64,000 nucleotides of DNA from the NCBI GenBank assembly GCA_016803235.1, contig JADCLI010000006.1, positions 93,343 to 157,342 of the forward strand, given 5' to 3'. Numbering within the stretch: the first letter of the stretch is position 1; the number at the start of each line of letters is the position of its first letter. Source of the DNA: Pimelobacter simplex. Its GTDB lineage: Bacteria; Actinomycetota; Actinomycetes; Propionibacteriales; Nocardioidaceae. A program made the translations under genes and the position numbers. Positions 1-64,000 of this stretch are shown one piece after another. The notes beneath the pieces were generated by a model. The model saw nothing but the letters and a program-made list of their open reading frames with translations, was not told where the DNA came from and did no database searches.

Positions 1-1215
1 GCTCCGGTCGCCGCCGGTCGCTACCGCAACATCACGGGCAACACCGCACTGTCGTACGGTCTCGTGGCTGCCGGCGAGCTCAGCGGACTCCCCGTCCTGC
101 TCGGCGCCTACCCGATCACCCCGGCCTCCGACATCCTCCACGAGCTGTCGAAGCACAAGAACTTCGGCATCGCCACCTTCCAGGCCGAGGACGAGATCGC
201 CGCGATCGGCGCCGCCGTCGGCGCCTCCTTCGCCGGGACCCTCGGCGTGACCGCGACCTCCGGGCCGGGCGTGGCGCTGAAGTCGGAGGCGATGGGCCTG
301 GCGGTGATGACCGAGCTGCCGCTGGTCGTCGTGGACGTGCAGCGGGGCGGCCCGTCGACCGGCCTGCCGACGAAGACCGAGCAGTCCGACCTGCTCCAGG
401 CGCTGCACGGGCGCAACGGCGAGTCGCCCATGCCGGTCATCGCGGCCCAGTCGCCGACCGACTGCTTCGCCGCCGCGATCGAGGCCGCCCGGATCGCGAT
501 CACCTACCGCACCCCGGTGATGCTGCTGTCCGACGGCTATCTCGCGAACGGGTCCGAGCCGTGGGCGATCCCCGACGTCGCGGGCCTGCCACGGATCGAG
601 CCCGGCTTCGCGACCGAGCCGAACCACGACAAGGGCGACGGCACGACGGACTTCTGGCCCTACCTGCGCGACGTGGAGACCCTCGCCCGACCGTGGGCGG
701 TCCCGGGCACGCCGGGGCTCGAGCACCGCATCGGCGGCCTCGAGAAGGCCGGCACCGTCGAGACCGGCCACGGCAACATCTCCTACGACCCGGACAACCA
801 CGACCGGATGGTGCGGCTGCGGCAGGAGAAGGTGCGGCGGATCGCCGACTCCCTGCCGCCGCTCGAGGTCGACGACCCGTCCGGCGAGGCCGAGGTCCTG
901 GTGATCGGCTGGGGGTCGACGTACGGCCCGATCGGTGCGGCCTGCCGCCGGGTCCGCGCTGCCGGCCACCGCGTGGCGCAGGTCCACCTGCGCCACCTCA
1001 ACCCGTTCCCCAACGACCTCGGCGAGATCCTGCGCCGCTACGACCGCGTGGTCTGCCCCGAGATGAACCTCGGCCAGCTGAGCCGGTTGCTGCGCGCCGA
1101 GTACCTCGTCGACGTCCGCCCGATCACGACGGTGCGCGGCCTCCCGTTCGGCGCCGAGGCGCTGTCCGCGGACCTGCTCGCCCACGTCACCGAAACCCCG
1201 GAGCCGACCGCATGA
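1..1215 (+). CDS. korA: 2-oxoacid:ferredoxin oxidoreductase, alpha subunit (5' truncated by window edge)
   Basis: This is the C-terminal 404 residues of the alpha subunit of a 2-oxoglutarate/2-oxoacid:ferredoxin oxidoreductase, which oxidatively decarboxylates 2-oxoacids to acyl-CoA with ferredoxin as acceptor. The reading frame is open from base 1 (GNTALSYGL, then GAYPITPASD). The motif YPITPASDILHELSK and the GPGVALKSEAMGLA stretch are typical of the pyrimidine-binding domain. In actinobacteria this subunit usually carries a fused gamma domain at its N-terminus, which would lie outside the window. Its stop overlaps the start of the beta subunit gene (ATGA), so the two are translationally coupled. 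The GTG at 64 is internal, not the start. Confidence 0.93.
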   Translation, partial: APVAAGRYRNITGNTALSYGLVAAGELSGLPVLLGAYPITPASDILHELSKHKNFGIATFQAEDEIAAIGAAVGASFAGTLGVTATSGPGVALKSEAMGLAVMTELPLVVVDVQRGGPSTGLPTKTEQSDLLQALHGRNGESPMPVIAAQSPTDCFAAAIEAARIAITYRTPVMLLSDGYLANGSEPWAIPDVAGLPRIEPGFATEPNHDKGDGTTDFWPYLRDVETLARPWAVPGTPGLEHRIGGLEKAGTVETGHGNISYDPDNHDRMVRLRQEKVRRIADSLPPLEVDDPSGEAEVLVIGWGSTYGPIGAACRRVRAAGHRVAQVHLRHLNPFPNDLGEILRRYDRVVCPEMNLGQLSRLLRAEYLVDVRPITTVRGLPFGAEALSADLLAHVTETPEPTA

Positions 1216-2210
1216 CGACCGTCGACCTGCCCGCCCCGACCCTGACGGCGAAGGACTTCTCCTCCGACCAGGAGGTCCGCTGGTGCCCCGGGTGCGGCGA
1301 CTACGCCGTCCTCAAGGCCGTCCAGTCCTTCCTGCCCGACCTCGGCCTGCGCCGCGAGAACATCGTCTTCGTCTCCGGCATCGGCTGCTCCTCACGCTTC
1401 CCCTACTACCTCGACACCTACGGCATGCACTCGATCCACGGCCGCGCGCCGTCGATCGCGACCGGCATCGCCACCGCCCGCGAGGACCTGTCGGTCTGGG
1501 TCGTCACCGGAGACGGCGACGCCCTCTCCATCGGCGGCAACCACCTCATCCACGCCCTGCGCCGCAACGTCAACATGACGATCCTGCTGTTCAACAACCG
1601 GATCTACGGCCTCACCAAGGGCCAGTACTCCCCCACCTCCGAGGTCGGCAAGGTCACCAAGTCCACCCCCGTCGGCTCCCTCGACCACCCCTTCAACCCG
1701 GTCTCCCTCGCGCTCGGCGCCGAAGCCACCTTCGTGGCCCGCACCATCGACTCCGACCGCAAGCACCTCACCGCCGTGCTCGCCGCCGCCGCCGCCCACC
1801 GCGGCACCTCGCTCGTCGAGATCTACCAGAACTGCCCGATCTTCAACGACGGCGCGTTCGAGGACCTCAAGGGCCCCCGGGCCGCGCAGCGGCTGGTCCG
1901 CCTCGAGCCGGGACTCGAGGTCACCGTCGACGGCCGGACCTGGCAGCACGACCCCACCGAGATCAGCCCCACCCGCCAGTTCGCGCTGTCCCGGATGGAC
2001 GAGGCCGAGGCCGTGCCGATCGGCGTCTTTCGCCAGGTCGAGCGCCCGACGTACGACGACCTGACCCGGTCCCAGGCCGCCGACGCCGTCGCCGACCGGG
2101 GCCGGGGTCGGCTGCAGGACCTGCTCGACAGCGGCGACACCTGGACCGTTCCCGGCCCGTCCGCCACACCCGACCCGACCGATTTCCAGGAGGAACCATG
2201 CCCGAGCTGA
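1212..2210 (+). CDS. korB: 2-oxoacid:ferredoxin oxidoreductase, beta subunit
   Basis: A 332-residue thiamine-diphosphate-binding beta subunit. The ATG at 1212 overlaps the korA stop. Visible features are the N-terminal WCPGCGDY (Cys25 and Cys28), GIGCSSRFPYY and YQNCPIF cysteines that ligate the [4Fe-4S] cluster. The ThDP/Mg motif begins at GDGDALSIGGNH near residue 100 and ends at NNRIYGLTKGQ. Together with the alpha subunit it catalyses ferredoxin-linked decarboxylation, probably of 2-oxoglutarate in the TCA cycle. The substrate is inferred from family resemblance, because pyruvate-type enzymes share these motifs. Confidence 0.93.
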   Translation: MTTVDLPAPTLTAKDFSSDQEVRWCPGCGDYAVLKAVQSFLPDLGLRRENIVFVSGIGCSSRFPYYLDTYGMHSIHGRAPSIATGIATAREDLSVWVVTGDGDALSIGGNHLIHALRRNVNMTILLFNNRIYGLTKGQYSPTSEVGKVTKSTPVGSLDHPFNPVSLALGAEATFVARTIDSDRKHLTAVLAAAAAHRGTSLVEIYQNCPIFNDGAFEDLKGPRAAQRLVRLEPGLEVTVDGRTWQHDPTEISPTRQFALSRMDEAEAVPIGVFRQVERPTYDDLTRSQAADAVADRGRGRLQDLLDSGDTWTVPGPSATPDPTDFQEEPCPS

Positions 2211-2620
2211 TCGTCGTCGGAGTAGACGGCAACGAACGCGCCGAGCGCGCTGCCGACACCGCGGCTCGGCTCGCCGCCGCGACCGGCGCCGGCCTGCACG
2301 TCGTGTGCGGCTACGTTCGCGAGCAGTCGGCCGAGATCACCGACGGGGAGGGCACCCACGCGGTCTCGATATCCGCCGAGAGCGCCGACATCGCCGCCCG
2401 GACCGCATCCCGGCTCGCCGAGGTCGTCCCCCAGGTCACCAGCGCGGGCGTACAGGGCCGACCGGCCGACGTACTTCTGGCAGAGGCGGAGCGCCTCGGC
2501 GCATCGCTCGTCGTGGTCGGCAACCGGCGGGTGCAGGGCATCGCCCGGGTGCTGGGCAGCGTGGCGTCCGCCGTCGCCCACCACGCGAGCTGCGACGTCT
2601 ACATTGTCAACACCGGCTGA
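2198..2620 (+). CDS. Universal stress protein (UspA family)
   Basis: A single-domain UspA-fold protein of 140 residues. It starts with the beta strand LIVVGVDGNERAE and ends with the ATP-binding signature VVGNRRVQGIARVLGSVA (G-2x-G-9x-G-S type), so nucleotide binding is likely. The ATG at 2198 follows a strong CAGGAGG ribosome site and overlaps the last 13 bases of korB, placing it in the kor operon. The family is associated with stress and low-oxygen survival; no specific partner can be read from the sequence. Confidence 0.9.
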   Translation: MPELIVVGVDGNERAERAADTAARLAAATGAGLHVVCGYVREQSAEITDGEGTHAVSISAESADIAARTASRLAEVVPQVTSAGVQGRPADVLLAEAERLGASLVVVGNRRVQGIARVLGSVASAVAHHASCDVYIVNTG

Positions 2621-2653
2621 GCCGGACCACTGACGCGGAGCACCGCCCCACGC

Positions 2654-3682
2654 TTGAATGGCGTCGTGCTCCTCGACCTGCAGCTGGACGCCCGCCCCGA
2701 CCAGGTGCGGGGGCGCGCCCGTGAGCTCGCCGAGGCCGGCGCGGCCGGGCTGTTCACGTTCGAGGGCCCGCACGACGTCTTCCTCCCCCTCGCCGCCGTC
2801 GCCGGCGAGGTCGACGCCGACCTGATGACCAACGTCGCGATCGCGATGCCACGCTCCCCGATGCACCTGGCCCACACCGCGTGGGACCTGCAGCTGATGT
2901 CGGGTGGCCGGTTCCGGCTCGGCCTGGGCTCGCAGATCCAGCCCCACATCGAGAAGCGGTACGGCGCCCGCTGGTCGCCGCCCGCCGCGCGGATGCGCGA
3001 GATCGTCGGCGCCGTCAAGGCGATCCTGCACTCCTGGGAGACCGGCGACCGCCTGGACTTCCGCGGCGAGCACACCACGCACACCCTGATGCCGCCGACC
3101 TTCGTCCCCGGCCCGAACCCGTACGGACCGCCGCCGGTCCTGCTCGGCGCCCTCGGCCCGCTGATGACCCGCACCGCCGCCGAGGTCGCCGACGGCCTGC
3201 TGGTGATGCCCTTCCACAGCCACCGCCACTTCCGCGAGCGCACCCTCCCCGCCATCGCCGACGGTCTCGCCCTGGCGGGCCGGTCCGCTCGCGACTTCGC
3301 CGTCCACCCCCAGGCCATCGTGGCGATGGGCCGCACGGACGGGGAGGTGAGCGCCGCGCGGGCGGGCGTGCGCGCACTGCTCGCGTTCTACGGCTCCACG
3401 CCGGCGTACCGGCCGGTCCTGGAGGTGGAGGGCTGGGCCGACCTGCAGCCCGAGCTCAACCGGCTCTCCAAGACCGGAGACGTCCCCGCCATGACCGCGC
3501 TCGTCGACGACGCGATGCTCGACACCATCGCCGTCGCCGGCACCCCCGAGGAGTGCGCCGCCGAGATCCGCCGCCGCTTCGGCGACGTCCCCGGCGTCGA
3601 GCGGGTCTGCTGCTACTTCCCGGGCTACGACCCGCCGCTGGACCAGGTCGCCGCGCTGGCCGGGTCCCTGCGTCGCACCTGA
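2654..3682 (+). CDS. LLM-class F420-dependent oxidoreductase
   Basis: A luciferase-like monooxygenase/F420-dependent oxidoreductase of 342 residues, TIM-barrel type. Visible landmarks are LFTFEGPHDVFLPLA, DLMTNVAIAMPRSP, LMSGGRFRLGLGSQ and GGYK-less substrate loops, matching the actinobacterial TIGR03617-type subgroup. The substrate is unknown. The start is TTG at 2654, since no ATG or GTG in frame gives the complete first strand (VVLLDLQLDAR). Its stop codon lies inside repeat A1: the protein ends R-R-T and the TGA is part of the repeat arm. Confidence 0.85.
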   Translation: MNGVVLLDLQLDARPDQVRGRARELAEAGAAGLFTFEGPHDVFLPLAAVAGEVDADLMTNVAIAMPRSPMHLAHTAWDLQLMSGGRFRLGLGSQIQPHIEKRYGARWSPPAARMREIVGAVKAILHSWETGDRLDFRGEHTTHTLMPPTFVPGPNPYGPPPVLLGALGPLMTRTAAEVADGLLVMPFHSHRHFRERTLPAIADGLALAGRSARDFAVHPQAIVAMGRTDGEVSAARAGVRALLAFYGSTPAYRPVLEVEGWADLQPELNRLSKTGDVPAMTALVDDAMLDTIAVAGTPEECAAEIRRRFGDVPGVERVCCYFPGYDPPLDQVAALAGSLRRT

Positions 3683-3733
3683 CGAATGGGCTGTGAATTC
3701 AGCGAGATCACAGCCCATTCGTCAGGTGCGACG
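3671..3733. repeat. Palindromic repeat A, copy 1 (63 bp), between convergent genes
   Basis: A near-perfect inverted repeat whose arms read CGTCGCACCTGACGAATGGG and its complement, with a short AT-richer centre. The same arms occur at 24652 and 25804. It would fold into a long hairpin in transcripts from either side and probably acts as a bidirectional terminator between the LLM gene and the enoyl-CoA hydratase gene. The TGA of the LLM gene (3680-3682) is inside the left arm. Confidence 0.9.
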
Positions 3734-3741
3734 GCCAGACC

Positions 3742-4515
3742 TCAGCCGCGGAAGGCCGGCTTCTCCTTCGCCAGGAAGGCCCTGACCCCCTCGGCGAAGT
3801 CCGGCCCGCCGTAGACCTGCCGCAGCAGCGGCTCCTCGTCGGACGGCGCCGTCTCGGTGATCGCGGCACGGCGGCGCAGCTGCTGCTTGGTGACCCGCAG
3901 GGTGACGGGTGAGGCCTGGAGGATCCCGTCCACCAGCGAGGCGACCTCGGCGTCGAGCGCCGCGCGGTCGGCGACCTCGGCGAGGATCGCGCCGGCGGCG
4001 TACGCGCGCTCGGCGGTGACCAGGCGGGAGGCGAGCAGCATCTCGCGGGTGAGGGACTCGCCGAAGACCTCGGCACAGCGGTGGAGGACCGGCGAGGACA
4101 GGGCGTTGCCGAGGGTGCGCGCGATCGGGTAGCCGAAGCGGGAGGCGGCGGTGGCGACGCGCAGGTCGCAGTTGGTGGCGACGGCGAGTCCGCCGCCGAC
4201 GCAGACGCCGTCGATCGCGGCGATGGTGACCTGCGGGAGGGCGAAGAGGCCGTCGAGCATCTCGCGGATCCAGGTCTCGTACTCGACGGCGTCGGCCTCG
4301 AGGAAGTCGGAGATCTCGTTGCCCGCCGCGAACGCCTTGCCGCCCTCGCCCCGCAGTACGACGACCCGCACCGACCGGTCCTCGGCCAGCTCCTGCCACA
4401 GCTCGCGCATCTCGGCGTACATCGCCTGGGTGAAGGCGTTGCGCCGCTCGGGTCGGTTGAAGGTCACCTCGACCACGGCCGGGCGGTGACGGTCGATCAG
4501 CAGGTCAGCACTCAC
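3742..4515 (-). CDS. Enoyl-CoA hydratase/isomerase family protein
   Basis: A crotonase-fold protein of 257 residues. It shows the CoA-binding and oxyanion-hole segments AFAAGNEISDF and IDGVCVGGGLAVATNCDLRVA, followed by ASRFGYPIARTLGN. It probably hydrates or isomerises an acyl-CoA; the substrate cannot be read. The catalytic glutamates of classical hydratases are not obvious, so a related crotonase reaction is possible. The GTG start at 4515 overlaps the stop of the VanZ-like gene (GTGA), making it the last gene of a six-gene operon. Confidence 0.87.
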   Translation of the reverse strand: MSADLLIDRHRPAVVEVTFNRPERRNAFTQAMYAEMRELWQELAEDRSVRVVVLRGEGGKAFAAGNEISDFLEADAVEYETWIREMLDGLFALPQVTIAAIDGVCVGGGLAVATNCDLRVATAASRFGYPIARTLGNALSSPVLHRCAEVFGESLTREMLLASRLVTAERAYAAGAILAEVADRAALDAEVASLVDGILQASPVTLRVTKQQLRRRAAITETAPSDEEPLLRQVYGGPDFAEGVRAFLAKEKPAFRG

Positions 4516-4892
4516 GCCCGCGAGGGTACGGCGCTGGCGAGGGCGTCGCGCAGCCGCGTCCGGCTGGTGAGGAGCCCCAGCCCGACGCCGACGGCGTTGG
4601 CGACGGCGTCTCGCCAGTCCATCATCCGGTCCGTGGTGAGCGTGCCCTGCGCGACCTCGAGCCCGATGCCGAGCAGCACGAGGAGCGCGGCGACCACCAG
4701 CAGCGGGCGCCCCGGTCGGAACAGCTGCACGGCGCCGAGGGACAGCAGCCCGTAGACGACCAGGTGCTGCCACTTGTCACTGGCGGGCACGTCGGGCCCG
4801 GACGGTGGGGAGCCGAGCGAGAGGACCACGACGGCGAGCACGAGCAGCAGCCAGGTCCCGAGCCACAGCCAGGGCAGGCGCAGGGCCTTCAC
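4512..4892 (-). CDS. VanZ-like membrane protein
   Basis: A 126-residue protein with about four hydrophobic segments. It shows the VanZ-like pattern DKWQHLVVYGLLSLGA, then ALLVLLGIGLEVAQG and the polar motif DWRDAVANAVGVGLG. VanZ-type proteins act at the membrane, in some cases in glycopeptide resistance, but the role of short stand-alone members is unknown. The GTG start overlaps the stop of the rhomboid gene, and its own stop overlaps the next start. Confidence 0.82.
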   Translation of the reverse strand: MKALRLPWLWLGTWLLLVLAVVVLSLGSPPSGPDVPASDKWQHLVVYGLLSLGAVQLFRPGRPLLVVAALLVLLGIGLEVAQGTLTTDRMMDWRDAVANAVGVGLGLLTSRTRLRDALASAVPSRA

Positions 4893-5458
4893 GCCGACCG
4901 CTCGCGTACGACGAACGCGGCCGCCACGCCCGCCAGCGCGCCGAACAGGTGCCCCTGCCAGGACACGCCCGGGGTGCCGGGCAGCACGCCCCAGAGCACG
5001 CCGCCGTAGACGACGAGCACGCCCACTCCCACCACGATCTCCAGTGGGTTGCGGTCCACGAAGCCCTGCACCACCAGGTAGGTGAGCCACCCGAAGATCA
5101 AGCCCGACGCACCGAGGTGCACGGAGTGGCTGCCCGCCACCAGCCAGACCGCGACCCCGCCGGCCAGCCAGATGATCGCCGTCGCGGCGAGCCCGCGGCC
5201 GATGCCGGTCGCGAGCGTCAGGAAGCCGAGGACCAGCGCCGGCACGGTGTTCGCGCTGAGGTGCCCCCACCCGCCGTGCAGCAGCGGTGCCGCGAGGACG
5301 CCGAGCAGGCCCTCGCCGGAGCGCGGCCGGATCCCCCAGCCGTCGAGCCGGTGCGAGGCAGCCACGTCGACGACCTCGATCCCCCACAGCAGCACGACGA
5401 AGCCGACCGCGCCGATCGCGGCCAGCTGCCAGCCCGGGCGAGCCCGCAGGTCGGTCAC
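4889..5458 (-). CDS. Rhomboid family intramembrane serine protease
   Basis: A 189-residue polytopic protein. It has the HGGWGHLSANTVP segment, the catalytic-serine motif HLGASGLIFG (Ser near residue 116) and the catalytic histidine in WQGHLFGALAG near residue 169. Rhomboids cleave transmembrane substrates within the bilayer. The GTG start at 5458 overlaps the upstream stop by GTGA. A longer upstream frame was rejected because it adds only low-complexity Arg/Gly residues. The substrate is unknown; the neighbouring VanZ-like protein shares the membrane location but no functional link is shown. Confidence 0.9.
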   Translation of the reverse strand: MTDLRARPGWQLAAIGAVGFVVLLWGIEVVDVAASHRLDGWGIRPRSGEGLLGVLAAPLLHGGWGHLSANTVPALVLGFLTLATGIGRGLAATAIIWLAGGVAVWLVAGSHSVHLGASGLIFGWLTYLVVQGFVDRNPLEIVVGVGVLVVYGGVLWGVLPGTPGVSWQGHLFGALAGVAAAFVVRERSA

Positions 5459-5916
5459 GGCGCACTCCAGGTCGCGACCCAGTACTGCACGCCGAACGGC
5501 GCGTCGTCGTAGGTCACCTCCGCCTCGGCCAGCGACGGCAGTGCGGCCAGGCAGGCGGTGTCCGCCCACAGCTCTGCGGCCAGGGCGGCGTCGATGCCGG
5601 CGAAGGACGACCGCAGCGCGGCGTCGAACGCCTCGGCCCGCGGGTCGAAGTGCCCGGGCGCCTTCTCGGTGCGCATCGCCGAGCCGTTGCCGACCACGAG
5701 CAGGCCGGTCTCCGCCTCCTCGACGACGAGCGCCCCGACCTCGGCCGCCAGGGAGGCGCCGACCCGCGCTCCCGACGGCCCCGACGCGAGAACCCGGACC
5801 CGCGGACCCAGTCCGGAGACCGCGGCCAGGCAGGCCGCGCGCAGGTCGGCGACCGGGTCCTGCAGGGACGCGTACGCCGGCAGCAGCGCCGGGACGCCCG
5901 GCACGAGGGCGATCAC
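5455..5916 (-). CDS. Class III extradiol dioxygenase-like protein (short)
   Basis: A 153-residue protein resembling the extradiol/AmmeMemoRadiSam-B-like fold seen in uncharacterised actinobacterial proteins: IALVPGVPALLPAY at the N-terminus, then GALVVEEAETGLLVVGNGSAMRTEKAPGHFD. Related proteins are, from memory, over 200 residues, so this one looks shortened, and several metal-ligand histidines of true dioxygenases are missing. Enzymatic activity is therefore doubtful. The start is GTG at 5916, overlapping the folP2 stop. Function unknown. Confidence 0.6.
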   Translation of the reverse strand: MIALVPGVPALLPAYASLQDPVADLRAACLAAVSGLGPRVRVLASGPSGARVGASLAAEVGALVVEEAETGLLVVGNGSAMRTEKAPGHFDPRAEAFDAALRSSFAGIDAALAAELWADTACLAALPSLAEAEVTYDDAPFGVQYWVATWSAP

Positions 5917-6770
5917 TGGAGGCCCCGGATCGCGCGCAGCGGCGGTCGTCGCCCGGCGATCGACCACACCATGTCGACGGTCTGCCGGGTCTCGACGACC
6001 TGGTGGACCCGGTAGATCCGGGCGCCGGCGAGCGCGCAGACCGAGGTGGCCGCGAGGGTGCCGAGCAGCCGCTCGCCGACCTCGAGCCCGAGGGTCTCGC
6101 CGACGAAGTCCTTGTTGGACAGCGACACCAGCACCGGCCAACCGGTCGCGACCATCTCCTCGAGCCGCCGGGTGACCTCGAGCGAGTGGAAGGTGTTCTT
6201 GCCGAAGTCGTGGGCCGGGTCGATCACGATCGACTCCCGGGCGACTCCGGCGGCCAGCGCCCGCTCGGCGTAGGCGACCGTGTCGGCGATCGCGGAGGCG
6301 ACCACGTCGTCGTACTCGATCCGGTAGGGGCGGGTCCGCGGCGTCACGCCGCCGGTGTGGGTGCAGACGATCGCCGCGTCGTACTGCGCCGCGACGTCGA
6401 CCAGCTCCGGGTCGGCGCCGCCCCACGCGTCGTTGAGGACGTCGGCGCCCGCCGCGCACACGGCGGCGCCGACCTCGGCGCGCCAGGTGTCGACGGAGAT
6501 GACGAGGTCCGGGTAGGTCTCGCGGACGCGGGCGACGAAGTCGACGACCCGGTCCTTCTCCTCGGCGGCCGAGATCTCGGCGCCGGGCGCGGCCTTGATG
6601 CCGCCGATGTCGACGATCTCGGCGCCCTGGGCGACCACCTCGGCGACCCGCGCGAACGCGGCGTTCTCGGCCCAGGTCGCGCCCTTGTCGAAGAACGAGT
6701 CCGGCGTCCGGTTGACGATCGCCATCATCAGCGCCTCGTCGTCGCCGAACGCGTGCTGTCCGAGCCTCAC
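5913..6770 (-). CDS. folP2: Dihydropteroate synthase paralogue (FolP2 type)
   Basis: A TIM-barrel protein of 285 residues of the dihydropteroate synthase family. The N-terminal motif reads MMAIVNRTPDSFFDKGAT, and DIGGIKAAPG, SVDTWRAEV, DPAHDFGKNTFH and SLSNKDFVGETLG follow. These variants match, as I recall, the mycobacterial FolP2 paralogue, which lies next to gpgS and is thought to lack normal folate-synthase activity. The altered pterin motif and the adjacent gpgS argue for FolP2 rather than folate synthesis. The start is GTG at 6770, overlapping the gpgS stop. Confidence 0.85.
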   Translation of the reverse strand: MRLGQHAFGDDEALMMAIVNRTPDSFFDKGATWAENAAFARVAEVVAQGAEIVDIGGIKAAPGAEISAAEEKDRVVDFVARVRETYPDLVISVDTWRAEVGAAVCAAGADVLNDAWGGADPELVDVAAQYDAAIVCTHTGGVTPRTRPYRIEYDDVVASAIADTVAYAERALAAGVARESIVIDPAHDFGKNTFHSLEVTRRLEEMVATGWPVLVSLSNKDFVGETLGLEVGERLLGTLAATSVCALAGARIYRVHQVVETRQTVDMVWSIAGRRPPLRAIRGLQ

Positions 6771-7711
6771 AGGTACGCCTCCGCCGCCGGTCGCTCGAGG
6801 GTCGGTACGACGCGCTCCACCGGCTCGAGCCCGCGCAGGTACTGTCGCAGCACCGCCTGGGTCGCCACGCAACGACCGGAATTGTCGCCATCGGTCGCCC
6901 CGGACGACGAATCCGGTAGTGGAACCGCGAGACCGGCCCGCGCCAGCGCAGCCGCGAGGATCTGGGTGGCCATGCCGCCGAGGTCGCGCAGCGCCTGGTG
7001 CCGGTGGGCGCGCACGCCGAGGTCGACCTGGGCGATCGCGTCGGTTCCGCCGAGACGCACCGTGTCGACGAGCGCCGCCAGCTCGACGGCGTACCCGGTC
7101 GGGACGGACAGCCCCGCGAACCAGGGACGACGCACCGCCCACTCCCCCGCGAGCGGTTGCACGAGGTCGGCCAAGGAGGGGAAGAGCAGTGCGATCAGCG
7201 GCCGGGCGACGAGCTCGGTGACCCGCCCGCCCTCGAGCGGGCCGTCGGCGCCGGGCCGGTCGTAGAAGCCCTTGACCAGCTGCACCTCGGGCCGGTGCAG
7301 GAGCGGGCCGAGCAGGCCGGGCACGAAGTGGGTGTCCCAGTCGTGGAGGTCGGCGTCCATGAACACGACCAGGTCGCCGGTGGTGACGAACAGCGACTTC
7401 CACATCGCCTCGCCCTTTCCCGGGTGGGTGCCGAGGTCGGGACGGATCTCGGCCGAGCGGTGGACGCGCGCACCGGCGGACTCGGCGACGGCGTAGGTGT
7501 CGTCGACGGAGTCGCTGTCGATGACGACCACCTCGTCGACGAGGGCGACGGTGTCCATCAGGGCCGCGCGGACCCGGGACACGACGGCGCCGACCGTGGC
7601 GGCCTCGTTGCGGGCGGGGACGACGAGGCTGACCCGCTGGCCGGTGGCCTCCTTCTGCCCCAGCAGCCCCTCGAGGGCCCAGTCGTCCCAGTGGCCCGCC
7701 CGGATCCCCAT
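6767..7711 (-). CDS. gpgS: Glucosyl-3-phosphoglycerate synthase
   Basis: A GT-A fold retaining glycosyltransferase (GT81) of 314 residues. It transfers glucose from an NDP-glucose to 3-phosphoglycerate, the first step of glucosylglycerate and methylglucose lipopolysaccharide synthesis. Seen: SLVVPARNEAATVG, the metal motif FMDADLHDW, THPGKGEAMW and PTGYAVELAALVD. The ATG at 7711 is chosen because a TAGGTT -10 box ends exactly 7 bases upstream, giving a leaderless transcript. The alternative TTG at 7720 falls inside that -10 box. First gene of the six-gene operon. Confidence 0.93.
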   Translation of the reverse strand: MGIRAGHWDDWALEGLLGQKEATGQRVSLVVPARNEAATVGAVVSRVRAALMDTVALVDEVVVIDSDSVDDTYAVAESAGARVHRSAEIRPDLGTHPGKGEAMWKSLFVTTGDLVVFMDADLHDWDTHFVPGLLGPLLHRPEVQLVKGFYDRPGADGPLEGGRVTELVARPLIALLFPSLADLVQPLAGEWAVRRPWFAGLSVPTGYAVELAALVDTVRLGGTDAIAQVDLGVRAHRHQALRDLGGMATQILAAALARAGLAVPLPDSSSGATDGDNSGRCVATQAVLRQYLRGLEPVERVVPTLERPAAEAYL

Positions 7712-7718
7712 GCCGGCC

Positions 7719-7724
7719 AACCTA
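7719..7724 (-). promoter_or_regulatory. -10 element TAGGTT, leaderless promoter of gpgS operon
   Basis: On the minus strand TAGGTT is followed by 7 bases and then the ATG of gpgS, so transcription should begin at or next to the start codon. Inferred from spacing only. Confidence 0.55.
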
Positions 7725-7828
7725 CCCCGCGCATTCGAGGCTTCGATCGCCTCCCCAACCCCCGACCCCGGTGTTAGTGTCGAAGGGTCTCGGGAAATGT
7801 GGGTGCTCCCTCACTCCTGGAGTTGGTC

Positions 7829-8017
7829 ATGTCGTTTCGCCGTTTCCGACGCAAGGTGCGCTGCGTGCTCAAGCACGGGCCTCGCGGGTGTCCGCACATC
7901 GAGCGGCACACCCGCCGCCCGAGGCGACGCGCGCCCGCGCAGCCGAGTGAGGGTCCGGCCCGGATGCCGGCGGCACCGCTCGAGGCGCCCTCACTCGGGA
8001 GGCACGCCCGCAGCTGA
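7829..8017 (+). CDS. Small basic hypothetical protein (62 aa)
   Basis: A possible small gene in an otherwise empty 430-bp interval between gpgS and the amidase gene. It starts MSFRRFRRKVRCVLKHG and is very rich in Arg, with C-x8-C-x2-H and further His residues. A TAGTGT -10-like box lies at 7775-7780 and a CTGGAG ribosome site sits six bases before the ATG, which together support it. No family is recognised. It could instead be a chance frame in GC-rich DNA; the rest of the interval shows nothing else clear. Confidence 0.42.
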   Translation: MSFRRFRRKVRCVLKHGPRGCPHIERHTRRPRRRAPAQPSEGPARMPAAPLEAPSLGRHARS

Positions 8018-8142
8018 CCAGCCGGGCGTGCGGTCGTCCCAGCGCAGCAGCGTCGGCCCGTCGCGCTCGCCGGCCACGGCCTCGTTGTCCGCCCGGTACC
8101 GCTCGAGGTCGTCGGCGCCGACCCGGTCGGCGCGGACCGCCC

Positions 8143-8967
8143 TCAGGCCCCCAGGAAGCTGCGGACCGCCGTGACCACGGCGCGCGCGTAGCGCCGCCGT
8201 CCGGCGTCGCTCTCCATCACCGCCGCGTCGTCGGCGTCGCGCATGTTGCCGAGCTCGGCCATCACCACCGGGACGTCGGAGTGGTTGAGGGTGCCGAGGT
8301 CGGTGCGGACGTCGATGCCCTCGTCGCCGACGTACGTCGACGGGGCGAACCCGGCGCCGACGAGGGCATCGCGCAGGGCGAGCGCCAGCCCCTCCGAGGC
8401 AGCGGCCACGTCGTCGGTCCAGCCGCTGCGCTCGCCGGGCCGGATCACGTGGAAGCCGTGCGCCGTGGAGGAGCGGACGCCGTCGGCGTGCAGGCTGATC
8501 CGCAGGTCGGCGGTGGGCCCCGGCTCCCCCGGGTTGCCGATCCGGCCCCGCTCGTCGATGCACGGCCCCCACTGCGCGACGGAGTTGTCGTCGCGGGTCA
8601 GCACCACGCGCGCGCCGAGCGCACGCAGCCGGCGCCGTACCTCCACCGCCACCTGCCAGGTGAAGGTCGCCTCCGGGTAGCCGTCGTCGCTCGCGGTGCC
8701 GGTGGTGTTGCAGGCCTTGTCGAACCCACCCGCGTCGACCAGCCGGTTGATCTCGCCCGGGAACCGCGCGTTGCCCAGCTGATGTCCCGGGTCGAGGACG
8801 ACGACCCGGCCCGCGAGGGGGACGGGCGCGGCGGTCGGGGCGGTGGGCGCGCTCGGCAGCACCGACGACACCCTCGGCGAGGGCTGCGGCGTACCTCCCG
8901 GGTCGTCCGCCGCGCACCCCGTCACCAGGAGTGCCACGGCGAGCAGGACGGCGGGCCGGGGGCTCAC
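8143..8967 (-). CDS. N-acetylmuramoyl-L-alanine amidase (Amidase_3), lipoprotein
   Basis: A predicted lipoprotein of 274 residues with signal peptide and lipobox VTGC (Cys18), a Pro/Ser/Thr linker, then an Amidase_3 catalytic domain. That domain begins VVVLDPGHQLGN, continues with the ARVVLTRDDNS and SLHADGV segments, and ends with PVVMAELGNMRD. The zinc ligands are the His of DPGH, a downstream Glu and the His of SLHAD, with a catalytic Glu in MAELGN. It should cleave the amide between MurNAc and the stem peptide at the cell surface. The GTG start at 8967 overlaps the galE stop, so it is co-transcribed with galE. Confidence 0.9.
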   Translation of the reverse strand: MSPRPAVLLAVALLVTGCAADDPGGTPQPSPRVSSVLPSAPTAPTAAPVPLAGRVVVLDPGHQLGNARFPGEINRLVDAGGFDKACNTTGTASDDGYPEATFTWQVAVEVRRRLRALGARVVLTRDDNSVAQWGPCIDERGRIGNPGEPGPTADLRISLHADGVRSSTAHGFHVIRPGERSGWTDDVAAASEGLALALRDALVGAGFAPSTYVGDEGIDVRTDLGTLNHSDVPVVMAELGNMRDADDAAVMESDAGRRRYARAVVTAVRSFLGA

Positions 8968-9968
8968 GCGTACCCCAGCACGTCCTTCCGCTTCTCCCCC
9001 CACGCGAGAGCGGACGCGATGGCCTCGTCGAGCGACAGCTCGGTCCGCCACCCGAGCAGCTCGAGCGCCTTGTCGGCGTTGGCGTACGCACCGGCGGCGT
9101 CGCCGGGACGTGCCGGCGCCTCGACGACGGGGACCGGCTTCCCGACCACCCGCTCCACGGCCGCGAGCAGCTCGCGCACGGTCACACCGTCGCCGGAGCC
9201 GAGGTTGATGTAGGTGTACGGCGCCTCGACCTTGGCCAGCACGGCGTCGAACTCCTCGATCGCGCGCACGTGCGCTCGGGCCAGGTCCCACACGTGGATG
9301 TAGTCGCGGATGCCCGTGCCGTCGCGGGTCGGGTGGTCGGTGCCGGTGAGGGTGAAGCTCTCGCGGTAGCCCAGCGCCGTCTGCGCCATCAGCGGCACCA
9401 CGTGGGTCGCGTCGCGCAGGTGGTAGCCGGTCGTCAGGTCCGGGTCGGCACCGATCGGGTTGAAGTAGCGCAGGATGATCGCCCGCAGGTCGGTGGCCTT
9501 CGCGAGGTCCTCGAGGACCTGCTCCATCATCCGCTTGGTGCGGGCGTACGGCGAGGTCGGGTCGACCGCGTCCTCCTCGGTCACCTCGAACCGGGGCGTG
9601 AGCGCGTACAGCGAGGCCGTCGAGGAGAACAGGATCCTCGGCTTGCCCAGCGCCGTGAGCTCGTCGAACATCTCGAGGGACTTCGCCACGTTGTCGCGGT
9701 AGTACTCGTAGGGCAGCGCGACCGACTCCGGTACGACGATCCGCGCCGCCATGTGCACGGTGGCGTCGAGGTCCGGGTGCTCGGCGACGATCCGGCGCAG
9801 CAGCGCCCGGTCCGCGACGTCGCCCTCGTAGAAGGCCCGGTCGCCGACGTAGGCCCGCGGCCCGCTCAGCAGCGAGTCGAGGATGACCGGCGTGTGCCCG
9901 GCCTGCTCGAGGGCCCGGGCCGTGATCGATCCGAGGTAGCCGGCGCCGCCGGTCACGAGAACCTTCAT
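8964..9968 (-). CDS. galE: UDP-glucose 4-epimerase
   Basis: A 334-residue extended short-chain dehydrogenase. It has the NAD motif VTGGAGYLGS at the N-terminus, the serine of FSSTASLYA, the Y-x3-K pair in SPYARTKRMMEQ, and the substrate-binding RYFNPIGAD. It interconverts UDP-glucose and UDP-galactose and may feed the polysaccharide locus further right. A TAGGGT -10 box ends six bases before the ATG, suggesting a leaderless or near-leaderless message. Confidence 0.93.
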   Translation of the reverse strand: MKVLVTGGAGYLGSITARALEQAGHTPVILDSLLSGPRAYVGDRAFYEGDVADRALLRRIVAEHPDLDATVHMAARIVVPESVALPYEYYRDNVAKSLEMFDELTALGKPRILFSSTASLYALTPRFEVTEEDAVDPTSPYARTKRMMEQVLEDLAKATDLRAIILRYFNPIGADPDLTTGYHLRDATHVVPLMAQTALGYRESFTLTGTDHPTRDGTGIRDYIHVWDLARAHVRAIEEFDAVLAKVEAPYTYINLGSGDGVTVRELLAAVERVVGKPVPVVEAPARPGDAAGAYANADKALELLGWRTELSLDEAIASALAWGEKRKDVLGYA

Positions 9969-10074
9969 GCCCCGACCCTACTGAGGCCCGGATGACCGGG
10001 TTCGGGCGATGCGCGGCGCCGTTCACGCCCCGCCAGTAAAGTCCTCGTGTCCGCCGCTCCCCCTGGAGGTCTCC

Positions 10075-11256
10075 TTGCTCGCGCTCGACTGCGCCACCCA
10101 GTCCTACGACTGGGGCTCTGCCGACGCCATCCCGGGCTTCCTGCGCCGCGATGCCGACGGCCGGCGCGTGGCCGAGGTGTGGATCGGCACGCATCCCCTC
10201 GGCACGGCGCAGGTCGTCGACGCCACCGGCGCGAAGCGCCCCCTGACCGAGGTGTCCGGCGAGCTGGGCTTCATGCTCAAGGTGCTCGCCGCCGACCGGC
10301 CGCTGTCGATCCAGGTGCACCCGGACGCCACCCGGGCCGCCGCCGGCTTCGCCGCAGAGGAGGCGGCCGGGATCGCCATCGACGCGCCCGAGCGAGTCTT
10401 CAAGGACCCCCACCCCAAGCCGGAGATGGTCTACGCGCTGTCGACCTTCGACACCCTGGTCGGGCTGCGGCGCACCTCGGAGATCATGCGGGTGCTCAAC
10501 GCGCTCGACCACCCGCTGGCCGACGACCTGATGGCCGGACTGGTGGAGAACAGCGGCTTCCCCGGCATCGTGCGGCTGATCGAGGGACTTCTCGACTCGC
10601 CGCCGGCGGCGGACGTGGTGGGTGAGGTCGCCCTGGCCTGCCAGAAGGCGCTCGACGCGGGCCTCGACGTGAAGCGCGCGTTCGAGACCGCGGTCGAGCT
10701 CGCCGAGTCCAACCCCGGCGACGTGGGCGTCATCGTCTCGCTGCTGATGAACCGGCTCACGCTGCAGGCCGGCGAGGCGGCGTACCTCGCGACCGGGATC
10801 ATCCACGCGCACCTGCGCGGGATGTGCCTGGAGGTGATGGTGTCCTCCGACAACGTGCTGCGGGCCGGGCTGACCAGCAAGCACGTCGACCCGCACGGCC
10901 TGGTCCGCTGCCTGGAGGAGGGCACCTCACGCGCGGCCCGGGTCGAGCCGATCGTGTTCAACTACTCGACCGACGTGTTCAGCCCGAGCGACGACTTCGC
11001 GCTGTCGGTCACCCAGAGCTCCCCTGCCGACCCGGCGGGCGTGGTCCTGCCCGCGTCGGGCCCGCGGCTGCTGGTCTGCACCGGCGGCTCGGTCGCGCTG
11101 GCCAACCGGCGCGACGAGGTGCTGCGGATGGGGCGCGGCGACGTCGCGTACGCCGACGCCGGCGACGGCGAGCTGCGGGTCGCCGGGACGGGCGAGATCG
11201 CCCAGGCGTTCGTGCCGACCACGACCACCCGCGGCCAGCTCTTCGACCTGCTCTGA
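10075..11256 (+). CDS. manA: Mannose-6-phosphate isomerase, class I
   Basis: A 393-residue type I phosphomannose isomerase, zinc-dependent, interconverting fructose-6-P and mannose-6-P as the entry to GDP-mannose. Seen: SYDWGSADAIPGF, AEVWIGTHP, the metal-binding SIQVHPD and KPEMVYALS, and GIIHAHL. The start is TTG at 10075, five bases after a CTGGAGG ribosome site; the frame runs further upstream but without conserved residues. A TAAAGT -10-like box is at 10037. Its product would supply the GDP-mannose enzymes at 55-60 kb. Confidence 0.92.
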   Translation: MLALDCATQSYDWGSADAIPGFLRRDADGRRVAEVWIGTHPLGTAQVVDATGAKRPLTEVSGELGFMLKVLAADRPLSIQVHPDATRAAAGFAAEEAAGIAIDAPERVFKDPHPKPEMVYALSTFDTLVGLRRTSEIMRVLNALDHPLADDLMAGLVENSGFPGIVRLIEGLLDSPPAADVVGEVALACQKALDAGLDVKRAFETAVELAESNPGDVGVIVSLLMNRLTLQAGEAAYLATGIIHAHLRGMCLEVMVSSDNVLRAGLTSKHVDPHGLVRCLEEGTSRAARVEPIVFNYSTDVFSPSDDFALSVTQSSPADPAGVVLPASGPRLLVCTGGSVALANRRDEVLRMGRGDVAYADAGDGELRVAGTGEIAQAFVPTTTTRGQLFDLL

Positions 11257-11281
11257 GGCAGGCGCCTACCAGGGGCGCGGG

Positions 11282-11602
11282 TCAGCGGCGGCGCAGGCCC
11301 GCGAGCGCCGGACGGACGTCGGCGAGGTAGACCAGCGCGGCGACGAGCAGCGCCAGGTTGATCAGGCTCAACGGCACCGGCACGACCTGGATCAGCAGGC
11401 CCACCCCGAGGATCGCGCACCATGCCGGCTTCGACATCTTGTCGGCGGCGGAGTACGACTCGGCGGAGTACAGCAGGGCGCTGACGAAGGCGAAGATCTT
11501 GATCGCGAGCAGCGCGAACGAGACGCCGACGAAGATCCACGCCTCGATGTCGGCTCCCACGCCGAGCCAGGACGGCAGCGGGGGGACGAAGGCATCGCTC
11601 AT
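11282..11602 (-). CDS. DUF2516 family membrane protein
   Basis: A 106-residue protein with two or three hydrophobic segments (AWIFVGVSFALLAIKIFAFV, WCAILGVGLLIQVV, SLINLALLVAALVYLA). It matches the actinobacterial DUF2516 family, function unknown. A TAGGCT box ends six bases before the ATG, consistent with a leaderless message. The arrangement XRE regulator, HbhA-like, DUF2516 resembles, as I recall, the mycobacterial Rv0474-Rv0476 region, which supports the call. Confidence 0.8.
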   Translation of the reverse strand: MSDAFVPPLPSWLGVGADIEAWIFVGVSFALLAIKIFAFVSALLYSAESYSAADKMSKPAWCAILGVGLLIQVVPVPLSLINLALLVAALVYLADVRPALAGLRRR

Positions 11603-11633
11603 GCCCCCAGCCTAGATGAGACCGGAAGACGCG

Positions 11634-11667
11634 GAACGGCCCCGAGGCGGATGCCTCGGGGCCGTTC
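11634..11667 (-). terminator. Rho-independent-type hairpin after the HbhA-like gene
   Basis: A perfect 15-bp stem (GAACGGCCCCGAGGC and its complement) closes a GGAT loop, 14 bases beyond the stop of the HbhA-like gene and before the DUF2516 start. There is no strong T-run, as is usual in high-GC actinobacteria. Confidence 0.8.
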
Positions 11668-11680
11668 GCGCTCGACCGGT

Positions 11681-12325
11681 TCAGCTGGCCGGGGTGGCCT
11701 TCTTGGCCGGGGCCTTCTTCGCGGCGGGCGCCTTCTTGGCCGGGGCCTTCTTCGCGGCCGGGGCCTTCTTCGCAGCCGGGGCCTTCTTGGCGGCGGGCGC
11801 CTGGGCGACCGGGGCCTTCTTGACGGCCGGGGCGGCCTTCGGGGCCTCGCCGGTGCGGAGCTTCACGACGACGCCCTCACCGCGCTTGGCGAGGTCGGCG
11901 TACAGCGCGGTGGCGGTGGCGACGTTCTCGTCGTACGCGCCCTTGACGGTGCTCTGCACCTTGGCAGGGAGGGCCTTGGCGTCGGCCTGGATGCCGGCGA
12001 TGCGGGCCTCGGCCTGGGTGCGGCGCTCGGCGAAGGTGGCGACGGCCTTGTCCTGCAGGCTCTTCGGCTCGGGGAGCTCGAAGCCCTTGACGGTGCTCTG
12101 CACGTCGGCGACGCGGGAGGTGACGTCCTTCTGGACGTCGGCGACGTAGGCGAGCGCCTTGGCCTGCACGTCGGCGACGTAGGTCTTGACCTCCTCGACG
12201 GCCAGGTCGATCACGCCGACGCCGGCGTAGATCGGCTTCGCGGCGGCTGCGGGGATCTCGGGGAGGTCGACCTTCTTGAGGTCGATGGTCGGGATCTCGA
12301 TCTTCGGGAGCTCGAGCTTCGGCAT
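11681..12325 (-). CDS. HbhA-like protein with Lys/Ala-rich C-terminus
   Basis: A 214-residue protein with a charged N-terminus (PKLELPKIEIPTIDLKKVDL), a hydrophobic patch, a long alpha-helical/coiled-coil middle (residues about 40-150), and a C-terminus of repeated AAKKAP units. This is the layout of mycobacterial heparin-binding hemagglutinin. In that family the Lys-rich tail binds sulfated glycans; adhesion or envelope binding here is inferred. The ATG at 12325 follows GAAGGG at workable spacing. A GTG at 12337 overlaps the XRE stop (GTGA) and is an alternative start adding four residues. Confidence 0.78.
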   Translation of the reverse strand: MPKLELPKIEIPTIDLKKVDLPEIPAAAAKPIYAGVGVIDLAVEEVKTYVADVQAKALAYVADVQKDVTSRVADVQSTVKGFELPEPKSLQDKAVATFAERRTQAEARIAGIQADAKALPAKVQSTVKGAYDENVATATALYADLAKRGEGVVVKLRTGEAPKAAPAVKKAPVAQAPAAKKAPAAKKAPAAKKAPAKKAPAAKKAPAKKATPAS

Positions 12326-12333
12326 TGCTGGGT

Positions 12334-12783
12334 TCACCCTTCGTTGGCGACGGCGTCAGAGTCCGTCTCGGTGTTGGTCGGCGCGTCCACCTGCGCCACA
12401 GCGGCCTCCGTGGAGCCATCCGTGTCGGCCGCGTTGAGCGCGAGGAACGATGCGTAGACATCGAGGAGCGACTGCTTCTGTCGCTCGGTGAGACCGGTGT
12501 CGCTCACGATCGCGAGCTCGACCGATCCCCCCACGCCGTCATCAGGGCTGAGGATCCCGGCCCTGATGTAGAGCTGCTCGGCGGAGATCCGCAGTGCCTT
12601 CGCGATCTGCTGGAGCACCTCGGCAGAAGGCTTGCGGAGCCCCCGCTCGATCTGGCTGAGGTACGGGTTGGAGACGCCCGCCTGGTCGGCGAGCTGCCGC
12701 AGGGAGAGACGGGCGGACACCCGCTGCTCCTTGAGGTAGTCACCGAGCGACCCGACGGTCTTCCCCACCTTGCCCTTGGCCAT
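12334..12783 (-). CDS. XRE-family helix-turn-helix regulator
   Basis: A 149-residue DNA-binding protein. The HTH covers roughly residues 10-65 (LKEQRVSARLSLRQLADQ, then VSNPYLSQIERGLRKPS). A C-terminal acidic region with ERQKQSLLDVYASF follows. It lies directly upstream of and overlaps the HbhA-like gene, so it probably controls this pair and itself. The near-palindrome at 12795-12812 covers its likely -10 box and is a good candidate autoregulatory operator. The ATG at 12792, three codons upstream, is an equally possible start. Confidence 0.85.
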   Translation of the reverse strand: MAKGKVGKTVGSLGDYLKEQRVSARLSLRQLADQAGVSNPYLSQIERGLRKPSAEVLQQIAKALRISAEQLYIRAGILSPDDGVGGSVELAIVSDTGLTERQKQSLLDVYASFLALNAADTDGSTEAAVAQVDAPTNTETDSDAVANEG

Positions 12784-12794
12784 GGGCACCATGG

Positions 12795-12812
12795 TGCTAG
12801 CAAAAGTTAGCA
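12795..12812. promoter_or_regulatory. Candidate operator palindrome upstream of XRE gene
   Basis: TGCTAGCAAAAGTTAGCA is an 18-bp near-perfect inverted repeat immediately before the XRE start. On the minus strand it contains TAACTT, a plausible -10 box, so a protein bound here would block the promoter. Confidence 0.5.
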
Positions 12813-12830
12813 GGTGCAAGCACCCCTGGC

Positions 12831-12844
12831 GTGAACTCGTTCAC
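12831..12844. promoter_or_regulatory. Perfect inverted repeat GTGAAC-TC-GTTCAC
   Basis: Six-base arms with a two-base spacer lie in the divergent region between the XRE gene and the APS kinase fusion gene. It could be a second operator for either gene; the bound protein is unknown. Confidence 0.4.
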
Positions 12845-12916
12845 AAGCGCTTTGCCCACCGAGGACGACTGGTCCCACCTTTCATTGTTCAAATCGGATC
12901 AACTCACTCGACTCTG

Positions 12917-12922
12917 TACGAT
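12917..12922 (+). promoter_or_regulatory. -10 element TACGAT, leaderless promoter of the APS kinase fusion gene
   Basis: TACGAT is followed by 7 bases and then the GTG at 12930, the spacing expected for a leaderless transcript. No convincing ribosome site precedes that start. Confidence 0.5.
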
Positions 12923-12929
12923 CACCCGT

Positions 12930-14852
12930 GTGTCACGCCCGCCCCTGCCCCAGCACTGCCCGACGCAGCGCGAGCTCGACGACCTCGAGCTGCTGACCTC
13001 CGGAGCGGCCGACCCGATCCGCGGGTTCAACGAGCCGGGCAGCCCACTGACGCTCTCCCTGCCCGACGAGCTCCTCACGCACCTCGACGAGGGCAACGAG
13101 GTCGAGCTCGTCGACCCCGAGGGCCTGCCCCTCGCCCGGGTCACGAGCGTGCTGCGTGGCCTCGCCGTGACCCCCCTGACGCACGCCCAGTTCGGCCCGT
13201 TCCGCCGGCTGCACCTGGCGCCCGCTGCTGTACGGGAGCGGTACGCCGGGCGCACCTTCGTCCCCGTCACCGACCTGATGACCGACGTCCAGGTCGAGCA
13301 GCTGCGCGGCCTCGGCCCGGTCGTGCTGCTCGCGCTCGTCGGCGCGGGCACCCCCGCCGTCAGCCCGGTCGGCCTGCTGCGCGCGACGCTGCGGGTCGCG
13401 GAGACCATCGATGCCGAGGTGGTCGCCGTACCGCTCGCCGACCACGCCTCCCTCGCGGACCCCGCGCTGCGCATCTCGGTGCTGACGTCGTACGCCGACA
13501 CCGACCCGGTCGTCGAGCTCGCCTACGGCGGGCACCTGCTCCCCGGCCTCGCCGACATCGCGGCGGCGGAGCGCCCGCGCCCCGACCAGCAGGGCCTGGT
13601 GCTGTTCTTCACCGGCCTGTCCGGCAGCGGCAAGTCGACCCTCGCCCAGGCGCTGATGGACCGCCTGCTCGAGCACGGCGGCCGCAGCCTGACCAGCCTC
13701 GACGGCGACGTCGTGCGCCGCAACCTGTCCGCGGGTCTGACCTTCTCCAAGGAGGACCGCGAGACCAACATCCGCCGGATCGGCTGGGTGGCCGCCGAGA
13801 TCTCCCGTCACGGCGGGATCGCGGTGTGCAGCCCGATCGCCCCCTTCGACGAGACCCGCCAGCAGGTGCGCGCGATGGTCGACCAGGCAGGCGGTGCGTT
13901 CTTCCTCGTCCACGTCGCGACGCCGCTCGAGGAGTGCGAGCGGCGCGACCGCAAGGGCCTGTACGCCAAGGCCCGCCGCGGCGAGATCCCCGAGTTCACC
14001 GGCATCTCCTCGCCCTACGAGGAGCCGGCCGACGCCGACGTCCGGGTCGACACCACCGGTCGCTCGATCGAGGACGCCCTCGACGACGTGATCGAGGCGC
14101 TGCGCGCGGCCGGGTACGTCGACCTCACCGAGAGTTCGTCGAGTAGCCGCCGGAGCGACGAAGGAGCGGAGGCGGCGTATCGAGACGCCGTTGTCGTGCC
14201 GCGTCTCGATACGCCCTCGCCTAGCGGCTCGGGCTACTCGACGAGCTCAGAGGGTGCCCGGACCGCCGCCGGCGGCAGCCGGCCGCTGCGCGTGCTGTTC
14301 GTCTGCACGGCGAACATCTGCCGCTCGCCGTACATGGAGCTGCGCTCGCGGGCCCTGGCCGGCAGCGACAGCGGCATCGAGTTCGCCAGCGCCGGCACCC
14401 ACGGCTTCAACGCGCACCGGGTCGACCGGACCATGGCCGAGGTCCTCGGCGAGCGCGGCGTGGGCGCCGACCTGCTCAACGGGTTCGCCAGCCGCCCGCT
14501 CACCGACGACCTGATCGAGGCGGCCGACCTGGTGCTGACCGCCGAGGCCGCCCACCGGCAGTTCGTGCTCGAGGAGGTGCCGAGCGCGTTCCGCAAGGCC
14601 TTCACCCTCGCGCAGTTCGCCGAGTCCGTCGAGCGCGTCGACCCCGGCCTGCACGGCGCCGACCTGGTCACCGCCGTCGGCCACCGCCGCGCCGGCACGG
14701 CCGACCACCACGACATCCGCGACCCCTACCGACGGGGCAAGGCGGCGGCCGAGGTCTCGGCCGACCAGATCGACGCCCTGCTCCAGTCCGTGCTGCGCCG
14801 CCTGGCGCTGCCCGCCCCCGCCCCGACCACCGGACAGGCAGGCGACGAGTAG
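12930..14852 (+). CDS. cysC: Fused APS kinase / low-molecular-weight protein tyrosine phosphatase
   Basis: A 640-residue three-part protein. Residues about 1-220 resemble the PUA-like N-terminus of ATP sulfurylase (ELDDLELLTSGAADPIRGF). Residues about 222-400 are an APS kinase with P-loop FTGLSGSGKST, SPIAPFDETRQQVR and KGLYAKARRGEIPEFTG, making PAPS from APS. Residues about 452-640 are a complete LMW tyrosine phosphatase with VCTANICRS (CX5RS) and the acid loop DIRDPYRRG. The linker (about 401-440) is translated from palindromic repeat D1. The leaderless GTG start at 12930 is chosen. An in-frame GTG at 14292 could start the phosphatase alone, but has no clear ribosome site. Domain functions are from family knowledge; the joint role is inference. 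Confidence 0.85.
   Translation: MSRPPLPQHCPTQRELDDLELLTSGAADPIRGFNEPGSPLTLSLPDELLTHLDEGNEVELVDPEGLPLARVTSVLRGLAVTPLTHAQFGPFRRLHLAPAAVRERYAGRTFVPVTDLMTDVQVEQLRGLGPVVLLALVGAGTPAVSPVGLLRATLRVAETIDAEVVAVPLADHASLADPALRISVLTSYADTDPVVELAYGGHLLPGLADIAAAERPRPDQQGLVLFFTGLSGSGKSTLAQALMDRLLEHGGRSLTSLDGDVVRRNLSAGLTFSKEDRETNIRRIGWVAAEISRHGGIAVCSPIAPFDETRQQVRAMVDQAGGAFFLVHVATPLEECERRDRKGLYAKARRGEIPEFTGISSPYEEPADADVRVDTTGRSIEDALDDVIEALRAAGYVDLTESSSSSRRSDEGAEAAYRDAVVVPRLDTPSPSGSGYSTSSEGARTAAGGSRPLRVLFVCTANICRSPYMELRSRALAGSDSGIEFASAGTHGFNAHRVDRTMAEVLGERGVGADLLNGFASRPLTDDLIEAADLVLTAEAAHRQFVLEEVPSAFRKAFTLAQFAESVERVDPGLHGADLVTAVGHRRAGTADHHDIRDPYRRGKAAAEVSADQIDALLQSVLRRLALPAPAPTTGQAGDE
14132..14248. repeat. Palindromic repeat D, copy 1, inside a coding region
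   Basis: The left arm contains CGTCGAGTAGCC and GTATCGAGACG; the right arm contains CGTCTCGATACGCC and GGCTACTCGACGAGCTC, so the whole folds back on itself. The right-arm sequence recurs at 26789. It is read through in frame as a Ser/Arg/Ala-rich linker between the APS kinase and phosphatase domains. Confidence 0.85.
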
Positions 14853-15853
14853 TGGACGACCTCCTCACGCTGACCGCGCTCTCCATCGCGGCCGCGGGCT
14901 TCCTCGTCGGCATCGTGGTCGGCCTGACCGGCATGGGCGGCGGTGCCCTCATGACGCCCGCCCTCATCTTCCTGGGCGTCGGCCACACCGCGTCGATCGT
15001 CACCGCCGACCTGACCGCGGCGGCCGTCTACAAGACCGGCGGCGCGATCACGCACGCCAAGGAGGGCTCGCCGAACCTGCGGCTCGCGGGCTGGCTGGTC
15101 CTCGGCTCGGTGCCGATGGCCTTCCTCGGTCCGTGGCTGGTGAAGGCCGTCACCGACGACCCGACCGAGCTGGAGCAGGCGCTCAAGCTCTGCATCGGCG
15201 TCGCGCTGCTGTTCGCCGCGTCGACGTATGCCCTGCGTCTCTACATCAACCTGAAGCGGGTACGCCGCGGCGGCGCGCTGCCCGACGACAACCCCCGCAT
15301 CCGACCGGTCCCCACCCTGCTCGTCGGCATGCTCGGCGGCCTGCTGGTCGGCGTCACCAGCGTCGGGTCGGGCTCGGTCATCATGATCGCGCTGCTGATG
15401 CTCTACCCCGGCCTGTCCGCGGTCCGCCTGGTCGGCACCGACCTGGTCCAGGCGGTGCCGCTGGTGCTCAGCGCCGCGCTGGCCAACATCGCCATCCACG
15501 GCCTCGAGTGGGACCTGGTGATCCCGCTCATCGTGGGCTCGGTGCCCGGCACGCTGCTCGGCTCCCGGCTCGCGCCGCGGGTGCCGCAGTCGTTCATCCG
15601 TCGCGGCATCGTGATCGTGCTGACCATGTCGGGGGTGGCGCTGCTGTTCAAGGCCGGCCTGCACCCGTTCGGCGAGGGCCACGAGACGCTCGAGGCCCTG
15701 CTGGTCGCCGCGGTGGGCGTCGCGATGCTGGTCCTGGTGCCCTTCGTGTGGGGCCTGCTGCGCAAGCGGCTCGGGATGCCGATGTTCGGCGCGCCGACCG
15801 TCGCCGAGATCGAGTCGTTCGGCAGCCGGGAACGCAAGCGCACCCGCGCCTGA
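14852..15853 (+). CDS. TauE/SafE family anion permease
   Basis: A 333-residue membrane protein with about eight hydrophobic segments in two halves. The first half has GIVVGLTGMGGGALMTP and the second GGLLVGVTSVGSGSVIMIA, the internal duplication typical of TauE/SafE (DUF81). The family moves sulfite, sulfonates or related anions. The GTG start shares its first base with the stop of the cysC-phosphatase gene, so they form one operon, and a sulfur anion is the likely cargo. Direction of transport is not readable. Confidence 0.87.
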   Translation: MDDLLTLTALSIAAAGFLVGIVVGLTGMGGGALMTPALIFLGVGHTASIVTADLTAAAVYKTGGAITHAKEGSPNLRLAGWLVLGSVPMAFLGPWLVKAVTDDPTELEQALKLCIGVALLFAASTYALRLYINLKRVRRGGALPDDNPRIRPVPTLLVGMLGGLLVGVTSVGSGSVIMIALLMLYPGLSAVRLVGTDLVQAVPLVLSAALANIAIHGLEWDLVIPLIVGSVPGTLLGSRLAPRVPQSFIRRGIVIVLTMSGVALLFKAGLHPFGEGHETLEALLVAAVGVAMLVLVPFVWGLLRKRLGMPMFGAPTVAEIESFGSRERKRTRA

Positions 15854-15866
15854 GCGTCCTCGACGA

Positions 15867-16004
15867 TCAGCGGGCGAGACCGAGCTCGCGCTGCTCCTCG
15901 GCGAAGAACGGCCGCTCGTGACCGGCGGCACGCGCCAGCCCGAACGTGAACATGGCGGCGGCAGCGACCCACATCGCGCCCGCGGCTCCGATCAGCATCT
16001 CCAT
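15867..16004 (-). CDS. Small single-span membrane protein (45 aa)
   Basis: A 45-residue ORF starting MEMLIGAAGAMWVAAAAMFTF, one hydrophobic helix followed by a charged tail (ERPFFAEEQRELG). A strong AGGGGGA ribosome site six to seven bases before the ATG and its tight fit between neighbouring genes argue that it is real. No family recognised; function unknown. Confidence 0.6.
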   Translation of the reverse strand: MEMLIGAAGAMWVAAAAMFTFGLARAAGHERPFFAEEQRELGLAR

Positions 16005-16096
16005 GGCAGTCCCCCTAGAACTGCCTCCACGGTACCCCCGGGTCACGGCGCGATCCCTCCGCTGTTCGGCGGACACCCCGTAGTCACTTCGGGTGG

Positions 16097-17263
16097 TCAG
16101 TCCCGCCCGTACACGTCGCGCGTGTAGACCTTGTCGGCCACGTCGTCGAGGACGTCGGTCCGCCGGTTCGCGATGATCACGTCGGCCTTCGCCTTGAACG
16201 TGGCGAGGTCCTCGATCACCTTCGAGCCGAAGAACCGCTTCTGGTCGAGCTCGGGCTCGAAGACGACGACCTTGACGCCCTTGGCCTTGATCCGCTTCAT
16301 CACGCCCTGCACCGCCGACTCGCGGAAGTTGTCCGAGCCGGACTTCATGGTGAGCCGGTAGATGCCGACCACCTTCGGGTCGCGCCGCAGCACGTCGTCG
16401 GCGATGAAGTCCTTGCGGGTGGTGTTGGCGTCGACGATCGCGCTGATCAGGTTCTGCGGGACGTCGCGGTAGTTGGCCTGCAGCTGCCGCGTGTCCTTCG
16501 GGAGGCAGTAGCCGCCGTACCCGAAGGACGGGTTGTTGTAGTGCCCACCGATGCGCGGGTCGAGGCCGACCCCCTCGATGATCTGCCGCGTCGCCAGGCC
16601 GTGCGTGGCGGCGTAGGTGTCGAGCTCGTTGAAGTAGGCCACCCTCAGCGCGAGGTAGGTGTTGGCGAACAGCTTGATCGCCTCCGCCTCGGTCGAGCCG
16701 GTGAACAGGACCGGCACGTCGTCCTCTGCCGCACCCTGGAGCAGCAGCTTGGCGAACAGCCGGCCGGGCTCGGTGTCCGAGCCCACCACGATCCGCGAGG
16801 GGTGCAGGTTGTCGTGCAGCGCACGGCCCTCGCGCAGGAACTCCGGGCTGAACAGGATCGACGCGCCCGGGTGCTTCTCGCGCAGGGTGTTCGTGTAGCC
16901 GACCGGCACGGTCGACTTGATGACCACCGTCGCCGCGGGGTTCTCGGCGAGCGCTGCCTTCGTGACGCGCTCGACCGTCGAGGTGTCGAAGCGGTCGGTC
17001 TCGGGGTCGTAGTTGGTCGGCGTCGCGACGACGACGTACGACGCGTCGGCGTACGCCGCCCTGGCGTCCCGGGTCGCCCGCAGGGACAGCTCGGGACGGC
17101 GCAGGTGCTCCTCGAGCTCGGGGTCGACGATCGGCGAGCGGCGGCCGTTGACGGCCTCGATCCGGGCCGCGTCGACGTCGAGCACCCACACGTCGTTGTG
17201 CTGCGCGAGCAGCACGGCGTTGGACAGGCCGACGTAGCCGGCCCCCACCACGGTGATCTTCAT
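16097..17263 (-). CDS. ugd: UDP-glucose 6-dehydrogenase
   Basis: A 388-residue enzyme with the same length as the compact enterobacterial Ugd type. It oxidises UDP-glucose to UDP-glucuronate with two NAD+. Seen: the NAD motif [42 protein letters not shown], and the catalytic-cysteine motif [15 protein letters not shown]. It probably provides uronic acid for the exopolysaccharide encoded further right. It has its own short upstream region and no overlapping neighbour. Confidence 0.93.
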
Positions 17264-17348
17264 GCTTCGAGGCTGGGCGCGGCGCCTGAACGGACCCGGG
17301 TGTGCGGGTGGCCGTCCGGTGACGGTCAGGAGACCAGTGCCCGGTCGT

Positions 17349-18125
17349 TCACTGGTCCCACAGGGCCGCGATCGGCAGGCTCCACAGCCGCGGGCCGTAG
17401 ACGTGCCCGCGTTGCGCGGTGTTGAGCACCACCCCGCCCCGGAACCGCCCACCGGCGCGCCGGGCGAGCGCCTGCAGCGAGGTGAACTGGTGGGGGCGCA
17501 GGCTCGCGGCGGTGCGCACCTCGATGCCGTAGAGGCTGTCGTCAGCCAGCTCGACGACCAGGTCGACCTCGAGCCCGTTGCGCTCGCGCAGGTAGGCCAC
17601 CCGGTGCTCGACCGTGCTGGTCGACTGCTGCCGCAGCAGCTCCGCCGCGACCATCGTCAACAGCAGTGGCGCCAGCTTGCTGCGGCCGGAGAAGGCGGCG
17701 AGCTCGGCGGGCGCGTGACCTGCCAGGTGCCGGGCCAGGGCCGGGTCGTCGAAGACCACCTGCGGGCGTCCGATGGCCCGCCTCGCCGACGAGGAACGGG
17801 ACCCCGGCAGCAGGCGGAGCACGCCGATCTCGACGAGCACGTCGACGTACGGCTGGAGCGTGGTGGGCGGGATGCCGGCCGCCGCACCCAGCCGGGCCTT
17901 GTTGAGCTCGCCCATCGGCGGGTCCGCGAGCGCGGCCAGCAGCGCGGAGAGGCGTCCGGAGTCGGTACGACGCACGGCCCGGGCCCGGCGGGCGATCCGG
18001 CGCAGCTCGTCGTCGGTCGAGGCGCGGGCGGTCGCGGCGACGTACCGCTCGACGTCCCAGACCGTGCGCACCTCACCGGGGACGGTGCCCCGGGAGCCCA
18101 GACGGGCGACGAAGTCGGCGGCCAC
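17349..18125 (-). CDS. DUF4143-domain protein without the usual ATPase domain
   Basis: A 258-residue protein whose sequence ([37 protein letters not shown], read as two motifs, then [12 protein letters not shown] and YGIEVRTAA) matches the C-terminal DUF4143 winged-helix and nuclease-like region of AAA_14 ATPases. The N-terminal ATPase of about 150 residues is absent. The GTG start at 18125 has a TAGGGT -10 box exactly 7 bases upstream, so the short form appears to be a real leaderless gene rather than a mis-set start. Likely a degenerate or stand-alone derivative; function unknown. Confidence 0.72.
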
Positions 18126-18225
18126 GGGGCCGACCCTAGAGGACTCCCGCGGCAAACTCGTCGATTTGTCTGACGAGGTCGCGCAGATGTCCCGGTGACA
18201 GGCCGCACATGGCACGATGCAGCCC

Positions 18226-19140
18226 ATGTCCCAGACCCACAGCGACTACCGGCTCAGCCAGCTGGACCAGCTGGAAGCCGAGTCGATCCACATCTTCCGG
18301 GAGGTGGCCGCCGAGTTCGAGAAGCCCGTGCTGATGTTCTCGGGCGGCAAGGACTCCATCGTCATGCTGCGGCTGGCCGAGAAGGCCTTCTACCCGGCGA
18401 AGATCCCGTTCTCGATCCTCCAGGTCGACACCGGGCTGGACTTCCCGGAGGTCATGGAGACCCGTGACCGCTGGGTCAGCCGGCTCGGCGTGAACCTCGT
18501 GGTGGCGAGCATCGACGACGCGATCAAGAACGGCATCATCCCGGACGCCGCGAAGATCAGCCGCAACCGCCTGCAGATCCCCACGCTGCTCAACGCGATC
18601 GAGGAGAACGGCTTCACCGCCGCGTTCGGCGGCGGACGCCGCGACGAGGAGAAGGCCCGCGCCAAGGAGCGCGTCTACTCCCACCGCGACGAGTTCGGCC
18701 AGTGGGACCCGAAGAACCAGCGCCCCGAGCTCTGGAACCTCTACAACGGCCGCCTGCACGAGGGCGAGCACATGCGGATCTTCCCGATCTCCAACTGGAC
18801 CGAGCTGGACGTCTGGGACTACATCGGCCGCGAGGGCATCGAGATCCCGAGCATCTACTACGCGCACCAGCGCCGCGTGTTCGTGCGCGACGGCATGCTG
18901 ATGAGCGAGACCCCGCTCAACCCGCTGCGCGAGGGCGAGGTCGTCGAGGAGCGGACCGTCCGGTTCCGCACCTGCGGCGACATCACGCTGACCGGCTGCG
19001 TCGAGAGCACCGCCTCCACGATCGCCGAGATCATCGAGGAGGTCGCCGTGGCACGCAAGACCGAGCGCGGCGCGACCCGCGGTGACGACCGGTTCTCCGA
19101 GGCTGCCATGGAGGACCGCAAGAAGGAGGGCTACTTCTGA
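18226..19140 (+). CDS. cysD: Sulfate adenylyltransferase subunit 2
   Basis: A 304-residue PP-loop ATP pyrophosphatase with SGGKDSIVMLRLAEKAF near residue 38, QVDTGLDFPEVMETRD, and GGGRRDEEKARAKER. With CysN it makes APS from sulfate and ATP. The ATG at 18226 is preceded by CACGAT and 7 bases, a weak leaderless pattern; the ATG at 18217 is an alternative adding three residues. It is followed by cysN after a short repeat-C fragment. Confidence 0.95.
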   Translation: MSQTHSDYRLSQLDQLEAESIHIFREVAAEFEKPVLMFSGGKDSIVMLRLAEKAFYPAKIPFSILQVDTGLDFPEVMETRDRWVSRLGVNLVVASIDDAIKNGIIPDAAKISRNRLQIPTLLNAIEENGFTAAFGGGRRDEEKARAKERVYSHRDEFGQWDPKNQRPELWNLYNGRLHEGEHMRIFPISNWTELDVWDYIGREGIEIPSIYYAHQRRVFVRDGMLMSETPLNPLREGEVVEERTVRFRTCGDITLTGCVESTASTIAEIIEEVAVARKTERGATRGDDRFSEAAMEDRKKEGYF

Positions 19141-19141
19141 T

Positions 19142-19165
19142 GGTTTCGACAAGCTCAACCACCGG
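19142..19165. repeat. Short repeat C fragment between cysD and cysN
   Basis: The sequence GGTTTCGACAAGCTCAACC and following bases is a condensed version of the repeat C arms seen at 37.9 and 52.3 kb (GGTTTCGAG...CTCAACCACCGG). It lies directly after the cysD stop and its end contributes to the CCGGAGGG ribosome site of cysN. Confidence 0.7.
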
Positions 19166-19175
19166 AGGGACCAAC

Positions 19176-20420
19176 ATGGACCTCCTGCGCTTCGCGACCG
19201 CCGGTTCGGTCGACGACGGCAAGTCCACGCTCATCGGGCGCCTGCTGCTCGACTCGAAGGCCATCTTCGAGGACCAGCTCGAGGCGGTCGAGGCCACCAG
19301 CGAGGCGAAGGGGTACGACTACACCGACCTCGCGCTGCTGACCGACGGCCTGCGCTCCGAGCGCGAGCAGGGCATCACCATCGACGTGGCCTACCGCTAC
19401 TTCGCGACGCCCAACCGCAAGTTCATCATCGCCGACACCCCGGGCCACGTGCAGTACACCCGCAACATGGTCACCGGTGCCTCCACCGCCGACCTCGGCC
19501 TCGTGCTGGTCGACGCCCGCCAGGGCCTCACCGAGCAGTCCCGCCGCCACGCGGTGATCCTGTCCCTGCTCCGCGTCCCGCACCTCGTGCTGGCCGTGAA
19601 CAAGATGGACCTCGTCGACTTCGACCAGGCCGTCTACGACAGGATCTACGCCGAGTTCACCCAGTTCGCGACCAAGCTCAACGTCCCCGACCTCGAGGTC
19701 ATCCCGATCTCGGCGCTGCAGGGCGACAACGTCGTGACCCGCTCCGAGAACATGCCGTGGTACTCCGGTCCCACGCTCATGCACCACCTCGAGCACGTCC
19801 ACGTCGCCTCCGACCGCGACCTCATCGACGCCCGGTTCCCGGTGCAGTACGTCGTGCGGCCGAAGTCGGACGAGTTCCACGACTACCGCGGCTACGCGGG
19901 CCAGGTCGCCGGCGGCATCCTCAAGCCGGGCGACGAGGTCGTCGTACTCCCCTCGGGCATGACCTCGAAGATCTCGAAGATCGACCTCTTCGACAAGGAG
20001 ATCGCCGAGGCCTTCCCGCCGATGAGCGTCACGGTCCACCTCGAGGACGACGTCGACGTCTCGCGCGGCGACATGATCGCGCGGGTCAAGAACGCCCCGA
20101 CGCCCAGCCAGGACATCGACGCGATGGTCTGCTGGATGACCACCGCCCCGCTGCAGCCGCGGCAGAAGCTGGCGATCAAGCACACCACCCGCACGGGTCG
20201 CGCCCTGGTCAAGGACATCCAGTACCGCCTCGACGTCAACACGCTGCACCGCGACCAGGCCACCAACGAGCTCGGCGTCAACGAGATCGGCCGCGTCACG
20301 CTGCGCACCACCGTGCCGCTGCTGTGCGACCCCTACTCCAAGAACCGCACCACCGGCTCGTTCATCCTGATCGACGAGGCGACCGGCGTGACCGTCGGCG
20401 CCGGCATGATCAACGGCTGA
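19176..20420 (+). CDS. cysN: Sulfate adenylyltransferase subunit 1 (GTPase)
   Basis: A 414-residue GTPase of the EF-Tu class that drives ATP sulfurylation by CysD. Seen: P-loop GSVDDGKSTLIGRLL, switch-II DTPGHVQYTRN, NKMDLVD. The C-terminus ends normally for stand-alone CysN, without a fused APS kinase; the kinase is supplied by the fusion gene at 12930. The ATG at 19176 follows GGAGGG. An upstream ATG at 19140 would translate the repeat fragment and is rejected. Confidence 0.95.
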   Translation: MDLLRFATAGSVDDGKSTLIGRLLLDSKAIFEDQLEAVEATSEAKGYDYTDLALLTDGLRSEREQGITIDVAYRYFATPNRKFIIADTPGHVQYTRNMVTGASTADLGLVLVDARQGLTEQSRRHAVILSLLRVPHLVLAVNKMDLVDFDQAVYDRIYAEFTQFATKLNVPDLEVIPISALQGDNVVTRSENMPWYSGPTLMHHLEHVHVASDRDLIDARFPVQYVVRPKSDEFHDYRGYAGQVAGGILKPGDEVVVLPSGMTSKISKIDLFDKEIAEAFPPMSVTVHLEDDVDVSRGDMIARVKNAPTPSQDIDAMVCWMTTAPLQPRQKLAIKHTTRTGRALVKDIQYRLDVNTLHRDQATNELGVNEIGRVTLRTTVPLLCDPYSKNRTTGSFILIDEATGVTVGAGMING

Positions 20421-20548
20421 CCGCCCACCCGGCGGAAGCTGGCTCCTGTTCTCCGCCGACCCGGCAGAGACTGGCCCGAGAATCACGTCGACCCGGCAGA
20501 GGTTTCTGCCGGGTCGACGCCCACTCGGGGCCAGTTCCTGCCGGGTCA
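20421..20548. repeat. Palindromic repeat B, copy 1, between convergent cysN and ygfZ
   Basis: Two direct units of the form CGACCCGGCAGAxACTGGCxC are followed by inverted units, with a perfect 14-bp stem GTCGACCCGGCAGA closing a GGTT loop at 20487-20518. The ygfZ stop (TGA, minus strand) is part of the outer unit. The same architecture recurs at 54915. It probably acts as a bidirectional terminator. Confidence 0.85.
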
Positions 20549-21502
20549 GCGCTGGGGGCGGAAGTGCAGGCCGATCTCGGGATCGACGACGACCTCCTGC
20601 GCGGCGGGCAGGCCGTCGACGACGAGCGGGGCGGTGACGTCGGTGTTGCGCTTGACCAGGGCGAGCGCGATCGGGCCGAGCTCGTGGTGGCGGGCCGAGG
20701 AGCCGACCACGCCCGCGGCCCGGCCGCCGGCGGCCGGCAGCACCTCGGTGCCGGGCGCCGGGAGCCGGTTCTCGGAGCCGTCGAGGTGGAGCAGGGTCAG
20801 CCGACGGGGTGGCCTGCCGAGGTTGTGGACCCGGGCGACCGTCTCCTGGCCGCGGTAGCAGCCCTTGTCCATGTGCACCGCCGCCCACGGCTGGTCGCCG
20901 GCGAGCCAGCCGACCTCGTTGGGGATGGTGCGCTCGTCGGTGTCGACGCCGAAGCGCGGCTCCCCGCGCTCGATGCGCAGCGCCTCGAAGGCCCACAGGC
21001 CCGCCGCCGGCCCCGCCGCCTCGGCGTACGACGCCAGCTGGTCACGCGGCACGAGGTCGTACCGACCCTCGCCGACCGGGCGCCACGCGACCGCGAGGTC
21101 GCCGGTGACGTCGGTGACCTCGACGCGCAGCATGAACTTCATCCGCTCCAGGAACTCGATCAGCGCGGCGGCGCGGCCCGGCTCGGTGTGGGCGGTGAAC
21201 GCCTCGCCGTCGTCGACTCCGGTGAACGCGTGCTCGACGTGGCCCTGCGGGGACAGGACGAGCGCGGACACCCACTGCCCGGCGGGCAGGCCCTCGAAGT
21301 ACTGGGTGCTCAGCGAGTGCAGCCAGGTCAACCGGTCCGGGCCGGCGACGCGCAGCACGTCGCGGTGGGAGAGGTCGACGAAGCCCTCACCGGCGGCGAG
21401 GGCTCGCTGCTCGCCGTACAGGCTGCCGTAGTGGGCGGCGACGGCCGCGTCGATGCCGTCGCCGGCGACGGCGCCGGGGAGGTCGAGGAGGGGGGAGGTC
21501 AT
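20546..21502 (-). CDS. ygfZ: Folate-binding protein YgfZ (GcvT-like)
   Basis: A 318-residue GcvT-fold protein with the diagnostic motif DKGCYRGQE near residue 210, plus GWLAGDQPWAAVH and LSPQGHVEHAF. YgfZ proteins bind tetrahydrofolate and help maintain Fe-S enzymes. It is the last gene of an overlapping operon; its ATG overlaps the stop of the cytidylyltransferase-like gene (ATGA). Its own stop is supplied by repeat B1. Confidence 0.9.
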   Translation of the reverse strand: MTSPLLDLPGAVAGDGIDAAVAAHYGSLYGEQRALAAGEGFVDLSHRDVLRVAGPDRLTWLHSLSTQYFEGLPAGQWVSALVLSPQGHVEHAFTGVDDGEAFTAHTEPGRAAALIEFLERMKFMLRVEVTDVTGDLAVAWRPVGEGRYDLVPRDQLASYAEAAGPAAGLWAFEALRIERGEPRFGVDTDERTIPNEVGWLAGDQPWAAVHMDKGCYRGQETVARVHNLGRPPRRLTLLHLDGSENRLPAPGTEVLPAAGGRAAGVVGSSARHHELGPIALALVKRNTDVTAPLVVDGLPAAQEVVVDPEIGLHFRPQR

Positions 21503-21966
21503 GTCAGGTCCCGGTAGTGCTCGAGGAGTCGGGTCAGGGTGCCGAGGGCTGCCTGCATCTCCTCGATGTGTGCCGGGTCGAGCGTGCGGAGCATCTCCTT
21601 GATCTCGGTGCTCGACACACCCGAGGTGCGCGGCAGGTACCTCACCTCGCAAACGTCGGAGAGGTCGTCGAACTTCCCGGCCCAGTCGTCGCCCATCACG
21701 AACAGGTCGACGCCGTGCTCGAGGATGTCGGCACGCTTCTGGTCCCAGGACCGCTCGGGCAGCACCAGGTCGACGCCCTTGATGGCGCCCACGATGGCCG
21801 CCCGGTCGTCGTACGACACGACGGAGCGCTTGCCCTTGCCGGCGTTGAACTCGTCGGTCGAGACGCCCACGACGAGGCGGTCGCCGAGCGCGGCGAGGCG
21901 CTCGATCAGCCGCAGGTGGCCGATGTGGAACAGGTCGAAGGTGCCGTAGGTCAGCACGGTGGTCAC
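21499..21966 (-). CDS. TagD-like nucleotidyltransferase (adenylyl/cytidylyl type)
   Basis: A 155-residue Rossmann-like nucleotidyltransferase with GTFDLFHIGHLRLIERL (HxGH motif at residues 14-17) and RTSGVSSTEIKEML near the C-terminus. This pattern is that of glycerol-3-phosphate cytidylyltransferase (TagD) and related enzymes that make CDP-glycerol or similar activated alcohols. The exact substrate is not certain. The GTG start at 21966 follows GAAGGAG and overlaps the fur stop. Confidence 0.85.
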   Translation of the reverse strand: MTTVLTYGTFDLFHIGHLRLIERLAALGDRLVVGVSTDEFNAGKGKRSVVSYDDRAAIVGAIKGVDLVLPERSWDQKRADILEHGVDLFVMGDDWAGKFDDLSDVCEVRYLPRTSGVSSTEIKEMLRTLDPAHIEEMQAALGTLTRLLEHYRDLT

Positions 21967-22442
21967 GGGGTCGCTCCTTCGCAGCGGGCGCAGCGCCCGA
22001 AGACGGTCAGGTGGCCGAGGTCCGGGACGAAGCCCCGGGTGGCGAGGGCCGCGACGAACGGCGCCGCCTCGGCCTCGTCGACGGAGATGACGTCGCCGCA
22101 GCCGCGGCACACGAGGTGGAAGTGCACGTGCCCGCGCGTCGAGTGGTACGTCGGGGCGCGGTCGGACAGGTGCGCGTGCCGGATCAGGCCGAGCTCCTCG
22201 AGCACCTCGAGCGTGCGGTAGACGGTGGAGGCGTTGATAGTGCTCACCGTCTGCTGGACGTGGGCCAGCACCTCGTCGGGGGTGGCGTGGCCGAGGGCGT
22301 CGACCGCGCCGAGGATCAGCTCGCGCTGGGGCGTGAGGCGGTAGCCCTTCTCGCGGAGGGCTGCGCGCCAGTCGGCGTGGTCGCTGCGGGGGTCTCGTGA
22401 CGGTTGCTGCGCAACCTCCTCGACCTCCGGCTCATCAGGCAC
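21963..22442 (-). CDS. Fur-family metal-dependent regulator
   Basis: A 159-residue winged-helix regulator with YRLTPQRELILGAV, the recognition region NASTVYRTLEVLEELGLI, the metal site HVHFHLVCRGCGDV, and a second CxxC (CARCEG) at the C-terminus. This gives a complete structural-zinc site. Which metal (Fe, Zn, Mn) or peroxide it senses cannot be told from sequence. It lies between nitrobindin and the TagD-like gene and overlaps both, so it probably regulates this operon among other targets. Confidence 0.9.
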   Translation of the reverse strand: MPDEPEVEEVAQQPSRDPRSDHADWRAALREKGYRLTPQRELILGAVDALGHATPDEVLAHVQQTVSTINASTVYRTLEVLEELGLIRHAHLSDRAPTYHSTRGHVHFHLVCRGCGDVISVDEAEAAPFVAALATRGFVPDLGHLTVFGRCARCEGATP

Positions 22443-22929
22443 GCTTGAGCCTCGCCCACAGGTGCGGCTGGAGCGGCTGGCCCATCGCGGCCATGTCGAA
22501 GGCGTACAGCAGGTCGCCCTCGACGTTGCCGTAGAGGCGCTTGCCGGCGACGTACTCCTTGGCGGTCTCGGTGCGGGCCACGGCGTCGGTCGTCCACTCG
22601 AACTTGCCGTCGGCGGCCTCGCCCTCCCACACCTCCGCGATCCCCGTGTTGTGGGTCAGCAGGATCTCGAAGCGGCCCTCGCCGACACCCCGGATGAAGC
22701 CGGTCTCGATGGCGGCGTCGCGGACCTTCTCGTTGTTCTCGTCGATGATCCACGCGCGCGCCATGTAGTGGAAGAACGGGCGCCCGTCGTGGGTGAAGAT
22801 CAGCTCCTGGCCGAACTGGAACGAGTCGATCGTCGGGTAGTCACCGTGGCCGTTGCCACGCCAGGTGCCCAGCATCCATGCGATCGGTCCGCAGTTGGGG
22901 TGCAGGTTGTCGGGAAGTTCGAAGGCCAC
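22435..22929 (-). CDS. Nitrobindin / FABP-like heme protein
   Basis: A 164-residue beta-barrel protein with the diagnostic MLGTWRGNGHGDYPT near residues 19-33 and the C-terminal HLWARLKRA carrying the heme-ligand histidine. Nitrobindins bind ferric heme and can isomerise peroxynitrite to nitrate. The GTG at 22929 is chosen; a TAGAAT box lies 8 bases upstream. Its 3' end overlaps fur by 8 bases, so heme/nitrogen-stress and metal control may be linked. Confidence 0.88.
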   Translation of the reverse strand: MAFELPDNLHPNCGPIAWMLGTWRGNGHGDYPTIDSFQFGQELIFTHDGRPFFHYMARAWIIDENNEKVRDAAIETGFIRGVGEGRFEILLTHNTGIAEVWEGEAADGKFEWTTDAVARTETAKEYVAGKRLYGNVEGDLLYAFDMAAMGQPLQPHLWARLKRA

Positions 22930-22952
22930 GACGGGCCATTCTAGGCTCTGCG

Positions 22953-22958
22953 TAGGCT
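22953..22958 (+). promoter_or_regulatory. -10 element TAGGCT of the DsrE-like gene
   Basis: TAGGCT followed by 7 bases and ATG, a leaderless arrangement. It sits in the 36-bp gap shared with the divergent nitrobindin gene; TAGGCTCTG occurs twice in tandem here. Confidence 0.55.
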
Positions 22959-22965
22959 CTGCCCC

Positions 22966-23328
22966 ATGTCGCGGAGTCTCGTCGTGAAGGTCACCTGCGG
23001 AGCCGACGACCCGGAGCGCTGCAACCAGGCCTTCACGGTCGCCGCCGCGGCCGCCGTCTCCGGGGTCCCGGTGTCGCTCTGGCTCACCGGCGAGGCCGCC
23101 TGGCTGGCCGTCCCGGGCCGCGCCGCCGAGCTCGACCTGCCGCTCGCCACGCCCCTCCCCGACCTGCTCGACACGATCCTGGCGACGGGCTCGGTGACGG
23201 TGTGCGCGCAGTGCGCGGCCCGCCGGTCCCTCTCGGAGAGCGACCTGCTGGCCGGCGTACGCATCGCGGGGGCGCCGGTGTTCGTCGAGGAAGTCCTGGG
23301 TGAGGGCGTCCAGGCCCTCGTCTACTGA
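22966..23328 (+). CDS. DsrE family protein
   Basis: A 120-residue alpha/beta protein with the DsrE/F-like fold: an N-terminal strand LVVKVTCGADDPERCNQ, WLTGEAAWLAVPGRA, and a conserved cysteine pair in VCAQCAARRSL. DsrE-like proteins carry persulfide sulfur or act as small metabolic sulfurtransfer partners. A role in sulfur relay is plausible given the sulfur genes nearby, but is inference. Confidence 0.82.
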   Translation: MSRSLVVKVTCGADDPERCNQAFTVAAAAAVSGVPVSLWLTGEAAWLAVPGRAAELDLPLATPLPDLLDTILATGSVTVCAQCAARRSLSESDLLAGVRIAGAPVFVEEVLGEGVQALVY

Positions 23329-23340
23329 GAGGGTTCTCCC

Positions 23341-24198
23341 ATGCGTCGCGCCCCCGCCCTGCTCCTGGCGGCCGCCCTGGCGGTCACGCTCAGCGCCTGC
23401 GAGAAGTCGTCCGGCTCGAAGCGCGAGTACGTCGCGCTCGGCGACTCCTACACCGCCGGCCCCCTCATCGGCCGCGCCGACGGGCGCAACGGCTGCGTGC
23501 GCTCGCGCAACAACTACCCCCACCTGCTGGCGGAGAGGGCGAAGCTCGACCTCACCGACGTCAGCTGCTCGGCCGCGCCCACCGAGGCCGTGGAGGGCGA
23601 GCAGAAGATCCGCAACCGCTCCATCGCACCGCAGATCGAGGCCGTCACCGAGGAGACCGACCTGGTCACGATCGGGCTCGGCCTCAACGACCTCGGCCTG
23701 TCGGTGCGGGTGTTCATCAAGTGCGTGCAGCTCGGCATGGGCGACCCCGACGGCGCGCCCTGCACCGAGGCCGACCAGGCCGCCGGCGCCAACAGCACCC
23801 AGGCCGCCCTCGACCAGATGGAGGGCCGGATCGGCGGCGTCGTCGACGCCGTGATGGGCAAGGCCCCGGAGGCCGAGGTCGTGCTGGTGGGCTACCCGTC
23901 GATCTTCCCCGCCGAGGGCACCTGCGCCGAGCTCGGCATCGCCGCCGCCGACGTACCGCTGGTCCAGCACGTCGTCGACAGCATCAACGCTGCGATGGCG
24001 GCGGTGGCCGAGGACCGCGGCGCGAGATACCTCGACACCGCGACGCCGAGCCGCGGCCACGACATCTGCTCCGACGACCCGTGGATCGCCGGCTCGGCCC
24101 CCGCCTCCGGACGGCCCGGGCTCGCCTGGCACCCCTACGCCGAGGAGCAGGTCATGGTCGCCGACCTCCTCGCCGACCTCCTCGCCGACCTGGTCTGA
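23341..24198 (+). CDS. SGNH/GDSL hydrolase lipoprotein
   Basis: A 285-residue predicted lipoprotein: signal peptide with lipobox LSAC (Cys20), then an SGNH esterase domain with VALGDSYTAGPL (catalytic Ser), GLGLNDLGL (Asn block) and the C-terminal WHPYAEEQ (His block). It should act outside the membrane on an ester, such as an acyl or acetyl group. Several cysteines suggest disulfides. It starts 12 bases after the DsrE-like gene with a GAGAGGG ribosome site. Confidence 0.88.
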   Translation: MRRAPALLLAAALAVTLSACEKSSGSKREYVALGDSYTAGPLIGRADGRNGCVRSRNNYPHLLAERAKLDLTDVSCSAAPTEAVEGEQKIRNRSIAPQIEAVTEETDLVTIGLGLNDLGLSVRVFIKCVQLGMGDPDGAPCTEADQAAGANSTQAALDQMEGRIGGVVDAVMGKAPEAEVVLVGYPSIFPAEGTCAELGIAAADVPLVQHVVDSINAAMAAVAEDRGARYLDTATPSRGHDICSDDPWIAGSAPASGRPGLAWHPYAEEQVMVADLLADLLADLV

Positions 24199-24208
24199 GG
24201 GGCCGGTC

Positions 24209-24637
24209 GTGCGTGCCGTGCTCCAGCGGGTCAGCTCCGCCTCGGTCGTCGTCGACGGCGCGGTCGTCGGATCCATCGAGGGCCCGGGCCTGCTGGTCTA
24301 CCTCGGCGTCACGCACTCCGACGGCGCGGCGGAGGTCGCCTGGATGGCCCGCAAGATCCGCGACCTGCGCATCCTGCCCGAGGAACGATCGGTCGGCGAG
24401 ACCGGCGGAACCGTGCTGGTGGTCTCCCAGTTCACGCTGTACGGCGACGCCCGCAAGGGCCGCCGTCCCACCTGGATCGCCGCCGCTCCCGGACCTGTCA
24501 GCGAACCGCTCTACGAGGCGGTGTGCGCGGCGCTGGAGGCGGCCGGGACCCAGGTCCAGAGAGGGGTCTTCGGTGCGGACATGGAGGTGAGCTCGGTCAA
24601 CGACGGCCCGTTCACCGTGCTGCTCGAGACTCCGTAG
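24209..24637 (+). CDS. dtd: D-aminoacyl-tRNA deacylase
   Basis: A 142-residue protein of normal length for DTD, which removes D-amino acids or glycine mischarged on tRNA. Seen: the N-terminal MRAVLQRVSSASVVVDG, the catalytic SQFTLYGD and the NDGPFTVLLETP motif at the C-terminus. GTG start at 24209, ten bases after the preceding gene. Confidence 0.95.
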   Translation: MRAVLQRVSSASVVVDGAVVGSIEGPGLLVYLGVTHSDGAAEVAWMARKIRDLRILPEERSVGETGGTVLVVSQFTLYGDARKGRRPTWIAAAPGPVSEPLYEAVCAALEAAGTQVQRGVFGADMEVSSVNDGPFTVLLETP

Positions 24638-24651
24638 GGTTCCGTTCTCCG

Positions 24652-24714
24652 CGTCGCACCTGACGAATGGGCTGCGAAACGGTCCGATTTGCAGCCCATT
24701 CGTCAGGTGCGACG
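24652..24714. repeat. Palindromic repeat A, copy 2
   Basis: Full-length 63-bp copy with perfect outer arms CGTCGCACCTGACGAATGGG, 14 bases after the dtd stop. Probably the dtd terminator. With copy 3 at 25804 it flanks the orphan gene at 24781. Confidence 0.9.
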
Positions 24715-24780
24715 TTCCCCCGGACCCACGCCTGTGGAGGACGCCCGCACGGATCGCCGAAATCCCGCAGGCTCCGCGGC

Positions 24781-25815
24781 ATGGACCTGCCGCACCTGAC
24801 CCGTCCGGGCATCGTGGTGCCCGCTCGGGTCGACCCCACCGGACGGCTCGGCCCGACGAGAGCACAGGCGCGAGGACGGCGATGGCGGCAGGTTGCTCCG
24901 TGGTACCACGTGCCGGCCGAGACCGACAGCGAGCGCACGGACCAGCGGATCGTGGAGGCGATCGCTCCGCTTCCACCGGGATCGGCGGCGACCGGGTGGG
25001 CAGCCCTGCACTGGCTCGGAGCCCGGTGGTTCGACGGAACCGACGCAGACGGTCGGCACCTCGACGTCCAGGCAGCACTCGGCCACCAGCACACCGCTCG
25101 GTACCGCCCGGGCGTCGACCTGACCGAGGACTGGCTCTTCGACGACGACGTGATCTGGGTGGACGGGCTGCCCATCACCGTCCCGTTGCGGTCGGTGAGC
25201 TACCTCGCCCGCTGGGCGCCGACCGACCTCGTCGCGACGCGGAACGTCGACATGGCGGCGTACGACGACCTGGTGACGCTCGACCGCCTGGCGGCCTACG
25301 GCGTCCGTCTCGGATCGCGGCCGGGCATCCGCCGGTTCCGGCGGGCGATTGCGGCCGCCGACGAGAATACCTGGTCGCCGATGGAGGTGTCCGCCCGCTT
25401 CACGTGGCACGGCGCCTTTCCGGGACGCTCCTTGTCGTGCAACCGGCCGGTCTTCGACCTCGCGGGCAACCACCTCTTCACACCGGACCTGCTCGACGTC
25501 GAGGCAGGGGTGGCCGGCGAGTACAACGGCACGGACCACGGGGACGACGAGAGGCGCCGACAGGACCTGGTCCGCGACGACGTGGCGCGACGTCACGGCA
25601 TCGAGGTCGTCACCACCATGGCCGGCCCGCGTGAGCGGGAACGCTTCCTCCATCGACTTCGCGGCGCCTACGGCCGGGCCGCGACGCGGACCGGTCCGCG
25701 CACGTGGACGATCGAGCAGCCCGACGGGTGGGTCGACACCTCGACGGTCGCGTCGCGGCTCGCTCTCACGCCGTACCAGCGGGATCGGTGGTTGCGCTAT
25801 CGGCGTCACACCTGA
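24781..25815 (+). CDS. Orphan protein with endonuclease-like C-terminal domain
   Basis: A 344-residue protein of a type common in actinobacterial genomes, often as orphan genes. The C-terminal part (FDLAGNHLFTPDLLDVEAG, then GEYNGTDH and ARRHGIEVVTTM) looks like a DUF559/PD-(D/E)xK-like nuclease core. The N-terminal part resembles the AbiEi-type antitoxin-like region of such proteins (EAIAPLPPGSAATGWAALHWLG). Function unproven. The ATG at 24781 has CAGGCT plus 7 bases upstream, a weak leaderless pattern. Its stop (H-T-TGA) lies in repeat A3, and repeat A2 precedes it. Confidence 0.68.
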   Translation: MDLPHLTRPGIVVPARVDPTGRLGPTRAQARGRRWRQVAPWYHVPAETDSERTDQRIVEAIAPLPPGSAATGWAALHWLGARWFDGTDADGRHLDVQAALGHQHTARYRPGVDLTEDWLFDDDVIWVDGLPITVPLRSVSYLARWAPTDLVATRNVDMAAYDDLVTLDRLAAYGVRLGSRPGIRRFRRAIAAADENTWSPMEVSARFTWHGAFPGRSLSCNRPVFDLAGNHLFTPDLLDVEAGVAGEYNGTDHGDDERRRQDLVRDDVARRHGIEVVTTMAGPRERERFLHRLRGAYGRAATRTGPRTWTIEQPDGWVDTSTVASRLALTPYQRDRWLRYRRHT

Positions 25816-25866
25816 CGAATGGGCTGGGAAACGGCCGAATTAGCAGCCAGTTCGTCAGGTGCGACG
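25804..25866. repeat. Palindromic repeat A, copy 3, between convergent genes
   Basis: A slightly diverged 63-bp copy. Both flanking convergent genes stop inside it: the plus-strand gene with H-T-TGA in the left arm, the minus-strand DUF4395 gene with R-T-TGA in the right arm. Confidence 0.9.
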
Positions 25867-26310
25867 AGAAAGACGCAACCCCAGCAGGTACATCTCGCAG
25901 CCCAGGCAGAACGCGAAGACCGCGTTGAGGAAGGCGGCGACGAAGGCGAACGCGGCGAAGACCTGGCCGAGGAGCACGGCGCCGGTGGCGAAGCCGATCG
26001 TGGCGACGACGGCGAAGACCAGGCCGACCGCCTGGGCGAAGCGGGGCGGGGCCGGGTCCTCGAGGTGGTCGGGGGCGGCGAGCCGCGGGCGGACCACCCG
26101 GCGGAAGAGCACGCCGGTGGGCGTGCGGTGGACGCCGAGGCCGGCGCCGATCGCGAAGAGCACCGCCTGGACGCCGGTGAGCGCGGCGGCGGCGCCGGGC
26201 GCGGCGTCGGAGAGCAGCAGCGCGACGGCGAAGACGACGAGCGTGATCGCGGCGGTGAAGCGCGGGCCGCGGGGGTCGATGCCCGCGACGGTGGGAGCAG
26301 TGGCAGTCAT
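25855..26310 (-). CDS. DUF4395 membrane protein
   Basis: A 151-residue protein with about four hydrophobic segments and the family hallmark FCLGCEMYLLGLRL near the C-terminus. DUF4395 genes commonly sit next to thioredoxin-like genes, as here, where the ATG shares a base with the thioredoxin stop (TGATG). It may be the membrane partner of a thiol relay, which is inference. The stop codon is within repeat A3. Confidence 0.83.
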   Translation of the reverse strand: MTATAPTVAGIDPRGPRFTAAITLVVFAVALLLSDAAPGAAAALTGVQAVLFAIGAGLGVHRTPTGVLFRRVVRPRLAAPDHLEDPAPPRFAQAVGLVFAVVATIGFATGAVLLGQVFAAFAFVAAFLNAVFAFCLGCEMYLLGLRLSRRT

Positions 26311-26738
26311 CAGGACCCCAGGAGGGCGGGGAGGGCGGCGAGGACCTGCTCGCGCCGGGGCGCACCAGCGGCCCGGGTGAGCTCGTGGCCGTCGCGGTCG
26401 AGCACCAGCGTCGTCGGGGTACGACGGACGTCGAGCGCGCGGACCAGGTCGAGGTGCTCCTCGGCGTCGATCTCGACGTGGGCGACGCCGTCGACCTTGC
26501 CGGCGACGTCGGCCAGCACCACGCGCGTGGTGCGGCAGGGGGCGCAGAACGCGCTGGAGAACTGGAGCAGGGTGGCCCGCTCCCCCAGCTCGGCGTCGGG
26601 AACAGAGGCGGCGACGCTCGACCAGGCCGACGGTGCCGCCGGGGCCGCGGCGAAGGTGCCGTCGGTGCGGCGGCGGTACAGCCCGAAGCCGACCGCCACG
26701 ACGACGGCGACCAGGAGCAACACGAGTCCGGGGTTCAC
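26310..26738 (-). CDS. Membrane-anchored thioredoxin-like protein
   Basis: A 142-residue protein: N-terminal membrane anchor (LVLLLVAVVVAVGFGLY, residues 5-21), linker, then a thioredoxin fold with active site CAPC (Cys65 and Cys68) and the cis-proline region RRTPTTLVLD. It probably exchanges disulfides or reduces partners at the membrane; the anchor leaves the side uncertain. GTG start at 26738 with AAGGAG five bases upstream. Translationally coupled to DUF4395. Confidence 0.85.
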   Translation of the reverse strand: MNPGLVLLLVAVVVAVGFGLYRRRTDGTFAAAPAAPSAWSSVAASVPDAELGERATLLQFSSAFCAPCRTTRVVLADVAGKVDGVAHVEIDAEEHLDLVRALDVRRTPTTLVLDRDGHELTRAAGAPRREQVLAALPALLGS

Positions 26739-26756
26739 AGTTCTCCTTCAACAACG

Positions 26757-26787
26757 ACGGCGGCCCCCGGATTCCGGGAGCCGCCGT
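26757..26787 (-). terminator. Hairpin downstream of the sulfurtransferase/DUF1416 operon
   Basis: A GC-rich inverted repeat (ACGGCGGC..CCGG / CCGG..GCCGCCGT, loop ATT) between the DUF1416 stop and the thioredoxin gene start; a likely terminator. Confidence 0.7.
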
Positions 26788-26788
26788 G

Positions 26789-26836
26789 CGTCTCGATACG
26801 CCGCTCGCCGGCGCTCGCGGCTACTCGACGATCGAA
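26789..26836. repeat. Repeat D, copy 2 (half element)
   Basis: Begins CGTCTCGATACGCC and ends GGCTACTCGACGA, matching the right arm of repeat D1 at 14202-14248. It lies directly after the DUF1416 stop and next to the terminator hairpin. Confidence 0.8.
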
Positions 26837-26841
26837 GGGCC

Positions 26842-27150
26842 TCAGATGGTGATGAGGACCTCGGCGACCGAGCCGGTCTGCGCCTGCACGACGCGGTCGA
26901 CCGGGTCGGCCTTGGGGGCCAGGGTGCGGAGGGTCCACTGGCCGTCACCGGCGAAGAACCGGAAGTGGCCGGTCGCGGAGGTGGGGACCTCCGCGGTGAA
27001 CTCGCCGGACTTGTCGAGCAGCCGCACGTAGGCGCTCGCCACGGGGGTGGCGTCGTCGCCGGTGCCGCGCACGACCTGGCCCTGGATCACGGCCTCCTTG
27101 GCGACGTTGACGCCGTCAAGCGACAGGCCGCCGACCTTCGCGCCGCACAT
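26842..27150 (-). CDS. DUF1416 protein (SseC-like)
   Basis: A 102-residue beta-rich protein starting MCGAKVGGLSLDGVN and containing VIQGQVVRG and YVRLLDKSGEFTAEV. It is the constant partner of CysA2-type thiosulfate sulfurtransferase in actinobacteria (SseC in mycobacteria, as I recall). The cysteine at position 2 is conserved in what I recall of the family. The ATG shares one base with the sulfurtransferase stop (TGATG). Function unknown, presumably in sulfur transfer. Confidence 0.87.
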   Translation of the reverse strand: MCGAKVGGLSLDGVNVAKEAVIQGQVVRGTGDDATPVASAYVRLLDKSGEFTAEVPTSATGHFRFFAGDGQWTLRTLAPKADPVDRVVQAQTGSVAEVLITI

Positions 27151-27998
27151 CAGGCGTTACCGGGCTCGTCGCCGAGCGCGATCGGAACGCCGACGAGGGA
27201 GCCGTACTCGGTCCACGAGCCGTCGTAGTTCTTGACGTTCTTCTTGCCGAGGAGCTCCTGCAGCACGAACCAGGTGAGCGAGGAGCGCTCACCGATGCGG
27301 CACAGCGCGATGGTGTCCTTGTCCTCGTCGAAGCCGACCTCGGCGTACAGCGCCTGCAGGTCCTCGTCGGACTTGAAGGTGCCGTCGTCGTTGGCGTTCT
27401 TGCTCCACGGGACGTTGACCGAGGTCGGGATGTGACCGGCGCGCTGCGACTGCTCCTGCGGGAGGTGGGCCGGGGCGAGCAGGCGGCCGGCGTACTCGTC
27501 GGGGCTGCGCACGTCGACCAGGTTCTGGGCGCCGATCGCGGCGACGACGTCGTCACGGAAGGCGCGGATGGAGCGGTCCTGCTCCTGCGCGACGTAGGTG
27601 GTCGCGGCGCGCTGCGGCAGCTCGTCGGTCAGCTCGCGGCTGTCGAGCTCCCACTTCTTGCGGCCGCCGTCCATGAGCTTGACGTCCTGGTGGCCGTACA
27701 GCTTGAAGTACCAGTAGGCGTAGGCCGCGAACCAGTTGTTGTTGCCGCCGTAGAGGATCACGGTGTCGTCGTTGGCGACGCCGCGCGAGGACAGGAGCGC
27801 CTCGAACTGCTCCTTGTTGACGAAGTCGCGACGGACCTGGTCCTGGAGGTCGGTGGTCCAGTCGAGCTTGATGGCGCCCTTGATGTGGCCCTTGTCGTAG
27901 GCCGTGGTGTCCTCGTCGACCTCGATGACGACGACCTTGTCGGTGTCGAGGTTGTCCTCGACCCACTGGGTGGAGACGAGCGAATTCTCGCGGCTCAT
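27150..27998 (-). CDS. Thiosulfate sulfurtransferase (rhodanese, CysA2/SseA type)
   Basis: A 282-residue two-domain rhodanese. The catalytic loop CRIGERSSLTWF near residue 230 is that of actinobacterial CysA2-type enzymes that move sulfane sulfur from thiosulfate to thiols or cyanide. Other landmarks are WVEDNLDTDKVVVIEVDED and YGGNNNWFAAYAYWYFKLYG. ATG at 27998 follows AGAAGG. The frame continues upstream to 28112, but that part lacks conserved sequence. Expression is probably controlled by the upstream Cys leader peptide. Confidence 0.92.
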   Translation of the reverse strand: MSRENSLVSTQWVEDNLDTDKVVVIEVDEDTTAYDKGHIKGAIKLDWTTDLQDQVRRDFVNKEQFEALLSSRGVANDDTVILYGGNNNWFAAYAYWYFKLYGHQDVKLMDGGRKKWELDSRELTDELPQRAATTYVAQEQDRSIRAFRDDVVAAIGAQNLVDVRSPDEYAGRLLAPAHLPQEQSQRAGHIPTSVNVPWSKNANDDGTFKSDEDLQALYAEVGFDEDKDTIALCRIGERSSLTWFVLQELLGKKNVKNYDGSWTEYGSLVGVPIALGDEPGNA

Positions 27999-28159
27999 GG
28001 TGATTCCTTCTGGTGGTTGCGATGTGCGGTACGACGGACGGTGCTGCAGCGCTTTGCCCGGGGCGAGCAACGCGAACGCACAGGCGAGCGCCTGGGCGCG
28101 CGACAGCGCCACGGAGACGACGGGTGAGCCGGCAGGAGGCCGGGAGACTCAGAGGCCCG
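27999..28159 (-). promoter_or_regulatory. Leader region between Cys leader peptide and sulfurtransferase gene
   Basis: A 161-base untranslated stretch. It contains a small hairpin (CCGGC-N5-GCCGG at 28129-28143) and further GC-rich self-complementary segments that could switch with translation of the upstream peptide, plus the AGAAGG ribosome site of the sulfurtransferase. An attenuation role is inferred from the layout. Confidence 0.5.
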
Positions 28160-28240
28160 TCAGCAGGGTCGACACAGCGCCGAGCTGACGCGGCAGTTGT
28201 CCACCGCGCGCCGCTTGGTCAGCAGCAGGGTCGTCGACAT
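28160..28240 (-). CDS. Cys-containing leader peptide (26 aa), putative cysteine attenuator
   Basis: A leaderless ORF of 26 codons, MSTTLLLTKRRAVDN..., ending with three cysteines in the last eleven residues (NCRVSSALCRPC). A TAGTCT -10 box ends exactly 7 bases before the ATG. From memory, very similar short ORFs precede the CysA2-type gene in mycobacteria, where Cys-rich leaderless ORFs have been described as cysteine-responsive attenuators. Low Cys-tRNA would stall ribosomes at the Cys codons and raise downstream expression. Sequence and position are seen; mechanism is by analogy. Confidence 0.85.
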   Translation of the reverse strand: MSTTLLLTKRRAVDNCRVSSALCRPC

Positions 28241-28247
28241 GGGGAAG

Positions 28248-28253
28248 AGACTA
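28248..28253 (-). promoter_or_regulatory. -10 element TAGTCT of the leader/sulfurtransferase operon
   Basis: TAGTCT-N7-ATG on the minus strand. A weak -35 candidate TTCGTG lies 18 bases further upstream (28272-28277). Confidence 0.6.
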
Positions 28254-28290
28254 GGCGGCTTTCCCGGATCCACGAACTCGGCTTCCCGAA

Positions 28291-28320
28291 TGATGAGACG
28301 CATATCCAGATAATGAGATC
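28291..28320. promoter_or_regulatory. Pair of 10-bp direct repeats 20 bp apart, upstream of the leader promoter
   Basis: ATGATGAGAC and ATAATGAGAT start 20 bp (two helical turns) apart, with the palindrome TATCCAGATA between and overlapping. They lie about 50-80 bases upstream of the expected transcription start of the sulfur operon, where an activator would bind. This stretch is unusually AT-rich for the window. Confidence 0.45.
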
Positions 28321-28355
28321 ACCGCCCGGCGGACCCGCAGGCCCCGCCGGACGGT
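28321..28355 (-). terminator. Hairpin downstream of the metallophosphoesterase gene
   Basis: ACCGCCCGGCGG pairs with CCGCCGGACGGT with one mismatch, 22 bases past the stop codon at 28378. Confidence 0.65.
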
Positions 28356-28377
28356 GATCGTCAGGAGCGTGGCGCGC

Positions 28378-31300
28378 TCAGCGCTTGCGGAAGGTCACCA
28401 CCGCCTTGTCGGCCGCGTACGCCGCACTGCCGGCGTACTTCGCCCTCACCTTCCAGGTGCCCGGCTTGAGCCGCACCGCGCACTTCGCGACGCCGTCCTC
28501 GATCGTCGCCACGCACAGGGTGCGCCCGCCGCTGCGGAACACCACCCGTCCGGTGGCCCCGGCCGCGACCTTCGCCTTCAGCACGACCTTCGCACCGGGG
28601 GCCAGGGACGCCTTCGCGGCCTTCGCCCGCAACCTCGCGTCGGCCTTGGCCGCCACGTCGGCGACCTTCAGCACGAACGAGCGCTGCGACTCCTGGTGTG
28701 CCTGGTCGCCGACGTACGACGCCACGACCACGTAGTCGCCCGGCGGCGGCAGCGTCTTGACGCCGCACGAGGCCGTGCCGTTGGCGGCCATCGCCTCGCA
28801 CAGCACCTCCTCGCCCTGCAGGAAGCGGACCAGGCCGGTGGCCGAGGCCGGGGTGACGGTCGCGGTCAGCGTCGTCTGCTGACCGAAGGTCACCGCGGTG
28901 TTGGCGACCGCGACCGTCGTGGCGGCCCGGGCATCGGCAGGCTCCACCACTCGCACCACCCGGGTGGCGAGCGCCTGGTTCCCGTTCTCGTCGGCCACGA
29001 CGTAGGTCAGCGCGTAGGTCCCTGCGGTGTCGACGTCGACCTCGCCGACCACGTCGACCTCGGCGGTGAGGTCGCCGTCGGTCTCGTCGCTCGCGCTCAC
29101 CCCTGCCATCGGGTCGAAGGTCCCACCGAGGGGCACCGTCGTCTCCTCCGGCACCACGATGGTCGGCGGCTTCACGTCGGTGCCGGCGGCCGTCGCCCGG
29201 AACACGGTGCCGAACTGGCGGATCGACCCGATCTGCTCGCCCGACACGGTCCTGCTCTCGGCCGTCCACGCGTAGACCTCGCCCTCGACGAGCTCGGCCC
29301 AGGAGACGGTCGCCGGCCAGCCCGACTTCGCGGTCTGCACGCCGATCACCCTCTCGGTCGGGGTGACCACGGTCAGCCCGTCGGTCGAGAAGGTCGTGGT
29401 CCGGCTGGACAGGTCCACGGGCAGCACCAGGTTGTCCTCGGCGCCGTTGTAGCGCTTGCGGTCGTCGTACTCGGTCGCGCCGAAGTTCTCGAAGTGCGGC
29501 GAGTAGGTGTCGATGCTGACCTCGGCCCGGTCGACGTCGAACTGGAGCAGACGGAGCCAGCTGGCCCCGAACTGCAGCAGGTCGGTCGCCTTGTGGTCGG
29601 TGGCTCCGTCGCCGTCGAGGTCGATGTTGCCCGCCCCGTCGACCTTGTCGGGCCACAGCTCACGGGCGGACACCTTGTAGAACTGGTAGTCCGCGAGCAG
29701 CTCGACCACGTTGTGCTGCACGGTCGCGCCGACGCCGGTCTTCAGGTTGGTCCCGACGCCGTGCTCGTGGCCGGCGAGGATCAGGAAGACGTTCGGGTTG
29801 GCGGTGACCACCTCGTCGTACAGCTTCGAGCCGTCGCCGGAGAAGCTCGCCCCGCGGCCGTCCTTGGCCGTCGAGGGCGCGATGTAGGCGTGCGTGAGCA
29901 GGATGCCGTTGCGGTCCGGGTAGCGCTCGAACACCGAGCTCGCCCAGTCCGCCTCGGCCTGCGTGACGCCGTACGACAGCCCGACCGCGACGAAGTCGAG
30001 GCCGCCGGCTGAGAACAGGACGTAGTTGTTCTGGTTGTCCTGGCCCGGGGTGCTGACGTTGCCCTCGCTGTCGGTCGTCTCGTCCCACGCGTGGTACGAC
30101 GCACCGGCCGGCCACGACGTCGAGACGTCGTAGTAGCGGTCCGGACCGTAGTACTGGTTGAACCGCGAGGCCGGACCGGTCTCGTTGCCGAGCTGGTTGT
30201 CGTGGTTGCCCGCGATCACCTGGTTGGGGATGCCCGAGCCGTCGAGGGCCTCCTGGGCGCTGGAGGTGAACTGGAACTCGCGGGTGACCTGCTCGTCGAG
30301 ACCCGGGTAGAGCAGCCCGCCGGTGCCGTTGGTGGCGAGCGGGTTGTAGTAGTCGTTCTCGATGATGTCGCCGGTGTGCCCGGCCCACCTGATCTTGCGC
30401 GGCCCGGCCTGCTCGGCGATCCACTCCGTCGTGGCCCGGTAGGCCCGGTCCCAGATCGCCCGCTCCTCCTCCTTCATGACGTCGGAGGGCTCGGCGGTGC
30501 CGTCCCAGTCGTCGTAGGTGCCGCCCGCGGCGCCCTCGGCGAGGTACTGGGTGTCGGTGAAGTGGGCCAGCGAGAAATCGTAGTCCTCCGGGTCCTCGAA
30601 CGCGTCCTTGGACGCCGCGGCCGTCTCGTCGCGAGGGGCGAGGTCGTCGGCGAACGGGTCGGTGCCGAGCACCAGCAGGTGGACGGTGCCGTCGTCGACC
30701 ATCGCCGGGCGGACCACGGCGTTGAGGACGGTGTCGCCGTCCTGTACGCCGCGCGCGGTCGCGAGCGCGACCCACGCCGAGGTCTGCGTGTTCCAGGCGC
30801 GCAGGGTGACCGACCGCTCCGGGTCGACCACGCCCTTCCAGACGACCTGCTGGCCGGCGACGGCCGGGCCGACCTCGACGTCGAAGCGCTGGAACGGGAT
30901 GTCCCCGCTGGTGGCGCTGGCCGTGCGCTGGTCGTCATCCGGAGTGACGCGGCCCGCGATCGCCTGCTCGTCGTCGAAGGTGAAGTCGAGGGTGGTCGGG
31001 ACCTTCTTCACGACACCCTGGACGCCGCCGTCGGCCACGGTCGCCGTGGCCTCGCGGAAGGTGGTCGTGACGTCGCTGCCGTCGGGGCTGGTCGCGATCG
31101 CGGAGAGCTGCACGACGCCCTTGCCCTCGCCGGACCCGGTACCGCCACCGGTGGGGATGGTGTCGGACTCGAACGGGATCTCGAAGGAGAGCGGCTTGCC
31201 GAAGACGTCGACCGCCGTGACGGTGATCGTGTGCGCCCCGGCCCGCAGGCCGGCGCCGACGAGGTCGCCCTCCGCGACGGGCCTGCCGTCGAGCAGCACG

Positions 31301-32850
31301 GTCCAGCCCGTGGCGTTGTCCTCGTGCGCGATGTCGAGGTCGAGCTCGACCGGCTGCGTGAGGTGGTCGCCGGCCGCGGGGACCGAACCCGTGAGGCCGA
31401 CGCCCGCGTCGGGGTGCTCGCCGAAGGCCGCGATGTCCAGCGCCTTGATCTCGGTGTCGTTGAGCGCCCGGCCGTAGATGCGGGCGTTGGCCAGCTTGCC
31501 CCTGGTGTAGAACTGCGCGCCGGCGTTGGGCGAGGAGTCCGCACCGACCGTCCACGCACGGGCAGTGGCGTTGGGCAGGGTCAGCGCGCCGGTGGCCGGC
31601 GTGGTCGCGGCGAGCACACCGTCGACGTACAGCTTGATCTCTGTCCCGGTCCACACACCGACGACGTGGTACCAGCGGCCGGGGCTGATCACCGCGCGCG
31701 CGGTCTTGTAGCCGCCGCCGATGTGGGCCATCAGGCCGACCTTGTCCTCGTTGACGTAGATCGAGTAGCCGCCCGCCTCCTTGCCGGAGCAGACCGATGC
31801 CTCGGTGCTGGTGGGCAGCGGGCCGTCGTACCGGAAGGTGCACTCGAGGCTGACCGCGGAGCTGATCTCGCCCCAGTGCGGGGTGAGCGCGTAGCCGTAG
31901 GCATCGTCACCGGTGAGCGTGACGACGTCGCGGTCGAGCGCGTTGTCGTGCCCGATCGTCGGGCTGCCGAAGGTCTTCACCGCGAGGTCGCGGACCCGCT
32001 CCTTCGGGGTGCCGTCGGCGAAGTCGACGTCGAGGACGTCGGCCTGCGGCGTGGGTACGGCGGTGTCCCACTGCGCGGCGAGCGCCTTCACCTCGTCCGC
32101 GGTGACCGCGCGGGAGAAGACGCCGGACGCGGCGAAGGTGCTCGGCGGCGCCGGCTGGCCGATCCCGGACGGGCCGGCGTCCGCGCCCACGACGAACCGG
32201 CGCGAGGTGGCCGCCGGGAGGGTGAGGGCGCCACTGGCGGCGGTGGTCTGGGCGAGCTGGCCGTTCACGTACAGCTTGACCTGGCTGCCGTCCCAGGTGG
32301 CGACCGCGTGGTACCAGCGGTTGCCGTCGATCGGCGTCAGGGCGCTCTTGTAGCCGCCGCCGATGTGCGCCATGAAGCCGAGATTGGCGCCGTTGACGTA
32401 CATCGAGATGCCGCCGGCCTCCTTGTCGGAGCACAGGTCCTTCTCGCCGGCCACCGGCATCGCGGTGTCGATGCGGAACACGCACTCCACGCTGACGCCG
32501 GTCGTGAGCTTGCTCCACTGGTCCTCGAACGGGAAGCCGATCGCGTCGTCGACGCCGTCCACCGTCATGACGGGGCCCTGCTTGGCGTCGGTCCCGAACG
32601 TCGGGGTGCCGTAGGTGATCGGCGCCAGCGACTGGGCCGCGTCCGTCGGTACGCCGCCCGGGAAGGCGACGTCGAGGACGTCGGGGGTCGGCGCCGGTTC
32701 TGCGGTCGCGACGGCCGGGGTGTCCGGCAGCCTCGGGGCTGCCGCGGGGACGGCCTGGCTCGGGGTGGCCAGCAGGCCACCCGAGGCGACGGTCACGGCG
32801 ACCAGGGAGGTCGCGAGCAACCGGAGCCTGCGCATCGGTCGTGCGGGCAC
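28378..32850 (-). CDS. Secreted metallophosphoesterase with two LamG domains
   Basis: A 1490-residue extracellular protein. It has a signal peptide (LRLLATSLVAVTVASGGLLA, cleaved near TPSQA), and two tandem LamG/concanavalin-like domains (about residues 50-245 and 255-450) that share MAHIGGGYK and GALTLP motifs. An Ig-like stretch follows. A calcineurin-type phosphoesterase spans about 755-1120 with FTDTQYL, HTGDIIEN, AGNHDN and ILAGHEHG. Then come a DUF5011 domain (about 1230-1295) and C-terminal Ig-like/Big domains. It probably hydrolyses phosphoesters at the cell surface or in the medium; the LamG domains may bind glycan. GTG at 32850 is chosen for its GAGGAG site; an ATG lies at 32835. 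No LPXTG anchor seen. Confidence 0.88.
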   Translation of the reverse strand: MPARPMRRLRLLATSLVAVTVASGGLLATPSQAVPAAAPRLPDTPAVATAEPAPTPDVLDVAFPGGVPTDAAQSLAPITYGTPTFGTDAKQGPVMTVDGVDDAIGFPFEDQWSKLTTGVSVECVFRIDTAMPVAGEKDLCSDKEAGGISMYVNGANLGFMAHIGGGYKSALTPIDGNRWYHAVATWDGSQVKLYVNGQLAQTTAASGALTLPAATSRRFVVGADAGPSGIGQPAPPSTFAASGVFSRAVTADEVKALAAQWDTAVPTPQADVLDVDFADGTPKERVRDLAVKTFGSPTIGHDNALDRDVVTLTGDDAYGYALTPHWGEISSAVSLECTFRYDGPLPTSTEASVCSGKEAGGYSIYVNEDKVGLMAHIGGGYKTARAVISPGRWYHVVGVWTGTEIKLYVDGVLAATTPATGALTLPNATARAWTVGADSSPNAGAQFYTRGKLANARIYGRALNDTEIKALDIAAFGEHPDAGVGLTGSVPAAGDHLTQPVELDLDIAHEDNATGWTVLLDGRPVAEGDLVGAGLRAGAHTITVTAVDVFGKPLSFEIPFESDTIPTGGGTGSGEGKGVVQLSAIATSPDGSDVTTTFREATATVADGGVQGVVKKVPTTLDFTFDDEQAIAGRVTPDDDQRTASATSGDIPFQRFDVEVGPAVAGQQVVWKGVVDPERSVTLRAWNTQTSAWVALATARGVQDGDTVLNAVVRPAMVDDGTVHLLVLGTDPFADDLAPRDETAAASKDAFEDPEDYDFSLAHFTDTQYLAEGAAGGTYDDWDGTAEPSDVMKEEERAIWDRAYRATTEWIAEQAGPRKIRWAGHTGDIIENDYYNPLATNGTGGLLYPGLDEQVTREFQFTSSAQEALDGSGIPNQVIAGNHDNQLGNETGPASRFNQYYGPDRYYDVSTSWPAGASYHAWDETTDSEGNVSTPGQDNQNNYVLFSAGGLDFVAVGLSYGVTQAEADWASSVFERYPDRNGILLTHAYIAPSTAKDGRGASFSGDGSKLYDEVVTANPNVFLILAGHEHGVGTNLKTGVGATVQHNVVELLADYQFYKVSARELWPDKVDGAGNIDLDGDGATDHKATDLLQFGASWLRLLQFDVDRAEVSIDTYSPHFENFGATEYDDRKRYNGAEDNLVLPVDLSSRTTTFSTDGLTVVTPTERVIGVQTAKSGWPATVSWAELVEGEVYAWTAESRTVSGEQIGSIRQFGTVFRATAAGTDVKPPTIVVPEETTVPLGGTFDPMAGVSASDETDGDLTAEVDVVGEVDVDTAGTYALTYVVADENGNQALATRVVRVVEPADARAATTVAVANTAVTFGQQTTLTATVTPASATGLVRFLQGEEVLCEAMAANGTASCGVKTLPPPGDYVVVASYVGDQAHQESQRSFVLKVADVAAKADARLRAKAAKASLAPGAKVVLKAKVAAGATGRVVFRSGGRTLCVATIEDGVAKCAVRLKPGTWKVRAKYAGSAAYAADKAVVTFRKR

Positions 32851-32861
32851 GACGGGTCTCC

Positions 32862-33509
32862 TCAGGGGTTGGGGGTGGGGGTTGCCCGCCGCCGCTGCCG
32901 GGCCACGAGGGTCCCGGCGACGGCGACGAGGAGCACGGCGCCGAGAACACCGCCGATCTGGAGGGCAGCGCTGCTGCCGGTGCTGCTGGTGGTGCTGGTG
33001 GTGTTGGTGCTGCCGGTCGACGTGACGCCGAGCGACCACTCGTGGGTGGGCGCGTCGGCGCCGTACACCTGGTGCTGGCCGTCCGGGCCGGTGGCGAGGG
33101 TGCGGTACGCCGGGTGCAGGTCGGTCAGCGTGCTCACCGCCACCGTCGCGGTCGCGGCCGGCTGCGCGCAGGTGAACACGAGGTCCGCGCCGTCCGCGAT
33201 CAGGTCGCCCGAGGCCGCCACCTCGCCGGGGCAGTCCCGGCCGCCCGCGCTCACCGTGACGTGGTCGAGCAGGTAGGAGTGCACCTCGGGCGCCTGCTGC
33301 ACGAGGGCGGCGTCGCCGTCGTCGTACTGGATGGCGCCGTCGAGCATCACCCGGTCCTCGGGCAGCACCCCGACGTGGATGCCGAGCAGGGTGAGGTCGT
33401 CGGCGGCGCCGACCTTCCAGGTGACGTGGACGACGGCGGGGTCGTCGGCGTCGCGGGCGACCTCGACCGTCTGCGGGTCGCCGAAGGGGTGCGCGGCCAC
33501 CGTCCTCAC
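32862..33509 (-). CDS. Membrane-anchored extracytoplasmic protein without visible signal peptide
   Basis: A 215-residue protein. It begins VRTVAAHPFGDPQTVEV, continues as a beta-rich domain with two cysteines, then a Ser/Thr/Gly-rich linker and one C-terminal membrane helix (LQIGGVLGAVLLVAVAGTLV) with a basic tail. This orientation puts the N-terminal domain outside, yet no signal peptide precedes AHPFG. The motif recalls the AHPLGNFT start of extracytoplasmic domains fused to NicO transporters in other actinobacteria. The GTG start overlaps the NicO stop (GTGA). Probably an accessory of that transporter. Confidence 0.7.
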   Translation of the reverse strand: MRTVAAHPFGDPQTVEVARDADDPAVVHVTWKVGAADDLTLLGIHVGVLPEDRVMLDGAIQYDDGDAALVQQAPEVHSYLLDHVTVSAGGRDCPGEVAASGDLIADGADLVFTCAQPAATATVAVSTLTDLHPAYRTLATGPDGQHQVYGADAPTHEWSLGVTSTGSTNTTSTTSSTGSSAALQIGGVLGAVLLVAVAGTLVARQRRRATPTPNP

Positions 33510-34282
33510 GCGGCGCCCGCCAGTCGACCGACCGCGGTCGTGGTGACGACGCACCCGATGACGGTGATGCTGGCCGCGGCGAGCACCGGCGCGATCCGGG
33601 TCGCGGTCGCCATCAGCGTCCGCGACTCCGCCGCGCGCACCACGACATTGCGCCCGGCCAGGGCGAGCAGGCCCACCGCGAAGAGCACCGTGGCCAGGCC
33701 CAGGCCGAAGGTGATGACCAGCAGCAGCGCGAACCCGGAACGTCCGGTGAAGATGCCGGTGACCAGCACCAGGAAGGCCGCCGGCGACGGGGTCAGGCCG
33801 CCGGACATGCCGAGCAGGACCAGCCCGGGCCGGCTAGGCCCATCGCCGTGGCCGTGCCCGTGGCCGTGTCCGTGGCCGTGTCCGTGGCCGTGTCCGTGGC
33901 CGTGCCCGTGGCCGTGCCCGTGGGCGCCGCGCAGGTGGCGACGGAACAGCCAGACACCGACCCCGACCACCATCAGTCCGGCGGCCAGCTGCAGCCCGCT
34001 GGTCAGCCGCTCGAGCGAGAGCAGGTCCGAGAGCGACAGGAAGGTCCAGGCGATGGCGACGACGAGCACCGACACGGTGTGCATGACCGCGACCGAGGCA
34101 CCCAGCCATGCGGCGTCGCGGACCTTGCCGTCCGCCCCCACCAGGTACGCCGCCGCCAGGCTCTTGCCGTGCCCGGGCCCGACCGCGTGGGCGGCGCCCG
34201 CCGCGAAGGCGAGCAGGAAGGCGAGGGGGACGAAGCCGGGCGAGCCGACGAGGTCGACCAGGCGGTCGTCGAGGGAGGGCAC
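33506..34282 (-). CDS. NicO-type nickel/cobalt transporter with His-rich loop
   Basis: A 258-residue polytopic protein of the HoxN/HupN/NixA-NicO superfamily. It has the signature AAHAVGPGHGKSLAAAYLVG in the first helices, a cytoplasmic loop of about 13 consecutive Gly-His pairs (near residues 119-145), and GMSGGLTPSPAAFLVL in the second half. It should move Ni2+ or Co2+, with efflux (RcnA-like) or uptake undetermined. GTG start at 34282. First gene of a three-gene run with the anchored protein and the phosphoesterase. Confidence 0.87.
   Translation of the reverse strand: MPSLDDRLVDLVGSPGFVPLAFLLAFAAGAAHAVGPGHGKSLAAAYLVGADGKVRDAAWLGASVAVMHTVSVLVVAIAWTFLSLSDLLSLERLTSGLQLAAGLMVVGVGVWLFRRHLRGAHGHGHGHGHGHGHGHGHGHGHGHGHGDGPSRPGLVLLGMSGGLTPSPAAFLVLVTGIFTGRSGFALLLVITFGLGLATVLFAVGLLALAGRNVVVRAAESRTLMATATRIAPVLAAASITVIGCVVTTTAVGRLAGAA
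33848..33922. repeat. Tandem 12-bp repeat encoding (Gly-His)13
   Basis: Six to seven units of GTGGCCGTG(T/C)CC on the plus strand, read on the minus strand as the His-rich loop of the metal transporter. Such a tandem is prone to length change by slippage in steps of four residues. Confidence 0.9.
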
Positions 34283-34388
34283 GGGCAGTCATGCTCACCG
34301 CAGCCGGTGACGTCAACGCCGTTGATCGGTGGCCCCGCGATGACCCGAAGGTAAAGAGAAGTGGAAGACCTTCACCAAGAGGAACGGG

Positions 34389-36230
34389 TCAGCGGGTGTG
34401 GCAGGCGGACGGTGCGGTGGCGTTCGAGCTGCCCGGCGCCGCGCCGGGCGACATCTCGAGGCGGGCGTCGCCCGTGTGCCCCTTGCCCGTGCGGAGCACG
34501 ACGTCGACGGTCTGGGTCTGGCCGGGGTCGAGGAGCACGCCGATCGTCGCGACCTCGCGACCGGCGTACGTGGTGAGCGTGGGGTCGCCCGCCGACTGCC
34601 CGTCGATGCGGACCTCGTCGACGCTGCCGCCGACGGGTGCGCTGACGTAGACGACCAGGAGCTGCTGGCCCGGGTCGGTGCGGTTGCCGGGGAAGAACTC
34701 GCCGGTGATCGCGTCCGGCAGCTCGTCGGCCAGGGTCGGGGTCGCGTTCGTGAACGTGATGGTGGTGCCGAGCTCCTGGCGGCCGCCGCTGCAGGATCGG
34801 GAGTACAGGGAGGCCCGCTGTCGCAGGTAGTACTGCATCTTGGTCGGGCCCGCGTCGTTGACGTAGATCCCGACCACCGGCGGGCCGTCGGTGCGGTCCA
34901 CGAACTCCCCCGCGATCCGGGTGCCGGCGATCTCCTGCTGGGCGTCGTCGGCGAAGAAGTGCATCCGCACCCGGCCCTCCTCGACGCCGGTCACGAGCGC
35001 GCGGATCACGTCGACCGAGCTGCCCTGTCCGTCGGAGAAGACGTCGAAGACGGCCTTGGCGACCGCCTCCTGGTAGTCGCTCTGCGCGGCGGTGCCCGGC
35101 GTCAGCGCGTAGATCTCGTTCTCGACGCGGCTGACCACGTTGGCCGCCGTCACCGGGGCGTACCCGGCCACGGGGACCGGGCCGATGGCCCGCAGCAGGT
35201 ACGACACGACCACCGGGTCGACGTACAGGATCCCGTCGAGGCGCTCCTCACGGACCTGCTGCCAGCGGGCCCGGACCAGGTCGGAGGCCCGCGGGAAGTC
35301 GGGGGTCAAGGTGGCGTTGACGCCGGTGGTGCCGAGGATCTCGCCGAACAGCTTCTCCTCCTCGGCGCTCAGCGGGAGGACCGGACGGCCGGGTGTCGCG
35401 CCGAGCTCGGCCATGTCGACCTGCTCGGTGATCTCGACCTTGCCGTCGCGCGCGTGGATGAGGGACAGCGAGCCCGGGAGGCCGCCGCTGCTGCGCGACT
35501 CGGCGTTGTTCTGGAACACCATCAGGTAGTTGCGCGGACCGTCCTGCCCGAGCATCCGCGGCATCAGCCGGGAGGCCCGGTAGGTCGACTGCAGGGTGGC
35601 CCGCGCGTCGTCGACCAGCGTCCGCAGGCTGTCGAAGGCCGTCCGGATCGGGCCCACGAAGCCCGTGTCGTCGACCTCCGCCAACCGGCGGCTCGCGGTG
35701 TCGAACGCCTGCTCGCTGCGTGCGGCCGGCTCCTCGAGGGAGGCGATCTTGTCCAGGGGGAAGGTGTGCCGGACCGGTTGGAAGCTGTCGGCCGTCACCT
35801 GGTCGGCCGCGTCGGCAACCGGTGTCAGGCCATCGCGCCCGACATCGGCCAGCACCGCTGCGACCGTCGCCACGCCCCTCACGTCGTCCCCGAGCAGCGG
35901 GACCGCACCGAGGACCGACCACGTCACACCGTGCGTCGCGTCGTCCGCGGCGTCGGCCGCCTCCTGGTAGGCCTCGAGCGCGGACCGGGCCCCGGCCGCG
36001 TCGCCCTGCACCAGGGAGTCCCGCATCAGCCGGGCCTGCTGCTCGACCTCGCGGAGGTCACGGGCCGCGCCGAGCACGACCCACAGCGACCAGCCGAGCA
36101 CGACCAGCAGCACCGATCCGACGCCGATCGCGATCGTCCAGCGGGGGTGCTCCCGACGGAACCGGCGCACCTGCCGCTGCAGCCGCCGGAAGCCGCGAGA
36201 CCGGCGCCGACGCCGGATCTCTGGCGACAT
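34389..36230 (-). CDS. DUF4012 membrane protein
   Basis: A 613-residue protein: basic N-terminus, one membrane helix (IAIGVGSVLLVVLGWSLWVVLG, residues about 38-60), a helical region, and a large domain with the DUF4012 hallmark RNYLMVFQNNAESRSSGG. The family is frequent beside actinobacterial exopolysaccharide genes and is uncharacterised. The ATG at 36230 has TAGTCT exactly 7 bases upstream, so it is probably leaderless. It is divergent from the tyrosine kinase gene. Confidence 0.87.
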   Translation of the reverse strand: MSPEIRRRRRSRGFRRLQRQVRRFRREHPRWTIAIGVGSVLLVVLGWSLWVVLGAARDLREVEQQARLMRDSLVQGDAAGARSALEAYQEAADAADDATHGVTWSVLGAVPLLGDDVRGVATVAAVLADVGRDGLTPVADAADQVTADSFQPVRHTFPLDKIASLEEPAARSEQAFDTASRRLAEVDDTGFVGPIRTAFDSLRTLVDDARATLQSTYRASRLMPRMLGQDGPRNYLMVFQNNAESRSSGGLPGSLSLIHARDGKVEITEQVDMAELGATPGRPVLPLSAEEEKLFGEILGTTGVNATLTPDFPRASDLVRARWQQVREERLDGILYVDPVVVSYLLRAIGPVPVAGYAPVTAANVVSRVENEIYALTPGTAAQSDYQEAVAKAVFDVFSDGQGSSVDVIRALVTGVEEGRVRMHFFADDAQQEIAGTRIAGEFVDRTDGPPVVGIYVNDAGPTKMQYYLRQRASLYSRSCSGGRQELGTTITFTNATPTLADELPDAITGEFFPGNRTDPGQQLLVVYVSAPVGGSVDEVRIDGQSAGDPTLTTYAGREVATIGVLLDPGQTQTVDVVLRTGKGHTGDARLEMSPGAAPGSSNATAPSACHTR

Positions 36231-36315
36231 GCCCGCGAGACTAGCAGCGCACAATTGGTGGGGCGTGGGACAGTGACCATCGACAGTCTGCTGCGTTGGG
36301 CACGGGGGCGGGGCC

Positions 36316-36321
36316 TAGGAT
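36316..36321 (+). promoter_or_regulatory. -10 element TAGGAT upstream of the BY-kinase gene
   Basis: TAGGAT would start transcription near 36328, giving an untranslated leader of about 40 bases before the TTG start with a GGGACGGGA ribosome site. Confidence 0.45.
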
Positions 36322-36368
36322 CGACAGTCGGTCAGGTCGGGACGCATGTCACAAGCAAGGGACGGGAC

Positions 36369-37808
36369 TTGGACTTCAAGCAGTTTCTGACGGTGCTGGG
36401 GCGCCGTTGGATGAGCATCGTTGCGATCATCCTGCTCGCGCTCGGGGTCAGCTCCGCGATCACGTTCACGCGCACCCCGATGTACGAGTCGAAGACGCAG
36501 ATCTTCCTCACCGTCGACGTCCGCGACACGACCGATGCCTATGCGGCCCTGCTGTTCGCGTCGAACCGCGCAGCTTCGTACGCCACGGTCGTGAAGAGCA
36601 CCGGCCTCGCCGAGCTGGTCAAGAACGACCTCAACCTGAAGATGTCAGCCGAGGAGCTGGCCTCCCGGTTCGACGCGGAGGTCGTGGAGAGCACCTCGCT
36701 GATCCAGATCAGCTACAAGGACGAGAACCCGCAGGACGCGCGGACCATCGCCGACTACGCGACCGAGAAGTTCACGACGTACGTCGCCGGGCTGGAGACG
36801 CCGGGTGAGGCCGGCGACAGCGCGACGACCGCCGGCAACCCGGCGGACTCGCTGACCCGCGCCGAGGTCACCGACAAGGCGTCGGTCGCGACCCAGGTGA
36901 GCCCCGACGTGGTCCTCAACCTGGTCGTGGCGACGCTGATCGGCATCCTGCTCGGCATCGGCCTCGCGGTGGCCAGGGAGATCCTGGACCGCACCATCCG
37001 CACCGCCGACCACGTCGCCGAGCTCACCGAGTCGCCCGTGCTCGCCAGCATCGGCTTCGACGGCGACATCCGCTCCGCGCCGCTGCTCACCGACCTCGGG
37101 GGCTTCGCGGCGCGCACCGAGGCGTTCCGCCTGCTGCGCACGAACCTGCAGTTCATCGACCTGGACCACCAGCCGCGCTGCCTGGTGATCAGCAGCGCGG
37201 TGCCCGGCGAGGGCAAGACGATGACCTCGACGAACCTCGCGGTCGCGCTCGCCCAGACCGGTCGCAACACCCTGATCATCGACGCCGACCTCCGCCGGCC
37301 GCGCGTCGCCAGCACCCTCGGCCTCGACCCGGCCATCGGTCTCACCACCGCGCTCGTCGGCAAGACCGAGATCCACGACGCGATCCAGGTCCACGAGGCC
37401 AGCGGCCTGCACGTCCTCGCCAGCGGTGCCAAGCCCCCGAACCCGACCGAGATCCTGCAGTCGAAGATCACCCACGACCTGATCCGGCGGCTCCGGTCGT
37501 CTTACGACATGGTCATCATCGACGCCCCGCCGCTGCTCCCCGTCGCCGACGCGTCGGTGCTGGCCAAGCTCGCGGACGGCGTGATCATCGTCGTGCGGCA
37601 CGCCAAGACCACCAAGGACCAGGTCAACGAGGCCATCAACCGCCTCAACCAGGTCGGCGCCCGCCTCTACGGCGTCGTGGTCAACATGGTCGCCAAGCGG
37701 GCCATCGGCTCGTATTACTACTACTACTACGAGGAGACCAGCCCGTCCGGTCGCTCGGGCAAGTCCGACGCGAAGGCCACCGCCGGCTCCGGACGCCGCC
37801 GGGCCTGA
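36369..37808 (+). CDS. Polysaccharide co-polymerase / BY-type tyrosine autokinase
   Basis: A 479-residue fused Wzz and bacterial tyrosine kinase. Residues 1-200 form the Wzz domain between membrane helices SIVAIILLALGVSSAI and LNLVVATLIGILLGIG. The kinase has Walker A SAVPGEGKTMTST (about residue 275), Walker A' IIDADLRRP and Walker B MVIIDAPPLLP. A C-terminal cluster GSYYYYYYEE is the autophosphorylation tail. It should control chain length and export of the polysaccharide made by the genes to the right. TTG at 36369 is chosen at the conserved DFKQFLTVLGRRW start. A tyrosine phosphatase that could act on it is fused to APS kinase at 12930. Confidence 0.92.
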   Translation: MDFKQFLTVLGRRWMSIVAIILLALGVSSAITFTRTPMYESKTQIFLTVDVRDTTDAYAALLFASNRAASYATVVKSTGLAELVKNDLNLKMSAEELASRFDAEVVESTSLIQISYKDENPQDARTIADYATEKFTTYVAGLETPGEAGDSATTAGNPADSLTRAEVTDKASVATQVSPDVVLNLVVATLIGILLGIGLAVAREILDRTIRTADHVAELTESPVLASIGFDGDIRSAPLLTDLGGFAARTEAFRLLRTNLQFIDLDHQPRCLVISSAVPGEGKTMTSTNLAVALAQTGRNTLIIDADLRRPRVASTLGLDPAIGLTTALVGKTEIHDAIQVHEASGLHVLASGAKPPNPTEILQSKITHDLIRRLRSSYDMVIIDAPPLLPVADASVLAKLADGVIIVVRHAKTTKDQVNEAINRLNQVGARLYGVVVNMVAKRAIGSYYYYYYEETSPSGRSGKSDAKATAGSGRRRA

Positions 37809-37828
37809 CGCCACCACCGCAGACGACA

Positions 37829-37861
37829 CGAGCCGCCGAGGACCTGGTCCCCGGCGGCTCG
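37829..37861 (+). terminator. Hairpin after the BY-kinase gene
   Basis: CGAGCCGCCG pairs with CGGCGGCTCG around a 13-base loop, followed by TTCGTTCT, 20 bases after the stop. Confidence 0.7.
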
Positions 37862-37870
37862 TTCGTTCTA

Positions 37871-38166
37871 CCGGTGGCCGGGGTGCGAGGCCGCCCGCGC
37901 CGCCCGCCGGTGGTTGAGGTGCGAGGCCGCCCGCGCCGCCCGCCGGTGGTTGAGGTGCGAGGCCGCCCGCGGCCGAGCCTCGAAACCACCGGCCATGCTG
38001 CTGGTACTCGCCCGTGGTCAGGTCCCGGCAGTCGGCCCGGTGGTTTCGAGGCTCCTCGCTGGCGCTCGTCGCACCTCAACCACCGGAAGGGCTCCTCGCT
38101 GGCGCTCGTCGCACCTCAACCACCGGAACGGCTCCTCGCTGGCGCTCGTCGCACCTCAACGACCGG
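37871..38166. repeat. Composite palindromic repeat C, copy 1, between convergent genes
   Basis: About 300 bp without a gene. Three direct units containing GGTGGTTGAGGTGCGAGGC are followed by a central GCCTCGAAACCACCGG...CCGGTGGTTTCGAGGC stem. Three inverted units containing CTCGTCGCACCTCAACCACC then follow. The whole is one long palindrome with tandemly duplicated arms. Similar at 52221, partial at 52833 and 19142. Confidence 0.9.
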
Positions 38167-38173
38167 AGACGGC

Positions 38174-38950
38174 TCAGCCCTTGCGAACGAAGACCATCAG
38201 CGTCGGCGCGAGTGCCGGCGGCGTGAGCCGGTCGACGAGCTGGGCGACCCGCCAGGCGGGCGCGTTGGAGCCGAAGTACGTCGGCTCCGAGGCGTGGCCG
38301 TAGACGACCAGCTCGTTGGGCGGCGGGAAGAGCGCGGACAGCGAGCGGCGGGTGTTCATGCTGTAGCGGACCGGGAAGACGTCCTCGGCCTTGCGGTCGG
38401 GCTGGAGCCGCTTGAGCACCCGCGTGTGCAGGTCGTTGGGGACGGCTCGGGCACCGATGCCGATGATCCCCCACTTGTTGGGCGTGCGCGCGGCCAGCCA
38501 GCCGCCGGGCCTGAGCACGCGGAGCAGCTCGGAGGAGACCTGCACGGCGTCCTCCTCGGCGATGTGCTCGAGGACGTGGTCGGCGACGACGAGGTCGAAC
38601 TCGGCGTCGCCGAAGGGGATCTTGCCGCCGGGCTCGATCACCTGCGCGGACCTCAGCGTCGGGTTGTCGAGGACGACCGGGTCGACGTCGACGCCGTGCA
38701 CCTCCGCGACGCGCTCGTGGAAGCCGCGCAGCCTGCGGTGCAGCTCCGGGAACGGCTCGATCGCCCACAGGCCGCGGCCGGCACCGAAGTCGAGGACCCG
38801 GCTGTCGGCGTCGAGGAGTGCGTTGACCCGCGTGTAGAACTCGATGAACCCGTCATGGCGGGTGTACCCGCCCGCACGGACCTCCGGGTAGAGCCGGGAG
38901 AGCGTCTCTCCCGGGCGGAACGTCGACTCCGTGTTGTTCTCGTCGTTCAC
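38174..38950 (-). CDS. Class I SAM-dependent methyltransferase
   Basis: A 258-residue Rossmann methyltransferase with SRVLDFGAGRGLWAIEPF (motif I), VHGVDVDP, and FDLVVADHVLEHI (motif IV/post). It probably methylates a sugar or lipid carried by the polysaccharide pathway; the acceptor is unknown. TAAGGT with six bases to the GTG at 38950 favours that start as leaderless; GTG at 38956 would overlap the promoter end and adds two residues. Confidence 0.83.
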   Translation of the reverse strand: MNDENNTESTFRPGETLSRLYPEVRAGGYTRHDGFIEFYTRVNALLDADSRVLDFGAGRGLWAIEPFPELHRRLRGFHERVAEVHGVDVDPVVLDNPTLRSAQVIEPGGKIPFGDAEFDLVVADHVLEHIAEEDAVQVSSELLRVLRPGGWLAARTPNKWGIIGIGARAVPNDLHTRVLKRLQPDRKAEDVFPVRYSMNTRRSLSALFPPPNELVVYGHASEPTYFGSNAPAWRVAQLVDRLTPPALAPTLMVFVRKG

Positions 38951-38966
38951 GGCCACACCTTAGTTT

Positions 38967-40202
38967 CTAGAGGTCCGCGAGCAGGGCGTCCACGGACGCC
39001 AGCACCCGCGCTGGGGGGATGGTGACGTCGTCGAGGACGCCCTGGTTCGGGCCGCCCGGCCCGGCGGCGGGCTCGGCGACGAGATAGCGGTAGTCGGCGC
39101 CGACGGCCTGGCAGATCGCCCACAGCCCGAGGTGCACGTACGTCGACGCGAACATCTCCAGCACCCGGACTCCCGGGCGGGAGAAGGTGAGGTTGGTCAG
39201 GGCGGCGCCGTGCGGGGAGACGACGACGTCGGCACCGTGGAAGAGGTCGATCTGCTCCTGGACGCTGTGCTGGCCGGGGTCGATCCGGGTGAAGCCGCGA
39301 CGCTCCAGCTCCGGCCACAGATCCGCCTCCTCGACGTAGCGCCGGGTGCGGGGGGTCGTGCCGCGGGTGACGTAGAGCCGGCGCGGGGTGCCGGTCGCGC
39401 CGGAGGCGGGCAGCCGCTCGCGCAGCCACCGGACGGTGGCGGGCGGGGCCTGCAGCGCCCAGTTGGGGTTGCTCGGCACGAGCAGCCGGTCGGCGGAGAC
39501 CGTGCGCCCGCGCTCGGGCTGGATCAGCCGCGTGGTGACGCCGGCGAGCTCGAGCAGCTGCTTCTGGTAGCGCGTCCGGTGCGGTACGACGACCGCGTCG
39601 GCCTCCTTCAGCGCCTGCTCCCCCATCGTCTCCTCGAGCACGGCCAGCCGGCCGAGGGCGTCGTAGAGGAAGTGGTAGTAGTTCTCGGACGTGCCGCGGG
39701 CCGTCAGGCTGAGGACCGTGCCGTCGACGTGCTCGGTCGGGCCGAGCGTCGGGCGCAGGAAGATCGGGTGCTCGCGCCAGTCGAAGACGCCGAAGTAGGT
39801 GCTGGTCTCGTGGTCGAGGACCTTGGTCGGGGTGGTGGCGGCGGCGTAGTCGCCGCTGAGCCGGCCGCCGGCGATCTCGAGGGTGAAGGTCGCCGGGACC
39901 GTCGTGGCCGGGACCTTCGGCGTCGGGACCGTCGCGGCGTGGATCGCCTCGAACAGCCAGTGGCCGGCCGGCTCGCCGAGGGTCGCGGGCCGGTTCCAGC
40001 CCTCCTCCGGTCTGCCGGGGTGCAGGGTGACCCCGGGCTCGCGCGCGGTCTCGGTCGCCGACGCCGTGGCGCGCCGCGGGACGCCGCGGGCGCCGAGCAG
40101 GGGCGACACGACGCGGAACAGGTGCCCGAGCAGGCGGGTCACGAGCAGGTGCAGGCGCTTGAACAACGGCCACCACGGGCGCAGCCAGGTCGGGAGGCTC
40201 AT
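38967..40202 (-). CDS. GT61-family glycosyltransferase
   Basis: A 411-residue protein with the GT61 core: NYYHFLYDALGRLAVLEE, LYVTRGTTPRTRR, and the C-terminal VVSPHGAALTNLTFSRPG. GT61 enzymes include bacterial polysaccharide glycosyltransferases. A hydrophobic N-terminus (LHLLVTRLLGHLFRVV) may attach it to the membrane. The ATG overlaps the stop of the upstream glycosyltransferase (ATGA); last gene of a three-gene operon. Confidence 0.85.
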   Translation of the reverse strand: MSLPTWLRPWWPLFKRLHLLVTRLLGHLFRVVSPLLGARGVPRRATASATETAREPGVTLHPGRPEEGWNRPATLGEPAGHWLFEAIHAATVPTPKVPATTVPATFTLEIAGGRLSGDYAAATTPTKVLDHETSTYFGVFDWREHPIFLRPTLGPTEHVDGTVLSLTARGTSENYYHFLYDALGRLAVLEETMGEQALKEADAVVVPHRTRYQKQLLELAGVTTRLIQPERGRTVSADRLLVPSNPNWALQAPPATVRWLRERLPASGATGTPRRLYVTRGTTPRTRRYVEEADLWPELERRGFTRIDPGQHSVQEQIDLFHGADVVVSPHGAALTNLTFSRPGVRVLEMFASTYVHLGLWAICQAVGADYRYLVAEPAAGPGGPNQGVLDDVTIPPARVLASVDALLADL

Positions 40203-41245
40203 CGCGCCACCAGCCGCCGGACGACGGCCCACACGGGGCGGAAGCGGACGATGCGCCCGATGATCACCCGCATCCACAGGGGCTTGATGATCCGCTTGAC
40301 CGCCCGCGAGAGACGACCGTCGATCTGCAGCAGGACCAGCTCGAGCTCGGCCTCGGCCTGCTCGTTGAGCGCGACCGCCGGCGGGTGGACCAGCGGCAGC
40401 GGCATCGCCTGCGCGGGCATCGGCTCGCGCGCGGTGTGCGTGTGGGTGGCGTCGGGACCGAAGCCGTCGTTCTCCACGAGGTTCAGCGAGGGCGTGATCG
40501 ACAGGCCACGTCGCGACATGATCGTCACCCACCAGTGGTGGTCCCAGCCGCGCGAGTCGCCGTCGCGGTCCCCCGCCACCTGGGTGAAGTGCCGCAGGGC
40601 GGCCTCGGTGACCAGTGCGTCGGGGTCCGGCAGCACCTCGACCGGGCGTACGGCGTCCGCGGTCCGCGGCGTGCGGCCGACGCGCTCCTCGGCGCCGGCG
40701 TGGTCGCGCGGGAACACCGCGCGGTGCGCGTGCCAGCGGTCGGCCCAGGTCGCCCAACCCCACACGCTCGCCCACGTGGTGAACGCATAGCTCTCGGAGC
40801 CGAACATCCCGCGCGGGATGCCCTTGTTGTCGCCGGCGACCTGCCAGACGCGCGGCTCGTCGGCGTACCGGTCGAGCAGCTCGACGCAGAAGTCGAAGAA
40901 GGTCGGGTGCGGGATGCAGTCGTCCTCGAGCACGATCGCGCGGTCGACCTGGGAGAACACCCAGTCCAGGCCGAGCTCGACGTTGGCCTCGAGCCCGATG
41001 TTGCGCTCGGCGAAGCGGGTGTGCACTCGGCCGGGCCAGGGCGCGGAGGTCAGCAGCTCTCGGACCTCGGCGCACCGAACGGCGTCCTCCGGGTGCGTCG
41101 AGCGTGGGCCGTCGACGAGGAGAAAGACGTCCTGCGGCCCCGCCGCGATGACCGCCTCCACCGTGCGGCGTACGACGGCCGGCCGGTTGAACGCGACGAT
41201 GACGACCGGCGTGCCGAGCGACGCAGCGGGACCAGGCTCAGGCAC
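40199..41245 (-). CDS. GT-A fold glycosyltransferase (copy 2 of tandem pair)
   Basis: A 348-residue GT2-like enzyme. Landmarks are TPVVIVAFNRPAVVRRTVEA, GLEANVELGLDWVFSQVD, the metal motif AIVLEDDC, and the WASVWGWATWADRW segment, all shared almost exactly with the upstream gene. The two are a tandem duplication. Donor and acceptor sugars are unknown. The GTG start overlaps the upstream gene by 8 bases. Confidence 0.85.
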   Translation of the reverse strand: MPEPGPAASLGTPVVIVAFNRPAVVRRTVEAVIAAGPQDVFLLVDGPRSTHPEDAVRCAEVRELLTSAPWPGRVHTRFAERNIGLEANVELGLDWVFSQVDRAIVLEDDCIPHPTFFDFCVELLDRYADEPRVWQVAGDNKGIPRGMFGSESYAFTTWASVWGWATWADRWHAHRAVFPRDHAGAEERVGRTPRTADAVRPVEVLPDPDALVTEAALRHFTQVAGDRDGDSRGWDHHWWVTIMSRRGLSITPSLNLVENDGFGPDATHTHTAREPMPAQAMPLPLVHPPAVALNEQAEAELELVLLQIDGRLSRAVKRIIKPLWMRVIIGRIVRFRPVWAVVRRLVAR

Positions 41246-42254
41246 GACGGCCCTTCTCTCCGAGTTGGCTGACGAAGCGGTGGGCGGCGGTCGCGGCCCG
41301 GCTGTTGACGGCGGTGCGCGCGGCGTGGCGCAGCCGCGGCGAGCGGAGGACCTGGCGCGCGATCGTCGCCGCTCGGCCCCCGACCCGGTTGAGGACCAGC
41401 TCCAGCTCGCGCTCGACCTCCGCGTTCAGCGCGACCTCGGCCGGGTGGTGCAGCGGGAAGGTGATCTCCTCGGCGGCGTGGTCGCGTTTGCCGGGCGCGA
41501 CGCCGTGGGTGGCGTCGGCCCCCCAGCCGACGTTCTCGACCAGGTTGACGGCCGGCGAGATCGCCAGGCCGCCGAAGGTCATCATGGTCAGCCACCAGTG
41601 CTTGTCCCAGCCGTGGGTCACGGTGTCGTCGGACGCCGCGGCGTCGGCGAAGTGCTGCTGGCCGGAGCGGGTCACCAGCAGCCCGGGCTGCTGGACGGCG
41701 GGCACGGTGCGCACCGGCGCGTCCCCGGCCACGTGGTCGCGCGGGAACACCGAGCGGTGCCGCTGCCAGCGATCGGCCCAGGTCGCCCACCCCCACACGC
41801 TCGCCCAGGCGGTGAACGCGTAGCTGTCGTCGCCGAACAGCCGGCGTGGCACCCCGAGCCCGCTGCCCGACACCTGCCAGACCCGCTCGTCGTCGCGGTG
41901 GCGCTCGAGCAGGTCGGCGGCGTAGCGGAAGAAGGTCGGCCCCGCCTGGCAGTCGTCCTCGAGCACGATCGACGCGTCGACCTGCGAGAACACCCAGTCC
42001 AGGCCGAGCTCGACGTTGGCCTCGAGGCCGAGGTTCTCCTCGGCGTAGCGGCGGTGCACCTGGCACGGCCAGTCGATGTCCTCGAGCACGGTGCGCACGG
42101 CGGCGCACCGCTCCACGTCGTCGGCGTTGCCCGGGCGCGGGCCGTCGGCGACGAGGAACAGCTGCGCGGGCTGCGCAGCCCGGATCGCGGCCAGCGTTCC
42201 CGAGGTCAGCTCGGGTCGGTTGAACGCGATCAGCGTCACGGGGGTGGTCAGCAA
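41238..42254 (-). CDS. GT-A fold glycosyltransferase (copy 1 of tandem pair)
   Basis: A 338-residue paralogue of the next gene, with TPVTLIAFNRPELTSGTLAA, LGLEANVELGLDWVFSQVD, SIVLEDDC and WASVWGWATWADRW. TTG start at 42254. It heads the operon of two GT2-like and one GT61 enzymes and is divergent from the sugar O-methyltransferase gene. Confidence 0.85.
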   Translation of the reverse strand: MLTTPVTLIAFNRPELTSGTLAAIRAAQPAQLFLVADGPRPGNADDVERCAAVRTVLEDIDWPCQVHRRYAEENLGLEANVELGLDWVFSQVDASIVLEDDCQAGPTFFRYAADLLERHRDDERVWQVSGSGLGVPRRLFGDDSYAFTAWASVWGWATWADRWQRHRSVFPRDHVAGDAPVRTVPAVQQPGLLVTRSGQQHFADAAASDDTVTHGWDKHWWLTMMTFGGLAISPAVNLVENVGWGADATHGVAPGKRDHAAEEITFPLHHPAEVALNAEVERELELVLNRVGGRAATIARQVLRSPRLRHAARTAVNSRAATAAHRFVSQLGEKGRRA

Positions 42255-42356
42255 GCGGATCCTCGGGGGGTGCGGATTCTGCGGTTGGCCATCGGCGGGA
42301 ACTCATTCCACCAGATGCAGAACGACCCGCAACTGATGCGGTTACAGTTGCCCACC

Positions 42357-43427
42357 GTGCCCCAGATTTCAGCTGACGAGCTCGTCGCCAAGGCCCGCCG
42401 CGCCAACCCCGAGCTGGTCGCCAGCTGGCTCCGTCGCCGGGTCAAGTCAGGCGCTGCGCGCGCCGGTTTCATGGTCAGCCGGATCGACGAGGAGGGTCGC
42501 CGCTACACCTCGGTGACCCACAACGACGACGTCGCGCTGCCCCCCGGCGCCGAGGCCGAGCTGCGCGGCGACAACCCGCGGCTGGCCGACCTGCAGGCGA
42601 CGTACGACGCCCTCGACCTGCCCTCCGCGGTCCACACCCAGTGGCGCCAGGGCTTCTTGAGGAAGAACCTCTCGCTCGCCTGGTTCCGCGGCGACAACGC
42701 CTACGTCTGGCAGTTCCGCCAGCTCGGCCACGCCGCGCGGATCCGCATGTACCTCGCGATGCTCGACGTCAAGGAGCGCGACTCGCTCGGCCTGTTCGAC
42801 AAGCTCGAGGAGGACGGCCTGTTCGGCGCGTTCACCTTCGAGTTCGGCGAGCGCCCGCCGGTCAGCCGCGACCTGCTGGACAGCATCAACGAGATCAACT
42901 ACCTCGACGACCAGATGGGCCTGGCCTCCATCGACGGCCTGCGGGTGCTCGACATCGGCGCCGGCTACGGCCGCCTCGCACACCGGATGGCGACCGCCTT
43001 CCCCGGCCTCGCGGCCTACGACTGCGTCGACGCCGTCGCGACGTCGACCTTCCTGTGCGAGTACTACACGCGCTTCCGCAACCTGCCCGACACGGTGCGC
43101 GTCGTCCCCCTGCACGAGCACCAGAAGCTGGCCGAGCGCTACGACGTCGCGGTCAACATCCACAGCTTCTCGGAGGCCTCGCACGAGGCGGTGTGCTGGT
43201 GGCTGGACCGCATCGCCGAGCGGGACATCCCGTGGCTGCTCATCGTGCCGAACACGCCCGACGAGCTGCGCAGCACCGAGCTCGACGGCTCGATGAAGCC
43301 GTTCCGCCAGGACGTCCTCGACCGTGGCTACGAGCTGGTCGACGACCGGCCGATCCACCAGTCCGACGAGCTCCGCGAGCTCATCGACCTGCACGACCGG
43401 TTCTACCTGTTCCGCAAGAAGGCCTGA
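42357..43427 (+). CDS. Putative sugar O-methyltransferase
   Basis: A 356-residue protein with a large N-terminal region and a Rossmann core (LRVLDIGAGYGRLAHRMA, then YDVAVNIHSFSEAS and WLLIVPNTPDEL). This matches the uncharacterised putative sugar O-methyltransferase group found in polysaccharide clusters. GTG at 42357 is chosen; TACAGT lies 8 bases upstream, consistent with a leaderless message. A TTG nine bases earlier is an alternative. Confidence 0.78.
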   Translation: MPQISADELVAKARRANPELVASWLRRRVKSGAARAGFMVSRIDEEGRRYTSVTHNDDVALPPGAEAELRGDNPRLADLQATYDALDLPSAVHTQWRQGFLRKNLSLAWFRGDNAYVWQFRQLGHAARIRMYLAMLDVKERDSLGLFDKLEEDGLFGAFTFEFGERPPVSRDLLDSINEINYLDDQMGLASIDGLRVLDIGAGYGRLAHRMATAFPGLAAYDCVDAVATSTFLCEYYTRFRNLPDTVRVVPLHEHQKLAERYDVAVNIHSFSEASHEAVCWWLDRIAERDIPWLLIVPNTPDELRSTELDGSMKPFRQDVLDRGYELVDDRPIHQSDELRELIDLHDRFYLFRKKA

Positions 43428-43443
43428 TCGCCGCTGCCGGCGG

Positions 43444-44496
43444 TCACAGCGACCAGGTCGCGAAGGACTGCCCGGTCAGCTCGCGCAGGCGATCGACCTC
43501 CGGTTGCAGCTCGGCCCGCAACGCCGCCTCGGTGGCCGGGCTGAGCTGCGGCCGTTCGATCCTCTCCCCGGTACGGCGCCAGGCCAGGTGCGCCAGCCGA
43601 CGGGCGGCCGGCAGCCGGCGGACCGCCCGCACGAGCGGCCCGCGCCGGATCGCCATCAGCCACGGCGGCAGCGCCCGCTTCTCCTCGGCGGTGTTGTGGC
43701 GCCCCCAGTCGTCGGCGGACAGCGCGGGGCTCTCCAGGCCGAGGAACGCGAAGACCCGACCCATCGTCCCGTCGGCGTCCGCGCCGAGGTCGGCGAGATC
43801 GACGACCAGCACCCGGTCCTTCCCGAAGGCCTCGAGGTAGGGCTCGAACTGCGTGGCGTAGCGGCTGGACGCGACCAGCGGGCTGGTCGGCTCGGCGGGA
43901 TCGGCGAGCTCCTCGTCGAGCGGGCGCTCCGCGGCGTTCCAGGCGACCATCTCGACGTGCTCGGCGACGATCCGGTCGATCGGGTCGCGCACCAGGTAGA
44001 TGATCCGGGCGTCGGGCGCCAGCGCGGCCATGCGCTCCACGACACCCGGGTAGCAGGGCGCCTTGCTGTAGAACGGCGTCGACTCCAGCCGGTAGCGGGT
44101 CCCGGGCGCGAACCGCTCCTGGTAGGCGCCCACCCAGTCGCGACAGTCGGGATCGGTGAAGAAGCGCATCTCCTTCTCCTCCGAGGCCGCGACCTCCGGG
44201 TGCACCGCGAGATAGGCGTGCATGCTCGTCGTACCGGCCTTCGTCGCGCCGACCACGACCACGTTCGGCAGTCGGGCCGGGTCGGGCTGCTGCGGCGTCG
44301 CGTCGCCTCGTCGTACCCGGTGGCGGGGCGCGACCCGGACCGTGCAGTTCGGGCAGGCGTCGAGCGCGTTGCCGTCGGCCGCCAGGGTCCAGCCGGTACG
44401 CCGCAGCCAGGCCGGGCTCGCGATGGTCAGGACGGGCGGGACGCAGAGATCGCACTGCATCGAGACCCGGCCGTGGGCCAGGGGGGTGAGAAGCAC
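43444..44496 (-). CDS. PAPS-dependent sulfotransferase with N-terminal Cys4 motif
   Basis: A 350-residue sulfotransferase with the 5'-phosphosulfate loop VVVVGATKAGTTSMHAYL near residue 80, KEMRFFTDP, and YLVRDPIDRIVAEH for the 3'-phosphate. The first 55 residues hold C15-x2-C18 and C48-x2-C51, a zinc-ribbon-like pair not usual in this family. It probably sulfates the polysaccharide or a glycolipid using PAPS from CysD/CysN/CysC encoded at 12.9-20.4 kb. GTG start at 44496. Confidence 0.87.
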   Translation of the reverse strand: MLLTPLAHGRVSMQCDLCVPPVLTIASPAWLRRTGWTLAADGNALDACPNCTVRVAPRHRVRRGDATPQQPDPARLPNVVVVGATKAGTTSMHAYLAVHPEVAASEEKEMRFFTDPDCRDWVGAYQERFAPGTRYRLESTPFYSKAPCYPGVVERMAALAPDARIIYLVRDPIDRIVAEHVEMVAWNAAERPLDEELADPAEPTSPLVASSRYATQFEPYLEAFGKDRVLVVDLADLGADADGTMGRVFAFLGLESPALSADDWGRHNTAEEKRALPPWLMAIRRGPLVRAVRRLPAARRLAHLAWRRTGERIERPQLSPATEAALRAELQPEVDRLRELTGQSFATWSL

Positions 44497-44560
44497 GCGG
44501 CAGACAATAGAGGCTGTCCGTGGTCTCCATGATCGGCTCCGCCGAACCCGCGGGCGTGTG

Positions 44561-44566
44561 TAGGCT
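44561..44566 (+). promoter_or_regulatory. -10 element TAGGCT of the hexapeptide transferase gene
   Basis: TAGGCT-N7-GTG(44574), the leaderless spacing; it decides the start codon over the upstream ATGs of the same frame. Confidence 0.55.
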
Positions 44567-44573
44567 GCGCCGC

Positions 44574-45275
44574 GTGCGCCAGGCCCTGACGACCCTTGTC
44601 TTCCTGCTGCCCCCGAGCAAGCTCAAGAACCGGTTGCTGCGCCGGCTGGGCCACGTCGTCCCGGACACTGCGGTCGTTGGGATCAACCTGGTGCGCCGCG
44701 TCGACCGCTTCGAGCTGGGCGAGGGGGCGCTGATCCACCACTTCAACATGTTCCGCGACCTGCGGCTGGTGAAGCTCGGCGTCGGCTGCCGGATCATGCT
44801 GTTCAACCAGGTCGTCGGCGACTCCGGCTACGAGCCGGGCGCCACCCAGACCGCCGACCTGCGCACCCTGCGGATGGGCGACGACTCGCACATCATCAGC
44901 CAGCACTACCTCGACTGCGGGGGCGGGATCATCCTCGGCGACAACACCTGGGTCACTGGCATCCGCTCGACGCTGCTCTCCCACGCGTTCGACCCGACCA
45001 ACGGCGGGGTCATCCTCGACCCGGTGACCATCAGCGACCGCGCGGTCGTGGCGACGTCGTGCACGATGCTGCCCGGGACCGTCGTCGGCGAGGGCGCGCT
45101 GATCGCGGCCGGCTCGACCACCTGGACCGGGCAGGAGGCGAAGGGTGCCCACCTGCACGGCGGCGTACCGGCTCGGCGGCTGGCGCCGATCGACATTCCG
45201 CGGCACGTCTACAACCGCGCCCGTTACCAAGGACCCCGTGGCGTCGTTGGCCCTGCGAACCCCCCATCTGAGTAG
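44574..45275 (+). CDS. Left-handed beta-helix (hexapeptide) acyltransferase
   Basis: A 233-residue LbH protein with imperfect hexapeptide turns (IILGDNTWVTGIRS, VTISDRAVVATSCTMLPGTVVGEGALI, read as separate motifs) and the common C-terminal GVPARRL. These enzymes transfer acetyl or acyl groups from CoA or ACP to sugars. It lies 8 bases before an ACP gene, so an ACP-borne acyl donor is possible. GTG at 44574 is supported by the TAGGCT-N7 promoter. Confidence 0.83.
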   Translation: MRQALTTLVFLLPPSKLKNRLLRRLGHVVPDTAVVGINLVRRVDRFELGEGALIHHFNMFRDLRLVKLGVGCRIMLFNQVVGDSGYEPGATQTADLRTLRMGDDSHIISQHYLDCGGGIILGDNTWVTGIRSTLLSHAFDPTNGGVILDPVTISDRAVVATSCTMLPGTVVGEGALIAAGSTTWTGQEAKGAHLHGGVPARRLAPIDIPRHVYNRARYQGPRGVVGPANPPSE

Positions 45276-45283
45276 AGGTCGCA

Positions 45284-45541
45284 ATGAACGAGTTTGAGCC
45301 CAAGATCGTCACGATCGTCACCGAGCTGCTGGAGCGCTCGGACCGTGAGGACACGACCGTCGAGCTCGGCGCCACGCTGCACGGCGACGAGGGACTCGGG
45401 CTGGACTCCCTGGAGACCGCCGAGCTGTCCGCGATCCTCGAGGACGAGTTCGGCACCGACCCCTTCGGCGCCGGCCTGCTGCCGGAGACGGTGGCCGACA
45501 TCGTGGCGTTCTACGCCGACGCGACCGCTGCGTCGGCATGA
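45284..45541 (+). CDS. Acyl carrier protein
   Basis: An 85-residue ACP with the phosphopantetheine site GLGLDSLETAEL (Ser42) and an acidic, helical sequence. It is not beside a fatty-acid synthase, so it looks like a dedicated carrier for the surrounding module: hexapeptide transferase upstream and FabG-like reductase directly downstream, overlapping by ATGA. The AMP ligase at 47693 could load it. Confidence 0.9.
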   Translation: MNEFEPKIVTIVTELLERSDREDTTVELGATLHGDEGLGLDSLETAELSAILEDEFGTDPFGAGLLPETVADIVAFYADATAASA

Positions 45542-46275
45542 CCGCACCCCGCACGGTCATCGTCACCGGCGGCAGCCGCGGTCTCGGCGAGGGCATCGTC
45601 CAGCACTTCCTCGACGCCGGCGACCGGGTCGCCACCTGTGCCCGCAGCGAGACCGACGCGGTCCGCGCGTGGCAGGCCGACCCGGCGTACGCCGAACGGT
45701 TCCTGTTCCGCAAGGCCGACATGGCCGACCGCGAGCAGTGCACGGCGTTCTTCAAGGACGTCGTGGCGGAGTGGACGTCGGTCGACGTCCTCGTCAACAA
45801 CGCCGGCGTCGCCCGCGACGGCATCCTGGCGCTGTTCAGCGACGAGGACTCCGACACGGTGATCGACCTCAACCTGAAGGCGACCATCCACCTCACCAAG
45901 CAGGTGGTGCGCAACATGTTCGCCCACGGCGGCGGCCGGATCGTCAACATCTCCTCGATCACCGGGCTGACCGGCTACCGCGGCCTGAGCGTGTACGGCG
46001 CCACGAAGGCCGCGCTCGACGGCTTCACCCGCGGCCTGGCCCGCGAGGTCGGCTCGCGCAGGATCACCGTCAACAGCATCGCCTCGGGCTACCTGAGGAC
46101 CGAGATGAGCCACGGCCTCGACGACGGCCAGCTCAACCAGATCATCCGCCGTACGCCGGCCGGTCGCCTCGGCGACCCCGAGGACATCGCCCGCGCGGTG
46201 TCCTTCCTGGTCGACCCGGCCAACGACTGGATCACCGGTCAGGTGCTGGTGATCGACGGCGGCCTCACCGCCTGA
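45538..46275 (+). CDS. FabG-like 3-oxoacyl-ACP reductase (SDR)
   Basis: A 245-residue classical short-chain dehydrogenase with TGGSRGLGEGI (NADP-binding), LVNNAGVA, the catalytic Ser in ISSITG and Y-x3-K in SVYGATKAALDGF. Its start overlaps the ACP stop, strongly suggesting it reduces a 3-oxoacyl or related group on that ACP. Other SDR substrates cannot be excluded. Confidence 0.87.
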   Translation: MTAPRTVIVTGGSRGLGEGIVQHFLDAGDRVATCARSETDAVRAWQADPAYAERFLFRKADMADREQCTAFFKDVVAEWTSVDVLVNNAGVARDGILALFSDEDSDTVIDLNLKATIHLTKQVVRNMFAHGGGRIVNISSITGLTGYRGLSVYGATKAALDGFTRGLAREVGSRRITVNSIASGYLRTEMSHGLDDGQLNQIIRRTPAGRLGDPEDIARAVSFLVDPANDWITGQVLVIDGGLTA

Positions 46276-46280
46276 CGGCG

Positions 46281-47528
46281 TCAGTCCTCGAGCGTCGCCT
46301 CGTCCACACCGATCAGCGCGAGGTACTCCCGCACGAGGGCCTCGCGCTGGTCGGGTGCGATCCGGTTGTCGTCGGTGGCGAAGGTGTGCATCAGCCGGCC
46401 CTTGTAGGAGGTCAGCGCCAGGAACACCACCTGGTTGGGCGCGGCCACCAGCTGTCCGTGCAGGCTGCGCAGCCAGTCCGGGTCGGTGCCTGGGTCGACG
46501 ATGCCCATGTTGCTCACGACCACCGACGGCGGGCCGGCGCTGAGCGCGGCGGCGATCCGGTCGCGCCCGGCCGCGAGGTCGGTGACGTTCTCCAGCCGGG
46601 CGAGGTGGAAGAAGAGGTCGCCCTCCCCGCGCGCGAGCGCCTCGACCACGGCCGCCTTCACGCGCCCGGCGAGCGACCACCGGTCCTCGACCGCGACCTC
46701 GAACGGATGGGCCAGCACCGCGATCGCCATCGCCGGCGCCTGGTTCGGGTCGCTCGGCGGGGTGCCGAGGTCGGCGGGCGCGGCGAGCTGCAGGGTCGCG
46801 TCGCCGCCGCACAGCACCCTCGCGGTGCCGACGAGCAGCGCGGAGACCACGTTGGCGAACGGGTTGGCGCCGTGCGCCCGGCCGTCGGCGACGACCCGGG
46901 CCGAGGTCTCGGGACCGATCTCGACCTGCCGCAGCCAGGACCGGCGCGGCACCGAGCTGTCCGGCCACTCGGCCGGCTGCGGCGTCCCGTAGGCCGCGTT
47001 GCGGGTCTTGAGCTCGCGGAGCAGGTCGATCATCGCCGTCCGGCTCTCCTGCCAAGCGTGCGGACGCGCGGAGGTCGCCGGCTCGGAGAGCAGCTGCTGC
47101 TCGGGGATCTCCTGGCCGTCGAGCAGGCGCACGAACCACTGCAGCTCGGTGATCCCGATCCGGCCGTCGATGACGGCGTGGTGCCCGTTGAAGATCAGCC
47201 GCGAGCGTCCCTCGCCGGGGCTGCTCAGGTAGTGGCAGCGCAGGGGGACGCCGAGGTCGCAGGGCGTGTCGCCCTCCTCCTCGAACGCCCGGTCCCACTC
47301 CGTGGTCGCAAGCACGTCGGCGCGGAACACGTCCTGGTCGAGCCCGACGTCGGCGATGGTGAGCTCCTCGGTGGCCGCAGCCCGGGCCAGGACCCGGCGG
47401 GCCCGGAACTCTTGCCAGACGCGGTGCACCTCCTCGGGGTCGAAGCACCGGTCGAGGTCGGCGGAGATCATCGCGGTGCTCGGCCAGGCCTGGTCGAGGA
47501 AGGTGTAGTACTTCTCCGCGACCGTCAT
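46281..47528 (-). CDS. Condensation-domain-type acyltransferase (PapA/WS-like)
   Basis: A 415-residue CoA-dependent acyltransferase-fold protein. The catalytic motif appears as FNGHHAVIDGR (HHxxxDG) near residues 112-120, and the second half has PFEVAVEDRW and VVVSNMGIVDPG. Enzymes of this type esterify alcohols or amines with acyl groups from CoA or carrier proteins. With the ACP and ligase it could attach an acyl chain to a glycan or lipid. ATG at 47528; an upstream GTG start is possible. Confidence 0.8.
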   Translation of the reverse strand: MTVAEKYYTFLDQAWPSTAMISADLDRCFDPEEVHRVWQEFRARRVLARAAATEELTIADVGLDQDVFRADVLATTEWDRAFEEEGDTPCDLGVPLRCHYLSSPGEGRSRLIFNGHHAVIDGRIGITELQWFVRLLDGQEIPEQQLLSEPATSARPHAWQESRTAMIDLLRELKTRNAAYGTPQPAEWPDSSVPRRSWLRQVEIGPETSARVVADGRAHGANPFANVVSALLVGTARVLCGGDATLQLAAPADLGTPPSDPNQAPAMAIAVLAHPFEVAVEDRWSLAGRVKAAVVEALARGEGDLFFHLARLENVTDLAAGRDRIAAALSAGPPSVVVSNMGIVDPGTDPDWLRSLHGQLVAAPNQVVFLALTSYKGRLMHTFATDDNRIAPDQREALVREYLALIGVDEATLED

Positions 47529-47692
47529 CGGACGATGGGCACCCACGCGCACTCCAGCCTCTCGGGACACAGGACGATCCTGCCTCCTGCCCAACTGTTC
47601 GGCGGACTCCGGGTGACGGCCACGCGCCATGCGCGATACTCGCCCCGGCCCGTTGTTCCCCACGGTCGGGCCCGCGAGAGGAGTCGACACCG

Positions 47693-49057
47693 ATGATCGG
47701 GTTGCTGGAGAAGGCCGCTGGCGCGCGGCCGGAGCAGGTGGCCGTCGAGACCCCCGAGGTCACGCTCACCTACGCCGAGCTCCGCGACGGCGCCCGGCGG
47801 GTCGCGGCCGGGCTGCACGAGCGGGGCATCGCGCGCTTCGCCGTCCTCGAGCCCGACGCCGCGTGGATCCTTCGCCTGCTCGGCGGGGCGGCGGCGACCG
47901 GCAGCGAGCCGTGCCAGTACCAGCCCGACCTCGACGCGGCGCAGTTCGCCGAGCAGGCGGCCGCCCTGGGTCACGACGTGGTGGTCACGAGGCGCACCGA
48001 CCTGCCCGCCGGCCTCACGGTCGTCCGACCCGAGGAGCTCGACGGCGACCCGGCCGGCCTCCCGCCGTACGACGGGCCGCAGCCGCTGATGATCCGCACC
48101 ACCGGCACCACCGGCCTGCCCAAGGCGGCCCGCCACGACTGGGCGGTGCTGACCCGGCGCGGCGCGACCACCTCGCCCCGGCCGGAGCAGCGCTGGCTGC
48201 TGGCCTACGGTCCCCAGCAGTTCGCGGGCATCCAGGTGCTGCTGCACGTCATGGCCGCCCAGGCCACGCTGGTGGCGCCCTTCCCGCGCCAGCCGCGCGA
48301 CGGCCTCGCCGCGCTGCTGCGCGACCGCCTCACCTGTGTGAGTGCGACCCCGACGTACTGGCGCTTCCTGCTGGCCGAGGCCCGCAGCAGCGCAGCGGAC
48401 CTGCCGCCGCTCGAGCAGATCACCCTCGGCGGCGAGGCCAGCTCCCCCGACCTGCTCGCCGACCTCGAGGCGGCGTTCCCGACCGCGAGGATCTCGCAGG
48501 TCTACGCCTCGACCGAGTTCGGCTCGATCGCGTCGGTGCGCGACGGCCGGCCCGGCCTGTCCACGACGAGCCTGTGGAGTCCCGAGAACCCCGACGCCGT
48601 GCTGCGCGTGCAGGACGGCGAGCTCCAGGTGCGCGCCGGCACGGGCATGCTCGGGTACGCCGGCGACACCGCAGGTGCACCCGAGGAGCACGACGGCTGG
48701 GTCTCGACCGGCGACATGGTCGAGGTCGTCGAGGACCGAGTGCTCTTCCGCGGCCGGTCCTCGGAGGTGATCAACGTCGGTGGCGTGAAGGTCCACCCGC
48801 TGCCGATCGAGGAGCGCGTGGGCGCCGTACCCGGTGTCCGGCTGGCGCGGGTGCACGGCCGCAGCAACCCGATGGTCGGCGCCGTGGTCGCCGTCGAGGT
48901 CGTGCTCGCGGACGACGCCGACGAGAGCGCCGTGAAGTCCGCGATCCGCACCACGTGCGCGGACCTCCCCCGCGCGTGGCAGCCGCGCAGCATCAAGGTC
49001 GTCGAGGAGGCCGAGCTGGCCGCCGCGACCAAGGGCGGGAAGATGGTCCGCGGCTGA
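47693..49057 (+). CDS. AMP-dependent acyl ligase/synthetase (ANL superfamily)
   Basis: A 454-residue adenylating enzyme with the P-loop IRTTGTTGLPKAA near residue 135, YASTEFGSI (A5), STGDMVEVV (A7), FRGRSSEVINVGG (A8) and the catalytic lysine in TKGGKMVRG (A10). It activates a carboxylic acid and transfers it to CoA or to a carrier such as the nearby ACP. It is shorter than long-chain acyl-CoA synthetases, which suits a short or aromatic acid. ATG at 47693, eight bases after GAGAGGAG. Confidence 0.87.
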   Translation: MIGLLEKAAGARPEQVAVETPEVTLTYAELRDGARRVAAGLHERGIARFAVLEPDAAWILRLLGGAAATGSEPCQYQPDLDAAQFAEQAAALGHDVVVTRRTDLPAGLTVVRPEELDGDPAGLPPYDGPQPLMIRTTGTTGLPKAARHDWAVLTRRGATTSPRPEQRWLLAYGPQQFAGIQVLLHVMAAQATLVAPFPRQPRDGLAALLRDRLTCVSATPTYWRFLLAEARSSAADLPPLEQITLGGEASSPDLLADLEAAFPTARISQVYASTEFGSIASVRDGRPGLSTTSLWSPENPDAVLRVQDGELQVRAGTGMLGYAGDTAGAPEEHDGWVSTGDMVEVVEDRVLFRGRSSEVINVGGVKVHPLPIEERVGAVPGVRLARVHGRSNPMVGAVVAVEVVLADDADESAVKSAIRTTCADLPRAWQPRSIKVVEEAELAAATKGGKMVRG

Positions 49058-49070
49058 CCCGCCGCCGGCC

Positions 49071-50393
49071 TCAGGCGCGGTGCTTGCCCGGCGCGACCCG
49101 GACCGGTCGCGCGGCGACGCTCTCCTCGCCGATCTCACCGGACTCGCCGGTCACCCCCGCCTTCGCGGGCAGCTCGGGCAGCGGGCCGCGGCCCTTCCAG
49201 ATCACCGCGATCCACCAGCACACGGTGGAGACACCGGTGCCGACGGCCATCGCCCACAGCGCTCCCTCGGCGTCGCCCCAGGCCGCGCCGATGACCATGC
49301 ACACGCCGACCAGCACGATCGCGACGATGTCGGTCACCATGGCGGCCTGGATCCGGTGGGTGCCGATGAGGGAGGCGCGCAGCCCGCTCTGCGCGGCCAT
49401 CAGCAGCACCTTGAGGCTGACCGCGAGCATCAGCGGCTCGACGATGTCCCAGGCCTCGCCGAGCACGGCGCGACCGATGACGTCGGGCAGGAACACCAGC
49501 ACGACCAGGTTGAGGATGCCGACGACCGTGGCGATCGCGATCGCCCGCCGGACGTGGCGCCACACCGCCTTCGGGTCCTCTCGCTCCCGCGCGATGTCGG
49601 CGGCGGCCGAGGTGCCGACGGCCATCTGGACCGCGGTGCTGGGCGCCCCCAACAGGGTCGCGGCGCGGAACGCGGCCACGGCGATCGGGCTGCTGAACAG
49701 CGTCATCAGCGAGGCGGTCGCGAGCGCCGTACCGCTGGCGGACAGGCCGCTGACCATCGAGCGCCAGGAGAAGTCCCAACGCTCGCGCAGCCAGGCCAGG
49801 CCGCCGCCGGACGGGGCGCCGCACTGCACGAAGACCCACAGCGAGGCGATCACTCCGGAGCCGGTCCACGCCGCGATCAGCCAGGTGAGCGAGTCGAGGC
49901 CGAGCTGGTCGGTGCCGACGAAGCCGACGGCGAGGAGGGCGAACCACAGCGAGTCGAGGACGACCGCGCCCCCGGGCCGCTGCTTCGCGATGGCGAGGTA
50001 GCGGCCGACGTCGTGCAGCACGAGGAACGTCAGCGACAGGCCGAGCACGAGGATCGGGCCGCCCATCCGGCTGTCCGCGGCGACCAGCGCGAGGCCGGCG
50101 GCGGAGCACACGACGCCGGCGCCGATGCCGAGCACGATGGTGGCGCCGAGGATGTCCCCGGCGCGGGAGTCGGCGTCCTCGGGGTGCACGATCGCGGTCG
50201 TGGAGATCAGGCTGCGGAACACGACCTGGGCGACCGTGTAGACGAGGATGACCAGGCTGAACCGGCCGAAGTCGATCGGCTCGAAGGCGTGCGCGACCCA
50301 GATCAGGGCGGCGATGTTCGACAGGCTCGAGAGGATCTGGTCGACCGTGACGAGGCTCAGCCGACGGTTCGCGGAGCCCCCCTGCGCGGTCAT
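49071..50393 (-). CDS. Polysaccharide flippase-like membrane protein
   Basis: A 440-residue protein with about 11-12 hydrophobic segments arranged like MATE/Wzx polysaccharide exporters (SLVTVDQILSSLSNIAALI at the N-terminus, then DFGRFSLVILVYTVAQ). It is the likely translocase for lipid-linked repeat units of this locus. Sequence similarity among flippases is low, so the call rests on topology and context. ATG at 50393; the C-terminus is a charged tail. Confidence 0.78.
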   Translation of the reverse strand: MTAQGGSANRRLSLVTVDQILSSLSNIAALIWVAHAFEPIDFGRFSLVILVYTVAQVVFRSLISTTAIVHPEDADSRAGDILGATIVLGIGAGVVCSAAGLALVAADSRMGGPILVLGLSLTFLVLHDVGRYLAIAKQRPGGAVVLDSLWFALLAVGFVGTDQLGLDSLTWLIAAWTGSGVIASLWVFVQCGAPSGGGLAWLRERWDFSWRSMVSGLSASGTALATASLMTLFSSPIAVAAFRAATLLGAPSTAVQMAVGTSAAADIAREREDPKAVWRHVRRAIAIATVVGILNLVVLVFLPDVIGRAVLGEAWDIVEPLMLAVSLKVLLMAAQSGLRASLIGTHRIQAAMVTDIVAIVLVGVCMVIGAAWGDAEGALWAMAVGTGVSTVCWWIAVIWKGRGPLPELPAKAGVTGESGEIGEESVAARPVRVAPGKHRA

Positions 50394-50487
50394 CCGCGCC
50401 TCAGCCTGTGCAGCACGGGGCAGATCATTGCACGCAGTCGGCACGGTCGTGCCGGTAACGACAATCCCTCAGTTCCGTTGTGTCATC

Positions 50488-51477
50488 GTGACCACCGTGG
50501 CCCTCAGTTCCGCACTCCACCGAGCACAGGGCTCGGTGCGGGTGCAGCGTCAGCTCAGCAAGATCCGCCGCTTCCGCAGCCGGGTCACCAACGTGCCGCT
50601 GCGGCAGGTCGAGCAGGCCCGCCGCCGCCTCGAGGCCGAGGACGTCGACGTCCTCGTCCTCGGCGACAGCTCGACGCTGTGCTGGTCGCTGCGCGACACC
50701 GACCGCACCCTGCTGCCCGAGCTGATCGGCCAGCGCCTCGGCAACGTGGTCACGATGTCGGGCCCCGGCTTCGGCTCGACCATCTACGGCGAGGCCACCC
50801 GCCTGCTGACCGCGATGGATCGCCGCCCGAAGGCGGTCGTGTTCACGCTCGCCCTGCGCACCACCACCGCCACCCACATCGTCGCCGACCCGATCACCGG
50901 CTACCACCGCTCGCTCGCGGCGATGGCGAAGGTGCAGGGCGCGCGCCGCAAGGTCCGGTACGTCGGCCGTGGCGGCACCTTCGCCACCGACGAGGAGCGC
51001 GACGTCTTCCTCGCCCACCCGGTCGAGAGCCGGTGGAACGGCCTGCGCACGATCGGCTGGTACCGCGAGCAGCTGGTCGGCACCGGCCTGCCGCCGTGGC
51101 CGATCGAGCTCGAGAAGCTCCGCTTCGACTACTTCTACGGCGAGCAGCTGCGCGCCGACAACCCGCGCCTCGACGCGCTCACCACCTTGGCCCGCCGTCT
51201 CGAGGAGTACGGCGTCCCCGCGGTCGGCGTGTGGACCCGCCCGCCGATGCAGCGCGGCGAGATGCACTTCCCCGGGGAGTTCGAGGCGCACGTCCGCTCC
51301 CACAAGGCGCTCCAGGACGACGCCCTCGCGCGCGGCTCCTCCTCGATCGGGCCGATGCTCGACATCCACCTCGAGGACGAGGACTTCGAGGACAGCTTCA
51401 ATGCGACCGAGCACTTCGCCTACACCGGCCGGGTCAAGGTCGCCGACGCCATCGCCGACGCGGTGCGATCGCGGTGA
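50488..51477 (+). CDS. SGNH-like protein 1 of tandem pair
   Basis: A 329-residue protein with DVLVLGDSSTLCWSLRDTD (GDS block I) and a C-terminal TEHFAYTGRVKVADAIAD region like the SGNH His block. It has a helical basic N-terminus and no signal peptide. It could be a sugar O-acetyl esterase or transferase acting inside the cell. GTG at 50488 chosen; a GTG three codons later is also possible. Its stop overlaps the start of the second SGNH protein. Confidence 0.68.
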   Translation: MTTVALSSALHRAQGSVRVQRQLSKIRRFRSRVTNVPLRQVEQARRRLEAEDVDVLVLGDSSTLCWSLRDTDRTLLPELIGQRLGNVVTMSGPGFGSTIYGEATRLLTAMDRRPKAVVFTLALRTTTATHIVADPITGYHRSLAAMAKVQGARRKVRYVGRGGTFATDEERDVFLAHPVESRWNGLRTIGWYREQLVGTGLPPWPIELEKLRFDYFYGEQLRADNPRLDALTTLARRLEEYGVPAVGVWTRPPMQRGEMHFPGEFEAHVRSHKALQDDALARGSSSIGPMLDIHLEDEDFEDSFNATEHFAYTGRVKVADAIADAVRSR

Positions 51478-52217
51478 GCGGCCGGCTGGGCGACCTGCGG
51501 GCGTTCGTCCGGTTGCGGCGGGCACGGCTGCGCGGCTGGGTCGCGCTGCTCCGGATGCTGCTGGCCGCGCTGCGCGGCCAGGTCGACGAGATCTGGGTCG
51601 GCGACTCGCACGCGGTCACCTTCAACACCGAGCACTCGCCGTTGCCCGGCATCCTGCGCACCGGCGAGCGCCGCTGGACCTGGCACCTCGGCCCGCGGGT
51701 GATGTACTCCATCGCCCGCGACGACTTCCCGCCCACGCTGCTGCGGACCGCGCGCCTCGTCGCCCGCGTCCCCGGTGCCCGGGACGCCGCCTGGTTCTTC
51801 TCCTTCGGCGAGATCGACATCCGCTGCCACCTCGCCCCGCGCCTGGCCGCCGGCGGTGACGTCGGCTTCGTGTCGTCGTACGTCGACCGGGTGCAGGGCC
51901 TGGTCGGCCGCCTCGGCACCCCGGTCGGCACGATCGTCGTCCCCGTCCCGCCGTGCCTGGACAGCTACGACCACGCCGCCTTCCCCGTCGCCGGCTCCCC
52001 CGACGAGCGCCTCGCCGCCCACCGTGCGGTCCGCTCCGCGCTCACCGTCGCCGTCGGTGCCGCGCCCGCCCGCCCCGCGCTGCGGCTGCTCGACCCCACC
52101 GAGGCACTGTCCGGCCCGGACGGCTTGATGCGCGAGGAGCTCACCGACGACGGGTGCCACACGAACGTCGCCGGGCGCGCGGTGGTACGCGGCGAGATCG
52201 CCGCCCTCCTCGGCTGA
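51474..52217 (+). CDS. SGNH-like protein 2 of tandem pair
   Basis: A 247-residue protein with IWVGDSHAVTFNTEHS (GDS block with His), FFSFGEIDIRCHLA (block III-like) and DDGCHTNVAGRAVV (His block). The GDSH and GEIDxR pattern resembles SGNH proteins found beside polysaccharide genes. GTG start overlaps the previous stop by GTGA. Role as glycan esterase or acyl transfer enzyme is inference. Confidence 0.68.
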   Translation: MSGRLGDLRAFVRLRRARLRGWVALLRMLLAALRGQVDEIWVGDSHAVTFNTEHSPLPGILRTGERRWTWHLGPRVMYSIARDDFPPTLLRTARLVARVPGARDAAWFFSFGEIDIRCHLAPRLAAGGDVGFVSSYVDRVQGLVGRLGTPVGTIVVPVPPCLDSYDHAAFPVAGSPDERLAAHRAVRSALTVAVGAAPARPALRLLDPTEALSGPDGLMREELTDDGCHTNVAGRAVVRGEIAALLG

Positions 52218-52220
52218 GAC

Positions 52221-52444
52221 CCGCCGGTGGTTGAGGTGCGAGGCGCGCCAGCGCCACCCGCCGGTGGTTGAGGTGCGAGGCGCGCCAGCGCCGAGCCTCG
52301 AAACCACCGGCCATGCTGCTGGAAGGCTCCCGTGGTCAGGGTGCCGGCAGCAGGCCCGGTGGTTTCGAGGCTCCTCGCTGGCGCTCGTCGCACCTCAACC
52401 ACCGGGCACGCTCCTCGCTGGCGCTCGTCGCACCTCAACCACCG
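52221..52444. repeat. Composite palindromic repeat C, copy 2, between convergent genes
   Basis: Two direct units containing GGTGGTTGAGGTGCGAGGCG precede the same centre as copy 1 (AACCACCGGCCATGCTGCTGG). Two inverted units containing CGCTCGTCGCACCTCAACC follow. It begins 4 bases after the SGNH stop, and the stop of the GIY-YIG gene (52435-52437) lies inside it. Confidence 0.9.
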
Positions 52445-52761
52445 GAAGCGTCCTCCCGGCCGCCGGCCCTGCGCTGCACGGCGGCCCGTCGGGCGAGGTC
52501 GGGCAGCGCGGCGTAGTCGTCCCTCATCAGCGCCTCCCGCTTCCTCCTGCTCCAGCCCTGGACACGCTTCTCGAAGGCGTACGCATCCTCGATGCGGTCG
52601 AACCAGCCACTCCACACCAGCGTGACCGGCCGTCGTCCACGCGTGTAGGCGGCACCGAGCTCATCGCTGTGGTTGTGCTGCCACAGCCGGGCGTCGATGT
52701 CCCACGTGCTCCCGACGTAGTAGGAGTCGTCGGAGCACCGAACGATGTAGGTCCACGGCAT
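52435..52761 (-). CDS. GIY-YIG domain protein (UPF0213-like)
   Basis: A 108-residue small nuclease-like protein. The GIY-YIG motif is WTYIVRCSDDSYYVGSTWD at residues 3-21, followed by GRRPVTLVWSGWF and a basic helix EKRVQGWSRRKREALM. Short members of this family occur widely; function unknown. The C-terminal residues DASGG and the stop come from repeat C2, so the natural end may have been replaced by the repeat. ATG at 52761. Confidence 0.83.
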   Translation of the reverse strand: MPWTYIVRCSDDSYYVGSTWDIDARLWQHNHSDELGAAYTRGRRPVTLVWSGWFDRIEDAYAFEKRVQGWSRRKREALMRDDYAALPDLARRAAVQRRAGGREDASGG

Positions 52762-52832
52762 GGGCTCTCGGTGCCTCGCCCGTAGCTGCACCAAACAACG
52801 AGGCCCGGCGCCTGTGGACGGGAGCGGTGTAG

Positions 52833-52881
52833 CCGGTGGTTTCGAGGCTCCTCGCTGGCGCTCGTCGCACCTCAACCACCG
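52833..52881. repeat. Repeat C, copy 3 (half element)
   Basis: Begins CCGGTGGTTTCGAGGCTCC and ends CGCACCTCAACCACC: a single inverted-arm unit with its own short stem, between the FkbM methyltransferase stop and the GIY-YIG gene. Confidence 0.85.
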
Positions 52882-52905
52882 ACACGGCTCGACCGCCGTG
52901 AGACG

Positions 52906-53799
52906 TCAGGCCAGCTCGTCCGGGACGAGCTCGGTGATCGCCTTCAGCCCGTCGGCGTCGTCGCGGTGCACGACCGCGACGTCCCAGTAGATGCGCGACC
53001 GCGCCCGGCCGCCGGGCACCTCGTCGAGGACCCGGCCCTGCTGGGCGACCTTGTCGACGGTGGTGCGACCGACGGTGAGACCGCCGTTGTCCCAGACCGC
53101 GACGTGCTCGTAGCCGAGGCCCGCCAGGCGTGCCCAGACGCTCTCGGGGTCGCGGCCGACGAGCCGGGTGAGGTAGGGGTCGTACTCGAAGAAGAGGACC
53201 GGCTGGACGTCCTGCCAGGCCTCGGCGACCGCGGGGACCAGGTCGACGTCGTACCCGTCGGTGTCGGACTTGACCAGGCGGAGCCGGTCGAACGCCGGGT
53301 GGTCGGTGCGCAGCGAGGTGGGCGAGACGGTCGGCATGGCGTCGCCGGCGGCGCCCTCGACGAAGCGGGTGGTGCCGCCGGAGCGAACGGCCGTCGTACC
53401 GCCGTCGCTGCCGTCGACGGTGAGCAGCGCCTCGACGACGGTGACCCGGGAGTCGCGGTCGACGTTGCGGTGCAGGAAGTCGAGATAGGCCTTGTCGGCC
53501 TCGATGCAGAGCACCTGGCCGTCGGCGGCGTTGAGGATCTGCACCGCGGAGTCACCCACGTTGGCGCCGACGTCGAGGACGGTCAGCGGGCCGGTGGTGG
53601 CCAGCAGCCGGGCGAGCTCGACGAGGTTCTGCCCGTAGGTCGGCTGCCACACGGCGTAGTCCGGCAGCCGGTGCGACCACGGGAGGACGAGCTCGACGCC
53701 CTGGACGTGGCGCACGACGGGCCGGAACGGGAAGCGGTCGCGGATGATCCATCCGACGCGTCGCTTGGCGGTGGAAGCAAGGGTTCCGAGTCCGGTCAC
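52906..53799 (-). CDS. FkbM-family methyltransferase (1)
   Basis: A 297-residue SAM methyltransferase with PLTVLDVGANVGDSAVQIL, VLCIEADKAYLDFLHRNV, and LVKSDTDGYDVDLV, matching the FkbM fold used for O-methylation of sugars and polyketides. The GTG at 53799 has TAGCAT exactly 7 bases upstream, indicating a leaderless transcript from a symmetrical divergent promoter shared with the next gene. Confidence 0.86.
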   Translation of the reverse strand: MTGLGTLASTAKRRVGWIIRDRFPFRPVVRHVQGVELVLPWSHRLPDYAVWQPTYGQNLVELARLLATTGPLTVLDVGANVGDSAVQILNAADGQVLCIEADKAYLDFLHRNVDRDSRVTVVEALLTVDGSDGGTTAVRSGGTTRFVEGAAGDAMPTVSPTSLRTDHPAFDRLRLVKSDTDGYDVDLVPAVAEAWQDVQPVLFFEYDPYLTRLVGRDPESVWARLAGLGYEHVAVWDNGGLTVGRTTVDKVAQQGRVLDEVPGGRARSRIYWDVAVVHRDDADGLKAITELVPDELA

Positions 53800-53806
53800 T
53801 CGCCGG

Positions 53807-53833
53807 ATGCTAGGGCATGAATCGCCCTAGGAT
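53807..53833. promoter_or_regulatory. Symmetrical divergent promoter palindrome
   Basis: CTAGGGC and GCCCTAG arms flank a 7-base centre. The left end supplies TAGCAT for the minus-strand FkbM gene and the right end TAGGAT for the plus-strand methyltransferase, each 7 bases from its start codon. The 41-bp gap therefore holds two leaderless promoters in mirror symmetry. Confidence 0.6.
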
Positions 53834-53840
53834 GTGCCAC

Positions 53841-54917
53841 ATGTCGGGCTCTCCCCCCAATGCGACCGCGACGGCTGCCCTCGATGAGGCCCGTGCCTAC
53901 TACTCCCACGAGCTGGAGAAGGGGGTCGACCGCTTCCTCCTCGAGACCCGCACGACCTGCCCGTGGTGCGGCGACGACCGTCTCGAGCACCGCACCACCA
54001 CACGCGACCTGCGCCAGTTCAAGCCGGGCCGGTTCCGGCTCGACGAGTGCCGCGGCTGCGGCCACGTCTTCCAGAACCCCGCGCTGAGCGACGAGGGCCT
54101 GTCCTTCTACTACCGCGACACCTACGACGGCCTCAACGCCGAGCGCGCCGAGGCCAACCTCGGCTCGATGGGCGAGATCTACCGCCGGCGTGCCTCGACG
54201 GTCCGCGACCACCGCCCGGACCGGCCGAAGCGGTGGCTCGACGTCGGTACGGCGTCCGCGCACTTCCCCGCAGCCGCGGCGGAGATGTTCCCGGCGACCG
54301 TGTTCGACGGCCTCGACATGTCCGACGGCGTGCTGTCGGGCCACCGGGCCGGGCGGATCGCGACGGCGTACCAGGGACAGCTCCCGGAGCTCGCCCCCCA
54401 GCTGGCCGGCCAGTACGACCAGGTGAGCATGTTCCACTACCTGGAGCACACCCGCGACCCGCTGGCCGACCTCGACGCGGTGGCGACCGTCCTCGCCGAC
54501 GACGGCTGGGTGCTCATCGAGCAGCCCGACCCGCAGGCCCGCTCGGCGAGGCTGTTCGGCTCCTGGTGGGCCGGCTGGAACCAGCCCGAGCACCTGCACA
54601 TGGTGACCCTGCCCAACCTGACGAAGGCGCTGGAGGACCGCGGCTTCGAGGTGGTCGAGGTCGTGCACCGCGAGGCGCACATCCCGCTCGAGGCGTTCAT
54701 CGTGCTGGCCACGGTCCTCAACCGGATCGCCCCCGGCGAGGAGGTTCCGTGGCGCGACGGCCGGCCGCCGCGCTTCGCGCGGGCCCGCCGCCTGCTCGGC
54801 AAGGCGGTCGCCGCGCCCTTCGTCCCGCTCGCCCGGTTCGTCGACAACGTCGTGCTGCCGCGGATGCTGCGCAGCTCCCACGCCTACCGGGTCCTCGCCC
54901 GCAAGGTGCCCGCCTGA
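53841..54917 (+). CDS. Zinc-ribbon class I methyltransferase (1)
   Basis: A 358-residue protein with an N-terminal zinc ribbon (TTCPWCGDDRL, then DECRGCGHVFQNP), a degenerate Rossmann core (KRWLDVGTASAHFPAAA, then SMFHYLEHTRDPLADL) and a C-terminal basic/hydrophobic tail. This layout is that of methyltransferase-23/11 proteins in sugar-modification clusters. ATG at 53841 decided by TAGGAT-N7; the in-frame ATG at 53817 is upstream of that promoter. Confidence 0.84.
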   Translation: MSGSPPNATATAALDEARAYYSHELEKGVDRFLLETRTTCPWCGDDRLEHRTTTRDLRQFKPGRFRLDECRGCGHVFQNPALSDEGLSFYYRDTYDGLNAERAEANLGSMGEIYRRRASTVRDHRPDRPKRWLDVGTASAHFPAAAAEMFPATVFDGLDMSDGVLSGHRAGRIATAYQGQLPELAPQLAGQYDQVSMFHYLEHTRDPLADLDAVATVLADDGWVLIEQPDPQARSARLFGSWWAGWNQPEHLHMVTLPNLTKALEDRGFEVVEVVHREAHIPLEAFIVLATVLNRIAPGEEVPWRDGRPPRFARARRLLGKAVAAPFVPLARFVDNVVLPRMLRSSHAYRVLARKVPA

Positions 54918-55033
54918 CGCCGACCCGGCAGGAACTGGCTCCGAGATCACGTCGACCCGGCAGGAACTGGCCTCAACACGAAGCCACTTTCTGCCGGGTC
55001 GGCGCGATTTGCGAGCCAGTTCGGGCCGGGTCA
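54918..55033. repeat. Palindromic repeat B, copy 2, between convergent genes
   Basis: Two direct units CGACCCGGCAGGAACTGGC followed by inverted units ending GCCGGGTCA, the same order as copy 1 at 20421. It starts right after the methyltransferase stop and includes the gmd stop (TGA followed by CCCGGC on the minus strand). Confidence 0.87.
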
Positions 55034-56023
55034 GTCGAGCTCGCGCTTGTGGCGCACCAGCCGGCCGAGGTGCTCGATGTCGGAGTCGACCATCAGCTCG
55101 GCGAGCGCCTTGGCGTCGGTGCCGGCCTTCCAGCCGAGGACGTCGTGGGCCTTCGAGGCGTCGCCGATGAGCGCGTCGACCTCGGTGGGACGCTCGAAGC
55201 TCTTGTCGTAGCGGACGTGGTCCTCCCAGTTCAGGCCGGCGTGCGCGAAGGCGTACTGGCAGAACTCGCGCACCGTCGTGCCGATGCCGGTGGCGAGCAC
55301 GTAGTCCTGCGGCTCGTCGTGCTGCAGCATCCGCCACATGCCCTCGACGTACTCGGGCGCGTAGCCCCAGTCGCGGACCGCCTCGAGGTTGCCGAGGTCG
55401 AGGTGGTCGCTGATGCCGAGCTTGATCGAGGCGACGCCGAGGGTGATCTTGCGGGTCACGAAGCTCTCGCCGCGACGAGGCGACTCGTGGTTGAACAGGA
55501 TGCCGGAGACCGCGAACAGGTCGTAGGCCTCGCGGTAGTTGACGGTCACCCAGTGCGAGTAGAGCTTCGCGGCACCGTAGGGCGAGCGCGGGTAGAACAC
55601 CGTCGACTCGTTCTGCGGCGGCGGGGTCGCGCCGAACATCTCGGACGTGGAGGCCTGGTAGAACCGGCAGTCCAGCTTGGCGGCGCGGATCGCCTCGAGC
55701 AGCCGCAGCGTGCCGACGGCGTCCGTCGACGCGGTGTACTCCGGCAGCTCGAAGGACACCTTGACGTGGCTCTGCGCACCGAGGTTGTAGACCTCGTGCG
55801 GCTCGATGTCGCGCAGCTGGTTGCTGAGGCTGACGCCGTCGGTGAGGTCGCCGTAGTGCAGGTGCAGGTCGGCCGTGCCGTGCAGGTGGTCGATCCGGCT
55901 GCGGTTCAGGGTCGACGACCGCCGGACCAGTCCGTGCACCTCGTAACCCTTCCCGAGGAGGAGCTCGGCGAGGTAGGAGCCGTCCTGGCCGGTGATCCCG
56001 GTGATGAGTGCGCGCTTGGTCAC
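55031..56023 (-). CDS. gmd: GDP-mannose 4,6-dehydratase
   Basis: A 330-residue extended [23 protein letters not shown] (NADP motif), the catalytic Thr region [12 protein letters not shown]-x3-K in [12 protein letters not shown], and [17 protein letters not shown]. It converts GDP-mannose to GDP-4-keto-6-deoxymannose, the precursor of GDP-fucose, rhamnose or related deoxysugars. GTG start at 56023. Stop within repeat B2. No GDP-fucose synthase is recognisable in the window. Confidence 0.92.
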
Positions 56024-56047
56024 GGGGGCACAGTATCGTCGCGCCTC

Positions 56048-57124
56048 GTGCATCTGGTCGTGGATTCCGTAGTCGTCCGTACCGGAAGCGTGACGATCGT
56101 GATGGAGCACCTCGTCCGCGCCTGGGCCGAGGCCTTCCCCGAGGACCGGATCTCGGTGCTCTTCGGCCCCGAGGGCCAGACGTTCCCGCTGCCCGAGGGC
56201 GCGCACGCCGAGGTCCTCGACCAGCCGGGTGGTCCGCTCGGCGGTCTGTGGCTCCGATCGGTGGCGGTACGACGCGCCGCGCGCCGCCTGGGAGCCGACG
56301 CCGTGCTGGGCGCGGTGCCCGCGAGCGGCCTGCTCGGCTCACGCAGCCCGCGCGGCGTCATCCTCTACGACCTGCGCTTCGAGCTGCGACCCGAGCAGTT
56401 CAGCCGCCGGACCCGCATCGCGCGCAAGGTGTCGTGGCTGTGGAGCATGCGCCTGGCCGACCGGATCTTCACGATCTCCGACCGGACCCTGCACGATCTC
56501 GCCGACCTGCACCCCTCGTTGTCGGCGCGCGCCGAGACCGCCGCGCTCGGGTCCGACCACGCCCTCGCCTGGCCGCAGCCGGACGCGGCGGACCCCGAGC
56601 ACCCGTACGCCATCGCGTTCGGCCACTACGGCAACAAGAACGCGAACGCGGTCATCGACGGCTGGGCGCGGTTCTGCGCCGCGCACTCCCCCGAGGCCGA
56701 CGGCTGGCGGCTGCGCCTGGTCGGCATGGGCGCCCGCGACCGCGCCGCCGCCGAGGAGCAGGTGCGCCGCCTCGGCGTCGGCGACCGGATCGAGCTGATG
56801 CCGTGGCTCGACGACGACGCCTTCGCCCGCGCCTTCGCCGGCGCCGGGATGGTCGTCTTCCCCTCCGACTTCGAGGGCTTCGGCCTGCCCGCCGCGGAGG
56901 CGATCCGGCTCGGCATCCCCGCCGTGATCTCCACCGACCCGGCGCTCGCCGAGGTCACCGGCGGGCATGCCGTCACCGCGGCCTCGACCACGCCCGCCGA
57001 CCTGGCGACGGCGTTCGAGGCGGCGCTCGCGCTCACGCCCGAGCAGCTCGCGGCCGGCCGGGCATTCGCCGAGGCGTTCACCTGGCGTCGTACCGCCGCG
57101 GTGATCCGGACCGGTCTGTCCTGA
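56048..57124 (+). CDS. Glycosyltransferase family 4 (GT-B)
   Basis: A 358-residue GT-B enzyme with [15 protein letters not shown] at the N-terminus, the C-terminal domain [37 protein letters not shown] holding the usual E-x7-E region, and [11 protein letters not shown]. It probably adds one sugar of the repeat unit. TATCGT lies 8 bases before the GTG at 56048, and it is divergent from gmd with a 24-base gap. Confidence 0.86.
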
Positions 57125-57198
57125 CCGCCGGATCCGGCCACGTGGCGCGCACGCAGCCCCTACCCTTGCCCCGACCCACCCCAGCCTCGGAGGACTCG

Positions 57199-58098
57199 AT
57201 GCTCGCTTGCCCGGCCTGCGCCGGTACCCGTGTCCGCACCGGCCCGGCCTCCGGCGCCACCGGACGCCAGATCACCGCGTGCCGCGACTGCGGGGTCCAC
57301 TACTGGGCCGACCACGAGGCGGCCGAGCGGCAGGAGGCGATCGAGCTCCAGACCGAGCTGACCGCCGAGGGCTACAGCGACTGGGTCGACATCAAGCGCG
57401 AGCAGGCCGGCCCCGAGGCGTGGCGCGACGCGATCACCTGGATCCGCAACGCCCTGCCGAAGGACGCCGGTCGTGACGGCGCTCCCGTGATCTACGACGT
57501 CGGGGCAGGCGACGGTCACTTCCTGAGCCTGGCCCGCGACGAGGGCGGCTTCGCCGTGACCGGCAACGAGATCGCGAAGGGCGCCGTCGAGCTCGCCAAG
57601 GAGCGGTACGACGTCGACCTCGACCTCGGCGTGCTCGAGGACCTCGGCCACGTCGAGGACGTCGACGCCGCCACCTTGTGGTGCGTGCTCGCCCACGTGC
57701 CGGACGGCGACCAGCTGCTGAGCGAGGTGCGCACGATGCTGCGCCCGGGCGGCGTCCTCTTCCTGCAGACCCCGCACTGGACCGCCGCCGACGAGGCCGC
57801 GCTCCGTGTCAAGAACCTCACGGGCGGCAGGGTCGCGAAGGTGCCGGACCGCCGGATCGCCCAGCACCACTGGATCCTCCACACCCGCCGCAGCATCGCC
57901 GCGCAGCTCAACCGGCTCGGCTTCGTCGACGTCGTCGCCGAGCCCAAGCTGCGCTACACGCTCACCTCGCGCGCCTACTTCGCGTCGATGAACCCGCCGC
58001 AGTGGACCATCGGGCCGGCGTCGTGGCTGCTGGACAAGGCCGTCGCCAGCCGGCTCGCGCCGCGCATCGTGCTCGACGTGCGCGCCCGCAAGGGCTGA
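57199..58098 (+). CDS. Zinc-ribbon class I methyltransferase (2)
   Basis: A 299-residue protein with an N-terminal zinc ribbon (LACPACAGTRV, then ACRDCGVHYW), Rossmann motif I VIYDVGAGDGHFLSLARD, LWCVLAHVPDGDQLLSEV and the RPGGVLFLQTP strand. It resembles the methyltransferase at 53841 in layout but not closely in sequence. Acceptor unknown, probably a sugar intermediate. ATG at 57199 after CTCGGAGGA. Confidence 0.84.
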   Translation: MLACPACAGTRVRTGPASGATGRQITACRDCGVHYWADHEAAERQEAIELQTELTAEGYSDWVDIKREQAGPEAWRDAITWIRNALPKDAGRDGAPVIYDVGAGDGHFLSLARDEGGFAVTGNEIAKGAVELAKERYDVDLDLGVLEDLGHVEDVDAATLWCVLAHVPDGDQLLSEVRTMLRPGGVLFLQTPHWTAADEAALRVKNLTGGRVAKVPDRRIAQHHWILHTRRSIAAQLNRLGFVDVVAEPKLRYTLTSRAYFASMNPPQWTIGPASWLLDKAVASRLAPRIVLDVRARKG

Positions 58099-58102
58099 GC
58101 GC

Positions 58103-59086
58103 TCAAGCGCGGATGCCGGCCGGCAGCAGGTAGTCGGCCGACTCCGGTACGCCGCTGCGCAGCCGCTCGAGGTCGACCGCCACCATGTGCTCGACCAGGG
58201 CGTCGAAACCGACCTGGGCCCGCCAGCCGAGCGCCGCCGCGGCCGGCTCCGGGTCGGCGACGAACACGGACGTGTCGGCGGGGCGCAGGAGCGCGGGGTC
58301 CTGGACGACCCGGTCGCCCGGCGCGCCGAGACCGGCAGCGGCGAACGCCCGCTCCAGCAGGTCCTGCAGGGAGTGCACCCGCCCGGTGCCCAGGGGCAGG
58401 TCGAGTGGCACGTCGTGGGCGAGCTGGAGGCGCATCGCCTCGACGTACTCCCCCGCGAACCCCCAGTCGCGCTGCACGTCGAGGTTGCCGAGGCTGACCG
58501 TGTCGCGCCGGCCGAGCGCGATCTCGGCGGCGCTCAGCGTGATCTTGCGAGTGACGAAACGGGCCGGGCGCACCGGGCTCTCGTGGTTGTGGAGCACGCC
58601 GCAGACCGCGAACAGGTCGTGCTCGGCGCGCGCCCGGCGGACCACCTCGTCGGCGGCCGCCTTGGCCCGCGCGTACGGGCTGTCCGACGCGCTGCCGTGC
58701 ACCTCGGCGGAGGAGGCCTGGAACAGCCGGGCGTCGTGCCCGCGCTCGGCGCGCAGCCGCAGCATCGCTGCCACCAAGCGCTCGACAGGTGCCGCGTTGG
58801 TCGCGGCCGTCAGCTCGGGCTCCTCCCAGCTGCGGCCGACCGAGCTCAACGCGGCGAGGTTGTAGACCTCGTCGGGCACGACCTCGGCGACCAGCGCCTC
58901 GAGCGCCGCGCCGTCACGGACGTCGAGGGGACGCAGGTCGACGCCGTCGAGGTAGACGCGACGCGGGTCGGCGGCACCGAACCCGGGCGTGACGGTCCCG
59001 ACGACGGTGGTGCCGGCGGCGCGGAGGGAACGCGCGAGATAGATCCCGTCCTGCCCCGCGACGCCGGTGACGAGGGCGGTACGCAC
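58103..59086 (-). CDS. Shortened GDP-mannose 4,6-dehydratase paralogue
   Basis: A 327-residue SDR clearly related to the Gmd at 55031: TALVTGVAGQDGIYLARSL, FQASSAEVHGSASDSPYARAK, NHESPVRPARFVTRKIT, and GNLDVQRDWGFAGEYVEAM. The loop between the Ser/Thr motif and the Y-x3-K is shorter by about ten residues, and the N-terminal substrate region (VRRSSTLNR in Gmd) is replaced. It may use a different NDP-sugar or be a partner subunit. GTG start at 59086 with TAGGGT six bases upstream. Confidence 0.83.
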   Translation of the reverse strand: MRTALVTGVAGQDGIYLARSLRAAGTTVVGTVTPGFGAADPRRVYLDGVDLRPLDVRDGAALEALVAEVVPDEVYNLAALSSVGRSWEEPELTAATNAAPVERLVAAMLRLRAERGHDARLFQASSAEVHGSASDSPYARAKAAADEVVRRARAEHDLFAVCGVLHNHESPVRPARFVTRKITLSAAEIALGRRDTVSLGNLDVQRDWGFAGEYVEAMRLQLAHDVPLDLPLGTGRVHSLQDLLERAFAAAGLGAPGDRVVQDPALLRPADTSVFVADPEPAAAALGWRAQVGFDALVEHMVAVDLERLRSGVPESADYLLPAGIRA

Positions 59087-59231
59087 GCCCTCACCCTAGG
59101 GACCGAGCGGGCCCTTGGTCACGTCTTCGCACCAGTCCTCGGATTCGCGGACGGAGGCCGTGACGCACCCGGCGACGCCTCGTTGGTCACTCGACGCTGG
59201 GGGGCGGATCCAAACGACATGAGGAGTGCGC

Positions 59232-60215
59232 ATGAACTCGGGCCCAGTTGATGTTCTCGTCGCGGGAGGCGGCGGTTTCATCGGAGGTCACCTGGTCGCT
59301 GACCTCCTCGCTCAGGGCAAGACCGTTCGTTCGGTCGACGTGAAGCCGATCGACGAGTGGTACCAGGTCCACCCGGACGCGCAGAACTCCGTCGGCGACC
59401 TGTCGCTCCTCGACCAGGCCGAGGCCGCGACCGAGGGCGCCCGCGAGGTCTACATGCTCGCGGCCGACATGGGTGGCATGGGCTTCATCGAGAACAACAA
59501 GGCGCTGTGCATGCTGACCGTGCTGACCAGCACCCACATGCTGCAGGCCGCGCAGAAGTACGACGTCGAGCGCTTCTTCTACTCGTCGTCGGCCTGCGTC
59601 TACGCCGCCGACAAGCAGACCGACCCGGGCGTCACCGCGCTCAAGGAGTCCGACGCCTACCCCGCCATGCCCGAGGACGGCTACGGATGGGAGAAGCTCT
59701 TCACCGAGCGGATGGCCCGCCACTTCCGTGAGGACTTCGGCCTCACCACCCGGATGGCGCGCTACCACAACGTCTACGGCCCCGAGGGCACGTGGACCGG
59801 CGGCCGCGAGAAGGCGCCCGCCGCGGTGTGCCGCAAGATCGCCGAGGCGGTCATCTCCGGCAAGCACGAGCTCGAGATCTGGGGCGACGGCGAGCAGACC
59901 CGGTCGTTCATGTACATCGACGACTGCGTCAAGGGCTCCCAGATGATCCTGGCCAGCGACCTCGAGGACCCGATCAACCTGGGGTCCGCCGAGCTGGTCT
60001 CGATCAACCAGCTCTACACGATCGTCGAGGAGATCGCCGGCATCAAGTGCGAGCGGAAGTACGACCTCTCCGCCCCGCAGGGCGTGCGCGGCCGCAACTC
60101 CGACAACACGATGATCAACGAGGTCTTCGGCTGGGAGCCGTCGATCAGCCTCGCCGACGGCCTCGCGAAGACCTACGCCTGGGTCTACGACCAGGTCAAG
60201 CGCGCCCAGGGCTGA
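59232..60215 (+). CDS. GDP-mannose 3,5-epimerase-like SDR
   Basis: A 327-residue extended SDR with VLVAGGGGFIGGHLV, LAADMGGMGFIENNK, YSSSACVYAADK, AMPEDGYGWEKLFTERM and RYHNVYGPEGTW followed by GGREKAPAAVCRK. These match the plant GDP-mannose 3,5-epimerase family, including the cysteine after SSSA and the lysine in GGREKAP used for catalysis. It would make GDP-L-galactose or GDP-L-gulose from GDP-mannose. GAGGAG lies six bases before the ATG. Confidence 0.85.
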   Translation: MNSGPVDVLVAGGGGFIGGHLVADLLAQGKTVRSVDVKPIDEWYQVHPDAQNSVGDLSLLDQAEAATEGAREVYMLAADMGGMGFIENNKALCMLTVLTSTHMLQAAQKYDVERFFYSSSACVYAADKQTDPGVTALKESDAYPAMPEDGYGWEKLFTERMARHFREDFGLTTRMARYHNVYGPEGTWTGGREKAPAAVCRKIAEAVISGKHELEIWGDGEQTRSFMYIDDCVKGSQMILASDLEDPINLGSAELVSINQLYTIVEEIAGIKCERKYDLSAPQGVRGRNSDNTMINEVFGWEPSISLADGLAKTYAWVYDQVKRAQG

Positions 60216-60230
60216 GCGGGCAGACGACAG

Positions 60231-61457
60231 GTGCGCATCCTCGTCCACGACCACAGCGGGCACCCGTTCCAGGCCGAGCTCAGCCGTGAGCTGGCCCGGC
60301 GCGGCCACGACGTCACGCACTCGTACGTCGAGGGCTACGTCTCCGGCAAGGGGCGCCTGGAGCCGACCCCCGGCGAGTCGATCACCTTCGAGGCGATCGG
60401 CGGCGCGAAGAAGGTCGACAACCAGCGGATGGCGCAGCGGCTGGTGCGCGAGGTGCGCCGCGGCTTCGAGCTGGTGCAGCACGTCCGGAAGGTCGACCCG
60501 GACATCGTGATGCTGTCCAACGTGCAGATCCCGACCCTGGTGATCTTCGCGTTCGTGATGGCGGTGCTGCGACGGCCGTGGGTGCTGTGGCACCAGGACG
60601 TGTACGCCGTCGCGGTGCGGTCGTTCACCGGCAGCAAGCTGCCCAAGCGCTTCGCGCTCGTCGCGTGGGCGTTCGAGGTGGCCGAGCGCTGGTGCTCGCG
60701 ACGGGCGTCCGCGATCGTGGTGATCGCCCCGTCCTTCGTCCCGGTCCACGAGGCCTGGGGGACGGCCGAGAAGGTCACCGTCATCCCCAACTGGGCCCCG
60801 CTCGACGAGATCGTCCCGACCGAGCGCAAGAACGACTGGGCGATCGAGCACGAGCTCGACGACGTCGCGACCCTCGTCTACTCGGGCACTCTCGGCCTCA
60901 AGCACAACCCCGCGCTGCTGGTCCGCCTGGCCCGCGCCGTGCACGACGCCGGGAAGCCCGTGCGGCTGGTGGTCGTCAACGAGGGCCCCGCGGTCGAGGT
61001 GCTGCGGGACGAGGCGCGCCGGCTCGACGTACCCGTCACGCTGCTGCCGTTCCAGCCCTACGAGCGGCTGCCCGAGGTGCTCGGCAGCGGCGACGTGCTG
61101 GTCGTGCTCCTCGAGCAGGAGGCGGGCGCGTTCTCGGTGCCGTCCAAGACGCTGTCCTACCTGTGCGCGGGTCGCCCGGTGCTGGGCCTGATGCCGGGCG
61201 AGAACCTCGCCTCGTCGCTGGTCACGCGTGCCGGCGGCCTGGTCCTGCCGCCGGCGGACGGCTCGCTCGCCGAGGCCGCGAGCTGGGTCAGCGGCGTGCT
61301 GGCCGACTCCGAGCTGCGCCTCGAGCTCGGCGAGGCGTCCCGGGACCTGGCGGAGCAGGAGTTCGCGCTCCAGGGCTGCGCCACGAGATTCGAGCGCCTG
61401 CTGGCCGCCCAGGTCGGTGCGGCGACGGGTGATCGGCAATCCCTCGCAAAGTTCTGA
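60231..61457 (+). CDS. WbuB-like glycosyltransferase family 4
   Basis: A 408-residue GT-B enzyme: MRILVHDHSGHPFQAELSRE, a membrane-associated stretch LVIFAFVMAVLRRPWVLW, VTVIPNWAPLDEIVP, YSGTLGLKHNP and the C-terminal FSVPSKTLSYLCAGRPVLG. This matches WbuB-type enzymes that act early in O-antigen or exopolysaccharide assembly, commonly next to the priming transferase as here. GTG at 60231, 15 bases after the epimerase. Confidence 0.87.
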   Translation: MRILVHDHSGHPFQAELSRELARRGHDVTHSYVEGYVSGKGRLEPTPGESITFEAIGGAKKVDNQRMAQRLVREVRRGFELVQHVRKVDPDIVMLSNVQIPTLVIFAFVMAVLRRPWVLWHQDVYAVAVRSFTGSKLPKRFALVAWAFEVAERWCSRRASAIVVIAPSFVPVHEAWGTAEKVTVIPNWAPLDEIVPTERKNDWAIEHELDDVATLVYSGTLGLKHNPALLVRLARAVHDAGKPVRLVVVNEGPAVEVLRDEARRLDVPVTLLPFQPYERLPEVLGSGDVLVVLLEQEAGAFSVPSKTLSYLCAGRPVLGLMPGENLASSLVTRAGGLVLPPADGSLAEAASWVSGVLADSELRLELGEASRDLAEQEFALQGCATRFERLLAAQVGAATGDRQSLAKF

Positions 61458-61561
61458 CGAGACACGTATCTCATCGAGCACTCGGTCGTTGAGAGGTTCG
61501 CGGGACCGCCTCACCCGCACATTCGGGGACACATTTCTGGTGAATCTGGTGGAGGTCACTG

Positions 61562-62269
61562 GTGAAGAAGCGGGCGTTCGACGTCGTCGTCATCTGCCTG
61601 GCTGCCGTGGTGTGGGTGCCTGTCGTGGCCCTCTCCGCGATCGCCGTGCTGGTGCTGTCCGGTCGACCGATCTTCTACAAGTCGCGGCGCTGGGTCGGTC
61701 CCGGCACCGCCATCGAGATGTTGAAGCTGCGGGTCATGGTGCCCAACGCCAACAAGGTGACGGCGCCCGTCGAGGCCGGCCGTTTCCTGAACACACCGCC
61801 TGACTCGCCGCTCTACACGCCGGTCGGACGCGTGCTGGACCGGCTCGGGCTCAACGAGATCCCGCAGTTCGTGCACGTGCTGCGCGGCGAGATGAGCATC
61901 GTGGGCGCTCGGCCGCTCACCGACGTCGTCCGCGACGCGCTGCGCGAGCAGCACGGCGACATCGACTCCCGCTGGGTGACCCCGGCCGGCCTGACCGGTC
62001 TCCCCCAGCTGATCGGCCGCCACGGCGTCGACGACCAGCAGCGACTGGCCCTCGAGTCGGCGTACTCCCTGCGCTCGGCCACCGCGCCGAGCCTCCGGCT
62101 GGACTTCATGATCCTGCTCCACACGGTGCTGATCACGTTCAACCTGCGCCGGCCGATGACCTTCGAGAAGGCCATGCGCCTCGCCGAGCCGCGCCGCCGC
62201 CGGCTCCACGCGCCCGAGCTGGCGCACCAGCGGTACGTCGCCCCGGCAGCCGAGGCCGACGTCGCCTGA
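61562..62269 (+). CDS. Priming sugar-phosphate transferase (PF02397)
   Basis: A 235-residue polyisoprenyl-phosphate sugar transferase. It has an N-terminal membrane helix (KRAFDVVVICLAAVVWVPVV), the KSRRWVGPG and MLKLRVM motifs, GRVLDRLGLNEIPQFVHVLRG (read in parts) and IVGARPLTDV, then PAGLTGLPQL. It loads the first sugar phosphate onto undecaprenyl phosphate. The usual KFRTM appears as KLRVM. It ends with a basic tail. GTG at 61562 after GGTGGAGG. Confidence 0.9.
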   Translation: MKKRAFDVVVICLAAVVWVPVVALSAIAVLVLSGRPIFYKSRRWVGPGTAIEMLKLRVMVPNANKVTAPVEAGRFLNTPPDSPLYTPVGRVLDRLGLNEIPQFVHVLRGEMSIVGARPLTDVVRDALREQHGDIDSRWVTPAGLTGLPQLIGRHGVDDQQRLALESAYSLRSATAPSLRLDFMILLHTVLITFNLRRPMTFEKAMRLAEPRRRRLHAPELAHQRYVAPAAEADVA

Positions 62270-62283
62270 GCGAGCGAGCAGCC

Positions 62284-62308
62284 GAGCCCGCGAGGAACGA
62301 GCGGGCTC
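62284..62308. repeat. Short inverted repeat downstream of the sugar transferase gene
   Basis: GAGCCCGC and GCGGGCTC arms around a nine-base loop, in a 185-bp gap otherwise without a recognisable gene; may assist termination. Confidence 0.45.
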
Positions 62309-62397
62309 AGCGTCGTGAGCGAAGGTTGGGCAAGCGCCGCGGCTGAGCTCGCGAAGCCGCGACGCGCGCGTCGAACCCCAGTCACTGTCATACGAGA

Positions 62398-62430
62398 AGC
62401 CCCGGCCTCCATTTTCATGGAGCCGGGGTT
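62398..62430. terminator. Bidirectional hairpin terminator between convergent genes
   Basis: GCCCCGGC-CTCCAT / ATGGAG-CCGGGG arms close a TTTC loop and are followed by TTTCCTCG on the plus strand, with the complementary AAGC side serving the minus-strand gene. It separates the sugar transferase and TylF-type methyltransferase genes. Confidence 0.8.
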
Positions 62431-62454
62431 TCCTCGTTCGTGATCGACTGGGTC

Positions 62455-63168
62455 TCAGCGCATCCTGATGGCCAGGTGGCCGAAGTAGTGCCACGCGGAG
62501 GCGAGGACGTCGTACTCCCGCATGTAGGCCGAGCAGTAGTTGTCGAGCGCCTGGAACTCGTTGAGCACCGAGGAGAACTCGTCGAAGACCACGATCGTGC
62601 CCGGCACCAGGAGCGCGTCGAGCCGGGTCAGGACGTAGAGCGCGGAGGAGTACAGGTCGGAGTCGACGTGCACGACCAGCTGACCCTGCGGCTCGAACTT
62701 CTCCAGGAAGGAGTCGAGCGTGTGCTGGAACCAGCCCGGCACGAAGGAGACCCGGTCGTCGTCGATGTCGGGGAGCACGCCGTCGACGTCGAAGTGCGCC
62801 TTGACCATCTGGCCGTCGAAGCGCTTCCAGTCCTCGGGCAGGCCCTCGAAGGAGTCGAAGCCGTAGAACCGCGACTCCGGGTTCTTGTTGAGGTTCGACC
62901 AGTGCCGGATCGAGTCGCCCTGGAAGACGCCGAACTCGAGGTAGTCGATCGCGGCATCGCCGATCAGCTGGGCGTGCACGTGGTCGTACATCGCGGTGCG
63001 CTCGTCGAAGGCGGGGGTGCCGGCCGGGACGTGCTCACGCCGCCAGGTCTCGATCTTCGGGAGGTTGACCAGGGTGTCGAGGCGACGGCTGTCGACCCCG
63101 ACCTTCGCGATCGCGACCTTGGACTTGATCCGGAAGCTGGCCAGGGCGTCCTGGAGGGAACGTGCCAC
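62455..63168 (-). CDS. TylF/MycF-type methyltransferase
   Basis: A 237-residue SAM methyltransferase with DYLEFGVFQGDSIRHWS, FYGFDSFEGLPEDW, the metal/substrate region LVVHVDSDLYSSALYVLTRL and IVVFDEFSSVLNEF. This is the pattern of macrocin-O-methyltransferase (TylF) proteins, which methylate sugar hydroxyls in a Mg2+-dependent way. GTG start at 63168. It lies downstream of an FkbM gene, 43 bases apart and in the same direction. Confidence 0.86.
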   Translation of the reverse strand: MARSLQDALASFRIKSKVAIAKVGVDSRRLDTLVNLPKIETWRREHVPAGTPAFDERTAMYDHVHAQLIGDAAIDYLEFGVFQGDSIRHWSNLNKNPESRFYGFDSFEGLPEDWKRFDGQMVKAHFDVDGVLPDIDDDRVSFVPGWFQHTLDSFLEKFEPQGQLVVHVDSDLYSSALYVLTRLDALLVPGTIVVFDEFSSVLNEFQALDNYCSAYMREYDVLASAWHYFGHLAIRMR

Positions 63169-63211
63169 GAGGGTCTCCTGTCGAGGGGGGTTCGGAGGGA
63201 GCGGAGGGGGT

Positions 63212-63961
63212 TCAGTGGTCGCGGACCACGAGGACGTCGCACTGCAGCAGGCGTCCGGTGGGATCGGAGAATCCGGTCTCGAGGCTCTGCAGGCGGTAGC
63301 CGTGCTCGCGCAGGACGGCGATGGTCTGCTCCGCCAGCTGCTGGCCCTCGTAGAGCTCCACGAAGGAGACCTCGAGCTGCATTCCGTCGAAGCGGCCGAG
63401 CAGGTCGCCGGCGCCGGCCATCACCTCGGCCTCGTAGCCCTGCGTGTCGATCTTGAGCAGGGTCCGGGCGGGGTCGATCGCGAACTTCTCGACGAGCGCG
63501 GTGACCGTGGTGACCTCGACCCGCTCGATCGCGACGTACGCCGAGTCGGGCGCGCCGTCGAGGTGCGCCTGGGTCATGCCGAGGATCGAGGAGGAGTAGG
63601 AGTTCGCGGCGACGTTGATGTCGGTCTCGCCCGGCTCCCGCCCGACGGCCGCGTTGACGGGGTGCCAGTGCGGGTCCTTCGCGGCGCGGCGGGACAGCTC
63701 GCCGTAGGCGCCGGAGAGCGGCTCGCAGCTGACGATCCGGCCGGCGTACCCGGACCGGCGCAGGCCGAGGGCGTACTGGCCGACGTTGGCGCCGACGTCG
63801 AGGACGGTGTCGATCCCGCGGGACTCGAGGGTGCGGGCGACCTGCCGGGTGAAGATCCCCCGGCTGACGTCGAGGTCGAGGCGGTGCAGGCCGCCACGGA
63901 GGGCGAGCTTGACCCGCTCCCGGACGCGGTTCTTCAGGCTCTGGTCGGGGCCGTTGCTCAT
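63212..63961 (-). CDS. FkbM-family methyltransferase (2)
   Basis: A 249-residue SAM methyltransferase with IDTVLDVGANVGQYALGLR, IVSCEPLSGAYGELSRRA, LLKIDTQGYEAEVM and MQLEVSFVELYEGQ. It is a typical full-length FkbM domain and differs from the copy at 52906 in lacking the C-terminal extension. It probably O-methylates a glycan residue. The ATG at 63961 is near the window edge; the upstream gene lies outside. Confidence 0.87.
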   Translation of the reverse strand: MSNGPDQSLKNRVRERVKLALRGGLHRLDLDVSRGIFTRQVARTLESRGIDTVLDVGANVGQYALGLRRSGYAGRIVSCEPLSGAYGELSRRAAKDPHWHPVNAAVGREPGETDINVAANSYSSSILGMTQAHLDGAPDSAYVAIERVEVTTVTALVEKFAIDPARTLLKIDTQGYEAEVMAGAGDLLGRFDGMQLEVSFVELYEGQQLAEQTIAVLREHGYRLQSLETGFSDPTGRLLQCDVLVVRDH

Positions 63962-64000
63962 CGGGGGGTCTCCGTCGTGGCGGTGAGGGCGGGGGCAGCG

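Follow-up and report, generated by a model that had tools for sequence, protein, structure and literature searches.

Interspersed palindromic repeats translated within the linker of an APS kinase–tyrosine phosphatase fusion in Nocardioides

The region analyzed here, hereafter the window, is a 64,000-nucleotide stretch of the Pimelobacter simplex genome. As the initial annotation claimed, a single open reading frame of 640 codons on the plus strand (12930–14852) joins an ATP sulfurylase-like domain, an APS kinase, a linker and a low-molecular-weight protein tyrosine phosphatase (LMW-PTP) in this order, and one polypeptide of 640 residues, with a computed mass of about 68 kDa, would presumably be made from it. 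The frame overlaps by 1 nt with a gene for a TauE/SafE-type exporter on the same strand (14852–15853). The kinase domain (about residues 218–398; 13581–14123) possesses both the P-loop GLSGSGKS and the DGD motif, matched the Pfam profile APS_kinase in full (1–152 of 152), and scored 192 bits against the APS kinase (CysC) model TIGR00455, of which the cut-off is 138.7 bits. The phosphatase domain (about residues 451–630; 14280–14819) bears the CX5R motif, CTANICRS, and the late DP, and was hit by the Pfam profile LMWPc with 62–65.5 bits against a cut-off of 23.2 bits. The phosphatase residues C, R, S and D-P were invariant in all of the 20 sequences compared, and the residue at Cys+4 is Ile, as is usual in phosphatases acting on tyrosine and not in those acting on arginine. 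By profiles and motifs, the two enzyme domains are whole, as had been annotated. As the motifs of both are intact, the fusion product is expected, on sequence grounds, to have both APS kinase and phosphatase activities.

The first 213 residues (12930–13568) correspond to a shortened ATP sulfurylase-like fold. No ATP sulfurylase profile was found in the window protein by Pfam at 1e-3, and HxxH, a motif of ATP sulfurylases, is absent from 60 of the 64 fused homologues including the window protein (the remaining four have it). When this part was folded alone, the top 15 rows of the structure search were all ATP sulfurylases or sulfurylase/APS kinase proteins, with high rmsd. The N-terminus was thus correctly annotated as sulfurylase-like by its fold, and the domain is truncated and probably non-catalytic; a full-length catalytic ATP sulfurylase was rejected on its length of 213 residues and the absence of HxxH. 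Among solved chains, the profile search placed 3cr8 best (1.5e-88, nearly all from the kinase part), while Foldseek with the whole model placed 2gks (Aquifex sulfurylase–APS kinase) best and 3cr8 fourth, and the N-terminal domain alone retrieved 3cr8 first by Z. 3cr8, the hexameric APS kinase of Thiobacillus denitrificans, likewise comprises a sulfurylase-like N-terminal part and an APS kinase, but it has a longer sulfurylase-like part (matched over 31–360) and no phosphatase in the chain. The LMW-PTPs Wzb and YwlE share the fold and the CX5R motif with the window domain, which differs from them in being fused to an APS kinase.

In the AF2 model, based on an alignment of 42 homologues, the folded domains are accompanied by one long segment with pLDDT below 50 (residues 403–448; 14136–14273), and this segment, predicted to be disordered, coincides with the linker. 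The corresponding DNA (14132–14250) folds strongly into one long hairpin and had 78 matches in its own genome, which were merged into about 53 places. Thus, the proposal that the linker is a translated interspersed palindromic repeat holds, and the linker constitutes an in-frame repeat copy inside a conserved protein gene. The element is found a second time in the window, as an incomplete copy between predicted genes (26788–26831; G000:C66:120130–120173). The element matched 25 of the 59 genomes of the genus, its own included, at E ≤ 1e-3, often over part of its length. In the comparison with all of the 64 fused linkers, the element hit, besides itself, those of L065 (1.5e-7), L104 (5e-7) and L093 (0.003).

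The window holds other repeats as well. Another inverted-repeat family (CGTCGCACCTGACGAATGGGCTG...) was found at 3657–3733, 24638–24714 and 25790–25866, at or beyond the ends of predicted genes. A palindrome family represented by CCGGTGGTTGAGGTGCGAGG forms two clusters (37846–38168 and 52211–52924), and its members are also translated in the linkers of other species (e.g., L049 and L094). A 12-nt tandem repeat, CCGTGGCCGTGT, occupies 33834–33926 within a predicted minus-strand gene (33506–34282).

Outside the linker, the repeats are intergenic with few exceptions. All of the 65 copies in the flanks of the loci were intergenic (a place may be counted twice where one species is represented by two records), as were six of the seven copies in the window, the other being at a gene edge. 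The loci fetched from this genome hold 27 distinct copies, of which 24 were intergenic, one was at a gene edge and two were inside genes. Note that this split was made by a simple gene caller of our own, by which 89–92% of the DNA is coding. One of the two intragenic copies lies between Amino_oxidase and DUF1365 (L003, containing G000:C44:121022–123142), and the other, a copy of the window's element, between Acetyltransf_8 and IucA_IucC of a fusion for siderophore-type synthesis (L005, containing G000:C44:43077–45206). Among the relatives of the former (L189–L207), 19 Nocardioides loci were fused, and two of the 19, those of this genome and G026 (L190), bear a linker repeat. Among the relatives of the latter (L159–L177 and L183), 11 were fused and nine separate, and a repeat was visible only in this genome (1/11). 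Apart from the copies of this genome, repeats at these two junctions were judged by eye. Repeats are thus rarer at these two junctions than in the kinase–phosphatase linker, and more than permissiveness may be needed to account for the frequent hits in the latter.

We compared 110 homologous loci (L031–L140), which were the best matches listed, and only fetched loci were classified: 67 were fused, 28 were separate, four had the kinase only and in 11 no kinase was seen. Both domains are thus present in 95 of the classified loci. In 67 of these, they are joined in frame; the other 28 have two genes that overlap or nearly touch each other and leave no space for a repeat, cysC ending 14–26 nt before the Cys codon of the phosphatase. 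No repeat-bearing junction with a broken frame was found among the 95. The two nearest relatives among the matches listed, L032 and L033, are 86% identical and both fused, and the window element has no match in their linkers. As judged from these relatives, the fusion predates the repeat now filling the linker in the window. The same domain order was found in relatives both with and without a repeat. After the removal of duplicates, 64 fused and 25 separate loci were used for a tree of both domains, which requires five changes between the fused and separate states, two of them forced by starred branches. The tree of the kinase with outgroups has a weak base and long branches for L069, L080 and L158; both are quick trees without a mixture model. 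No match spanning both domains was found outside the genus among the matches listed. In six of the 10 outgroup loci, which are all of the same family as the genus, tauE directly follows cysC (L149–L154; not in L155–L158). Therefore, the phosphatase gene was probably inserted between cysC and tauE within Nocardioides, as far as gene order can tell. In G005 (L051, 2659–2830), the phosphatase domain is absent from this place and the kinase has the C-terminal sequence ...PVVEQEGAR, its stop codon lying about 100 nt ahead of tauE. This end is apparently a repeat remnant at a lost junction, and G005 possibly represents an end point at which the phosphatase has been lost.

It had also been suggested that the phosphatase is made alone from an internal start, and the fused loci gave little sign of this. 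Only three of the 64 have a start codon in the linker with a Shine–Dalgarno match of at least 5, and none of the six ATG codons found in these linkers has a Shine–Dalgarno match. Such a sign is weak in the separate form too, in which nine of the 28 phosphatase starts have a match of at least 4.

Repeats recur in the same linker across the genus. Of the 64 fused linkers, 59 of at least 30 nt were searched (five were too short), and 33 of the 59 had matches at E ≤ 1e-6 to scattered places elsewhere than in the gene itself, with differing repeat families. Shuffled linkers gave no match (0/590), and equal-length stretches taken from elsewhere in the same ORFs gave eight (8/590). On inspection by eye, six of the latter looked like repeats translated in other parts of the protein, namely in a loop before the kinase (L077, L083 and L094, the last twice) or in an N-terminal domain hairpin (L108, twice), and the other two (both L086) matched one place only each and looked ordinary. 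A scan at E ≤ 1e-5 added a few more loci with matches at other places in the ORF. At the looser cut-off of 1e-3, linkers (38/59) and controls (139/590) were separated less well. The same-ORF stretches replaced a control of random stretches of whole loci, in which 166 of 295 matched, a result we put down to homologous neighboring genes. The count of 33 out of 59 is a lower bound, since L043 missed the cut-off in spite of the many copies held by its genome (G024). The linker of L043 had 73 further matches in G024, none in G013 and two weak ones in G034, so that at least this family is lineage-specific. The linker of N. mangrovi (G008; L107) had 53 further matches in its own genome, while an equal-length piece of the phosphatase had one weak match. 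On a quick tree of the 64 fused rows, the presence and absence of repeats require at least 15 changes. Repeat-bearing linkers are longer than the others (median 138 versus 105 nt), and the detection of repeats is therefore driven in part by length. The peptides VVEVRGAPATSLETP, VVEQRAPASVVETP, VEEGALAPVSKP and GGRVASASERIETT recur in the linkers of other species. In L045, L049, L073, L088 and L093, the repeat units in the linker are expanded head-to-tail in tandem, the linker reaching up to 372 nt (L093).

The repeats are mostly read in one frame. The five elements tried have three to six stop-free frames, and yet, among 33 loci that have the core GGTGGTYGAG (one mismatch allowed), 26 read it in one and the same frame (VVE...). 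This preference points away from free insertion and towards selection on the peptide, inheritance, or gene conversion of one old, resident copy.

We consider it probable that the fusion is old, was not created by a repeat, and has a permissive disordered linker that has repeatedly taken up the palindromic repeats active in each lineage, and that this junction evolves as intergenic DNA would if it were translated. The product would be a two-enzyme protein in which the APS kinase is tethered through the disordered linker to the LMW-PTP domain, the phosphatase having reached its position between cysC and the tauE-type gene at an early stage of the genus. Apart from having to keep the frame, the linker would be only slightly constrained, and no other such stretch of the ORF is as long; therefore, short palindromic elements, which elsewhere are almost only intergenic, could survive in the linker too. 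Elements would spread in each lineage, and the copies landing in frame in the linker would survive; such uptake would have happened again and again, the family differing between species and one of the six frames being used in most cases, and in several species the units would have been duplicated in tandem. The neutrality of the linker repeats and the mobility of the elements are what we infer from this pattern.

The initial annotation had proposed instead that the repeat joined two neighboring genes by removing a stop. For the copy in the window, this is ruled out by L032 and L033, which are fused and in whose linkers the element has no match. In the broader version, a palindrome replaced the stop of cysC in this lineage or an ancestor. 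The element has stop-free frames, the three intragenic copies found in this genome sit between two domains, and a stop separates the genes for the oxidase and DUF1365 in 4/4 loci of other genera and in the more distant Nocardioides loci L212 and L214. However, these two are fused in the relative G014, where the gap is 45 nt and no repeat can be seen, and 17 of the 19 fused Nocardioides loci are likewise free of a visible repeat. Furthermore, some of the 64 distinct kinase–phosphatase fusions have a linker of only 9–18 nt by our own measure, and five linkers (L087, L089, L090, L098 and L133) are very short and repeat-free. We thus regard the creation of the fusion by a palindrome as very improbable.

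Two other explanations concern why the repeats stay. An RNA hairpin between the coding halves might tune translation, folding or mRNA stability. In favor of this, folding is strong for the element in the window, nine of 56 linkers had z below −3 against one of 112 control stretches, and REPs have been proposed as RNA elements (PMC3733652). On the other hand, many repeat-bearing linkers show no excess folding (e.g., L049, L045, L088, L092 and L043) and some fused genes are almost without a linker. With just nine of the 56 linkers below that z, a general hairpin role was rejected, and we give this explanation little credence. Somewhat less improbable, albeit still unlikely, is that one ancient linker repeat has been overwritten by gene conversion from dispersed copies, the families changing and the site and frame staying. 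The dominance of one frame agrees with conversion, as does the finding that this site is occupied by different families in related species (L045, L049 and L093). What speaks against it are sister loci whose linkers are short and free of repeats (L098 beside L042; L082 and L087 beside L043), the other frames used in L042, L077, L093 and L104, and the copies in other protein loops (L083, L094 and L108), which altogether argue for separate insertions too.

Translated palindromes have precedents. The Rickettsia palindromic elements (RPEs) are interspersed repeats of about 100–150 bp that occur as in-frame parts of conserved genes for proteins, and an RPE-bearing guanylate kinase is, according to a review, translated and active (PMC2229807); RPE insertions have been described in many unrelated genes (PMC10969869). 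The repeats analyzed here are likened to RPEs by description, and differ in that various families have entered one and the same linker in dozens of loci. Intragenic REPs of the GTAG and CGTC families are short palindromes that are mostly intergenic but sometimes within ORFs, and different REPs occur at about the same recB site in two Xanthomonas species (PMC3733652). The recurrence in Nocardioides is much larger in scale and takes place at a domain junction. The window element has in common with REP/RAYT systems an interspersed, mainly intergenic palindrome; unlike in those systems, no Y1_Tnp (PF01797, RAYT-type) transposase was found in nine Nocardioides genomes, while the profile was found in five of 14 control genomes, and a transposase of this type was rejected as the mover of the repeats. 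In the open-access literature searched, we found no report of an APS kinase–phosphatase fusion, nor of repeats in Nocardioides genes, repeat-made linkers or recurrence on such a scale at one junction.

As for the function of the fusion, CysD (18217–19140) and CysN (19176–20420), the small and large subunits of ATP sulfurylase, are encoded on the plus strand, so the fusion gene lies near other genes for sulfate activation. A true-looking BY-kinase with a tyrosine-rich tail (36369–37808) and a sulfotransferase (43444–44496) are encoded 20–30 kb from the fusion gene. Given CysD, CysN and the sulfotransferase, PAPS supply by the fused kinase is plausible. A connection of the fusion with the sulfotransferase is putative. 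That the phosphatase domain acts on the BY-kinase is speculative; LMWPc genes are found at four other places in the genome, and one of them gave a stronger Pfam match (132 versus 62 bits).

Translated palindromic repeats have hitherto been known as scattered oddities. A single linker refilled by differing families in dozens of genomes amounts to an experiment replicated by nature, from which one may learn how selfish DNA turns into protein, what frames and peptides can be tolerated, and in what way linkers between domains lengthen. The fused loci without a repeat, the fused loci with a repeat and the separate loci also make a clean comparative set for testing the function of a fusion between PAPS supply and a phosphatase. 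More tentatively, we entertain the possibility that fusion junctions in Nocardioides behave like translated intergenic DNA, which the mobile palindromes of each lineage enter, convert and expand, the repeats supplying the linkers and selection acting on the frame. If true, interspersed repeats would be a standing source of new inter-domain linkers.
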